Below, piece after piece: positions 1-35,746 of a stretch of 35,746 nt of DNA (the stretch's first letter is position 1; each line of letters opens with the position of its first letter). Both the position numbers and the translations under genes were made by a program. Where the stretch lies: assembly GCA_001823155.1 (NCBI GenBank), contig MHTR01000013.1:1-35746 (forward strand), given 5' to 3'. Source of the DNA: Candidatus Wildermuthbacteria bacterium RIFCSPHIGHO2_01_FULL_48_25 (GTDB lineage: Bacteria; Patescibacteriota; Minisyncoccia; Minisyncoccales; UBA10102). The notes under the pieces were generated by a model. The model worked only from the letters and a program-made list of their open reading frames with translations. It made no database searches and was not told the origin of the DNA.

Positions 1-576
1 TCTCAATATTGTTCGTTTTTTTCCCGTAAGGTCAACGACTTTTGAGGATTTTGAAAATGGAAGTGTTCCCGCGTCGAGCACAATATCTGGCTTATGCTTT
101 CTTTTTGCAAACTGCGAAACTACCTCCTCAATACTCCTCGCGGGTTCCTTTCCCACGATATTCGCGGAAGTTCCGGTCAAGGGCCTAGGAAACGCCTTGA
201 GAAGGTTTAGGGTAAATGGGTGCTTGGGAATCCTCCAGCCAATGGTTCCCCGCCTATCGGCGGGCAGACCTGTAGTTCTGCTTTCAAGTATTGCAGTAAC
301 TTTGCCTGGCCATACTTTTTTTAAAAAGCGCTCCTGCAAAGGAGTAATCTTTGCAAGTTTTCTCGCCATGGCTATGTCTCTTACAAACAAGGGCAAGGGG
401 TTGTTCGGACTTCTCTGTTTTATTTGAAAGACTTTACGCACTGCCCTTTTATTGGTTGCGTCTGCGAGCAAGCCATACACCGTATCGGTTGGACAGACCA
501 GCACCTTTCCTTTTTTGAGAGCTGAAACCGCTTTTCTCACGAAATGTTCCCCACGTTCAAGCTTCCAAATCTGCAT
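1..576 (-). CDS. tsaC: L-threonylcarbamoyladenylate synthase (Sua5/YrdC/TsaC), C-terminus cut by window edge
   Basis: Makes threonylcarbamoyl-AMP from Thr, bicarbonate and ATP for the universal t6A37 tRNA modification. The reading frame is open from the ATG at 574-576 to base 1 (192 residues seen), so only a few C-terminal residues should be missing. Visible family signatures are KGKVLVCPTDTVYGLLADA near residue 22, KQRSPNNPLPLFV near 53, the GTSAN motif and a KVVDLTG segment close to the end (usual form STVVDLTG). Length fits the short TsaC type rather than long Sua5. It lies 13 bp behind the nucleotidyltransferase and is probably its operon partner. Residues GLPADRRGTIG are encoded across a palindrome at 249-264. 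Confidence 0.93.
   Translation of the reverse strand, partial: MQIWKLERGEHFVRKAVSALKKGKVLVCPTDTVYGLLADATNKRAVRKVFQIKQRSPNNPLPLFVRDIAMARKLAKITPLQERFLKKVWPGKVTAILESRTTGLPADRRGTIGWRIPKHPFTLNLLKAFPRPLTGTSANIVGKEPARSIEEVVSQFAKRKHKPDIVLDAGTLPFSKSSKVVDLTGKKRTILR
249..264. repeat. Palindrome inside tsaC
   Basis: CCCGCC and GGCGGG arms separated by TATC, perfect 6-bp stem. It encodes part of a Leu-Pro-Ala-Asp-Arg-Arg segment that looks like extra residues in a surface loop. One of a set of short GC-rich palindromes in coding sequence in this window. Confidence 0.6.
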
Positions 577-589
577 GTTCCTATTCTAC

Positions 590-1270
590 CTATTTTTCTC
601 TTTTTTTCAAAACCCTTGCTGCGGCTTCCAGGCTTACAGGGTTTGAAAGAGGAATCCAGTTTTTTGTCACAAAAAAGAATAGGGCGTTCTTCTTCACAAA
701 CTGCTCCACGTAATCAGTGAACTCGTACTCCCCTCTCTTTGACTTTTCTATCCTCCCCTTAAACACAGACAGGGGAAGATGATAGAGGCCTGTGTTCACG
801 AGGCTGCCTTTGGGATTCTTGGGTTTTTCTGCAATGCTTTTTACCCGTTTCCCCTGGGTTGCAACCACTCCAAACTGAGAGGGGTCCTTGACCTTGCCCA
901 GCAGCATCGCAGGACATGTTCCCAAGACCTTTTGAATATCGTTTCGCTCATATAAATCGTCTCCGTGGAGGAGCAAAAAATCTCCCTCCAAATACGCGAG
1001 CGCTTCTTTCGCGGCATGCGCGGTTCCCAGTTGGCTCTTTTGCCACACATAACGAAGCCTCATCTGCTTATAAGAAGAACCAAAGTAGTCCTTGATCATT
1101 TTCCCTTTGTAGCCCACCACCAAAATGACCTCATCAACAAGGCCTGCAAGCTGATCTAAGGTTCGCTTTAAAACTGGCTTGCCAGCTACGTTCAGCAAGG
1201 GCTTGGGTTTGCGCAGGGTAAGAGGGCGCATGCGCTTCCCAATGCCAGCTGCAATGATAACTGCCTGCAT
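590..1270 (-). CDS. Sugar nucleotidyltransferase (NTP_transferase family, GlmU N-domain-like)
   Basis: 226 aa. Predicted to condense a sugar 1-phosphate with an NTP to give NDP-sugar and pyrophosphate in the cytoplasm. The N-terminus MQAVIIAAGIGKRMRPLT is the nucleotide-binding loop (GxGxRxxPLT); KPKPLLNVAGKP follows, then GTAHAAKEAL and the metal-binding-type GDDLY near residue 104. There is no left-handed beta-helix acetyltransferase domain, so it is not a complete GlmU. GlmS is encoded about 5.4 kb away and YvcK, a UDP-GlcNAc-binding family, about 3 kb away, so a UDP-GlcNAc or related role is possible; the sugar cannot be read from sequence. The start ATG lies 3 nt after the stop of the upstream ligase fragment, suggesting coupling. 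Confidence 0.85.
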   Translation of the reverse strand: MQAVIIAAGIGKRMRPLTLRKPKPLLNVAGKPVLKRTLDQLAGLVDEVILVVGYKGKMIKDYFGSSYKQMRLRYVWQKSQLGTAHAAKEALAYLEGDFLLLHGDDLYERNDIQKVLGTCPAMLLGKVKDPSQFGVVATQGKRVKSIAEKPKNPKGSLVNTGLYHLPLSVFKGRIEKSKRGEYEFTDYVEQFVKKNALFFFVTKNWIPLSNPVSLEAAARVLKKREK

Positions 1271-1273
1271 AGG

Positions 1274-2710
1274 TTATTGTTTTGAAAAGTATTGAAAAGC
1301 CCCCGCGGGCCGAGAATAAACGTAGAGCTTCTGAACCCCAAGACTCTGTGCAATAGACATGGCTGCCTCGATTACCTGCACTGCTACTGATGAGTTTGCG
1401 TTGGGATGTATTGCGCTTTTTGCGTCACGAAGCGGATACGACATAAGCATGTTGTACCCCAAAGCAAAAGGGTCTTCGGGGCGGCCTTCGGGAATGAGAG
1501 AAACGAGTTCTGCGCCCAGCATGCCACCTTTTGGTTTTTTGTGGAAATTGTACGTCAGGTCCTTTCCTGATTCCAGGTATTCCTGCATTTCCTTTTGAGT
1601 AGGAGCACTCGTGTCCCCTTTTTGGGGTATTTGTGAAGGCGGAACATAGGCAGCAGAACAAACGGATACACATACGATTGTATCCCCTTCTGTTTCGTTG
1701 TTCTTAAGTGTGAAATTGTCAGTCAGTTTCCTATACGTGCTCGTTTTCAACTCCTCTTCTCCTTTTGAGATTCGCAAAAAAGTAATGAGTCCTTCAACCT
1801 TCCTGTCTTTGCCGAGAGCTGCCATAACAACGCCGTTTTGCGCCTGCTCCAAGAACGTTTTTTCGTCGAGCACCAAGGGTTGCCAGCAACGGTTGTAGAG
1901 TTCAAGCGCTTCTTTCAGCAAGGGCCTATCTTCTTGGGTTAGGCGCAAAAACTCATGCGTTTCGTTTTTCGCGAACAGAGATGTTTTTGTAAACTCGCTC
2001 TGCAGAATCGTTGCTTTGATAACCGAGCGCTGCACCTTTCCCGTGGACGTCATGGGAAGCTCTTCTGCCTTAATGCTCTTAATGTATTTGGGCACCTCAA
2101 AGGGAACCAGAGACTCAAGAGGGTTTGTCAGCTGGTATTTCAGCTTGAGCTCGTTCTCTTCCTCATTTCCCTGTTTCCAGCACACAAGGGCACCGACCTC
2201 TTCTCCGTACCGCTCGTCTTTGAGGCCAATAACATACACCTGGTCAATGTCCTCGTTCATCTCTTTCAACTTACTCTCAATCGCAACAGGAGAAAGGTTC
2301 ACTCCTCCTTTAATGATGATCTCTTTGCTTCTCCCTTTAAGAAAGAAGTGCCGAACGGTATCTACTACTTTGTAGTACCCGATGTCTCCAGTTAAAAAGT
2401 ATCCGTTCTTGAAAGCACTGTCGGTTGCTTCCTCATTTTGCATGTACCCTGCCATCACGGCTTTGCCTTTTACCGCAAGTTCGCCCTCCTGTTCCTCCTT
2501 CAAGATGTTTCCTTCTGCATCCATGATCTCAACCTCTGCCCAATTCATGGGTTTTCCAATGCTGTTTTCGCGCAATAGCTTTGCATACAACTCTCTTTCA
2601 ATATCCAATGGCACGCCGGTCACGCGCAAAGCAGTTTCAGTTTGGCCATAACCCTGATACAAAGGAATGCCAAACTGCTCCACGAACTTCTGCGAATCAT
2701 GGGGGACCAC
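1274..2710 (-). CDS. Acyl-CoA ligase (ANL) C-terminal part fused to GNAT-like domain; downstream half of a frameshifted gene
   Basis: 478 codons from a GTG at 2710, but the frame is open further upstream and reads REEFEAIESKLKVTRIQIGSAP before this GTG, so the GTG is probably not a true start. It continues the ANL enzyme begun at 3516: GYGQTET (motif A5), LTGDIGYY (A7), KEIIIKGG (A8) and MTSTGKVQR with the catalytic Lys (A10). From about residue 240 comes an extra domain of about 230 aa not usual for ANL enzymes: RLTQEDRPLLKEALELYNRC, a strand around GLITFLRI, then a helix and strand ending VQKLYVYSRP. This layout suggests a GNAT acetyltransferase fold, without a clear QxxGxG motif. Substrate unknown. 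Confidence 0.75.
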   Translation of the reverse strand: MVPHDSQKFVEQFGIPLYQGYGQTETALRVTGVPLDIERELYAKLLRENSIGKPMNWAEVEIMDAEGNILKEEQEGELAVKGKAVMAGYMQNEEATDSAFKNGYFLTGDIGYYKVVDTVRHFFLKGRSKEIIIKGGVNLSPVAIESKLKEMNEDIDQVYVIGLKDERYGEEVGALVCWKQGNEEENELKLKYQLTNPLESLVPFEVPKYIKSIKAEELPMTSTGKVQRSVIKATILQSEFTKTSLFAKNETHEFLRLTQEDRPLLKEALELYNRCWQPLVLDEKTFLEQAQNGVVMAALGKDRKVEGLITFLRISKGEEELKTSTYRKLTDNFTLKNNETEGDTIVCVSVCSAAYVPPSQIPQKGDTSAPTQKEMQEYLESGKDLTYNFHKKPKGGMLGAELVSLIPEGRPEDPFALGYNMLMSYPLRDAKSAIHPNANSSVAVQVIEAAMSIAQSLGVQKLYVYSRPAGAFQYFSKQ

Positions 2711-2754
2711 AGGGGCTGACCCTATCTGGATTCTTGTTACTTTGAGTTTGGATT

Positions 2755-3516
2755 CTATAGCTTCAAACTCCTCTCTTCTTGAAAGCTGGTCATAGCAAAT
2801 GGTTGAACAATGGAAGTAAAGGTAGCCTGTGTATTCGCGAGCTGCTGCCAGAACTTGGAATTGGAATATCCCGGAACCGTGGCAATGCTTGCTCCCGCGA
2901 CAAGAGAAGCTAAAGAAAACGTGGTGGAGTTGATATGGTACAAAGGCAAGAGCACAAGAAACCTATCCTGTTCTGTGATTTGGAACCACTCTTTAATGCC
3001 CTGGGCATTAACCAGCAAGTTCTCAAGACTCAACTCAACTCCTTTTGGTTTCGCAGTAGTGCCTGAAGTAAACAGCACGAGAGCTGGGTGCGAAATGCCA
3101 TCTTGCCAGATAATTTCTTTCTCCGGGGCTTTGAATTGAGCCAATGCTTTCAGCTCCTCTTTGGATATAACCTGCTTAGCTCCCGTAAGTTTGAGTTTGT
3201 ACTCATAATCTTTTGGGGTGTCGCGCTTCATATCTAAGGGCACAGTTATAATGCCAAGCGCCCACGCGCTCCAACTCAAAAGGATCAGTTCAATGGAATT
3301 CGGGAGCGCCAATCCTAGTGCGTCACCCTTTCGCAAGCCAAGCGAGTGCTGCAGCCAGCTTGCCGTTCTTACGATCTCGTCTTTAAGCTCCGCATAGGTA
3401 TAGCTTCTCTCTGTTTCCCCAGTTTCCTTGCATGCCAAAAGCGCAGCTTCTTGGGGCCGCGTTTCCGCAAGTCGAAATATGTGGTCTTTTAAATTTTTCA
3501 CTAAACCCTCACTCAT
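2755..3516 (-). CDS. Acyl-CoA ligase (ANL) N-terminal part; upstream half of a frameshifted gene
   Basis: 253 aa from ATG 3516. AMP-forming acyl or aryl-acid ligase N-domain: YTYAELKDEIVRTASWL, a GDALGLALPN segment, and the adenylate P-loop LVLFTSGTTAKPKGVELS (motif A3) near residue 149. It ends at a TAG at 2755-2757, in the middle of the N-domain. The frame shifted by -1 continues without a stop into the downstream ORF and restores the expected family sequence, so one base has been lost near 2765-2790 or is missing from the assembly. No canonical slippery heptamer is seen there. The joined protein would be about 745 aa. Its own promoter lies at 3524-3551. Confidence 0.82.
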   Translation of the reverse strand: MSEGLVKNLKDHIFRLAETRPQEAALLACKETGETERSYTYAELKDEIVRTASWLQHSLGLRKGDALGLALPNSIELILLSWSAWALGIITVPLDMKRDTPKDYEYKLKLTGAKQVISKEELKALAQFKAPEKEIIWQDGISHPALVLFTSGTTAKPKGVELSLENLLVNAQGIKEWFQITEQDRFLVLLPLYHINSTTFSLASLVAGASIATVPGYSNSKFWQQLANTQATFTSIVQPFAMTSFQEERSLKL

Positions 3517-3523
3517 AAGAGCG

Positions 3524-3551
3524 AGAATACCACAAACCTTTGTTTTTACAA
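3524..3551 (-). promoter_or_regulatory. Promoter of the acyl-CoA ligase / nucleotidyltransferase / tsaC operon, near-leaderless
   Basis: Minus-strand -35 TTGTAA (3546-3551), 16-nt spacer, -10 TATTCT (3524-3529). Only 7 nt separate the -10 from the ATG, so transcription should start at or beside the start codon. Confidence 0.55.
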
Positions 3552-3555
3552 AGAT

Positions 3556-3592
3556 AAAAAGAGCCCTGTGCTGCGTAACGCCGCACAGGGCT
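3556..3592 (-). terminator. Intrinsic terminator of the 182-aa gene
   Basis: Perfect 10-bp stem AGCCCTGTGC (3583-3592 on minus) with GCACAGGGCT (3562-3571), followed on the minus strand by CTTTTTATC. Confidence 0.85.
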
Positions 3593-3637
3593 AAGCTGGG
3601 GTAGCTGAATTCTCAAGTCACCAGAGGCAAGCTACCC

Positions 3638-4186
3638 TTAACCAAGAACTGCAACGGGAAGGTTATCCTGAACTAGGAAGTCAAGGGGGATGAACTCTGA
3701 ATACCAGCGCTCACCATCCCAGAAGAGATTTCGCACCTCGCGCCTGCCACCTGCGTTACGATAGACGGTTCCGTAGAAGCAGACGAATTTACCTTTCCAC
3801 TCCTGTGGAATGAGCGCAGGATGAGCAAGTAGAAAATCCAGAACGCATACGTTCAGAACTGGGACTACTTGAAGGTCCTCGCGGAGTTGATGGCCCGTGA
3901 CTGCTCGTTTCGGAGACACATAGAGGATAATCCTGTGTGGATTCCAGACGTAGCGCCCACCTTTGACATGCCGCACAACAGTCCAACCGTCGAGCTCGAC
4001 CGGATCCGCATCGCAGTCGATAACGTACTCATTGAGCTTAATCTCGGCGTAACCACGAAGAACCCGCCTGACATTGGACAACAAGCCAGAGCTTCGCAGG
4101 TTTGCCACATCCGTAGGGGTGAAATCCGCCAGTTCAAGTGCATCCCCGAGTTGATTCATCTGGCCGACAGAGTATAGCGTAGACAT
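3638..4186 (-). CDS. Hypothetical protein of a CPR-type orphan family (182 aa)
   Basis: Soluble, no signal peptide or membrane helix. The N-terminal half (MNQLGDALELADFTPTDVANL) looks helical. The middle has the markers VIDCDADPVELDGW and LNVCVLDFLLAHPALIPQEW, and the C-terminus is Trp/aromatic-rich (WKGKFVCFYGTVYRNAGG, LFWDGERWYSEF). I recall this arrangement (DCDADP, LDFLLAHP, IPxEWKGK, then a W-rich tail) as a recurrent unannotated family in Parcubacteria; this is memory, not a search. Function unknown. It has a private TTGACA promoter, a GAGGT Shine-Dalgarno and its own terminator, so it is a monocistronic accessory gene placed between two housekeeping units. Confidence 0.8.
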   Translation of the reverse strand: MSTLYSVGQMNQLGDALELADFTPTDVANLRSSGLLSNVRRVLRGYAEIKLNEYVIDCDADPVELDGWTVVRHVKGGRYVWNPHRIILYVSPKRAVTGHQLREDLQVVPVLNVCVLDFLLAHPALIPQEWKGKFVCFYGTVYRNAGGRREVRNLFWDGERWYSEFIPLDFLVQDNLPVAVLG

Positions 4187-4272
4187 CGTCTACCTCTTTC
4201 TTTTTGGACCCGTTCCCTTGCGAGAACCCGTCCGAATGTGCGCGCGCGGCACGATTACCGCGTTCAAAAAAA

Positions 4273-4300
4273 ACTATACCACGCCATATTAAAATGTCAA
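4273..4300 (-). promoter_or_regulatory. Strong sigma70-type promoter of the 182-aa gene
   Basis: Minus-strand TTGACA (4295-4300), 16-nt spacer, TATAGT (4273-4278). The leader of about 80 nt starts with a GAACGCGG element whose CGCGG pairs with a CCGCG 8 nt later. The -35 abuts the palindrome behind yvcK. Confidence 0.8.
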
Positions 4301-4319
4301 AATTTGGCTAAGCCAAGTT
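4301..4319. terminator. Palindrome / likely terminator behind yvcK
   Basis: AATTTGGC, loop TAA, GCCAAGTT (one G-T wobble), followed on the minus strand by a short T run. It has the same size and loop as the AACTAGGC-type palindromes at 12304 and 32751. Confidence 0.55.
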
Positions 4320-4331
4320 TTTATGTCTTAT

Positions 4332-5279
4332 CTACACCAAAGAGAATAACACTTTTGCGAGTTTATCTGAATCGTGGCGGATGAAACCACCTCTGCGCAA
4401 AAGATCGGTTTCAAGAACGTCTTTTACTCTTTTCTGAAGCAATCCTCTATTGTACCGCACAAACTCTGCCTTCTCTTTCTCGTACTTCTTCACCCTTGCT
4501 TTCAAGGGCTTTGTTTTGTTGACCACAAGACAATCAACAACGTTTTTGCCAAGATACTTTTCTAATACATTGAGAAAATCTTCCGCGGAAAATCCGGTTG
4601 TTTCTCCGAATTTTGTCATAATATTGCACACGAACACAACCTTGGCTTTGCTTTTCTTGACCGCGCTCGGCATGCCTTCAACTAAAAGGTTGGGAATAAT
4701 GCTTGAAAACAGATCTCCTGGGCCCAACACAATAAGGTCTGCTTCTTTAACTGCCAAAAGCGCTTTGGGATTTGCTTTTGCTTTTGGAGAAAGCCATATT
4801 TTTTGTATTTTTAACCTGCCGTCATGCTTTGGAACATCTATCTCTGTTTCGCCTTCAATAAGCTTGCCATTTTCAAGTTTTGCCACAAGGCGGATATGCT
4901 GAAGGGTTGAAGGAATAACTTCTCCCTGGATATTCAAAAGCCGCCCTGCTTCGCCAAGTGCTTTTTCAAAGTTACCGAACTGCTCGGTTAAGGCGGTAAT
5001 AAAAAGGTTGCCAAAGTTGTGGCCTTTGAATGTACCTTTGGCAAACCTGAAGTTGAATATTTCAGACAGGGCTTCAGGAGCGTTCGAAAGCGCGACCAGC
5101 GCCGGCCGCACCGAACCCGGGGGCAATATTCCAAACTCCTCTCGCAATATCCTGGTAGACCCTCCATCATCTGCCATAGAAACAATAGCAGTAAGATTTA
5201 CGGGGTACTCCTTCAACCCCGAAAGTACCGTATACGTCCCCGTCCCTCCCCCAATCACAACCACATTCTTTCGTTTCAT
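4332..5279 (-). CDS. yvcK: YvcK/CofD-like UDP-GlcNAc-binding protein
   Basis: 315 aa. Member of the YvcK (gluconeogenesis factor) family, cytoplasmic proteins that in Firmicutes bind UDP-GlcNAc and support cell-wall and carbon metabolism. The N-terminal Rossmann motif VVVIGGGTGTYTVLSGLK, MADDGGSTRILREEFG, PPGSVRPALVALS, KGHNFGNLFITAL and LGPGDLFSSIIPNLLV are all family hallmarks, and the length is normal. The ATG at 5279 is preceded by AGGAG very close upstream. It is flanked on both sides by orphan accessory genes with their own terminators and is probably transcribed alone. Confidence 0.93.
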   Translation of the reverse strand: MKRKNVVVIGGGTGTYTVLSGLKEYPVNLTAIVSMADDGGSTRILREEFGILPPGSVRPALVALSNAPEALSEIFNFRFAKGTFKGHNFGNLFITALTEQFGNFEKALGEAGRLLNIQGEVIPSTLQHIRLVAKLENGKLIEGETEIDVPKHDGRLKIQKIWLSPKAKANPKALLAVKEADLIVLGPGDLFSSIIPNLLVEGMPSAVKKSKAKVVFVCNIMTKFGETTGFSAEDFLNVLEKYLGKNVVDCLVVNKTKPLKARVKKYEKEKAEFVRYNRGLLQKRVKDVLETDLLRRGGFIRHDSDKLAKVLFSLV

Positions 5280-5320
5280 AGCTCCTATCTTGCCTTAAAA
5301 ACCCCCATTTTGCAATCCTT

Positions 5321-5364
5321 AAAAGAAAACGCCCTCGACCTGCGATTGTTCGCAAGCCGAGGGC
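5321..5364 (-). terminator. Intrinsic terminator of the 170-aa gene
   Basis: Nested hairpin: outer stem GCCCTCG/CGAGGGC, inner TGCGA/TCGCA, followed on the minus strand by GTTTTCTTTT. Confidence 0.85.
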
Positions 5365-5371
5365 CAAGAAA

Positions 5372-5884
5372 TCAGATTACTCGAGGTCGAAGTCGTAGGC
5401 GCTCTTGGATTACTTGGTAAAGGATCACATCACCATGAGCATCCGGGATAAGAACGGTCCACCCTCCACTAGATAGGGGTGACATCCGGGAGTCCTTCAA
5501 GACGTACACAAGACCATCTTCGAGTTTCACGCGCACCATGCCAAAGTTCAGATCTACGGAAATGGTCGCGTGTTCGGTTCGTGAATGGCCTTCGAGATCA
5601 AGCACAAGGCTAGGTCCAGAATAACCGGAAACCACCCTATCTACCTTTGCCTTGTCGAGTGAGGAGATAGTGCCGCGATACGTAATCAAGTCTATCCCCA
5701 CAAGTTGCTGTGGGATAGGTGCCCAACGAATAAGTCGCCTAAATTCCCCCCTGTCAATACCTAGCGCGTTCGTGTCGCGGAGGTCTGTCAAAAAGCCAGA
5801 CTCCAAAAGCCACTGAATTTGTTCGCGAGGTGTGCCCTCGAAAAGCTCCAGCAACTTTTTTGATTGATCGAAGGTTGCGTCCAT
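5372..5884 (-). CDS. Hypothetical protein, CPR-type orphan family (170 aa)
   Basis: The N-terminal 55 residues (TFDQSKKLLELFEGTPREQ, then LLESGFLTDLRD and IDRGEFRRLI) form a helical module that I recall at the start of many unannotated Parcubacteria proteins; this is recollection, not a search. The remainder is predicted beta-rich (SVDLNFGMVRVKLEDGLVYVL, GGWTVLIPDAHGDVILYQV). There is no signal peptide or membrane segment. It is monocistronic: its own promoter is at 5972-6000, a perfect hairpin lies in the 5' leader, and a terminator directly follows. The Shine-Dalgarno is weak (GAAGA). Its leader resembles that of the 182-aa gene. Function unknown. Confidence 0.78.
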   Translation of the reverse strand: MDATFDQSKKLLELFEGTPREQIQWLLESGFLTDLRDTNALGIDRGEFRRLIRWAPIPQQLVGIDLITYRGTISSLDKAKVDRVVSGYSGPSLVLDLEGHSRTEHATISVDLNFGMVRVKLEDGLVYVLKDSRMSPLSSGGWTVLIPDAHGDVILYQVIQERLRLRPRVI

Positions 5885-5941
5885 CGCAAGTCTTCTTTCT
5901 TTTGGGCGTCGCTCATAGCGGGCCCTTCCTAAAGAACTCCA

Positions 5942-5959
5942 CGGCGAACAGTTTCGCCG
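5942..5959 (-). promoter_or_regulatory. 5'-leader hairpin of the 170-aa gene
   Basis: CGGCGAA and TTCGCCG arms with a 4-nt loop, perfect 7-bp stem, starting a few nt after the predicted transcription start within a GAACGCGG element shared with the 182-aa gene leader. Could stabilise the 5' end. Confidence 0.55.
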
Positions 5960-5971
5960 CGTTCAAGAAAC

Positions 5972-6000
5972 TACATACCACAAAGCCCCAACCCCATCAA
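5972..6000 (-). promoter_or_regulatory. Promoter of the 170-aa gene
   Basis: Minus-strand TTGATG (5995-6000), 17-nt spacer, TATGTA (5972-5977). Confidence 0.6.
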
Positions 6001-6015
6001 CCCTCGAACTATTCA

Positions 6016-6035
6016 TGCTATAGCAGTTATTTTTC
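6016..6035. repeat. Direct repeat copy 1 flanking the PaaX-like gene
   Basis: TGCTATAGCAGTTATTTTTC, identical over 20 nt to 6629-6648. It contains the perfect 10-bp palindrome TGCTATAGCA. This copy overlaps the stop codon and the last two sense codons of the PaaX-like gene. Confidence 0.85.
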
Positions 6036-6584
6036 CACGCTGAAAAACTCTTTGAGAAAGTTATCATCTTCTAATTTTTGCACCTCTAAAACCCTTAAAT
6101 GTTTGGGGCTTAAAGCGAAAAATTCTCGCAATAAATGAACTTGCGCCTCGCACGGAAACGCGTGCGCCCATATGCTTTTCTGCAGCCGATAAAATCCGAG
6201 TTCTTTAAGTTTTCCGCGAAAGGCCTCGCGTTTTACTTTTAGCTTCTCGGGAATGTCAAAAATGATTAATCTCCACTTTCCGTCCCACTTCTTGGGTCGG
6301 TCAACTTTTAGTTTATTAATCTGAAACTTTCCCGCCTCTTTCTCGCCCTCTTCTGTAAGGCGCAGGTATATCTGCTTGTTATGCGTCTCGATATAAATAA
6401 GTTTTTTCTTGCGGAGATACTTAAAAGCGTCGCGCACCTGTGACGAACGAAACCCTCTGCCATTGAACATGTTTTTGTAGAAGTTCAGCCAAAAATACGG
6501 AGATTGAGCCGCCAAAACAAAAGCGCCTCCAATAAGAAGATTATGTAAAATTTCTTGGGATACCGTACCTTTGAGTCGCGGCAT
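6027..6584 (-). CDS. PaaX-like protein: winged-helix domain plus Cas2-like domain
   Basis: 185 aa. The N-terminal part (about 30-90) reads as a winged helix (SSQVRDAFKYLRKKKLIYIE, then IYLRLTEEGEKEAGKF). The second part, KWRLIIFDIPEKLKVKREAF followed by LKELGFYRLQKSIWAHAFPCE, is the ferredoxin-like Cas2-type fold typical of the PaaX central region. CPR proteins of this type are sometimes labelled Cas2, but no cas1 or repeat array is present, so a transcriptional regulator is more likely. The gene is bracketed by 20-nt direct repeats containing a 10-bp palindrome, one upstream of the start and one over the stop, compatible with an operator or with an insertion scar. It stands alone upstream of no obvious target. 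Confidence 0.75.
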   Translation of the reverse strand: MPRLKGTVSQEILHNLLIGGAFVLAAQSPYFWLNFYKNMFNGRGFRSSQVRDAFKYLRKKKLIYIETHNKQIYLRLTEEGEKEAGKFQINKLKVDRPKKWDGKWRLIIFDIPEKLKVKREAFRGKLKELGFYRLQKSIWAHAFPCEAQVHLLREFFALSPKHLRVLEVQKLEDDNFLKEFFSVEK

Positions 6585-6628
6585 ATACCTTTATCTTAGC
6601 AGAAAAACCAAAAGGGTGGGAATATTAT

Positions 6629-6648
6629 TGCTATAGCAGTTATTTTTC
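6629..6648. repeat. Direct repeat copy 2 flanking the PaaX-like gene
   Basis: Identical 20-mer to 6016-6035, 45 nt upstream of the PaaX-like start codon. Its ATAGCAGTT is also mirrored by AACTGCTAT at 6682-6690 over the glmS stop codon. Confidence 0.85.
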
Positions 6649-6686
6649 GAGGCTTGCGTGAATCGTGAATAGAATAAATTGAACTG

Positions 6687-8510
6687 CTATTCTACGGTGA
6701 CACTCTTTGCGAGGTTGCGGGGTTTGTCGACGTCGTAGCCGCGCAAGACGCCCATGTAATAGGCAAATAATTGCAAAGGAATAACGGAAAGAAGGGGCGT
6801 GAGCATTTCCAGGGTTTTGGGAATGTAGAAGACATCGTCTGCAATACTTTTAATACCTTCGTCTCCTTCAGTAGCTATGGCAATCACTTTCCCGTTTCGC
6901 GCTTTGATTTCTTGAATATTCGAAATCATCTTCTCGTATACAGAATCAGAAGGACAAATGGCAATGGTTGGGAAGTTTTCATCAATCAACGCAATGGGGC
7001 CATGCTTCATTTCCCCTGCCCCGTATCCCTCCGCGTGCACGTACGATATCTCCTTGAGCTTCAGGGCTCCTTCCAGGGCAACAGGATAGTTATATTTCCT
7101 TCCTATATATAGGAAGTTCTCAAAGCCTTTGTATTTTTGCGCGAGCGCCTCAACAGAACTTGCTTTTGAAAGGATCTGCGAGACCAGTTCGGGAACTCTC
7201 GCAATTTCTTTCGCGATCCTCTGGCCCATAACAAGAGACAACTGCCTTTGCCTTCCCAGAAGCAACGTAAGAAGGGAAAGCACAGCAAGCTGCGAAGTAA
7301 ACGCCTTGGTGGAAGCCACTCCAATTTCTGGGCCCGCGTGGTTGTAGACTCCCGCATCAGTTTCTCTTGTAATAGAAGAACCCACTGCATTCACGATTCC
7401 CAAAGCCAACCCTCCTTTTTCCTTCACTTCTTTGAGCGAGGCAAGAGTATCCGCGGTTTCCCCAGATTGGGAAATAAAAAGGGAGGCAGTATCTTTATCG
7501 ATAATTGGTTTGCGGTAGCGGAATTCAGAAGCAAAATCCACATCCACGGGAATCCCCGCGTATTCTTCCAGCATATACTCTCCCACCAAGCCCGCGTTCA
7601 AAGAAGTGCCGCACGCAATAATATTCAATCCTTGAACTTCTCTCAGAGATTTCTCCACTTCTGCCAAACCTCCTAATCTTGCTCTTCCTTCCTCTGCAAG
7701 AATCCTCCCTCGTATGCTGTTCTCAATACTTTCCGGCTGCTCCATGATTTCTTTGAGCATAAAATGCTCATACCCTCCTTTTTGTGCCTCCTCCAAAGTC
7801 CACTCAAGTTCCGTGACTTCTTTTTTCTTGAGGTTTCTCTGCAAGTCGAACACCTCGAACGTGCTTTCCTTGATTACCGCTATCTCTCCGTCATCCAAAA
7901 ACACCATTTTATTGGAATGGCTAATCAAAGCCGAAGGGTCTGAAGCAACGAATCCTCCGCTTCCGTTCACTGAGAAAACCAAGGGGCTTGATACTCTCGC
8001 TGCAACTATCTTGCCCGGGTCTTCTTTCGCAATAACCGCAATACCATAACTCCCTCTTACATACTGCAGAGCTTTCCTCACTGCCTCCTCTAAGTTTCCC
8101 TGGAAGAAATGCTCTACTAAATGGGGCAAAACTTCTGTGTCTGTCTCCGAAAGAAAGGTATGGCCTTTTGCTTTAAGTTTTTCTTTGAGTACTTGATAGT
8201 TCTCAATAATACCGTTGTGCACCAGAAAGATATTTTGTTTGCAATCCGCGTGCGGGTGGGCATTTGCCTCTGTCACCCCTCCGTGCGTTGCCCAGCGTGA
8301 GTGGCCAAGCCCTATGGTGCCTTTGGGATAGATATCCGTTACCTTTTGCTCCAAACTCTCCAGCTTTCCCACTGCTTTGACGCACACGGGCTCTAAACCG
8401 AACACAACAACGCCTGAGGAATCATACCCCCGGTAGCTTTCCCTCCTCAACCCTTCCATTAATAGAGGGAGGGCCTGTTCTTTTCCAATATACCCGATAA
8501 TTCCACACAT
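6687..8510 (-). CDS. glmS: Glutamine--fructose-6-phosphate aminotransferase (isomerizing)
   Basis: 607 aa. Produces glucosamine-6-phosphate from fructose-6-phosphate and glutamine, the entry step to UDP-GlcNAc and peptidoglycan. Mature N-terminal Cys after Met (MCGIIGYIG) is the Ntn glutaminase nucleophile; RGYDSSG, GHSRWATHG and HNGIIENY follow. Two SIS domains contain CGTSLNAGLVGEYMLE with SQSGETADTL, and GRKYNYPVALEGALKLKEISY. The C-terminus DKPRNLAKSVTVE is the typical sugar-binding tail. Normal full length. It lies 9 bp behind leuS on the same strand, so it is probably co-transcribed; no space exists for a glmS ribozyme. Confidence 0.97.
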   Translation of the reverse strand: MCGIIGYIGKEQALPLLMEGLRRESYRGYDSSGVVVFGLEPVCVKAVGKLESLEQKVTDIYPKGTIGLGHSRWATHGGVTEANAHPHADCKQNIFLVHNGIIENYQVLKEKLKAKGHTFLSETDTEVLPHLVEHFFQGNLEEAVRKALQYVRGSYGIAVIAKEDPGKIVAARVSSPLVFSVNGSGGFVASDPSALISHSNKMVFLDDGEIAVIKESTFEVFDLQRNLKKKEVTELEWTLEEAQKGGYEHFMLKEIMEQPESIENSIRGRILAEEGRARLGGLAEVEKSLREVQGLNIIACGTSLNAGLVGEYMLEEYAGIPVDVDFASEFRYRKPIIDKDTASLFISQSGETADTLASLKEVKEKGGLALGIVNAVGSSITRETDAGVYNHAGPEIGVASTKAFTSQLAVLSLLTLLLGRQRQLSLVMGQRIAKEIARVPELVSQILSKASSVEALAQKYKGFENFLYIGRKYNYPVALEGALKLKEISYVHAEGYGAGEMKHGPIALIDENFPTIAICPSDSVYEKMISNIQEIKARNGKVIAIATEGDEGIKSIADDVFYIPKTLEMLTPLLSVIPLQLFAYYMGVLRGYDVDKPRNLAKSVTVE

Positions 8511-8519
8511 AGAACATTC

Positions 8520-11351
8520 CTATACCACAATATTCACTAACCTTCCAGGAACGAACACCACGCGCTTTACCTTGCTGTTTCCCACCCACTTTCGAATGTT
8601 CCTGCTTTTCAAAGCAAAATCCGTTGCTTGTTTCTCGCTCGTGTCTGCCGCCAACTCCATAACATCGCGCACTTTGCCGTTCACCTGAATGATAAAGCGA
8701 ATACGCTCTGCTTTCACCTGCTTCACGTCGTACTTTGGCCACGGTTGATTGTGCACGCTGTCTTTATGACCAAGTTTACTCCAAAGCTCTTCTGTCATGT
8801 ATGGGGCAAAAGGGGCTAAAAGGATGAGAAGCGTTTCAATGTCTTTCTTTCCTCCATCCTTCATTTCATTCGAGTATTCCATCAGAGAAGCAATGGCGGT
8901 ATTGTATCTTAGATTTTCAAGGTCTTCGGTGACTTTTTTGATCGTTTTATTTCTCAAACTAACCAGATCGTTTTTTGCTTCAGTCTTTGCTGTCACAAGC
9001 TCAAATGCTCGACTCAAGAACCGGCATATCCCAACTATCCCTTTGTCACTCCAATCTCCGCCTTCTGCAAAGGGCCCGAGAAACATCAAGTACATGCGAA
9101 CAGTGTCTGCTCCATACTTCACAAAGTATTCGTCCGGATTCACCACGTTCCCTTTGGATTTCGACATCTTGGCGCCCTCTTTGGTGATTAATCCATGCGC
9201 GCGAAACTTTTTGAAGGGCTCATCAAAAGCAATGTGCCCCATGTCTTTCAAAGCCATGGTGATGAACCTGGTGTATAACAAGTGCAGCACCGCGTGCTCC
9301 TGGCCTCCAATGTACATGCTTACCGGAAGCCATTTTTTGACCCTTGCCTTATCAAAGGGTTTGTTCTTGAACTCTGTGCAAGGATAGCGGAAGAAATACC
9401 AGGCTGAATCTAGGAATGTATCTGAAACATCAGTCTCGCGTTCTGCCTTACCTTTGCACTTTGGGCACTTGGTGTTCATAAAGCTCGCAACAGAAGCCAA
9501 AGGTGATTTCCCTGTTCCTGTAGGTCTAAAGTCCTTCACTTCAGGAAGTTTTACAGGCAGGTCTTTTTCAGGAACCGGCACTGTGCCACACTTCTTGCAG
9601 TAGATAATAGGAATGGGCGGGCCCCAGTAGCGCTGGCGCGAGATAAGCCAGTCTCGCAAATGGTAATTTACTTTCTTTTGCCCCTTTGCGAACTTCACGA
9701 TTTCACCCATGGCAAGTTTCGAGTTCATGCCATTGAACTTGCCTGAGTTGATAAGCACACCCTCTCCTAGGTATGACCCAGACTTCCCTTCCCATCTTGA
9801 AAGCCATATTCCAGTTTCCGTATGGGTCATGTTTTGAGGAGTGATCTGGGACTTTTCAAGCCACAGAGCTTCGTGCCGCTCTTTTTCTTCTTCTGAAACC
9901 TCAACCCTGTCTTCTCCCGCGAGGTCAAACAAAACCGCGGTAGTGTACGAAACGCGGTTTTCGTCTTTATGGGCCGCGAAATATTCCGCGCAAACCTGGC
10001 CTCCCAGCACGCGCACGAGTTTCAAGTTGGTATACCCTGTTTCTTCTTCTACTTCCCTGCGGGCTGCTTTCACGATATCTTCGTTTTCTTCAACCCCTCC
10101 CATGGGAAACGTGAGCCAGTTGAACTTCTTCCATTTGAGGCACAGGATTTTGCCGTCTTTTGGATTTCTTACTATGGCGTGCACGTTTCTCCTTTCAACC
10201 TTTTTCTTTCCCGCAACAGGCGGGTTGCGCTTATCTATCAGCCAAGGAATTACGACTTCTGTAATTGGAAGTTTATATTTTGTCGCAAACTCAAGGTCGC
10301 GTTCGTCATGCGCCGGTACCGCCATAATCGCTCCCGTGCCGTACGAGGCTAAAACATAATCCGCGATAAAAACAGGGATATTCTCTTTGGTTGCGGGGTT
10401 TACTGCTCTTACTCCTTTTAACTCAACCCCAGTCTTTTCTTTTGTGAGTTCTGTACGCTCAAGTTCGCTCTTTTGCTTTGCCTCTTCCAGGTATTTTTGA
10501 ACTTCTCCCCAGTTTTTGATTTGGGATTTAAGTTTCTCAACAAGTTCGTGCTCCGGAGCAAAAACCATGTACGTTGCTCCGAACAAAGTATCGGGTCGTG
10601 TGGTGAATGCATTAATTTTGAGACTTGAGTTTTGAATTTTAAATTCGATCTGAGCGCCCTCAGATCGCCCGATCCAGTTTCGCTGCGCGATTTTGGTTCG
10701 TTCTGACCAATCAATCTTTTCTAGGTTTTTGAGTAGCTTGTCTGCGTATTTTGTAATACGGAAAAACCACTGCTCCAACTCCTTTTGCATAACTTGGCTG
10801 CTGCACCGTTCACACTTCCCGTCTATAACCTGCTCGTTTGCAAGAACTGTTTTGCAAGAAGGACACCAATCAACAGGAGCTTTTGCTTTGTACGCCAGGC
10901 CTGCTTTATAGAGCTGCAAAAACAGCCACTGTGTCCATTTGTAATATTCTGGCTCGCTTGTGGTTACTGCCCTGCTCCAATCAAACAAAGCTCCCAGTTG
11001 CTTTAATTGCTCGGTAAAATGCTTGATGTTCTTCGCGGTTTGGGCTTTAGGATGCGTTCCCATCTTAATGGCAAAGTTTTCTGAATGAATGCCAAAAGAA
11101 TCAAACCCCATGGGCTCGAATACATCATTCCCTCTCATTCGCTCAAAGCGGCCGTGGATGTCTGAACCAGTGAAAGCATAGACGTTCCCCACATGTAAAC
11201 CCTCTGCAGAGGGGTATGGAAACATCATTAAGTTGTAGTAGGGCTTCCGCCCTTTGGCGGATACCTTCTTCAGATCAACCTGCCACGCCTTCTTTCTTTC
11301 CCAAGCCTTCGCCCACTTTGCTTCGATTTGCTGTGGATTATAGTTCGCCAT
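8520..11351 (-). CDS. leuS: Leucyl-tRNA synthetase with a Nudix hydrolase domain inserted in the editing region
   Basis: Charges tRNA-Leu. Start taken at ATG 11351 (MANYNPQQIEAKW): an upstream in-frame ATG lies before the predicted -10 box. Class I signatures: HVGN (HIGH), KMSKSKGNVV (KMSKS), a Cys4 zinc knuckle (CPSCK...CERC), a second zinc module (CPKCK), and the CP1 editing motif TTRPDTLFGATYMVFAPEHE with GTGAIMAVPAHDERD. Right after that motif, roughly residues 365-525, sits a complete Nudix domain whose box GGVEENEDIVKAARREVEE continues ETGY and fits Gx5Ex7REUxEExGU exactly. LeuRS sequence resumes at VLINSGKFNGM. About 943 aa, longer than usual because of the insertion. glmS follows after 9 bp. 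Confidence 0.96.
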   Translation of the reverse strand: MANYNPQQIEAKWAKAWERKKAWQVDLKKVSAKGRKPYYNLMMFPYPSAEGLHVGNVYAFTGSDIHGRFERMRGNDVFEPMGFDSFGIHSENFAIKMGTHPKAQTAKNIKHFTEQLKQLGALFDWSRAVTTSEPEYYKWTQWLFLQLYKAGLAYKAKAPVDWCPSCKTVLANEQVIDGKCERCSSQVMQKELEQWFFRITKYADKLLKNLEKIDWSERTKIAQRNWIGRSEGAQIEFKIQNSSLKINAFTTRPDTLFGATYMVFAPEHELVEKLKSQIKNWGEVQKYLEEAKQKSELERTELTKEKTGVELKGVRAVNPATKENIPVFIADYVLASYGTGAIMAVPAHDERDLEFATKYKLPITEVVIPWLIDKRNPPVAGKKKVERRNVHAIVRNPKDGKILCLKWKKFNWLTFPMGGVEENEDIVKAARREVEEETGYTNLKLVRVLGGQVCAEYFAAHKDENRVSYTTAVLFDLAGEDRVEVSEEEKERHEALWLEKSQITPQNMTHTETGIWLSRWEGKSGSYLGEGVLINSGKFNGMNSKLAMGEIVKFAKGQKKVNYHLRDWLISRQRYWGPPIPIIYCKKCGTVPVPEKDLPVKLPEVKDFRPTGTGKSPLASVASFMNTKCPKCKGKAERETDVSDTFLDSAWYFFRYPCTEFKNKPFDKARVKKWLPVSMYIGGQEHAVLHLLYTRFITMALKDMGHIAFDEPFKKFRAHGLITKEGAKMSKSKGNVVNPDEYFVKYGADTVRMYLMFLGPFAEGGDWSDKGIVGICRFLSRAFELVTAKTEAKNDLVSLRNKTIKKVTEDLENLRYNTAIASLMEYSNEMKDGGKKDIETLLILLAPFAPYMTEELWSKLGHKDSVHNQPWPKYDVKQVKAERIRFIIQVNGKVRDVMELAADTSEKQATDFALKSRNIRKWVGNSKVKRVVFVPGRLVNIVV
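10212..10229. repeat. Palindrome at the start of the Nudix insertion in leuS
   Basis: CGCAAC, 6-nt loop, GTTGCG; encodes the Arg-Asn-Pro-Pro linker entering the inserted domain. Confidence 0.4.
11246..11261. repeat. Palindrome inside the leuS N-terminus
   Basis: TCCGCC, loop CTTT, GGCGGA. It encodes Ser-Ala-Lys-Gly-Arg between the KKV segment and the conserved KPYYNLMMFPYPSAEG, apparently as a small in-frame insertion. Confidence 0.45.
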
Positions 11352-11361
11352 ACAATGCCCC

Positions 11362-11394
11362 ATAATAGTCAATCTGGTTCTTTTTGTCTATTCT
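11362..11394. promoter_or_regulatory. Overlapping divergent promoters leuS (minus) / mutY (plus)
   Basis: leuS: minus-strand -35 TAGACA (11385-11390), 17-nt spacer, -10 TATTAT (11362-11367), 10 nt before ATG 11351. mutY: plus-strand -10 TATTCT (11389-11394), 5 nt before ATG 11400, with a weak -35. The leuS -35 shares bases with the mutY -10, so the two are probably mutually exclusive and both near-leaderless. Confidence 0.55.
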
Positions 11395-11399
11395 AGAGT

Positions 11400-12305
11400 A
11401 TGACCATTCTGGCGTTTCAACGCACTATTCTTTCTTGGTACAAAACTAATCGGCGGGATTTGCCGTGGAGGAATACGAAAGACCCGTACAAGATTTTGGT
11501 TTCTGAAGTAATGCTCCAGCAAACGCAGGTGACAAGGGTTATTCCAAAATACAAAGATTTCCTCAAGGCATTTCCCACTTTGGAATCCCTTTCCAAAACT
11601 TCAGACAAAAAACTCCTCAAAACATGGGCAGGGCTTGGATACTGGAGACGCGCCTTAGCTTTGAAAGAAACCGCAAGAATCTTAGTGAATGCGCAGGCGG
11701 CAAAATTTCTTACGAGCTCTCGGAGGCGATTTAGCACGGTCGCGAAGCGTAAATCGCCGAGAGCGCAGAACCCAAAATCTCGCAGGGATTTTGAGGTTCG
11801 GTCGTTAGAAATTTTGTCACCGCGCGAACTCGAAACTCTTCCCGGCATTGGCCCATACACCGCGCGCGCAGTTTCGTGTTTTGCGTTTGGGAACACCGAG
11901 GCATTCTTAGACACCAACATTAGAAGAGTATACTTGCACTTCTTTTTCAAAAACAAAAAGGACGTGCCAGACAGAGAAATTGTGAGGATCGCGCAGAAGG
12001 CTCTACGGAAGAAGGATCCCCGCGAGTGGCATTACGCACTGTTTGACTATGGGGCAACTGTGCTCAAAAACAGTGGGGCTAATCGCAGAAGCAGGCACTA
12101 CGCAAAACAAAGCAAGTTTGAAGGTTCGTTCCGCTCATTCAGAACAAAAGTAGTGAACTTCCTTCTCTCTCAAAAACAAAACAGAGCTCCACAAAAAACC
12201 ATTGAAGCTCTGCTCAAGGAATCCCCATATCCAAAAGAGAAAGTAATCGCTTCCCTCCTCAAAGATCGCCTCATCAAACAATCCTCAACGCATTACTCCT
12301 TGTAA
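11400..12305 (+). CDS. mutY: A/G-specific adenine glycosylase (MutY), lacking the [4Fe-4S] cysteines
   Basis: 301 aa. Removes adenine mispaired with 8-oxoguanine. HhH-GPD core is clear: DLPWRNTKDPYKILVSEVML with the catalytic Glu at 36, LPGIGPYTARAV (helix-hairpin-helix) and AFLDTNIRRVYL with the catalytic Asp at 171. After LFDYGATVLKNSG, where MutY normally carries a Cys-x6-Cys-x2-Cys-x5-Cys iron-sulfur loop, no cysteine occurs (NRRSRHYAKQSKFEG). The C-terminal MutT-like 8-oxoG recognition domain is also absent. Residues about 102-138 are an Arg/Ser/Lys-rich insertion before the HhH motif, encoded by a DNA palindrome. It is transcribed divergently from leuS and converges on tatD with no gap. 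Confidence 0.9.
   Translation: MTILAFQRTILSWYKTNRRDLPWRNTKDPYKILVSEVMLQQTQVTRVIPKYKDFLKAFPTLESLSKTSDKKLLKTWAGLGYWRRALALKETARILVNAQAAKFLTSSRRRFSTVAKRKSPRAQNPKSRRDFEVRSLEILSPRELETLPGIGPYTARAVSCFAFGNTEAFLDTNIRRVYLHFFFKNKKDVPDREIVRIAQKALRKKDPREWHYALFDYGATVLKNSGANRRSRHYAKQSKFEGSFRSFRTKVVNFLLSQKQNRAPQKTIEALLKESPYPKEKVIASLLKDRLIKQSSTHYSL
11716..11764. repeat. Imperfect palindrome encoding an insertion in MutY
   Basis: Left arm GCTCTCGGAGGCGATTTA (11716-11733) and right arm TAAATCGCCGAGAGC (11750-11764) are complementary apart from a 3-nt bulge. They encode basic residues absent from usual MutY. A smaller AAAATC/GATTTT repeat follows just after it. Confidence 0.7.
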
Positions 12306-12322
12306 CTAGGCCTCGCCTAGTT
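12304..12322. terminator. Palindrome supplying both stop codons of convergent mutY and tatD
   Basis: AACTAGGC, loop CTC, GCCTAGTT: perfect 8-bp stem. The mutY TAA (12303-12305) and the tatD TAG (12306-12308 on minus) both overlap it. T runs are weak, so it may be a modest bidirectional terminator. The same stem with loop TAA recurs at 32751-32769. Confidence 0.65.
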
Positions 12323-13169
12323 TGAAAAGAGCTTGAGCGTTGGCGGTGGTGGCAGAAGCTACTTCGTCAACTGAAATGCCTTTGATGCGGGCGATTTCTT
12401 CTGCTACATACTTCACAAATAGAGGCTCGTTCCTCTCTGTTTTTGCTTCTGGGGGAACAAGGTAAGGAGAATCTGTTTCCAAAACGATTCTTTCTAAGGG
12501 GATATTTTTAATGATCTCCTCGGGGGCTGGAAGCGCGGGAACTTTCTTGAAAATCAAACCGTTGAAACCAAAGTATAAACCCATCGCATAGAACTTCTCT
12601 GCCTGGGCCAAGGTACCGGTATAGCAGTGCACGACTCCTCGAACTTTTCCCTGAGAAAGAAACTCAATCAACTCGTCATGCGCCTTTCTGCAGTGGAAAA
12701 TAACCGGCAAACCAAGTTCTTCCGCAAGCTTCACCTGCAAGGCCAGCGTGGTTTTTTGCTTTAACCTGAATGCTTCTCTCTTTTCCTTTCCTTTGGGCTC
12801 ATAGTAATAATCCAGGCCACACTCGCCTACTGCAACCACTTTTTTTGATTGCCCTAATGCTTTGTACTTTTCGTAATCAAACTCCTCTGCTCTTGTTTCA
12901 AAAGTCATCCAGGCTTCTTTCTTCACGCTTTCTGACTGAACCTCCAAAACATCAACTTCCCTCTCTTCCAGGTGAATGGGGTGCAACCCAATCGCGGCAT
13001 GCACTTCCTTTCCATACTTCTCCGCCATTTCCACCGCTCTTTGCGAAGTTGAAAACTGCGTTCCTGGCATAATAACCCAAGTATTGTTTTCCAATGCGCG
13101 CTTCAACACAGCGTCACCGTCTTCTTTGAAAGCGTTGAAACTTACGTGGCCATGGGTGTCTATAAGCAT
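12306..13169 (-). CDS. tatD: TatD-family metal-dependent hydrolase/DNase
   Basis: 287 aa. TIM-barrel metallohydrolase of the amidohydrolase superfamily; TatD enzymes act as 3'-5' nucleases in DNA repair and turnover. Metal ligands are visible: His6 and His8 in LIDTHGHVSF, Glu in VAVGECGLDYYYE, His in PVIFHCRKAHDE, His in VVHCYTGTL and Asp in VLETDSPYLVPPEA. It is slightly longer than the usual 260 aa because of the residues around EEREVDVLEVQSESVKKEAW. The ATG at 13169 follows a TACAAT -10-like box by about 6 nt, consistent with a leaderless start. Convergent with mutY. Confidence 0.93.
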   Translation of the reverse strand: MLIDTHGHVSFNAFKEDGDAVLKRALENNTWVIMPGTQFSTSQRAVEMAEKYGKEVHAAIGLHPIHLEEREVDVLEVQSESVKKEAWMTFETRAEEFDYEKYKALGQSKKVVAVGECGLDYYYEPKGKEKREAFRLKQKTTLALQVKLAEELGLPVIFHCRKAHDELIEFLSQGKVRGVVHCYTGTLAQAEKFYAMGLYFGFNGLIFKKVPALPAPEEIIKNIPLERIVLETDSPYLVPPEAKTERNEPLFVKYVAEEIARIKGISVDEVASATTANAQALFKLGEA

Positions 13170-13189
13170 TGGCTTATTGTAGCAAAGGT

Positions 13190-13227
13190 TTAAGAAATAA
13201 AAGAGGGCTTCCTAAAGAGGAAACCCT
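13190..13227 (-). terminator. Intrinsic terminator of the 67-aa gene
   Basis: AGGGTTTCCT pairs with AGGAAGCCCT on the minus strand (one G-T wobble), followed by CTTTTATTTC. Confidence 0.8.
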
Positions 13228-13251
13228 TAACTAGAAAATACTCCTATCCCT

Positions 13252-13455
13252 TTAGTGGGGGGAGACCTGGAGTTCATGCACAGTCCTGGGGATGACCGTT
13301 GCTTCCAGGTGCGAAAGTCGCTGGCGGCATCGTTCCTTCTTTTCTGGAGGAACCGCCGAACTCGCTAGTTTTTTCTGTAGTGCCTTTTTTTCTGCCACGT
13401 AGTTTGCGAGACGGACATCTAGACCAGAAATTCTTCCTCCAAGATTAGGCTCCAT
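13252..13455 (-). CDS. Small hypothetical protein (67 aa) behind an attenuator leader
   Basis: Predicted to be largely alpha-helical and basic: LDVRLANYVAEKKALQKKLA and KKERCRQRLSHLEATVIP look like two helices of a small hairpin or coiled coil separated by SSAVPPE. No homolog recognised. Reality is supported by an AGAAGGGGGA Shine-Dalgarno about 10 nt before the ATG, a near-consensus promoter at 13739-13767, a long leader with attenuator features and a terminator immediately downstream. Function unknown; the investment in regulation suggests the product matters under particular translation or nutrient states (inference). Confidence 0.65.
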   Translation of the reverse strand: MEPNLGGRISGLDVRLANYVAEKKALQKKLASSAVPPEKKERCRQRLSHLEATVIPRTVHELQVSPH

Positions 13456-13504
13456 TGCCCGATTCCCCCTTCTGGGAACTAGAGAACTGATTAATCTGCC
13501 TCGC

Positions 13505-13550
13505 TTGAGCGCAGCTGGATCCGCTGATTGGCGGATTCAGCTATGCTCAA
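13505..13550 (-). promoter_or_regulatory. Second hairpin in the leader of the 67-aa gene
   Basis: Outer stem TTGAGC/GCTCAA and inner AGCTGAATCCGC/GCGGATCCAGCT (one mismatch) with a 6-nt loop, about 18 bp in total. No T run follows, so it is not a terminator. It lies between the attenuator and the Shine-Dalgarno. Confidence 0.6.
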
Positions 13551-13583
13551 ACGAAAAGACCTCCTTGTTCCGGGAGGTCTTTT
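13550..13583 (-). terminator. Attenuator terminator upstream of the 67-aa gene
   Basis: AAAAGACCTCC (13573-13583) pairs perfectly with GGAGGTCTTTT (13554-13564); loop 8 nt, then TTTTCGTTTG. It lies between promoter and gene. Its left arm can instead pair with AGGTCTTTT at 13620-13628 near the end of the leader ORF. Confidence 0.75.
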
Positions 13584-13604
13584 CAAGTTCCTACAAGTTT
13601 ACAC

Positions 13605-13730
13605 CTAGTTGAACGTACGAAAAGACCTCTCCGCCCGCAAGGCAATCAATTTGGAAACCAAAACAATTTGCTTTGCCGTTAAAGCAGACTGTTTTGAGCC
13701 CAACCTAAATTGGCGGAGACCTCTTAACAT
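13605..13730 (-). CDS. Putative leader peptide (41 aa) of the 67-aa gene
   Basis: ATG 13728-13730, TAG 13605-13607. Begins MLRGLRQFRLGSKQS; overall rich in Leu, Arg and Lys. The ATG is 8 nt after the -10 box, i.e. at or next to the transcription start. TCTCCGCC at codons 4-6 is complementary to GGCGGAGA at codons 33-35, and codons 35-38 carry AGGTCTTTT, complementary to the terminator left arm. This is the arrangement of a ribosome-sensing leader, but the 41-aa length is long for one and the regulatory codons are not obvious. Confidence 0.5.
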   Translation of the reverse strand: MLRGLRQFRLGSKQSALTAKQIVLVSKLIALRAERSFRTFN

Positions 13731-13738
13731 ATTATTTG

Positions 13739-13767
13739 AGTATATTCGAGCCAAAGAGTTGTGTCAA
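13739..13767 (-). promoter_or_regulatory. Near-consensus promoter of the 67-aa gene leader
   Basis: Minus-strand TTGACA (13762-13767), 17-nt spacer, TATACT (13739-13744). It begins 7 nt after the aroG terminator T tract. Confidence 0.85.
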
Positions 13768-13774
13768 GGGAAGA

Positions 13775-13825
13775 TAAAAAAAAGAGGGCAAGGAGAACCG
13801 CCTACTGGCGAATTCTCCCTGCCCT
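13775..13825 (-). terminator. Intrinsic terminator of aroG
   Basis: AGGGCAGGGAGAA pairs with TTCTCCTTGCCCT on the minus strand, with an inner CGCC/GGCG hairpin, followed by CTTTTTTTT. Strong. Confidence 0.92.
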
Positions 13826-13832
13826 TTCGTTC

Positions 13833-14909
13833 CTATACGCTTACAGGTTCCATGGCGCGAAGTCTGGAATGCGCCTCGAGGAGCAGTTCCTCGGTTCTCT
13901 CCCAACCTACGCATGCGTCGGTGATCGACACGCCGTACTTCAGCTTCGAAGGATCGCCGTTGTCGTGCTTCTGGTTGCCTTCATTCAGGTGACTCTCGAT
14001 CATCAGGGCGACCAGGTGCCGGTTGCCGGATACCCGCTGCTCGAGCACGTTGCGGAACACAACCTGTTGGTTGCGGTAATCTTTGTTCGAGTTGCCATGT
14101 GAGCAATCGACCATGAGGTACGGCGGCAAGCCGGCCTTCTTGAGGCGCGCAACCGCGTCGGCAACATGCCCAGCATCGTAGTTCGTCCCTTGGACACCTC
14201 CACGAAGAACCACGTGCGCGTCTGGATTCCCAGTTGTCTTGATGACGCTGACCCGACCAGCGGTATCGACGCCAAGGAACGTGTGCGGCGCACGCGCGGC
14301 AACAATTGCGTCAACGGCGATCTGGATAGAATGACCAGTGCCGCCTGTTCCATTCTTGAAGCCGATTGGCGTGCTCAAGCCACTCGCCAACTGGCGATGG
14401 GTTTGGCTCTCTACCGTCCGGGCGCCAATTGCGCCCCATGACATCAAGTCTGCCAGGTACTGTGGCGTGACGGGGTCAAGCCACTCAATTCCTGCCGGCA
14501 GCCCTGTATCCAGGACATCCAACAGAAACTTCCGGGCACGGGTCAAACCGGTCGGCACGTCGAACGAACCATTTAGGTGAGGGTCATTGATGAATCCCTT
14601 CCAGCCGATTGTCGTTCGGGGCTTTTCGAAATAGACCCGCATCACGATCATGATGCGGTCTTCCACGCGCTTCTTGAGCTCGGCGAGTCGGCGGGCGTAC
14701 TCAAGGCCGGCCTTCTCATCATGGATCGAGCATGGACCGACCAGCACCAGCATACGGTCGTTCTCCCCATTGATGATACGCCGGATCTGCTCGCGACTGT
14801 CTGCGACGAGCTCGCTCATCGCATCGGTCATGGGAAACCTTAACAGGAACGCGTCCGGCGGTTCCAAGGGCGTCATGGACTCTACGTTTAGATTTGAAGT
14901 TTGCCTCAC
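13833..14909 (-). CDS. aroG: 3-deoxy-7-phosphoheptulonate (DAHP) synthase, class I AroG type
   Basis: 358 aa. Condenses PEP and erythrose-4-phosphate, the first step of the shikimate pathway. Hallmarks: VLVGPCSIHDEKAGLEYA, MRVYFEKPRTTIGWKGFIND, PQYLADLMSWGAIGARTVES, GFKNGTGG, LMVDCSHGNSNKDY, MIESHLNEGNQ and YGVSITDACVGWE. Length equals the E. coli AroF/G/H enzymes, including the N-terminal extension used for Phe/Tyr/Trp feedback in that family. The GTG at 14909 is chosen because GGGAGG lies 6 nt upstream; an internal ATG exists 11 codons later. Base composition is clearly more GC-rich than the neighbouring housekeeping genes. No other shikimate gene is in the window. It is preceded by an aromatic leader peptide and terminator. 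Confidence 0.97.
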   Translation of the reverse strand: MRQTSNLNVESMTPLEPPDAFLLRFPMTDAMSELVADSREQIRRIINGENDRMLVLVGPCSIHDEKAGLEYARRLAELKKRVEDRIMIVMRVYFEKPRTTIGWKGFINDPHLNGSFDVPTGLTRARKFLLDVLDTGLPAGIEWLDPVTPQYLADLMSWGAIGARTVESQTHRQLASGLSTPIGFKNGTGGTGHSIQIAVDAIVAARAPHTFLGVDTAGRVSVIKTTGNPDAHVVLRGGVQGTNYDAGHVADAVARLKKAGLPPYLMVDCSHGNSNKDYRNQQVVFRNVLEQRVSGNRHLVALMIESHLNEGNQKHDNGDPSKLKYGVSITDACVGWERTEELLLEAHSRLRAMEPVSV

Positions 14910-15050
14910 AGTGGTCCTCCCTTTCCTGTGCCCTTATTCACTTGTTAAACAGCTATCCCAGAGAATGTTCCCTGGCCTCCACACTCACCTCCGTAAGCGC
15001 AGAAGTCAGAGAATATCCGCATAAATCCGCCCAATCAGCATACATCCGCG

Positions 15051-15088
15051 TCCAAAAGAAACCAGCCCCTCGTTTGGCGAAGGGCTGG
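15051..15088 (-). terminator. Attenuator terminator in the aroG leader
   Basis: CCAGCCCTTCG pairs with CGAGGGGCTGG over 11 bp (one G-T wobble) with a 5-nt loop, then TTTCTTTTGG on the minus strand. It sits between the leader ORF and aroG. A second copy of CCAGCCCT lies in the leader ORF (15143-15150) and could compete for the right arm; CAAC just before the stem can pair with GTTG (15123-15126). Confidence 0.78.
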
Positions 15089-15112
15089 GTTGAATGCTCG
15101 TTTATCTACTTT

Positions 15113-15184
15113 TTAACACGAACAACTACCTTGCTCTCCGCTAGGGCTGGTAAAAAAGAAGTAAAAGAAGTTTCGCGTATTCAT
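15113..15184 (-). CDS. Aromatic leader peptide (23 aa) of the aroG attenuator
   Basis: ATG 15182-15184, TAA 15113-15115. Begins MNTRNFFYFFFTSPSG and ends in a Ser/Cys-rich tail. Codons 6-11 are six consecutive aromatic codons (TTC TTT TAC TTC TTT TTT), immediately recalling the E. coli PheL leader, which contains FFFAFFF. It lies upstream of an intrinsic terminator and of a DAHP synthase gene whose pathway makes Phe and Tyr. Product and regulator therefore match, the strongest argument that it is a true leader. The Shine-Dalgarno is poor (GAAG), in keeping with a start only about 8 nt into the transcript. Confidence 0.8.
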   Translation of the reverse strand: MNTRNFFYFFFTSPSGEQGSCSC

Positions 15185-15199
15185 GATTGTACTTCAAAG

Positions 15200-15226
15200 G
15201 GTATACGAGATAACAAATCCTGTCAA
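15200..15226 (-). promoter_or_regulatory. Promoter of the aroG leader
   Basis: Minus-strand TTGACA (15221-15226), overlapping the stop codon of the M20 peptidase gene, and TATACC (15200-15205) at a short 15-nt spacing. The -10 assignment is less certain than the -35. Confidence 0.55.
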
Positions 15227-16320
15227 GTTTTCTGCGAAACTTGTATCACAAAGTCCTTGAAGACACTATAGAATCTTTCTAAGTCTTTCAGGTCAATCCA
15301 CTCATTTTCTCCGTGGTGGCCTCCGCCTTGAGGGCGAACCGATACCGCAGGAATTCCCCTCTGCACAAAAAATCTCGCATCAGAGGTTCCGTGGGATAGA
15401 TCCAAACCGGTTTTGATGCCATATTTGTTCTTTGCTATGCGGGAAAATAACTCTGCGAAAGAGAGCTTAAAGTCATTCCTGAAACTGGGGGTGGCGTGAA
15501 CGATGGCAACTTTAATAGAAGGAAATTTCTTTTCCAGGGCTCGGATCTTTTTTAAGAGTGCCTTTGTTTGCGACTCAGAAGGAATTCTGATCGAAAGCTG
15601 CGCCTTCGCGAAATCTGGAATCTGATTAGCCGCTTTCCCTCCTTCAATGACGCCAACGTTGCATGTTGCGTGCCAATGTATAGTGTCACCGCAAGGTTCT
15701 TGGGGAAAGAGCTTCTGAATTCTATCAAGAAACCCCATAAGCGAGGTAATCGCGTTTCCTCCAAGCCATGTTCTGGAACCATGTGCAGAGATCCCCTTAC
15801 TTACTACTTCAAGCTCCAGAACGCCCTTGGCCCCTTTTTCTATGTCCCAGTTTTGCCCGCCATCGGGAATGAAAACAACTTTTGACCGGTATCCTTTGGC
15901 AACAAGGTACTTCACCCCTTCTTCTCCTCCGATCTCCTCATCGCTTGTGAGCATTATGCCAAAGTCGTAACGAGGAAGTTTTTTGCTCAGATCTTCGAGA
16001 AGTTTAAGGTAGCACGCGACCGCAAATTTCATATCAAATGTCCCTCGTCCATAAAGACGACTTTCTTTTTGTTTTGGAACAAAAACCTGGGGAGAACCGG
16101 GAACAACGTCAACGTGGGCACCCAGCCAGAGGGTTGGCGTCTTTGTTTTTTGGGTCGTAATAAGAAGGGACGGGAAAGAAGCTTGATATATCAATTTCGT
16201 GAAGACTTTGTATTTTTTGCACTGTTTCTGAATCCAGCGCAAACATAACGCGTTTTGTTTTTGATCCGAGGTTACTGTTTTGAATCGTATAAGAGTTTTT
16301 AAAATCTGTTCCAATTTCAT
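15223..16320 (-). CDS. M20-family metallopeptidase (ArgE/DapE/CPG2-like)
   Basis: 365 aa, cytoplasmic (no signal peptide). Di-zinc amidohydrolase or peptidase; specificity within ArgE, DapE or dipeptidase types cannot be assigned. Metal and catalytic residues: His69 and Asp71 in GAHVDVVPG, Asp96 in GRGTFDMK, Glu128-Glu129 in TSDEEIGGEEG, Asp in FIPDGGQ, and the late His in PQGGGHHGENEWID; the dimerisation or lid domain carries SKGISAHGSR. No arginine or lysine biosynthesis neighbour supports a biosynthetic role, so peptide scavenging is a reasonable inference. The promoter has TATAAT at 16343-16348, upstream of which lies the terminator of the ATP-grasp gene. Confidence 0.9.
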   Translation of the reverse strand: MKLEQILKTLIRFKTVTSDQKQNALCLRWIQKQCKKYKVFTKLIYQASFPSLLITTQKTKTPTLWLGAHVDVVPGSPQVFVPKQKESRLYGRGTFDMKFAVACYLKLLEDLSKKLPRYDFGIMLTSDEEIGGEEGVKYLVAKGYRSKVVFIPDGGQNWDIEKGAKGVLELEVVSKGISAHGSRTWLGGNAITSLMGFLDRIQKLFPQEPCGDTIHWHATCNVGVIEGGKAANQIPDFAKAQLSIRIPSESQTKALLKKIRALEKKFPSIKVAIVHATPSFRNDFKLSFAELFSRIAKNKYGIKTGLDLSHGTSDARFFVQRGIPAVSVRPQGGGHHGENEWIDLKDLERFYSVFKDFVIQVSQKT

Positions 16321-16342
16321 ATGTGTACTAAAAATATCATCT

Positions 16343-16348
16343 ATTATA
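16343..16348 (-). promoter_or_regulatory. -10 box of the M20 peptidase gene
   Basis: Perfect TATAAT on the minus strand, 22 nt before the ATG at 16320; no convincing -35. Confidence 0.5.
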
Positions 16349-16349
16349 C

Positions 16350-16397
16350 CTGAAGAAAAGGAGGCTGGCAGAACAAGCTGATCTTACTCTGCCAACC
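16350..16397 (-). terminator. Intrinsic terminator of the ATP-grasp-like gene
   Basis: GGTTGGCAGA pairs with TCTGCCAGCC on the minus strand (one G-T wobble), followed by TCCTTTTCTTC. Confidence 0.85.
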
Positions 16398-16407
16398 CTT
16401 CAACACA

Positions 16408-17730
16408 TTACTCTGCGAGGATTGCAGCTCCCGCGACCGTATCAAGAGCACCATGGATGAGTACCTCGGGAGCTGGTCTTGCGTCCCAATTACCACCCAA
16501 GGCTATCCACTCCTTCCTTTTCGGACTGTATCCGAAAAAGATGCGGAAGATGTAGTTATAGGGCTTACCTTTGATGCGCATGCGCATGGGCGGGATGAAG
16601 GGTTGTATATACGCCCCCTCGGGAGACTGTATCCGAGCCAAGACTTGCCTTTTCTTGACTTCGGACTTCTCACCAGGCTTCCAGATGACAACACCCCGAG
16701 TCTTGCTCCCTTGAAACGGTTTTATGCAGAACCCCTCCTCCCATGGAAGCTGTTCTGGATTTCTTGCGACTTCCTGTGGAGCGAGCGCCTTCCACAAACC
16801 GAGAGCGCGACCATAGGATTTCAAGCCCTTGGTTGCAACCGTGCTGACGGAACGAGAAACGAGGGCATGAAACGACAGCTCATCTGGATCTGCCCTCACA
16901 AGGACAAGCCTGTTTCCCTTAAGAACTTCGCTGTGGGATATTTCGGGAATCCACAGATGGTCGTCTCCCCCGTGCTTGGCGCGCCGCGGCGACACCACCA
17001 CAAAAAACTCAGGCCATTCCTTTTGGAGCTCAGAAAGAAGCGTTCTGAATTGTTGATTCAGTGTCAGGGTTATTCCTACTCCGGCGGGGCGCTCTTCGAT
17101 CTCGTACACTCCGAGGCCCGTGCCTTTGCGCCAGACACAATCCAATCGCACCAGAAGACTTGGAACTCCAAATTTCTCCTGCGCGAATGTTCCTTCCCCT
17201 GGAAAAACCTTCTGCCACTCCGAAAGGAGACCAAGGCATTCCGCTGTTGCTTCCTTACTCACAGATACGGTGCGAGAAAGGGTCTGCACAACCCACGGCT
17301 GATGCCAGGGTTTGCCAAAAAGCATGGTCTTGAAAAACCCTCCGCCAGTTTCTGGTGCCCATTGATCGACAAGATCGCGGGGCATGACGAGCAGATCGAA
17401 AAGCGTAGGACAGTCCCCATCAACTGTGGGACAGGAAGTAATCATCCCTTTGCCCTTGCGGATCTCCCACGTAAACACCGAGGGGAAGCGCCGCTCGATC
17501 TCCTTCCAAAACTCGATATTCCGAGGCTGCTCTTTATTAGGCTTAAGTTGTTGAGGCAGATGGAGTAACCCTTCCTGGCATCCGCATTTTGCCAGCATCG
17601 CTTTGCTCCACTTGCCGGCGCTCTGAACCCCATCCCAGCCCCAGCTTCTGCGTAGCTCGTTCAGCTTCTCCAGCTTCTCGGACATGGCACGACCCTGCGC
17701 GCGATACTCTTCATATGCCGAAGCATACAT
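16408..17730 (-). CDS. Circularly permuted ATP-grasp-like protein (440 aa), unknown substrate
   Basis: No close relative recognised by name. Residues 195-220 (LLVRLDCVWRKGTGLGVYEI then EERPAGVG) resemble the metal-binding strand with acidic residues followed by RPxG of ATP-grasp enzymes. Residues 334-350 (FCIKPFQGSKTRGVVIW) resemble the lysine and glycine-rich nucleotide loop, followed by AYIQPFIPP (373-381), YIFRIFFGY and ALGGNWDARPAPEVLIHG. The acidic motif preceding the nucleotide loop is the order found in circularly permuted ATP-grasp families. Such enzymes ligate carboxylates to amines. The gene is monocistronic, has an AAGGAGA Shine-Dalgarno, a long structured leader with an attenuator, and a strong terminator. 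A 371-codon antisense ORF is only a shadow. Function is inference. Confidence 0.6.
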   Translation of the reverse strand: MYASAYEEYRAQGRAMSEKLEKLNELRRSWGWDGVQSAGKWSKAMLAKCGCQEGLLHLPQQLKPNKEQPRNIEFWKEIERRFPSVFTWEIRKGKGMITSCPTVDGDCPTLFDLLVMPRDLVDQWAPETGGGFFKTMLFGKPWHQPWVVQTLSRTVSVSKEATAECLGLLSEWQKVFPGEGTFAQEKFGVPSLLVRLDCVWRKGTGLGVYEIEERPAGVGITLTLNQQFRTLLSELQKEWPEFFVVVSPRRAKHGGDDHLWIPEISHSEVLKGNRLVLVRADPDELSFHALVSRSVSTVATKGLKSYGRALGLWKALAPQEVARNPEQLPWEEGFCIKPFQGSKTRGVVIWKPGEKSEVKKRQVLARIQSPEGAYIQPFIPPMRMRIKGKPYNYIFRIFFGYSPKRKEWIALGGNWDARPAPEVLIHGALDTVAGAAILAE

Positions 17731-17757
17731 GGAAACTTCTCCTTGTAATGTGCTTCA

Positions 17758-17820
17758 GGCCAGCTTTCAATTTTCTGGCCTGGAGTGCCGGGGGTACTAG
17801 TCTCCCCGGCGCTCCAAGCC
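17758..17820 (-). promoter_or_regulatory. Nested hairpins between attenuator and ATP-grasp-like gene
   Basis: A large hairpin (17777-17820) pairs TGGAGTGCCGGGG with CCCCGGCGCTCCA (one G-T wobble), enclosed by GGC/GCC. A second one pairs GGCCAG (17758-17763) with CTGGCC (17775-17780) and shares bases with the base of the first, so the two may alternate just ahead of the Shine-Dalgarno. Confidence 0.6.
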
Positions 17821-17835
17821 ACTAGTACTGCATTT

Positions 17836-17874
17836 AAAAACAAACAGCCGCCTCTTTTGGAGAGGCTGGCTGTT
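17836..17874 (-). terminator. Attenuator terminator upstream of the ATP-grasp-like gene
   Basis: AACAGCC/GGCTGTT plus GCCTCT/AGAGGC with one bulged A, loop CCAAA, then TGTTTTT. The left arm AACAGCCAGCCTCT is complementary over 14 nt (one G-T wobble) to AGAGGCTGGTTGTT at 17919-17932 within the leader ORF, giving an antiterminator as long as the terminator. Confidence 0.85.
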
Positions 17875-17903
17875 TTGAATCTATAGAAAATCCCTCTGAA
17901 AAT

Positions 17904-17987
17904 CTATACGAACAACATAACAACCAGCCTCTTGAGAGCGGCGCACCATGCGTGCATATACCTTCTTGTGCTGGTTATACTTGTCAT
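17904..17987 (-). CDS. Putative leader peptide (27 aa) of the ATP-grasp-like gene
   Basis: ATG 17985-17987, TAG 17904-17906. Begins MTSITSTRRYMHAWC, followed by AALKRLVVMLFV. The ATG is 10 nt after the -10 box, hence practically leaderless. Segment 1 (AACCAGC, 17970-17976, codons 4-6) pairs with segment 2 (GCTGGTT, 17922-17928); segment 2 extended (17919-17932, codons 19-23) pairs with segment 3, the terminator left arm. Between segments 1 and 2 lie codons for Arg, Arg, Tyr, Met, His, Trp and Cys, one each of several scarce amino acids. This fits a sensor of general charging rather than of one amino acid (inference). Confidence 0.65.
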   Translation of the reverse strand: MTSITSTRRYMHAWCAALKRLVVMLFV

Positions 17988-17997
17988 ACCAGTGTCT

Positions 17998-18025
17998 ATT
18001 TTACACACCCCCAAAACCTTGTCAA
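17998..18025 (-). promoter_or_regulatory. Promoter of the ATP-grasp-like gene leader
   Basis: Minus-strand TTGACA (18020-18025), 16-nt spacer, TAAAAT (17998-18003). Confidence 0.75.
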
Positions 18026-18047
18026 TGGCTGGGCTCTTGTGGAACCA

Positions 18048-18070
18048 CTTTACACCCCCGGGGTGTAAAG
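18048..18070. terminator. Palindrome behind metG
   Basis: CTTTACACCCC, single central C, GGGGTGTAAAG: perfect 11-bp arms, 10 nt after the metG stop codon. No T tract on the minus strand, so termination strength is doubtful; it belongs with the other short palindromes. Confidence 0.6.
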
Positions 18071-18079
18071 TCGGGTGTT

Positions 18080-19510
18080 TTATTTCCTTGGGAAAAGAGA
18101 CTCGCCCTTGCCTTCCTGGAGTTGTTTCAAAATCTTTTCTGAAGTCTCTGGCAGAAAGGGTTTGAGGAGGTTTGCTATTTCACCAAGCGCAAACAGCAAG
18201 TTGCCGATCACTTCTGGTTTTGGAGAAGCCCAGGGCTTTTCGTATTCGATATATTTATCACACCAAGAAATAGCGTACCAAATTGCTTCTAATGCCTCAC
18301 TGAAACGAAAATTATCTAGATAATCCTCAACAAAGTGATTTTTTCTTTCTCTAAAGAATTTAGTAAATTCTTGATCCGCACCCTTTAAGGAGTAAGGGGG
18401 TTTAAGGCTATTGTTCCTTTGAGCTAAAGATAAAACTCTTGACACTAAGTTTCCCAGTCCGTTTGCCAAATCAGAATTATATCGCTCTTTGAACTTTTCT
18501 TCGGTAAAATCCCCGTCTTCAAAGGGTGGGATTTCGCGCAGGAGGTAGTACCGCACCGCGTCGGTCCCATATTTCTCTACTAACGCGAACGGGTCTACCA
18601 CATTTCCGAGAGATTTAGACATCTTCTGCCCTTCCACGGTGATAAAACCATGGACGAAAATCGTCTTTGGTAAATCTATCTTTAGAGCGCGAAGAATCGC
18701 AGGCCAAATAACTGCGTGGAAACGCAGGATGTCTTTGCCGATGATATGGATATTTGCTGGCCAGTATTTCTTAAACTTCTGTCCGTCGGGGTATCCAAGA
18801 GCTGATATATAATTCACTAGAGCCTCTAACCAGACGTACACAACCTGTGTATCGTCCCCGGGAACCGGGATACCCCACTGAAGTTTTTCTTTGGGACGGG
18901 AAACGCTGATAAGTATCGGCTCACTCTCTATGAACTGAAGGACTTCTTTCTTTTTGGTTTCCGGTACGATTTGCAACTCACCCTTTTCTATCTTTTCCTT
19001 AAGCGGAAATGTATATTTATGCAGATGAAAGAACCAATTCTCTTCCGCAATTTTCTCAGGCTCCTTCTTATGGATAGAGCATTTGCCCTCAACTAACTCC
19101 TTTTCCGTAATAAATGCCTCGCATCCTGAACAGTATAGCCCCTCATATGCTTTCTTCTCCAAGTCCATATTCTCCTGAAGTTTCTTCCAAACCTCCCTTA
19201 CTGCAGGCCAGTGACGTTCTTGGTCTGTAGTACGGATAAAGTCATCGTTGGAAATCCGTAGGGCTCTCATGAGTTCCCGAAACCGACTCGAGATGTGATC
19301 GGTAAATTCCTGAGGGGGCACACCGGCCTCAGCTGCGGTTCTTGCCACCTTGATGCCATGTTCATCGGTCCCAGTCAAAAAGAAGACATCCTCGCCTTTC
19401 TGACGATGCCATCTCGCTATTACATCGGCCTGAACGATTTCTAACGCAAATCCTATATGGGGATTCGCATTAGTATAGGGTAGTGAGGAAGTAAGATAGT
19501 ACGTCTGCAT
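18080..19510 (-). CDS. metG: Methionyl-tRNA synthetase
   Basis: 476 aa. Charges tRNA-Met, including the initiator. N-terminus MQTYYLTSSLPYTNANPHIGFA carries the HIGH motif; TGTDEHGIKV, a zinc-binding CSGCEAFITEKELVEGKCSIH, IHIIGKDILRFHAVIWPA and KMSKSLGNVVDP are canonical. The C-terminal EMAP-like tRNA-binding domain is absent, as in many minimal genomes. It starts 4 nt after the stop of the LAGLIDADG gene; its Shine-Dalgarno (AAGGTAGGG) is formed by the last codons of that gene, indicating translational coupling. Last gene of the glyQS-M16-AI2E-rsmI-endonuclease-metG strand. Confidence 0.97.
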   Translation of the reverse strand: MQTYYLTSSLPYTNANPHIGFALEIVQADVIARWHRQKGEDVFFLTGTDEHGIKVARTAAEAGVPPQEFTDHISSRFRELMRALRISNDDFIRTTDQERHWPAVREVWKKLQENMDLEKKAYEGLYCSGCEAFITEKELVEGKCSIHKKEPEKIAEENWFFHLHKYTFPLKEKIEKGELQIVPETKKKEVLQFIESEPILISVSRPKEKLQWGIPVPGDDTQVVYVWLEALVNYISALGYPDGQKFKKYWPANIHIIGKDILRFHAVIWPAILRALKIDLPKTIFVHGFITVEGQKMSKSLGNVVDPFALVEKYGTDAVRYYLLREIPPFEDGDFTEEKFKERYNSDLANGLGNLVSRVLSLAQRNNSLKPPYSLKGADQEFTKFFRERKNHFVEDYLDNFRFSEALEAIWYAISWCDKYIEYEKPWASPKPEVIGNLLFALGEIANLLKPFLPETSEKILKQLQEGKGESLFPRK

Positions 19511-19514
19511 AGCC

Positions 19515-20771
19515 CTACCTTAATCGCAAAGTCACATTCTGTAAAGCGGCGTTTAAGTCGTTTCTTCGTTTTTCATGTCGTAAAAACGGACCAAGCGCGT
19601 TCAGTAATTTATAGAGATCCTCTCTTGTGTTGACACTAACTCCCCAGAAGGTTCCATTATGCCTTACTCCTCTTTTATCAACGCCTGGTTTCGCTTCTAG
19701 AGAAAAAATGCTCGCAATACCCTGACGATGAAACTCTCGATGGATATCTTGCAAAATTCCGTAATCATATGACCTAATGCGAAACCTAGCACGCTTTGAA
19801 TAAATTCCAATATTGCCTTCTGCATCAGTATATCCGGCAAGGAATTGCAGGAAGAGCTTTCTACCCTTCTTAATCCATTGAGGAATTTTGTAATGTTTTG
19901 GTAAAAGAAACTTGAAAGAACGATTCAAGGCAAAGTTTATATGGAAACGTCCTTCCGCATCTTTTTTCGTAATCCACCCCGGGCCATAATCATTAAATAA
20001 CCTTCGTATAAGATCAAGCTGTACTGTCTTTGTGGTGCCACACCCTATATGAATAAGATTCCATTCTTTCCGAACGCCCAAATCCCCCAAACGAAACCCT
20101 ATGAGATATGCCTTTTCCTCTCTACTACCAGTAAAGTCTTTCTTTTTGTGTTTCGTACTTGTCTCAGATATTGTTCGGCGACTAATCCCATAATGTTCCA
20201 TCTTCCTTAAAATGGTGGCTGGCTGACAATCGTACAGTTGAGCAATTTTTGAAAGAGGATATCTTTTTTCTTTGTATAGTAAGGAAAGTTGAGTTTTACT
20301 GATTAAGACTACCTTCCTAGGACGCGTAGGGATACCATAAAGTTTCAGGTATTTATAAACAGTTTTGGGGTCGCAATGATATCTTGTGCCAATCTTATAT
20401 ATAGAAAGGTTGCTCTCGGAATAGAGAAGAGCAAGCATCTGTTTTGATAGTAAGACTCGTTTCTTTGGATGTCGTATAGAAATCCCATATTTCTTTAGGG
20501 TACGCAAAATAACAGTCTGATCACAATGATAAATTCGCCCAACTTTTTCTGCGGATAGTCCGCGTGTCAAATACAAATAAGATAGCGTATCCTTTTTTAT
20601 TCCAGCCCTCTTAGGGCCTGAAACCCTTCTCGGGATACCGTATTCTTTCATCCGGTTGACTATCGTCCCTGCGGTACAGTTGAAAAAATGAGCAATTTCA
20701 AAAGTTGTGTGCTTACTTTCCCAATAGAGCTTTCTAAGTTGTTTGGGGGAAATCAACAACCTTCTTCCCAT
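19515..20771 (-). CDS. Free-standing LAGLIDADG homing-endonuclease-like protein with four tandem HTH repeats
   Basis: 418 aa. Residues 6-48, 57-101, 107-150 and 154-198 are four copies of one helix-turn-helix unit (pattern LxxLYxxxxxSxxKIAxxYxCxxxTIxxxLKxYGIxxR). They are followed by two LAGLIDADG-type motifs: AYLIGFRLGDL (221-231) and LQFLAGYTDAEG (308-319), the latter with its acidic residue intact; in the first the usual acidic position is an Asp in RLGDLG. So it should be a single-chain, two-motif nuclease or a DNA-binding maturase-like relative with an unusually long recognition module. It lies between rsmI and metG, an adjacency otherwise seen in Firmicutes, and is not embedded in an intron or intein. 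Start ATG 20771 follows GGAGGA and a TATACT box by only a few nt. Confidence 0.85.
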   Translation of the reverse strand: MGRRLLISPKQLRKLYWESKHTTFEIAHFFNCTAGTIVNRMKEYGIPRRVSGPKRAGIKKDTLSYLYLTRGLSAEKVGRIYHCDQTVILRTLKKYGISIRHPKKRVLLSKQMLALLYSESNLSIYKIGTRYHCDPKTVYKYLKLYGIPTRPRKVVLISKTQLSLLYKEKRYPLSKIAQLYDCQPATILRKMEHYGISRRTISETSTKHKKKDFTGSREEKAYLIGFRLGDLGVRKEWNLIHIGCGTTKTVQLDLIRRLFNDYGPGWITKKDAEGRFHINFALNRSFKFLLPKHYKIPQWIKKGRKLFLQFLAGYTDAEGNIGIYSKRARFRIRSYDYGILQDIHREFHRQGIASIFSLEAKPGVDKRGVRHNGTFWGVSVNTREDLYKLLNALGPFLRHEKRRNDLNAALQNVTLRLR

Positions 20772-20826
20772 TCCTCCAGTATACCATATAATTCACTTAG
20801 GGAATAGCTGTTGCTATATAAACCCG

Positions 20827-21498
20827 TTACGGTCTTCCGACCACAACCACGAACTCTCCCTTTACCTTATCTTTCTGCAGCATTTCGAGCACCTGGTCAA
20901 TAGCACCGCGATACACGGTTTCAAACTTCTTGGTAAGTTCTCTCCCCACTACAGTTTGTAGTTGGTAGTTTATAGTTTTTAGTTCTTGGAGACTTTTTAA
21001 AATCCGGTACGGGGATTCATAAAAGATAACAGGGCGGGCAGATTGCGCCACTTCCTCGAAGAACTTCTTCCTTCCTTTTTTGTGCGGAGGGTACCCTAAG
21101 AACAGGAACTTATCCATGGGAAGGCCCGCTATGCTCGCGATCGCAGACACTGCTGACGCTCCTGGTATGGGAACAATGCTTAAAGAGGGCTTTCTTTCCA
21201 AAAGGTAATCAATGAGTTCGTTGCCTGGGTCTGACACGCCGGGAGTCCCCGCGTCTGTCACTAAAGCAAGACTTTTGCCTTGCGAGAGCAGCTCAAAGAC
21301 ATACTCTTTCGTTTTTTCGCTCGCGTGCTGGTGGTAGCTTATGGTGGGAACTTTAACTTCGTATCGCGAAAGCAGCTTTTGCGTTACTCTCGTGTCTTCG
21401 CAAAGAATAAAAGAAACTTCCTTGAGCGTTCTCAAGGCGCGCAGGGTGAGGTCTTCCAAGTTCCCAATGGGAGTGGCTACCACGAAAAGCGTAGCCAT
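20827..21498 (-). CDS. rsmI: 16S rRNA (cytidine-1402-2'-O)-methyltransferase RsmI
   Basis: 223 aa. SAM-dependent ribose methylation of C1402 in the decoding centre. Tetrapyrrole-methylase fold hallmarks: LFVVATPIGNLEDLTLRALR, ILCEDTRVTQKLL, YHQHASEKT, LVTDAGTPGVSDPG, IPGASAVSAIASIAGLP, FLGYPPHKKGRK and FYESPYRI. Somewhat shorter than the usual 280 aa because the small C-terminal domain is missing, as in many reduced genomes. Its ATG is 1 nt after the stop of the permease gene, so it is in the same operon. Confidence 0.96.
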   Translation of the reverse strand: MATLFVVATPIGNLEDLTLRALRTLKEVSFILCEDTRVTQKLLSRYEVKVPTISYHQHASEKTKEYVFELLSQGKSLALVTDAGTPGVSDPGNELIDYLLERKPSLSIVPIPGASAVSAIASIAGLPMDKFLFLGYPPHKKGRKKFFEEVAQSARPVIFYESPYRILKSLQELKTINYQLQTVVGRELTKKFETVYRGAIDQVLEMLQKDKVKGEFVVVVGRP

Positions 21499-21499
21499 G

Positions 21500-22531
21500 T
21501 CACGTCACCACCACTTCTCCTTTTCTCTTCTTGAGAAAATCGCGCAAGAATTCAGAAAGAATGCCCGCAATGGGAATGGCGAACAGCGCGCCCAGCACTC
21601 CCCACAAGGTGCCACCTACCGCAACTGCCACCAAAACAAGTACCGGAGAAAGACCGATGAACTTCTTAGTCAAAAGCGGAGTTAAAATGTTCCCCTCAAT
21701 TTGCTGAATGAGAAACAGAGCTATTCCAACGAACAGGGCCTTGGGAAGCGACTCAAGAGCCAGCAAGAACACAACAATGGCACCTGAAAACAAGGGCCCG
21801 ATAATAGGCAAGAAATTGGTGACACCAGAAAGCAAACTCAACGAAAAGGGATACGGCGCGCCGAACAAGAACAAGGTAATATAGGTTGCGACTCCCACGA
21901 ACAACGAGCCCACTATTCTGGAAATAAACCAGGCAGACACCTTTTTTTGCGAGCGCGTCCACACGTCTAACGCCAGGACTTCCATGGAACGAGGAAACAA
22001 GAGCATAATGGCGCGCTCAATGCCTTTACGCTCCAAAGAAAGGAAAATGGCTATGGAAATGACGAACAGGGTAGACACAATGCCGCCAAAAATGGCAAAC
22101 AGGGCAGAAAAGAAGTTTGAGCCGAACTTTTCCACGCCTTTTACCGAAGCATCAACAAAGGCGTTGGGTTCTGAAAACGCTTCAAGGCCAAGGCCTCTTA
22201 AAGAGGGCGCCAGTGTTTCAAAATACTGGGGAATGAGCTGCGAAAACCGCTTTATCTCATTAATGAACAACGGAGCTGTTCCGTAGAGAATGAAGGCGAC
22301 AACACCAAACACCAAAAGATACATGCCTACGGTGGCAACCACTCTTGGAATGCGGAACTTTTCCAGAACGTCAATAACCGGGTCAAAAAGAATTGAAATA
22401 ATGACCCCGAACACGAACCAAACCAGAACGTCTTTCAATAGGAAGACGATATAAATCAAAAGGGTGGCCAGAGAAAGCTTCACAATGGTTCCCCAGGAAA
22501 TATCTAGCGTTCGTTCGTTGAGCGACGTCAT
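21500..22531 (-). CDS. AI-2E family (PerM/DUF20) membrane transporter
   Basis: 343 aa, inner-membrane protein with about seven to eight hydrophobic segments (for example LSLATLLIYIVFLL, VLVWFVFGVIISILFD, VATVGMYLLVFGVVAFILYG, PIIGPLFSGAIVVFLLALES, SPVLVLVAVAVGGTLWGVLG). The family covers exporters of varied or unknown substrate; the conserved end GGTLWGVLGALFAIPIAGIL is typical. AI-2 export cannot be inferred. It overlaps the M16 protease stop codon by 4 nt (ATGA), so it is tightly coupled. Confidence 0.88.
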   Translation of the reverse strand: MTSLNERTLDISWGTIVKLSLATLLIYIVFLLKDVLVWFVFGVIISILFDPVIDVLEKFRIPRVVATVGMYLLVFGVVAFILYGTAPLFINEIKRFSQLIPQYFETLAPSLRGLGLEAFSEPNAFVDASVKGVEKFGSNFFSALFAIFGGIVSTLFVISIAIFLSLERKGIERAIMLLFPRSMEVLALDVWTRSQKKVSAWFISRIVGSLFVGVATYITLFLFGAPYPFSLSLLSGVTNFLPIIGPLFSGAIVVFLLALESLPKALFVGIALFLIQQIEGNILTPLLTKKFIGLSPVLVLVAVAVGGTLWGVLGALFAIPIAGILSEFLRDFLKKRKGEVVVT

Positions 22532-23811
22532 GAATGATTGAGTATGTTTTCAAACTTCTTTTTTGCCTTTGCTGAGTAGGGGCCCAGCACCACGAGATTG
22601 AGATTCTTTCGCACGAACATCTCGGCTGCTGCCTTTTGCAGCATGGCAGGCGTTACTTTTTCTATCTTACCATGTATTTGTTCCAGGGTTAAAATCTCCT
22701 GCTCAAGCAGCTCCTGCATACCAAAGAACGAGGCCTTTGCTTCAGAAGCTTCTAAGCCTAAAGCCGAAGTCCCCTTGATATGATCTTTTGCCTTCTTGAG
22801 CTCTTTTGCAGAAACCCTTTTTGAGACGAGCTTCTTGTACTCACGCAGTATGGTTGCTATTGCCTGCTCTGTTCTTTCGTGCGGAACTCCGGCTGAAGTC
22901 ATTAAGTACCCCGCGTCTGGGTCACTATCACTATTGGTGTTGATGTCATAGGCAATGCCCAGCTTCTCTCGCACTTCAACGAATAAACGGGAAGAGAACA
23001 TTCCTCCCAGCAAAACCGCCATGACTTCCTGGGTATAGTGCAAAGGATGCGACAGGTTGTATCCCCGGGCTCCCAAGGCAACGCGGGTTTGGTCTGCAAT
23101 ACGGCGCTCAACCACTATGCCTGGCCGTGTCTGGCTTATTTTTACTTCCTTCTTTTTCCAGAACTCCCGCTCAGGTATCCCCGAAAAGAGCTTTTCTACC
23201 TTTTTAATGACAGCTTTTTCGTTAATGCGGCCTGCCACGCACACCACCGTGTTTTTCGCGACATACTGGCTTTCCATGTATTCCAAAAGATCTTTTCTCG
23301 AAAGCCCCAAAACCGTTTGGCGGGTTCCGGTAATTTCCCAGCCCGCGGGCGTATCTCCATAGAGAAGGCTCTGCCACAGGGTTTCGGCCCTTCTCATGGG
23401 GTTGTCGCGATAGATGTTCATTTCCTCAATGACCACGCCTTTTTCCTTTGCGATTTCTTTCACGGGCAGAATGGAGTTTAAAAAGATGTCTGACACGATA
23501 TCTAAAGCTAAATCCGCGTGCTCATACTCCACCTTTACGAAGTATCCCGTGTAATCGGTTCCGGTGAAGGCATTGAACATGCCTCCTACCTGGTCAATAG
23601 GTTCTGTCACCGCAATGGCGCTCGGCCGCTTTGCAGTTCCCTTGAAAAACATGTGCTCAAGGAAATGCGAGATGCCTTGGAGCCCTCGTATCTCATACTT
23701 TGAGCCGGTACCTACCAAAACAAAAACAGCGACAGCCCTGGTATCCTGATGAGGAGCAGTCACGATCCTCAAGCCGTTTTTGAGCGTGGTTTTATGGAAT
23801 GAGTTTTTCAT
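22528..23811 (-). CDS. M16-family zinc metallopeptidase (processing peptidase-like)
   Basis: About 427 aa from ATG 23811 (MKNSFHKTTLKNG). The longer frame would start at a TTG 24 nt upstream; the ATG fits the family N-terminus better. Inverted zinc motif HFLEH (HxxEH) in ISHFLEHMFFKGTAKRP, with the distal Glu in EEMNIYRDNPMRRAE. The C-terminal half (RTRVALGARGYN, VREKLGIAYDINTNS) is the inactive-domain lobe of the fold, with the R/Y pair. Typical single-polypeptide bacterial M16B length. Its start overlaps the end of glyQS by 20 nt. Confidence 0.93.
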   Translation of the reverse strand: MKNSFHKTTLKNGLRIVTAPHQDTRAVAVFVLVGTGSKYEIRGLQGISHFLEHMFFKGTAKRPSAIAVTEPIDQVGGMFNAFTGTDYTGYFVKVEYEHADLALDIVSDIFLNSILPVKEIAKEKGVVIEEMNIYRDNPMRRAETLWQSLLYGDTPAGWEITGTRQTVLGLSRKDLLEYMESQYVAKNTVVCVAGRINEKAVIKKVEKLFSGIPEREFWKKKEVKISQTRPGIVVERRIADQTRVALGARGYNLSHPLHYTQEVMAVLLGGMFSSRLFVEVREKLGIAYDINTNSDSDPDAGYLMTSAGVPHERTEQAIATILREYKKLVSKRVSAKELKKAKDHIKGTSALGLEASEAKASFFGMQELLEQEILTLEQIHGKIEKVTPAMLQKAAAEMFVRKNLNLVVLGPYSAKAKKKFENILNHS

Positions 23812-25117
23812 GGAGTTTCTGCACAAGGTCTTCAATCGCTATTCTATCTTGTTTCATGGTGTCGCGGTCACGAACAGTCACCATCTTGTCTTCAAGCGTT
23901 TCGAAGTCAACGGTCACGCACAGAGGCGTCCCTATTTCATCCTGCCTGCGATATCTTCTTCCAATTGCCCCTGTTCCATGATACTCACACATGAAGTGTT
24001 TTTTCAAAGTGTCATACACTTCTTGTGCTTTTTTCACAAGCTCTGGCTTATTCTTCACCAAAGGCAGCACCGCAACCTGGATAGGAGCAAGCGCGTTATG
24101 GAGCCGTAACACGGTTTCTGTTTCTTTCACGGCTTCTGTGGTCGTTGTTCTCCCTCCTTTTATCTCCTCATACCCCTGGCACAGCAAAGCAAGGAACAAG
24201 CGGTCAACTCCCAGGGTAGGTTCAATTACATAGGGAATATAGGGTTTCTTGGTTTCTTCGTCAAAGTAGCTCAAGTCTTTTCCTGAAGCGCTGGCGTGCT
24301 GTTTCAAATCATAATCGGTGCGATTCGCTACCCCAGCTATTTCTCCCCATCCAAAAGGAAACTTATACTCAATATCCACTGTTCTCTTTGAGTAGTGAGC
24401 AAGAGAATCTTTCTTGTGCTCATACAATCTCATGTTCTCTTCTTTCAACCCCAAATCAACCAAGAACTGCTTCCAGTCTTTCAACCATGAGTCAAACTGT
24501 TTCTCATCCTCTCCTGGTTTTACAAAATATTCTAGTTCCGCTATCTCAAACTCGCGGGCTCGAAAAATGAAGTTTCCTGTGGTGATTTCGTTGCGGAATG
24601 CCTTCCCTACCTGCGCGATTCCGAAAGGAACTTTCAATCCGTAGGTTTCCTGCACAAGCTTAAAATCTGTGAACATTGCTTGCGCAGTTTCTGGCCGAAG
24701 GTACGCAACATTCAAATTATCTTCCACTGGGCCCAGGAACGTTTTGAACATAAGGTTAAACTGCTTTGCTAAAGTAAACTCCTTCCCTTCGCACTGCGTG
24801 CACGCTTCCGGTTTCATATCTTCCCTGAACCTGGCGTGGCATTTTTTGCACTCAACCAAAGGATCAGAAAAGTTCTTCAAATGCCCCGAAGCTTCCCACA
24901 CCTTGGGATGCATGATTATAGAGGCATCAATAAGCGCGACGTCTAGTCGCTCCTGCACGAACCTCTTTATCCACGCCTTCTTGATATTATTCTTCATCAA
25001 CGCGCCCAGAGGACCGTAGTCCCACAGCGCCTCCACGCCTCCGTAGATTTCAGACGAGGGGAAGATAAACCCCCTTCTTTTCGCCAAAGAAACTATACTT
25101 TCCATTGAGTTTTCCAT
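23792..25117 (-). CDS. glyQS: Glycyl-tRNA synthetase, class II dimeric type
   Basis: 441 aa. Eukaryote/archaea-like alpha2 GlyRS. RRGFIFPSSEIYGGVEALWDYGPLG is the N-terminal hallmark; ECKKCHARFREDMKPEACTQCEG is a Cys4 zinc-type insertion; YLRPETAQAMFTDFK (motif 2 region), FRNEITTGNFIFRAREFEIAELEYF and PYVIEPTLGVDRLFLALLC (motif 3) are intact. The C-terminal anticodon-binding domain runs from APIQVAVLPLV. A TAGAAT box 9 nt before the ATG suggests a near-leaderless start. First gene of the operon that runs to metG. Confidence 0.97.
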   Translation of the reverse strand: MENSMESIVSLAKRRGFIFPSSEIYGGVEALWDYGPLGALMKNNIKKAWIKRFVQERLDVALIDASIIMHPKVWEASGHLKNFSDPLVECKKCHARFREDMKPEACTQCEGKEFTLAKQFNLMFKTFLGPVEDNLNVAYLRPETAQAMFTDFKLVQETYGLKVPFGIAQVGKAFRNEITTGNFIFRAREFEIAELEYFVKPGEDEKQFDSWLKDWKQFLVDLGLKEENMRLYEHKKDSLAHYSKRTVDIEYKFPFGWGEIAGVANRTDYDLKQHASASGKDLSYFDEETKKPYIPYVIEPTLGVDRLFLALLCQGYEEIKGGRTTTTEAVKETETVLRLHNALAPIQVAVLPLVKNKPELVKKAQEVYDTLKKHFMCEYHGTGAIGRRYRRQDEIGTPLCVTVDFETLEDKMVTVRDRDTMKQDRIAIEDLVQKLHEKLIP

Positions 25118-25143
25118 GATTTTCCCATTCTACGTGATTTCCC

Positions 25144-25184
25144 TAAAAAGAAAAAGCCCGTCTCCTAAGGTCTTGGGAAACGGG
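25144..25184 (-). terminator. Intrinsic terminator of the small membrane-protein gene
   Basis: CCCGTTTCC pairs with GGAGACGGG (one wobble) on the minus strand, followed by CTTTTTCTTTTT. Confidence 0.88.
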
Positions 25185-25193
25185 ACGGATTGG

Positions 25194-25799
25194 TTAAGCC
25201 GGATGTGGCGGAGCCACAAAGGGATTACGGATCGTCTCTGGCAGCGAGCTCACAGCAATCGCAAGCGCCAATGCGCCACCGAACACGAGCAAGGGTACGT
25301 ACACCGCTACCCAGACTCCGCCTTGGCTCCAGAGCCAAAAGCCATAGACCGACAGATAACTGTTCGCAACAGCCCAGCGCATGTCAGTGAGGCCCGTACT
25401 AACCTCTGCGGATGTTAGGGCGATATCAGGTTTTGCCAACGCATCCGCGCGAGCTGCCAATTCCCGGATGAGAGCACGCTTGTACGCCATGTCGTTGTGC
25501 TCTGCATACGCGTACCCTGTTGTATCGCCCTGGATCATACCGAACTCATCCAGGGAACGATCAAGTCGCCTGAGCGCATTTGCAAATTCCACTGGCGTTG
25601 TAGCTTGCAATGCCTGGGTGCGGTACGTATGCAGATTGGAGGTGAACTTTGCGTTCTGGTATATGGGGATGCCGAAGACTATTGCCACCAGACTGCCAAC
25701 CATAGCGAGGACAAGGATCGGGATGACTACGCTTTTCACCCACCCGAGAGAGATTTTTGCAGTTCTCCCAGGACCAATAGATTTCCTTCTGGTTACCAT
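25194..25799 (-). CDS. Hypothetical membrane protein with two transmembrane helices (201 aa)
   Basis: No family recognised. A basic N-terminus (RRKSIGPGRTAKISLGW) precedes a helix VVIPILVLAMVGSLVAIVFG. A soluble, mostly helical domain with LDRSLDEFGMI and RALIRELAARADAL follows, then a second helix WVAVYVPLLVFGGALALAIA close to the C-terminus. With both ends probably cytoplasmic, the central domain would be outside. Start taken at ATG 25799; a GTG six codons upstream is possible. GGAAAAGGAA precedes the ATG. GC-rich codon use like the other accessory genes. Divergent from the pentapeptide-repeat gene. A TTGACT at 25869-25874 and GATAGT nearer the gene are the only promoter candidates, badly spaced. 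Confidence 0.7.
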   Translation of the reverse strand: MVTRRKSIGPGRTAKISLGWVKSVVIPILVLAMVGSLVAIVFGIPIYQNAKFTSNLHTYRTQALQATTPVEFANALRRLDRSLDEFGMIQGDTTGYAYAEHNDMAYKRALIRELAARADALAKPDIALTSAEVSTGLTDMRWAVANSYLSVYGFWLWSQGGVWVAVYVPLLVFGGALALAIAVSSLPETIRNPFVAPPHPA

Positions 25800-25910
25800 T
25801 TCCTTTTCCTTCCTCACGTGTCCAGTTGAGCGCGGTACTAAACTATCACCTACGTTTTTTTAGAGAAAAAGTCAAGAGTGCAATGCATAAAAAGAAGGGT
25901 AAGCGTCACA

Positions 25911-25939
25911 TTGACAAAACTAATTATACGTGATATGAA
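25911..25939 (+). promoter_or_regulatory. Promoter of the pentapeptide-repeat gene
   Basis: TTGACA (25911-25916), 17-nt spacer, TATGAA (25934-25939); 45 nt to the ATG with AGGGAG as Shine-Dalgarno. Confidence 0.75.
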
Positions 25940-25984
25940 AATAGTTAGCACGATCCCACAACTTGTAGAAAGGGAGATTACACG

Positions 25985-26584
25985 ATGCCTGACCAAGATA
26001 AGAAGGCCCTGGTCCCCCGAAAGCGAAGCGTTCCGGCAAAAGTTTCGAAAAGGATTCCGACTCCCGAAACGCTCGCTCTTGTGGCAAAAATTCGGAAACT
26101 CACTCCCGCATCAGCAAGGCAGTACTTCCGTGATCTACAAGGTAGTACCGTCGACCTGTCTGCCGCTCCCCTGCAAGGACTACTCTTGAGTGGCATACAA
26201 CTGCTGGGCGCCACCCTCGTCCAAACCGCATTTAATGATTCAGATCTCACGGGAGGCGATCTAAGAGGGAGCTTTGGCCCACAATTCGGTGGGGCTAACG
26301 GAAGATTCGTCGGCGTGAACTTCACGGGCATGGATCTACGCGAGGCGGTCTTTACTAATGCCGACCTCACGGGTGCCAAGTTCATCCAATGCAATCTCAT
26401 GAACACGATCTTCACGGGTGCAAACATCAGGAAGACGAACTTCGCGGGTGCAAATTTGACTGGAGCCTTCCTAACTGCAGTACGAAACTACCAAACGGCG
26501 ATCTTCGAGTACGCGACCATGACCGGCACCCTCTTTTCTCCAGGAGTTGAAGAAATCATCCTGGCGAAAACCATACCGCGCTAA
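25985..26584 (+). CDS. Pentapeptide-repeat protein (199 aa)
   Basis: From about residue 58 onward the sequence follows the A(D/N)LxX pentapeptide rhythm (AFNDSDLTGGDLRG, NFTGMDLREAVFTNADLTGA, TNFAGANLTGAFL), predicting a right-handed quadrilateral beta-helix that can mimic double-stranded DNA. The first 57 residues are basic (KRSVPAKVSKRIPTPE) and unlike the repeat, with a helical stretch ASARQYFRDL. There is no signal peptide, so it is cytoplasmic. Related proteins include gyrase-protecting Qnr/MfpA, but nothing here supports that specific role. Monocistronic with its own promoter, Shine-Dalgarno (AGGGAG, 9 nt) and terminator. Confidence 0.9.
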   Translation: MPDQDKKALVPRKRSVPAKVSKRIPTPETLALVAKIRKLTPASARQYFRDLQGSTVDLSAAPLQGLLLSGIQLLGATLVQTAFNDSDLTGGDLRGSFGPQFGGANGRFVGVNFTGMDLREAVFTNADLTGAKFIQCNLMNTIFTGANIRKTNFAGANLTGAFLTAVRNYQTAIFEYATMTGTLFSPGVEEIILAKTIPR

Positions 26585-26595
26585 TCCTCAAGCAC

Positions 26596-26630
26596 AGAGC
26601 TACGAATCCCTCGTGGCTCTTTTTATTTTC
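26596..26630 (+). terminator. Intrinsic terminator of the pentapeptide-repeat gene
   Basis: AGAGCTACGA pairs with TCGTGGCTCT (one wobble), loop 5 nt, followed by TTTTTATTTT. Confidence 0.88.
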
Positions 26631-26634
26631 GAAG

Positions 26635-26662
26635 CAAAAAAAAGGGCGAAGGAATCGCCCTT
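26635..26662 (-). terminator. Intrinsic terminator of the 108-aa membrane protein gene
   Basis: AAGGGCGA/TCGCCCTT perfect 8-bp stem followed by TTTTTT on the minus strand; the stem overlaps two bases of the stop codon. It faces the pentapeptide terminator. Confidence 0.88.
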
Positions 26663-26987
26663 ACTCCCCTTCCAGTTCTTCCATTTCCCTTCGTTCAGAA
26701 GCCGACAGGGGTTCATGCTCCGTGTAGCGCAACATGGAACCAGCGTCGTCGCCGTATGCCCCTGGCCTATAGTACGGAGAAAGTCCATCTTGCTTCAACT
26801 TTTTTTCAAATGCTCGCACAGCAACCATAATAATGGCAAATCCTACTGCTGCGACAAGCAGGGCATACCCCCGTCCCTTGCCTTCATTGAGGAAAAAGAA
26901 TATGACACCTACCACAAGAGCAGGTACGCCCACTAACAGAACGGTGAAAAGAACGAAAATCCTTGCAGCAAGGATGGATTTACTCAT
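26661..26987 (-). CDS. Small membrane protein, two transmembrane helices (108 aa)
   Basis: Start taken at ATG 26987 because GGAGGG lies 7 nt upstream; a longer frame adds seven residues. Helices FVLFTVLLVGVPALVVGVIF and YALLVAAVGFAIIMVAVRA are joined by a short NEGKGRG turn, followed by a charged cytoplasmic tail (KKLKQDGLSPYYRPG, SERREMEELEGE). No family recognised. It lies about 50 bp behind the DUF11-like gene and may be read through from that operon, as no separate promoter is evident. Confidence 0.65.
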   Translation of the reverse strand: MSKSILAARIFVLFTVLLVGVPALVVGVIFFFLNEGKGRGYALLVAAVGFAIIMVAVRAFEKKLKQDGLSPYYRPGAYGDDAGSMLRYTEHEPLSASERREMEELEGE

Positions 26988-27036
26988 CAACTGCCCTCCA
27001 TTCCTCATCTATTGCGCCACCATACCATCCTAAAAG

Positions 27037-28692
27037 CTACTGCACAATGCCTTTGCCCTGGCTCGAAGAGTCATCGGGCAAGGTAGTGTCGAGCGAAAGG
27101 TCTGTGCCAAAAAGCGTTTGCACGGTCCAGATATCATCTCCGGTAATCTGCACCTGACCCATTAACTGGGCAATACCTCCAAACTGAACAGAGCTTGGGG
27201 TCAACGCGATCTGGAACGCGACTGATGCGGAAGGAGAAATGGTTCCGGTTCCCGCGTTCAAGTCTCCTGGCAGCCACACCACTTCTCGCGAAACCGAATC
27301 AAAGGTAAGCGAAGAGTTTTCGGGAAATACCTTTCCCGTAAGCTCGGCATTCGCGGGAAGGAACGCCTTTACCTTGGCTCCTTTCACGTCATTGAATAGG
27401 TTCTGCGCTTCCCAAACAACAGTGTACGTGGTTCGCTCTCCAACTCTTGGAGGAAGCGGCCCCTGGTTCCCAAATACCTCATCTTGGTAAAACGCTTTTT
27501 GGTTGACTGAAAGGCGGGAGTTCACCTTTACGTCAAACTCTTCACGTAAATCCGAAAGCACAACGCGCGTGCGAAGCAAGAGGTTTTTGTCTTCCAAAGA
27601 AAACTGCTCAATGGTTTTCTGGGCGTGAATCCAGAACTCCACTTTTCCCGTGTCTCCCCTGCCCAAGAACCGAAGCTTTGGAACATCCCGCGCTTCCCAC
27701 ACAATGGAGTTGTCTCCTGATTGGTACAGGCCAACGGGCGAGCGCAAACTGCCATAATCATACGCTTTGCCTTCAAGGTTCACTATCAAAAACAGGTTCT
27801 CAAGATTCCTGCCGCTCACGTTCTTGAACTGGATCTCATAATGCAACAGGTCTCCGGGTGACACTACCGAAGGGTCGTTGCCATTGATAAGCTGGGTTAT
27901 CTGGAGTTGGGGCTCGGCAATGGCAATCCCCTTGGTCACCTCTTTTAAGAGCGTAAATTCTCCTTCTTTCCAGCTTCCCAGGGTTGCTTTGAATACTTTT
28001 AGCTCCTCCAGCTTTCCCTGCAGGGTTCCGCGTATTGAAATCCTGCCCCCTTCCGCCTTATTCAAGACACCAACCTTCCATTCGTTTTCTCCCAAAGGCC
28101 GGGGGCTGGCGTCTTTGAACGCAAAACCACTAGGATACTCGATCTTAATGCGCAGGTTTGCCAAAGGGAACTCGGAGTTTGAGAAGTAGTTGAGCGCGAA
28201 CTGGAACTGCTGGTCGCTCTCGGTGCGAGAAGGAAGGTCGAGCTCAAAGTTCAAAGGAACGAATGTGATGACAGACGTGCCTTTGGTTTCGCTTTCAAAG
28301 CGAGCGCTCAGGTTCTTGGGGCTGTAGTTCAAGAAGGCCTTTGCTTCTTTTACCTCGCCCTCTTTCCCAAAAAGCCGGGCGTTGAACTGCCTGGTCTGCT
28401 CCTGCCCGGGATATATTTCGGTCAATGACTCGGTAATGCGCGTTTGCTCGCCGTCTGTAGGAAGCGAACCTTGCGGGTACTCAAACACGAGCGTTGGATT
28501 TTCCAAAGAAGTGTTTCCGTTGTTCTTCCAGCGCACGGTGTAGGTTATTTCCTCTCCCATCGTAACTTCAGAGGGAGCAATAACCTCCAAACGCAAAATT
28601 CCCTTGGAGTACCGGTTCTGCTGCCACGACCAAATGCCTGCTATCACCAAAAGCAGGGCCAAGAACATGAAAAAGAAGAAAAACCGTTTCAT
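27037..28692 (-). CDS. Membrane-anchored surface protein with DUF11-like beta-sandwich repeats
   Basis: 551 aa from ATG 28692 (a TTG start three codons upstream is possible). The N-terminal basic Lys-Arg followed by a hydrophobic helix (FFFFFMFLALLLVIAGIW) is an uncleaved anchor, with no lipobox. The rest is extracytoplasmic with at least three immunoglobulin-like units: EVTMGEEITYTVRWKNNGN, a SPGDLLHYEIQFKNVSGRNL unit near the middle, and RVGERTTYTVVWEAQNLFND towards the end, each followed by strands such as NPTLVFEYP or GAKVKAFLPANAEL. This is the pattern of DUF11 / conserved-repeat-domain cell-surface proteins. It follows recO by 11 nt. Function unknown; a cell-surface or adhesion scaffold is a guess. 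Confidence 0.78.
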   Translation of the reverse strand: MKRFFFFFMFLALLLVIAGIWSWQQNRYSKGILRLEVIAPSEVTMGEEITYTVRWKNNGNTSLENPTLVFEYPQGSLPTDGEQTRITESLTEIYPGQEQTRQFNARLFGKEGEVKEAKAFLNYSPKNLSARFESETKGTSVITFVPLNFELDLPSRTESDQQFQFALNYFSNSEFPLANLRIKIEYPSGFAFKDASPRPLGENEWKVGVLNKAEGGRISIRGTLQGKLEELKVFKATLGSWKEGEFTLLKEVTKGIAIAEPQLQITQLINGNDPSVVSPGDLLHYEIQFKNVSGRNLENLFLIVNLEGKAYDYGSLRSPVGLYQSGDNSIVWEARDVPKLRFLGRGDTGKVEFWIHAQKTIEQFSLEDKNLLLRTRVVLSDLREEFDVKVNSRLSVNQKAFYQDEVFGNQGPLPPRVGERTTYTVVWEAQNLFNDVKGAKVKAFLPANAELTGKVFPENSSLTFDSVSREVVWLPGDLNAGTGTISPSASVAFQIALTPSSVQFGGIAQLMGQVQITGDDIWTVQTLFGTDLSLDTTLPDDSSSQGKGIVQ

Positions 28693-28703
28693 AACTCCCA
28701 ATA

Positions 28704-29321
28704 CTATTGTATTCCTTTTGTGATTGCAAGGAAATGCGCTCTCGCGAAGCTGGCAAGCGAAGACTCTTGGGAAAAGGAACTGTGCGTCTCCATGAACTGC
28801 TTTAAGGGCTGTTCAAGCGCAGCAGAAACAACTGACGAAATCTCTTTTGGAATATTGCGGGGTTCGGGCTTGAACCCAAGCAGGGAAACAAGGTTCCAGA
28901 AGAAGTAATAGTACAGGGGTGACCAGGTTTGGGGCAAAACCGCGGGATCGTTCAGTGTGTCCAAGGTTTCCTTGAGTAGTTTCCACACCTTTTCATCCTG
29001 GGCCTGGCCTTTCAAAAAAGCATGGAGGGTTTCAGCTACGCGGAGCGCGGCGCGCATTCGCGCTAAATCTGTTTTGAGGAGCTGGTACCCATTCACCAGA
29101 GATGCTTCGATAACTGTGCTCCTCCTCCCTTCCACAAACTCAATTTCAGAAAGGCACAGTACTTCCAAACCCCCTCTCAACTTTGAGGTTATCTTTCGCT
29201 CTCCTGGCGCAGCCAAACTCACTTTCCCAAAATCCCTGGTAAAGCACGTGAAAATACGGTCTGCCTCTCCCACCTCCCGTTTTTTTAAAATGATGCCTTG
29301 GGTCCGGTAATGGATAGCCAT
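28704..29321 (-). CDS. recO: DNA repair protein RecO
   Basis: 205 aa. Mediates RecA loading on SSB-coated DNA with RecR. The N-terminal OB-fold is clear: YRTQGIILKKREVGEADRIF, then TRDFGKVSLAAPGERKITSKLRGGLEVLCLSEIEF. The helical C-domain follows (LYYYFFWNLVSLLGFKPEP). The zinc-binding cysteines of many RecO proteins are absent and the protein is slightly short. Its start lies inside the 3' end of ileS (37-nt overlap), so translation is coupled. Confidence 0.92.
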   Translation of the reverse strand: MAIHYRTQGIILKKREVGEADRIFTCFTRDFGKVSLAAPGERKITSKLRGGLEVLCLSEIEFVEGRRSTVIEASLVNGYQLLKTDLARMRAALRVAETLHAFLKGQAQDEKVWKLLKETLDTLNDPAVLPQTWSPLYYYFFWNLVSLLGFKPEPRNIPKEISSVVSAALEQPLKQFMETHSSFSQESSLASFARAHFLAITKGIQ

Positions 29322-32143
29322 AGCAATTTCTCTTCAACAACCAGTTGTTTTTTGTTTTGACCTTCAGGAATCCCCTGTTCCATACTGGCGATGTTAAGCT
29401 GCTTTTGCAAAGCTGTTTTGTGCTTCAGCAAAAGGGTTGAGAGCTCTGGGTCTCCCTGATAACGAAGCATCGCTTTTTGGGAAGGCGTAAAACCCCCGTC
29501 TTTCCTCATTCCCTGCACAGCTCTCGTAATTTCGCGAAGCGTTCCTTCTTCTTTCAGTTCGGGGGTCAGGCGCGTATCAAGTTCAGCTTCTTGCCTGAGC
29601 TTTGCGTCAAACGTGATCTCTTTCACATTCACTTCATCCTTAACCAGGTTAAGGATTTCGTCTCTGAGTTTTTGCTTTTGCCTGCCTGCCCTCGAGGCAG
29701 GGGTTTTTACCTTTAATTCTTGCAGGGGTTGACGCACTTTAATTCCTACCTTTGCTCTTTCTGCCAAGGCTTTAGCAACAAGGACCCTTGCTTCTGCCAT
29801 TTCCTGCTCAAGCGCCACATTGCGTAAAGATTTTAAGGCTTTGGGCCAATTCTCGAGATGCACGCTTGCCTTTTCCCCGAGATTTTTGAAAATATGTTCG
29901 GAAAGAAATGGAATAAAGGGCGCGCTTAATTTGCAAACTTCAGAAAGCACAAAACGAAGAGTAGCAGATGCTTCTTTTGCTCTTTGGCGAGACCTGCGGA
30001 TATACCAAAGGGAAAGATCATTCACAACGAAATCTTGAAGCGCTCGCGCGGCTCCAGTTACGTCATATGCGTCGAGTTTCTTTGTTGTTTCTTCTGTTAC
30101 TCCGCAAAGCCTTGAGCGTATCCACTGATCCAGAATATTCCGTCCTAAACCTGGTCTGGGGCGGGCTTTGTACGTGTCGTAAAACACAAAGCAGTTCCAG
30201 AAGATGAGAAAAAAGTTCCGCGTTGTCTGCTGAATGTCTTTTTCGGCGAACAGCTTCGGGTCTCCTGGATTGTTTATGGTGTAAAAATACCAGCGCACCG
30301 CGTCAATCCCGTATTTCTGTATCATGTCCCAGGGGTTTACTACATTCCCTTTTGACTTTGACATTTTCTCTCCTTTTTCGTCCAACACGTGGTTGAAGGA
30401 AATGACGTTCTTGAAAGGAGCTTTGAATCCCAAAAGCGTGGAAACAGCGAGCAGTGTATAGAACCACCCGCGCGTTTGGTCTATTCCCTCAACAATGTAG
30501 TCTGCGGGAAACTCTTTTGGTTTTACTCCTCCCATCCAGTGGTTCTGCGCCAAAGGCATTGCGCCTGAGTCGAACCACACGTCTACCACATCTTTCACTC
30601 TCTGCATGACTCCTGTCTTACATTTTTTGCACGCAAATCGAAGGTCATCAACATATGGCCGGTGGAGATCAATTTCGTCTTTTTCATTGCGTGGCAACGC
30701 GTGAGCTCTTTCTTTCAGCTCCTGGACCGTACCCATAACCTCTGTATGGCCACACTTTTTGCATTCCCATATAGGTAAAGGAGTTCCCCAATATCTCTCA
30801 CGGGAAAACGCCCAATCCTTGAGCTCTTTTAACCATTCCCCCATTCTCCCCTTCTTCATATGCGAAGGAATCCAGTTAATGGAGTCATTGTTCTTGAGGA
30901 TCTCTTTCTTCACTTTCTGCATGTTCACGAACCAGCCCTCTTTTGCGTAATACAGCAAAGGAGTGTTGCACCTCCAGCAAAACGGATATTCGTGTTCATA
31001 GAGTTCTTCTTTGAAGAGCAATTCTTTTTGTTTGAGGTCTTCTATGATCAAAGAATCCGCGTCTTTTACGAACATTCCTTTCCATGGAACAACTTCTGTT
31101 TTGAACTTTCCCCGCTCATCTACCAAGTGGAGCATCGCGAGATTCTCTTTTTTGCCAAGCTCAAAGTCATCCTGTCCATAGGCAACCGCGGTGTGCACAA
31201 TACCTGTCCCTTCTTTCACTGAAACAAAATTCGCGAGTACAACCTCCCATACCCTCTTTCCTTTTTCCGGTTTCCCAAAGGAAAACAGGGGAACGTATGA
31301 AGTTCCAATTAATTCAGAACCAAGAAATGTTTTAATAACCTTATGCTCTCCCAGGATTTTTTCCGCAAGTTCTTTTGCAAGAATGTAATGTTCATTCTCT
31401 TTCTGTGCCAGAACGTATGTAATTTTAGGATGCACCGCTAACGCAACATTCCCTGGCAGCGTCCAAGGAGTAGTGGTCCACGCAAGGAACGAGGTACTCG
31501 CGGGAAGCTTAAATTTTGAATCCTTAACTTTGAACTTTACATACACAGAACGTTCTTTGACCGTCTTATACCCTTGCGCCATTTCATGGCTTGAGAGCGG
31601 AGTCCCACAGCGTGGGCAATAGGCAACTACTTTATAATCTTTGTACAAGAGCTTCTTTTCCCAGAACGTTTTTATAACCTGCCACAAGGTTTCTATGTAT
31701 GAGTTTTCATAGGTGATGTACGGGTTCTTCAGATCAAGCCAGAAACCCATGCGCTCGGTGAGGTTTTCCCAATCTTTTTTGTACTTCCATACAGACTCCT
31801 TGCACTTCTTATTGAAAGCAGCGATTCCGTATTGCTCAATTTCCTTCTTTGACTTCAACCCAAGCTCCCTTTCAACCTCAAGCTCCACAGGCAGGCCATG
31901 CGTATCCCACCCTCCCTTGCGGTTAACCAAAAAGCCTTGCATGGTTTTGTAGCGCAGAATAATGTCTTTGAACGAACGGCCCAATACGTGATGTATGCCG
32001 GGCCTTCCGTTCGCGGTGGGCGGCCCCTCAAAAAACACAAACTTTGGAGCCTTTTTTCTCCTTGCGAGAGACTTTTCAAAGGTTTTTTCCTTTTTCCAAA
32101 CCTCCAAAACCTCCTCCTCTAGTTTTGGAAAGTTGATTTCCAT
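29285..32143 (-). CDS. ileS: Isoleucyl-tRNA synthetase
   Basis: About 952 aa from ATG 32143 (MEINFPKLEEEVLEVWKK); 12 upstream codons in frame are rejected because GGGGA and a -10 box sit just before this ATG. HIGH motif variant GIHHVLGR, GWDTHGLPVELEVERELG, the editing-domain TTTPWTLPGNVALAVH, CWRCNTPLLYYA, a zinc-type CKKCGH, WFDSGAMPLA, and KMSKSKGNVVNP are all present. The organisation matches the long, eukaryote-like (IleS2-type) enzymes that are associated with mupirocin insensitivity in other bacteria. A short palindrome-encoded stretch (PASRAGRQ) lies near residue 825 between conserved parts. Heads the ileS-recO-DUF11 operon. Confidence 0.96.
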   Translation of the reverse strand: MEINFPKLEEEVLEVWKKEKTFEKSLARRKKAPKFVFFEGPPTANGRPGIHHVLGRSFKDIILRYKTMQGFLVNRKGGWDTHGLPVELEVERELGLKSKKEIEQYGIAAFNKKCKESVWKYKKDWENLTERMGFWLDLKNPYITYENSYIETLWQVIKTFWEKKLLYKDYKVVAYCPRCGTPLSSHEMAQGYKTVKERSVYVKFKVKDSKFKLPASTSFLAWTTTPWTLPGNVALAVHPKITYVLAQKENEHYILAKELAEKILGEHKVIKTFLGSELIGTSYVPLFSFGKPEKGKRVWEVVLANFVSVKEGTGIVHTAVAYGQDDFELGKKENLAMLHLVDERGKFKTEVVPWKGMFVKDADSLIIEDLKQKELLFKEELYEHEYPFCWRCNTPLLYYAKEGWFVNMQKVKKEILKNNDSINWIPSHMKKGRMGEWLKELKDWAFSRERYWGTPLPIWECKKCGHTEVMGTVQELKERAHALPRNEKDEIDLHRPYVDDLRFACKKCKTGVMQRVKDVVDVWFDSGAMPLAQNHWMGGVKPKEFPADYIVEGIDQTRGWFYTLLAVSTLLGFKAPFKNVISFNHVLDEKGEKMSKSKGNVVNPWDMIQKYGIDAVRWYFYTINNPGDPKLFAEKDIQQTTRNFFLIFWNCFVFYDTYKARPRPGLGRNILDQWIRSRLCGVTEETTKKLDAYDVTGAARALQDFVVNDLSLWYIRRSRQRAKEASATLRFVLSEVCKLSAPFIPFLSEHIFKNLGEKASVHLENWPKALKSLRNVALEQEMAEARVLVAKALAERAKVGIKVRQPLQELKVKTPASRAGRQKQKLRDEILNLVKDEVNVKEITFDAKLRQEAELDTRLTPELKEEGTLREITRAVQGMRKDGGFTPSQKAMLRYQGDPELSTLLLKHKTALQKQLNIASMEQGIPEGQNKKQLVVEEKLLWLSITGPKASF
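29685..29701. repeat. Palindrome inside ileS
   Basis: CCTGCC, loop CTCGA, GGCAGG. Encodes Pro-Ala-Ser-Arg-Ala-Gly-Arg in a variable C-terminal region; likely an in-frame insertion. Confidence 0.55.
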
Positions 32144-32150
32144 ATTCCCC

Positions 32151-32179
32151 AATGTATCACTCTTAACCCCCATTTTCAA
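32151..32179 (-). promoter_or_regulatory. Promoter of the ileS operon, near-leaderless
   Basis: Minus-strand TTGAAA (32174-32179), 17-nt spacer, TACATT (32151-32156), 7 nt before the ileS ATG. Confidence 0.6.
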
Positions 32180-32180
32180 C

Positions 32181-32217
32181 CAAAAGAAAAAGGCGAGGGG
32201 AAGGTTTTCCCCCTCGC
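32181..32217 (-). terminator. Intrinsic terminator of the 143-aa gene
   Basis: GCGAGGGG/CCCCTCGC perfect 8-bp stem followed by CTTTTTCTTTT on the minus strand. Confidence 0.9.
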
Positions 32218-32243
32218 ACTGTTGCCCTGTTTGCTAAGGTACT

Positions 32244-32675
32244 CTACCAGGATACGAAGAATCCACCAAAGACGCGTATGCGACTCTTCACCCCAAACGT
32301 TTCTTCCGACAAGTCTTCACCGTTGCAGAAGTCGACGAACCCTCCTTGAGAGTCGATATGGTAGACCACCTTCTTGATGCGTGGCGGGCGAAGGTCTGCA
32401 AAATGATGATGATCACCGTGATGGGGCTCGTACTGCAGATCGCCAAGATTGATTTTCAGCACGAATCCGCTTTGGCCCCGCTCATGCCTCTCCGAGAGAA
32501 AGAGTTTCGTACCCCTCTTTGGATCAACGATCTCAAAGAAATTTATCCGGTATCGGCCTCCCACTCCCTCTCGCCGAGTGATGGTCGCGTGTGGTATGCA
32601 CTTCCTGAGAAGTTCAACGTCTAGATCCTCGCTCCCCGTCTTCGCAACAACCGAGCTAGGGGTTGTGGTTACCAT
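32244..32675 (-). CDS. Hypothetical protein (143 aa), monocistronic accessory gene
   Basis: No family recognised. Soluble, no signal or membrane helix. Contains a His-rich stretch YEPHHGDHHHFADLRPP (residues about 82-98) that could bind metal, flanked by predicted strands (TKLFLSERHE, GFVLKINLGDL, KKVVYHIDSQGGFVDF) and a C-terminus FGVKSRIRVFGGFFVSW. The ATG at 32675 has an AAGGAGA Shine-Dalgarno 7-8 nt upstream and a TTGACA promoter; a strong terminator follows. GC-rich codon use. Accessory gene between argS and ileS, like the others in the window. Confidence 0.72.
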   Translation of the reverse strand: MVTTTPSSVVAKTGSEDLDVELLRKCIPHATITRREGVGGRYRINFFEIVDPKRGTKLFLSERHERGQSGFVLKINLGDLQYEPHHGDHHHFADLRPPRIKKVVYHIDSQGGFVDFCNGEDLSEETFGVKSRIRVFGGFFVSW

Positions 32676-32713
32676 TTCGCATCTCCTTCATTTCTCTCTC
32701 GCGTTCTACCCCC

Positions 32714-32741
32714 TTTTTACTTTTATTCTGTATTTTGTCAA
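32714..32741 (-). promoter_or_regulatory. Promoter of the 143-aa gene
   Basis: Minus-strand TTGACA (32736-32741), 16-nt spacer, TAAAAA (32714-32719). Confidence 0.65.
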
Positions 32742-32750
32742 TCTCCACCA

Positions 32751-32853
32751 AACTAGGCTAAGCCTAGTTGTATGACTAGGTCTCGCCTAGTCGTTCAGAC
32801 CCTGATGGGTCTTCAGACCCGAAGGGGTGTGGATAACTAAGTGAAGCTTAGTT
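32751..32853. repeat. Cluster of short perfect palindromes between argS and the 143-aa gene
   Basis: In order: AACTAGGC-TAA-GCCTAGTT (32751-32769); GACTAGG-TCTCG-CCTAGTC (32774-32792); AGACCC-TGAT-GGGTCT (32797-32812) overlapping GGGTCT-TC-AGACCC (32807-32820); AACTAAG-TGAAG-CTTAGTT (32835-32853). No ORF explains them. The first shares its stem with the mutY/tatD palindrome. Confidence 0.85.
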
Positions 32854-32860
32854 TATATTG

Positions 32861-32884
32861 AAGGCGCCCTTGTGGGGGCGCTTT
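32861..32884 (-). terminator. Probable terminator of argS
   Basis: AAGCGCCC region pairs with GGGCGCCTT (one bulged base) on the minus strand; weak T tract. Located 42 nt after the argS stop. Confidence 0.45.
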
Positions 32885-32925
32885 GTATAATCCACACACT
32901 AGGCAAGACCTAATCCCAGTTTGGA

Positions 32926-34617
32926 CTACATACGCTCCAGGGTTTCGATGCCCAAGAGATGCAGGCTGTTTTGGAGGAGTTGGGCGACGGATGAGGTGAG
33001 GGTGAGACGGAATTGTTTCTGTTCTTCTGTTTCTGCCTGGAGCACCGGAAGCTTGTTGTAAAAAGCGTTATATTTCTGCGCGAGCTCCACGGCAAACTGC
33101 GCAACAAGGTTTGGTGAAAAAAGCTTTGCCGCTTCTGCCACAATCTCTGGAAACCTATACATATACCTCAAAACATCCATCTCCTCCTTTTCAAACTTGG
33201 CCGGGCCAAGGTGTGAATAACTTGGCCGGGCCAAGTTTGACTTGCGGAGGATGCTTTTGGCCCGGGCGTAGGTGTATTGCAAATATGGCGCCGAGTTCCC
33301 TTTGAGGTTCAGCATCTTATCCCAGTCGAACACGATATCGCCGCTAGGGTTTTGTAGTAAGTCGTTAAACTTCACGGCCCCAATTCCCACTGCTTTTGCC
33401 ACTGTTTCCTTTTCTTCTGTGGGCAATCCCCGTGCTGTTTCTGATTGCTCAATAATCTCTCTCGCTCGGTTAATCGCGTCTTCCAGCACTTCTTCCAAAT
33501 GGACGGTCTGGCCTTTTCTGGTTGAGAACTTGCCTTCTTTGGTACGGTACAATCCATGCGCAACATGATGAAATCTTTCTCGCTTTGCCCACCCCAGCAG
33601 CTCCGCGGTCCAGAATAACTGCTTGAGGTACAAAGACTGCTCCGCGCCCACCTCGTAGAGAATAAGGTTGGGTTTCCACTTTTTTAAGCGGTACTGTATG
33701 GTTGCCAAGTCCCGGGTAAAATAATTGGTCGCTTCGTCGGACTTTAGAAGAATCGCGGGGGGAAGTTCCTCGTTCGGGAACTCAACGATCCAAGCTCCTC
33801 TGCTTTTCTTTGCCAACCCCTTTTTCTTCACCTCTTCGACAACGTTTTTCAGTATGGGTTCATAGAAACTTTCGCCCAGTGTATTATCTATTTTCACCTC
33901 CAAAAGTTTGTATATGTGTTCAAATTCCTTAAGGCTCGTATCTCTTGCCTTCTTCCAAATCTGGCGGGCTTCTGTATCTCCGTCTTCTAACTTCTTAAAC
34001 CACGCTCTTGCGCCTTCCTCCATGGTTTCGTCGTGCTCTGCTTCCTGGTGAAAGCGCACATAGAGTTCCTCAAGTTGTTGTATGGATAAATCTCCTTTTT
34101 CCAACCCTTCTTTTTTTATTTGATACAGCAACTTGCCAAACTGCGTTCCCCAATCTCCTATGTGGTTATCTCCAATGGTCTTGTATCCCAGAAACGCGTG
34201 AAGATTATATAAAACCTGGCCAATAATGGTGGATCTTAAATGTCCAACGCCAAAGGGCTTTGCGATGTTTGGACCGGAGTAGTCAATAACAACGGTTCCC
34301 TTCATTTTTCTTCGCCCGTATTTTTCCTTCTCCCTTAGAATGCTCGTGAGTTCATTGAAAAGGCACTCTCTACTCAGAAAGAAGTTGATGAACCCGGGGC
34401 CGGCTATCTCGACGCGATCGAAGAGTTTTGACTTTTCGCTTCTGATCTTCGACACAAGTTCTTCAGCGATCGCTCTCGGGTTTTTATCCAATTTCGTTGC
34501 CAATACCAAAGCAACGCTGGTTGAGTAATCACCATGTTCAGGATTTGCGGGATGCTCAAGCACCGCGCGTTCTCCTATCGCCTTTTCAATGGTTTTTTTC
34601 AGTTCTTCCTGTATCAT
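32926..34617 (-). CDS. argS: Arginyl-tRNA synthetase
   Basis: 563 aa, usual length. N-terminal additional domain (NPEHGDYSTSVALVLATKLDKNPR), catalytic VIDYSGPNIAKPFGVGHLRSTIIG with the HIGH equivalent GHLRS, GDNHIGDWGTQFGKLLYQIKKEG, KFSTRKGQTVHLEEVL in place of KMSKS, and the DALR-type anticodon domain with the C-terminus LHLLGIETLERM. Between residues about 465 and 480 the sequence SNLARPSYSHLGPAKFE is encoded by a near-perfect long DNA palindrome and looks like an insertion. Divergent from smpB, separated by 40 bp. Confidence 0.97.
   Translation of the reverse strand: MIQEELKKTIEKAIGERAVLEHPANPEHGDYSTSVALVLATKLDKNPRAIAEELVSKIRSEKSKLFDRVEIAGPGFINFFLSRECLFNELTSILREKEKYGRRKMKGTVVIDYSGPNIAKPFGVGHLRSTIIGQVLYNLHAFLGYKTIGDNHIGDWGTQFGKLLYQIKKEGLEKGDLSIQQLEELYVRFHQEAEHDETMEEGARAWFKKLEDGDTEARQIWKKARDTSLKEFEHIYKLLEVKIDNTLGESFYEPILKNVVEEVKKKGLAKKSRGAWIVEFPNEELPPAILLKSDEATNYFTRDLATIQYRLKKWKPNLILYEVGAEQSLYLKQLFWTAELLGWAKRERFHHVAHGLYRTKEGKFSTRKGQTVHLEEVLEDAINRAREIIEQSETARGLPTEEKETVAKAVGIGAVKFNDLLQNPSGDIVFDWDKMLNLKGNSAPYLQYTYARAKSILRKSNLARPSYSHLGPAKFEKEEMDVLRYMYRFPEIVAEAAKLFSPNLVAQFAVELAQKYNAFYNKLPVLQAETEEQKQFRLTLTSSVAQLLQNSLHLLGIETLERM
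33192..33239. repeat. Double palindrome inside argS
   Basis: Two copies of the palindrome CTTGGCCGGGCCAAG (33196-33210 and 33221-33235), themselves arranged so that 33192-33210 and 33221-33239 form a 19-nt inverted repeat with one central mismatch and a 10-nt loop. Encodes in-frame residues of ArgS. Confidence 0.85.
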
Positions 34618-34645
34618 AGTTCTTCTATGCTATCGTATTTTAGCT

Positions 34646-34651
34646 TAGAAT
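34646..34651 (+). promoter_or_regulatory. -10 box of smpB, near-leaderless
   Basis: TAGAAT, 6 nt before the smpB ATG; no convincing -35. The mRNA would start at or beside the start codon. Confidence 0.45.
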
Positions 34652-34657
34652 AAAAAC

Positions 34658-35104
34658 ATGGCGGTATTTGGGGAAAACCGAAAGGCGCGCTTTGACTTTG
34701 AGATCCTGGAAAAGTTCCAGGGCGGCTTGGTATTGCAAGGCTCTGAAGTAAAAAGCATACGCCTAGGCAGAATACAGCTCGCCGGCTCCTTTGTGGGGCT
34801 CAAAAAAGGAGAGCTGTGGCTTATTGGAAGCACCATTCCTCCTTATCAGCCCAACAACACCCCTTCGTTCTACAACCAGAAGCGCGACCGCAAGCTACTG
34901 GTACAAAAGCGCGAATTGGCTACCTTGATAGGAAAGATAAAGGAGCGGGGGTTGACGCTCGTGCCCTTATCGGTGTATAGTACTGCTGCTGGAAGAATGA
35001 AGCTGGAATTCGCAGTGGGACGCTCTAAGAAAAAGTGGGATAAGCGGGAAATGCTCAAAAAACGGGAAACTGACCGCGAGATACAGAGAGTTATGCGGGG
35101 GTGA
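34658..35104 (+). CDS. smpB: SsrA-binding protein SmpB
   Basis: 148 aa. Partner of tmRNA in rescue of stalled ribosomes. Family hallmarks: VFGENRKARFDFEILEKFQG, GLVLQGSEVKSIRLGRIQL, ELWLIGSTIPPY, RDRKLLVQKRELATLIGKIKERGLTLVPLSVY, FAVGRSKKKWDKREMLKKRE and the basic C-terminal tail. Length is normal. Its TGA (35102-35104) lies inside the 5' acceptor arm of the tmRNA encoded immediately downstream on the same strand, so the two genes overlap by 8 nt. Confidence 0.96.
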   Translation: MAVFGENRKARFDFEILEKFQGGLVLQGSEVKSIRLGRIQLAGSFVGLKKGELWLIGSTIPPYQPNNTPSFYNQKRDRKLLVQKRELATLIGKIKERGLTLVPLSVYSTAAGRMKLEFAVGRSKKKWDKREMLKKRETDREIQRVMRG

Positions 35105-35452
35105 ACGTTTTGACAGGACCGTGAAGGAACCATAGGCAAGCCGAGCTTCTCGGACGCTCGCAAAACAACCGAGGGCACCAAAAATGCCAACATATTCGCC
35201 CCTCAGCGGGCACCTGCTTACGCATAAAAGCGTTTAAGCCATCTGACTCAGGCAACTCTCGATAGCTGAGCCGGGTGTCAAACAATCGAGAATCGGGACA
35301 GTTTCTGAAAAAACCCAGGGAGCTGTCCGTCAAGAAAGGGTTTAAGAGAGAAGGTTTTGCCCAGTTTACACTTCTCTCACTACCAACTGGGATACGCTTG
35401 TAGAATATGTTTCTGGACTTTTCTGGACGGGAGTTCAATCTCCCCACCTCCA
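35097..35452 (+). ncRNA. ssrA: tmRNA (SsrA), one-piece
   Basis: 5' GGGGGTG (35097-35103) pairs with CACCTCC (35445-35451), giving the universal G3-U70 wobble of alanylatable tmRNA. The T stem GGGAG/CTCCC (35429-35433, 35440-35444) is perfect, preceded by the TTCTGGACG typical of tmRNA 3' halves. The CCA tail is not encoded. The tag reading frame appears to resume at GCC 35186 and reads ANIFAPQRAPAYA before TAA (35225-35227), an Ala-rich protease-type tail. The T loop is TTCAAT, 6 nt, one shorter than normal. About 356 nt in all. Located between smpB and infC; the 5' end overlaps the smpB stop codon. Confidence 0.9.
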
Positions 35453-35468
35453 CACTTCGCTTCGCTCA

Positions 35469-35481
35469 GTGCCTTCGGCAC
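35469..35481 (+). other. Hairpin directly before infC
   Basis: GTGCC, loop TTC, GGCAC: perfect 5-bp stem ending at the base before the candidate ATA start of infC. Might cap the 3' trailer of tmRNA or influence infC initiation. Confidence 0.4.
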
Positions 35482-35746
35482 ATAAATTTAAACAATCTGA
35501 ATAAGACGCTGGTAAACAATCAAATACGGTCTCCCGAGGTACGCCTCATTGACGAGACGGGGAAACAGGTGGGAGTCATAAAACTCGAAGCCGCGCTTTC
35601 TCTTGCGAAAGAAAAGGGGCTCGACCTCATCCAGGTGACAGAACGGGTTGAACCTCCGGTGTGCAAACTGGCAGAGTACGGAAAGTACCTCTACCAGCTT
35701 GGCAAAAAAGAACGGAAAGAAGGGAAGCAAAAAGGGGGTGACCTAA
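35482..35746 (+). CDS. infC: Translation initiation factor IF-3, N-terminal part (cut by window edge), non-canonical start
   Basis: The frame to the window end encodes VNNQIRSPEVRLIDETGKQ, VGVIKLEAALSLAKEKGLDLI, EPPVCKLAEYGKYLYQLGKK: the IF-3 N-domain and start of the linker. No ATG, GTG or TTG lies in frame between the tmRNA 3' end and this conserved block. Candidates are ATA 35482, CTG 35497 and CTG 35509; ATA is used here only as the outer limit. infC is the classic gene with non-AUG starts (AUU in E. coli), which lets IF-3 repress itself. No Shine-Dalgarno is visible. The fit to the family is otherwise clear. Confidence 0.88.
   Translation, partial: MNLNNLNKTLVNNQIRSPEVRLIDETGKQVGVIKLEAALSLAKEKGLDLIQVTERVEPPVCKLAEYGKYLYQLGKKERKEGKQKGGDL

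Follow-up and report, generated by a model that had tools for sequence, protein, structure and literature searches.

A probable free-standing LAGLIDADG homing endonuclease with an array of HTH units lodged between rsmI and metG, and its relatives at the edges of conserved genes in CPR bacteria and DPANN archaea

The LAGLIDADG endonucleases of introns and inteins, such as I-DmoI, PI-PfuI and I-AniI, have a pseudo-dimeric fold and a pair of catalytic acids in common with the protein described here; unlike them, this protein is encoded outside any intron or intein and carries an N-terminal array of helix-turn-helix (HTH) units. An HTH is also combined with the LAGLIDADG fold in WhiA, a transcription factor that has lost the catalytic acids, whereas the present protein retains the acids and has its HTH units repeated at the N-terminus. 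In the mobile ORFs at the ends of fungal mitochondrial genes (e.g., Allomyces atp6), an endonuclease ORF is located at the gene end and the gene terminus is replaced; these elements are organellar, whereas the family considered here occupies mostly gene starts and many targets. The seg and mob endonucleases of T4 are likewise free-standing and intergenic between conserved genes, and are inherited with co-converted flanks, but they are GIY-YIG or HNH enzymes that cut hundreds to thousands of base pairs away (PMC2988022), whereas the present family resides in cellular genomes, in a flush position, with a target that would be adjacent. LAGLIDADG enzymes of CPR bacteria have been described in rRNA insertions (PMC11270868, PMC7143001, PMC11809585); they belong to the same nuclease superfamily and the same hosts but occupy insertions that are removed from the RNA, and PMC11270868 contains no mention of free-standing or HTH-bearing forms. 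LAGLIDADG homing endonucleases are already known, and the edge-lodged, HTH-array, multi-target form appears undescribed in the open literature, in which we found no description of it (most subscription papers fall outside that literature).

The window, that is, the entire stretch of 35,746 nucleotides analyzed here, comes from a Candidatus Wildermuthbacteria genome of 515 kb in 23 contigs that is 82.5% complete. An ORF of 418 amino acids that starts with ATG (19515-20771, minus strand) and that, judging from its motifs, fold and homologues, is a putative free-standing LAGLIDADG homing endonuclease gene, lies between rsmI, its upstream neighbour (20827-21498, minus strand; TIGR00096, 222 bits), and metG, encoding methionyl-tRNA synthetase (18080-19510, minus strand; TIGR00398, 453 bits, and PF09334). 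A 55-nt spacer (20772-20826) separates it from rsmI, and its 3' end abuts the metG start, with 4 nt left before the ATG. It is plausible that the metG ribosome-binding site lies within the last codons of the endonuclease gene, as the sequence-only reading had suggested: an AAGG at 19521-19518 (minus strand), 7 nt before the metG ATG, is a possible Shine-Dalgarno sequence. An intron- or intein-encoded endonuclease was considered and rejected, given that the gene is intergenic, the flanking genes are whole and an Rfam search of positions 16583-21010 of the window yielded no match. Elsewhere, the window contains a tmRNA gene (35097-35453, plus strand; tag APQRAPAYA) that overlaps a spurious 120-aa ORF.

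The C-terminal part of the protein (approximately residues 213-418; 19518-20135, minus strand; profile A1) is predicted to form a pseudo-dimeric LAGLIDADG nuclease domain. Its first motif, YLIGFRLGDL (residues 222-231; 20079-20108, minus strand), contains the acid D230, and the second, FLAGYTDAEG (residues 310-319; 19815-19844, minus strand), contains E318; the first position is occupied by D and the second by E or D in 91 of 91 homologues, so that both catalytic acids are retained throughout and the motifs are not degenerate. The top Foldseek matches of the AlphaFold2 model (mean pLDDT 93.7) include PI-PfuI, E-DreI and I-DmoI. The Pfam scores are below the curated cut-offs (19.5 bits against 23.1 for LAGLIDADG_1 and 18.7 against 22.5 for LAGLIDADG_3), so the assignment rests on motifs and fold. 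A full-length phmmer search of the 418-aa protein against the PDB gave no match, and a search for relatives with the single window protein found none; a domain alignment was needed to recover the homologues. The motifs, the acids and the modeled fold indicate that the protein is a member of the LAGLIDADG nuclease superfamily, and the earlier description of a free-standing protein with two motifs of this type is thereby confirmed.

The same reading had recognized four tandem HTH units, and these are borne out: the unit HMM detects them at residues 7-49 (20625-20753; E-value 7e-22; helices at 9-18, 23-29 and 34-44), 58-100 (20472-20600; 3e-18; helices at 60-69, 74-80 and 85-94), 108-150 (20322-20450; 1e-18; Pfam HTH_23 at 113-145) and 157-199 (20175-20303; 3e-18; Pfam HTH_7 at 151-191), all on the minus strand, and in the model they form four separate three-helix bundles that precede the nuclease. 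They were, however, wrongly taken to be near-identical, the pairwise identity among them being only 26-41%. Nor is there support for the suggestion that an array of four serves to recognize a long or repetitive target: one unit is present in 26 of the 28 endonucleases at lepA and three in all four at uvrA, and between 0 and 4 occur at the same metG start, so the number of units is not a simple measure of target length.

An HTH array of this kind also occurs with another nuclease. At the gatB start in L020, five such units are joined to a DUF559/Vsr-type nuclease; this fusion suggests that the array can move as a module. The ORF in question (L020:1165-2388, in the same place as L025:1489-2712) stops 21 nt before the gatB start; a search of the order for further relatives of this type produced, besides L020, only weak matches to DUF559-like proteins. 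Two other loci (L022:470-1345 and L023:242-847) encode one or two such HTH units followed by an unrecognized C-terminal domain (KxAGIMLYWxEG...), and in L022 the gene is directly downstream of a trmD-like gene.

The homologues form a set of 92 distinct sequences scoring above 100 bits, and a profile search traced the family to 80 named loci in CPR bacteria, DPANN archaea, Chloroflexi, Omnitrophota and other groups. Almost all of the loci are in metagenome-assembled genomes, for some of which the taxonomic label is doubtful; carriers are defined by a profile threshold, and a simple ORF rule served to call the neighbours. Sampling was by endonuclease sequence, so the neighbours were not selected for. 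On the 3' side, the neighbour is metG in 36 cases, lepA in 28, yebC in five, groL in five and uvrA in four, with iscU, ileS, alaS, leuD, miaB, gcvPA and hppA found once each. The edge involved is the start of metG, lepA, yebC, alaS, ileS, leuD, iscU and miaB, and the end of uvrA, groL, gcvPA and hppA; in all these targets, the 3' end of the endonuclease gene is the side that faces the conserved gene, and among the 92 homologues it nearly always touches the edge of that gene. The 3' gap is at most 20 nt in 76 of 85 cases (median -4), compared with 14 of 85 for the 5' gap (median 94), and the 5' neighbours vary. Overlaps of 4 nt with the starts of metG and lepA occur, some endonuclease ORFs extend a few codons antisense into uvrA, and the stop codon is often built from conserved codons of the target, e.g., from the ATTAGG (Ile-Arg) of lepA. 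At lepA, the stop lies -8 to +20 nt from the IRNF block, most often at +1, regardless of the position of the ATG; being the tighter of the two, the distance to the block was chosen over that to the ATG as the anchor. Two metagenome-assembled genomes (L090 and L091), whose metG genes are 67% identical, each carry a single additional base within the codons for the HIGH motif of the adjacent metG (CAT CTT T GGC CAC and CAT CTT C GGC CAC), with the remaining metG frame open; this could reflect either a programmed +1 shift or damage to metG.

Comparison of the 25 genomes of the host family supports the proposal of homing into an ancestral rsmI-metG junction. In seven of these (G016, G011, G008, G004, G018, G017 and G013), rsmI and metG abut, with gaps of at most 27 nt and without the gene. 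Far from being fixed at the locus, a homologue is present in only four of the 25 genomes, namely upstream of metG in the window, G007 and G020 and at the uvrA end in G006, and in 23 of the 247 genomes of the order; presence is patchy even inside one genus. In G020, about 5 kb of additional inserted sequence lies between the endonuclease gene and rsmI. This pattern is a presence/absence polymorphism with an empty ancestral site, as in mobile homing endonucleases. Elsewhere among the homologues, L142 and L121 are short or broken copies, a sign of decay. Carriage as phage cargo was rejected since only two fair viral homologues were found, neither at these genes. Upstream of metG, the non-carrier relatives L038, L037, L040, L042 and L039 share a TG[CA]TACAAGAAC element a few nucleotides before the ATG, preceded in four of them by a hairpin with a run of T and accompanied in four by a TTGGAA 17-18 nt before TACAAG; the arrangement resembles a terminator and, after it, a promoter that would yield a leaderless metG mRNA.

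In a tree of 88 nuclease domains, the endonucleases at lepA, yebC, groL and uvrA each form one clade (support 100/98, 100/99, 96/83 and 100/99, respectively), and those at metG have at least two origins. The metG-adjacent endonucleases of Wildermuthbacteria split into two clades, L001 and L080 versus L114, which implies repeated invasion of one junction. The endonuclease clades follow the target gene rather than the host. The endonucleases evolve under purifying selection, with a dN/dS of about 0.1 in pairs. In several pairs, they are closer to each other than the host genes are: in L110 and L163, they are 77% identical compared with 55% for LepA, and in L096 and L113 the dS is about 1.1 for the endonuclease versus 2.6 for lepA; the opposite pattern, with the host gene closer than the endonuclease, is seen in L109/L172, L134/L123 and L136/L132. 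The tree and these comparisons show an endonuclease history that is independent of the host gene and indicate horizontal spread.

The gene edges next to the endonucleases differ from those of non-carriers. In one Staskawiczbacteria genus, the lepA start reads IRNFVIIAHVDHGK in the carriers G210, G211 and G218, in place of the IRNF[CA]IIAHIDHGK of nine non-carriers, and the three are not sisters by the rest of lepA, in which G218 groups with G219 (support 1.0) and G211 with G212 (0.975). More widely, Ile is present at both altered positions in 2 of 28 carriers versus 39 of 43 non-carriers drawn from the class and the phylum (p 5e-13, in a test that ignores kinship). The altered codons, +7 and +10, sit 20-30 nt inside the junction, and the change tracks the endonuclease subclade (Leu/Val at +7 in 10/11; Val at +10 in 15/17). 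Within the first 45 nt, the rise in nucleotide identity among the three carriers ranks 13 of 220 trios, which is only suggestive of a nucleotide co-conversion tract. At metG, the first 20 codons (MQTYYLTSSLPYTNANPHIG; 19451-19510, minus strand), where carriers depart from FYITT, are the candidate location of the recognition site, and the window has YYLTS at this place. FYITT is found in 3 of 20 bacterial carriers versus 35 of 46 non-carriers of two families (p 5.5e-6) and 14 of 24 non-carriers class-wide (p 0.005), both tests again ignoring kinship; the signal is weaker than that at lepA, three carriers keeping FYITT and non-carriers varying class-wide too. In G079, a degenerate remnant comprising the last 58 codons of an endonuclease, with a stop inside (L021:1501-1674), directly precedes metG, the start of which is likewise altered (LYVST).

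The altered lepA start may protect carriers from cutting, and, more generally, the altered gene ends are probably an immune or poorly cut target that travels with the element. Alternatively, the element could home as proposed but the altered starts have nothing to do with immunity, following instead, as a by-product, from the new N-terminal context or from host phylogeny. Insertion does alter the first lepA residues, kinship is ignored in the carrier tests, and two non-carrier lepA loci, L331 and L341, bear the carrier-type start IRNFVIISHVDHGKST; these may be past carriers that lost an endonuclease. The variants, however, are located within the conserved IRNFxIIAHIDHGKST block, differ according to the endonuclease subclade and are shared by three carriers in one genus that are not sisters, so that we regard the by-product explanation as unlikely, if still a serious competitor.

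Less probable again, and in our view rather improbable, is intronless homing of the T4 type, in which the enzyme would cut at a distance in the neighbouring gene and the flush position would be merely a tolerated insertion point. There is a precedent in the intergenic free-standing endonucleases of T4, with their distant cut sites, but such cutting alone gives no fixed position against the conserved blocks of many unrelated genes and does not account for the lepA changes so close to the junction. A domesticated, WhiA-like DNA-binding regulator, combining the LAGLIDADG fold with HTH and acting on the adjoining gene through translational coupling or by repressing it, to which a Foldseek match to WhiA (8dy9, rank 40), the short overlaps with the metG and lepA starts and the purifying selection might point, is highly improbable considering the catalytic acids kept in all 91 homologues, the patchy presence even within a genus, and the tail-to-tail placement at the ends of uvrA, groL, gcvPA and hppA, which excludes operon coupling there.

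We consider it very likely that the gene in the window encodes a free-standing LAGLIDADG homing endonuclease, a member of a family lodged flush against the edges of conserved housekeeping genes. Under this proposal, the HTH array and the LAGLIDADG domain would jointly bind DNA at the metG start, and the nuclease would cut the allele that lacks the endonuclease gene. Recombinational repair from a carrier would then introduce the endonuclease gene along with the neighbouring first codons of metG in their recoded form, and the enzyme would no longer cut these codons well. The last codons of the endonuclease gene would supply or overlap the metG translation start, and the host gene remains whole, since the insertion ends at its edge. 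A broader scheme, which we put forward tentatively as a possibility that falls short of probable, is that of modular gene-edge meganucleases, in which an exchangeable array of 1-5 HTH units would aim different nucleases, including the DUF559/Vsr nuclease at the gatB start in L020, at the conserved ends of essential genes in bacteria and archaea, and each copy would bring with it a gene end that is recoded and immune.

Phages and organelles are well-documented settings of free-standing homing endonucleases; the family considered here is chromosomal and is found at the edges of about a dozen essential genes of CPR bacteria and DPANN archaea. If the proposal is correct, it shows how selfish nucleases can persist without introns, by stopping at a gene edge, supplying a translation start and carrying an altered target, and it would mean that, in these lineages, a parasite can shape the N-termini of essential proteins such as LepA and MetG.
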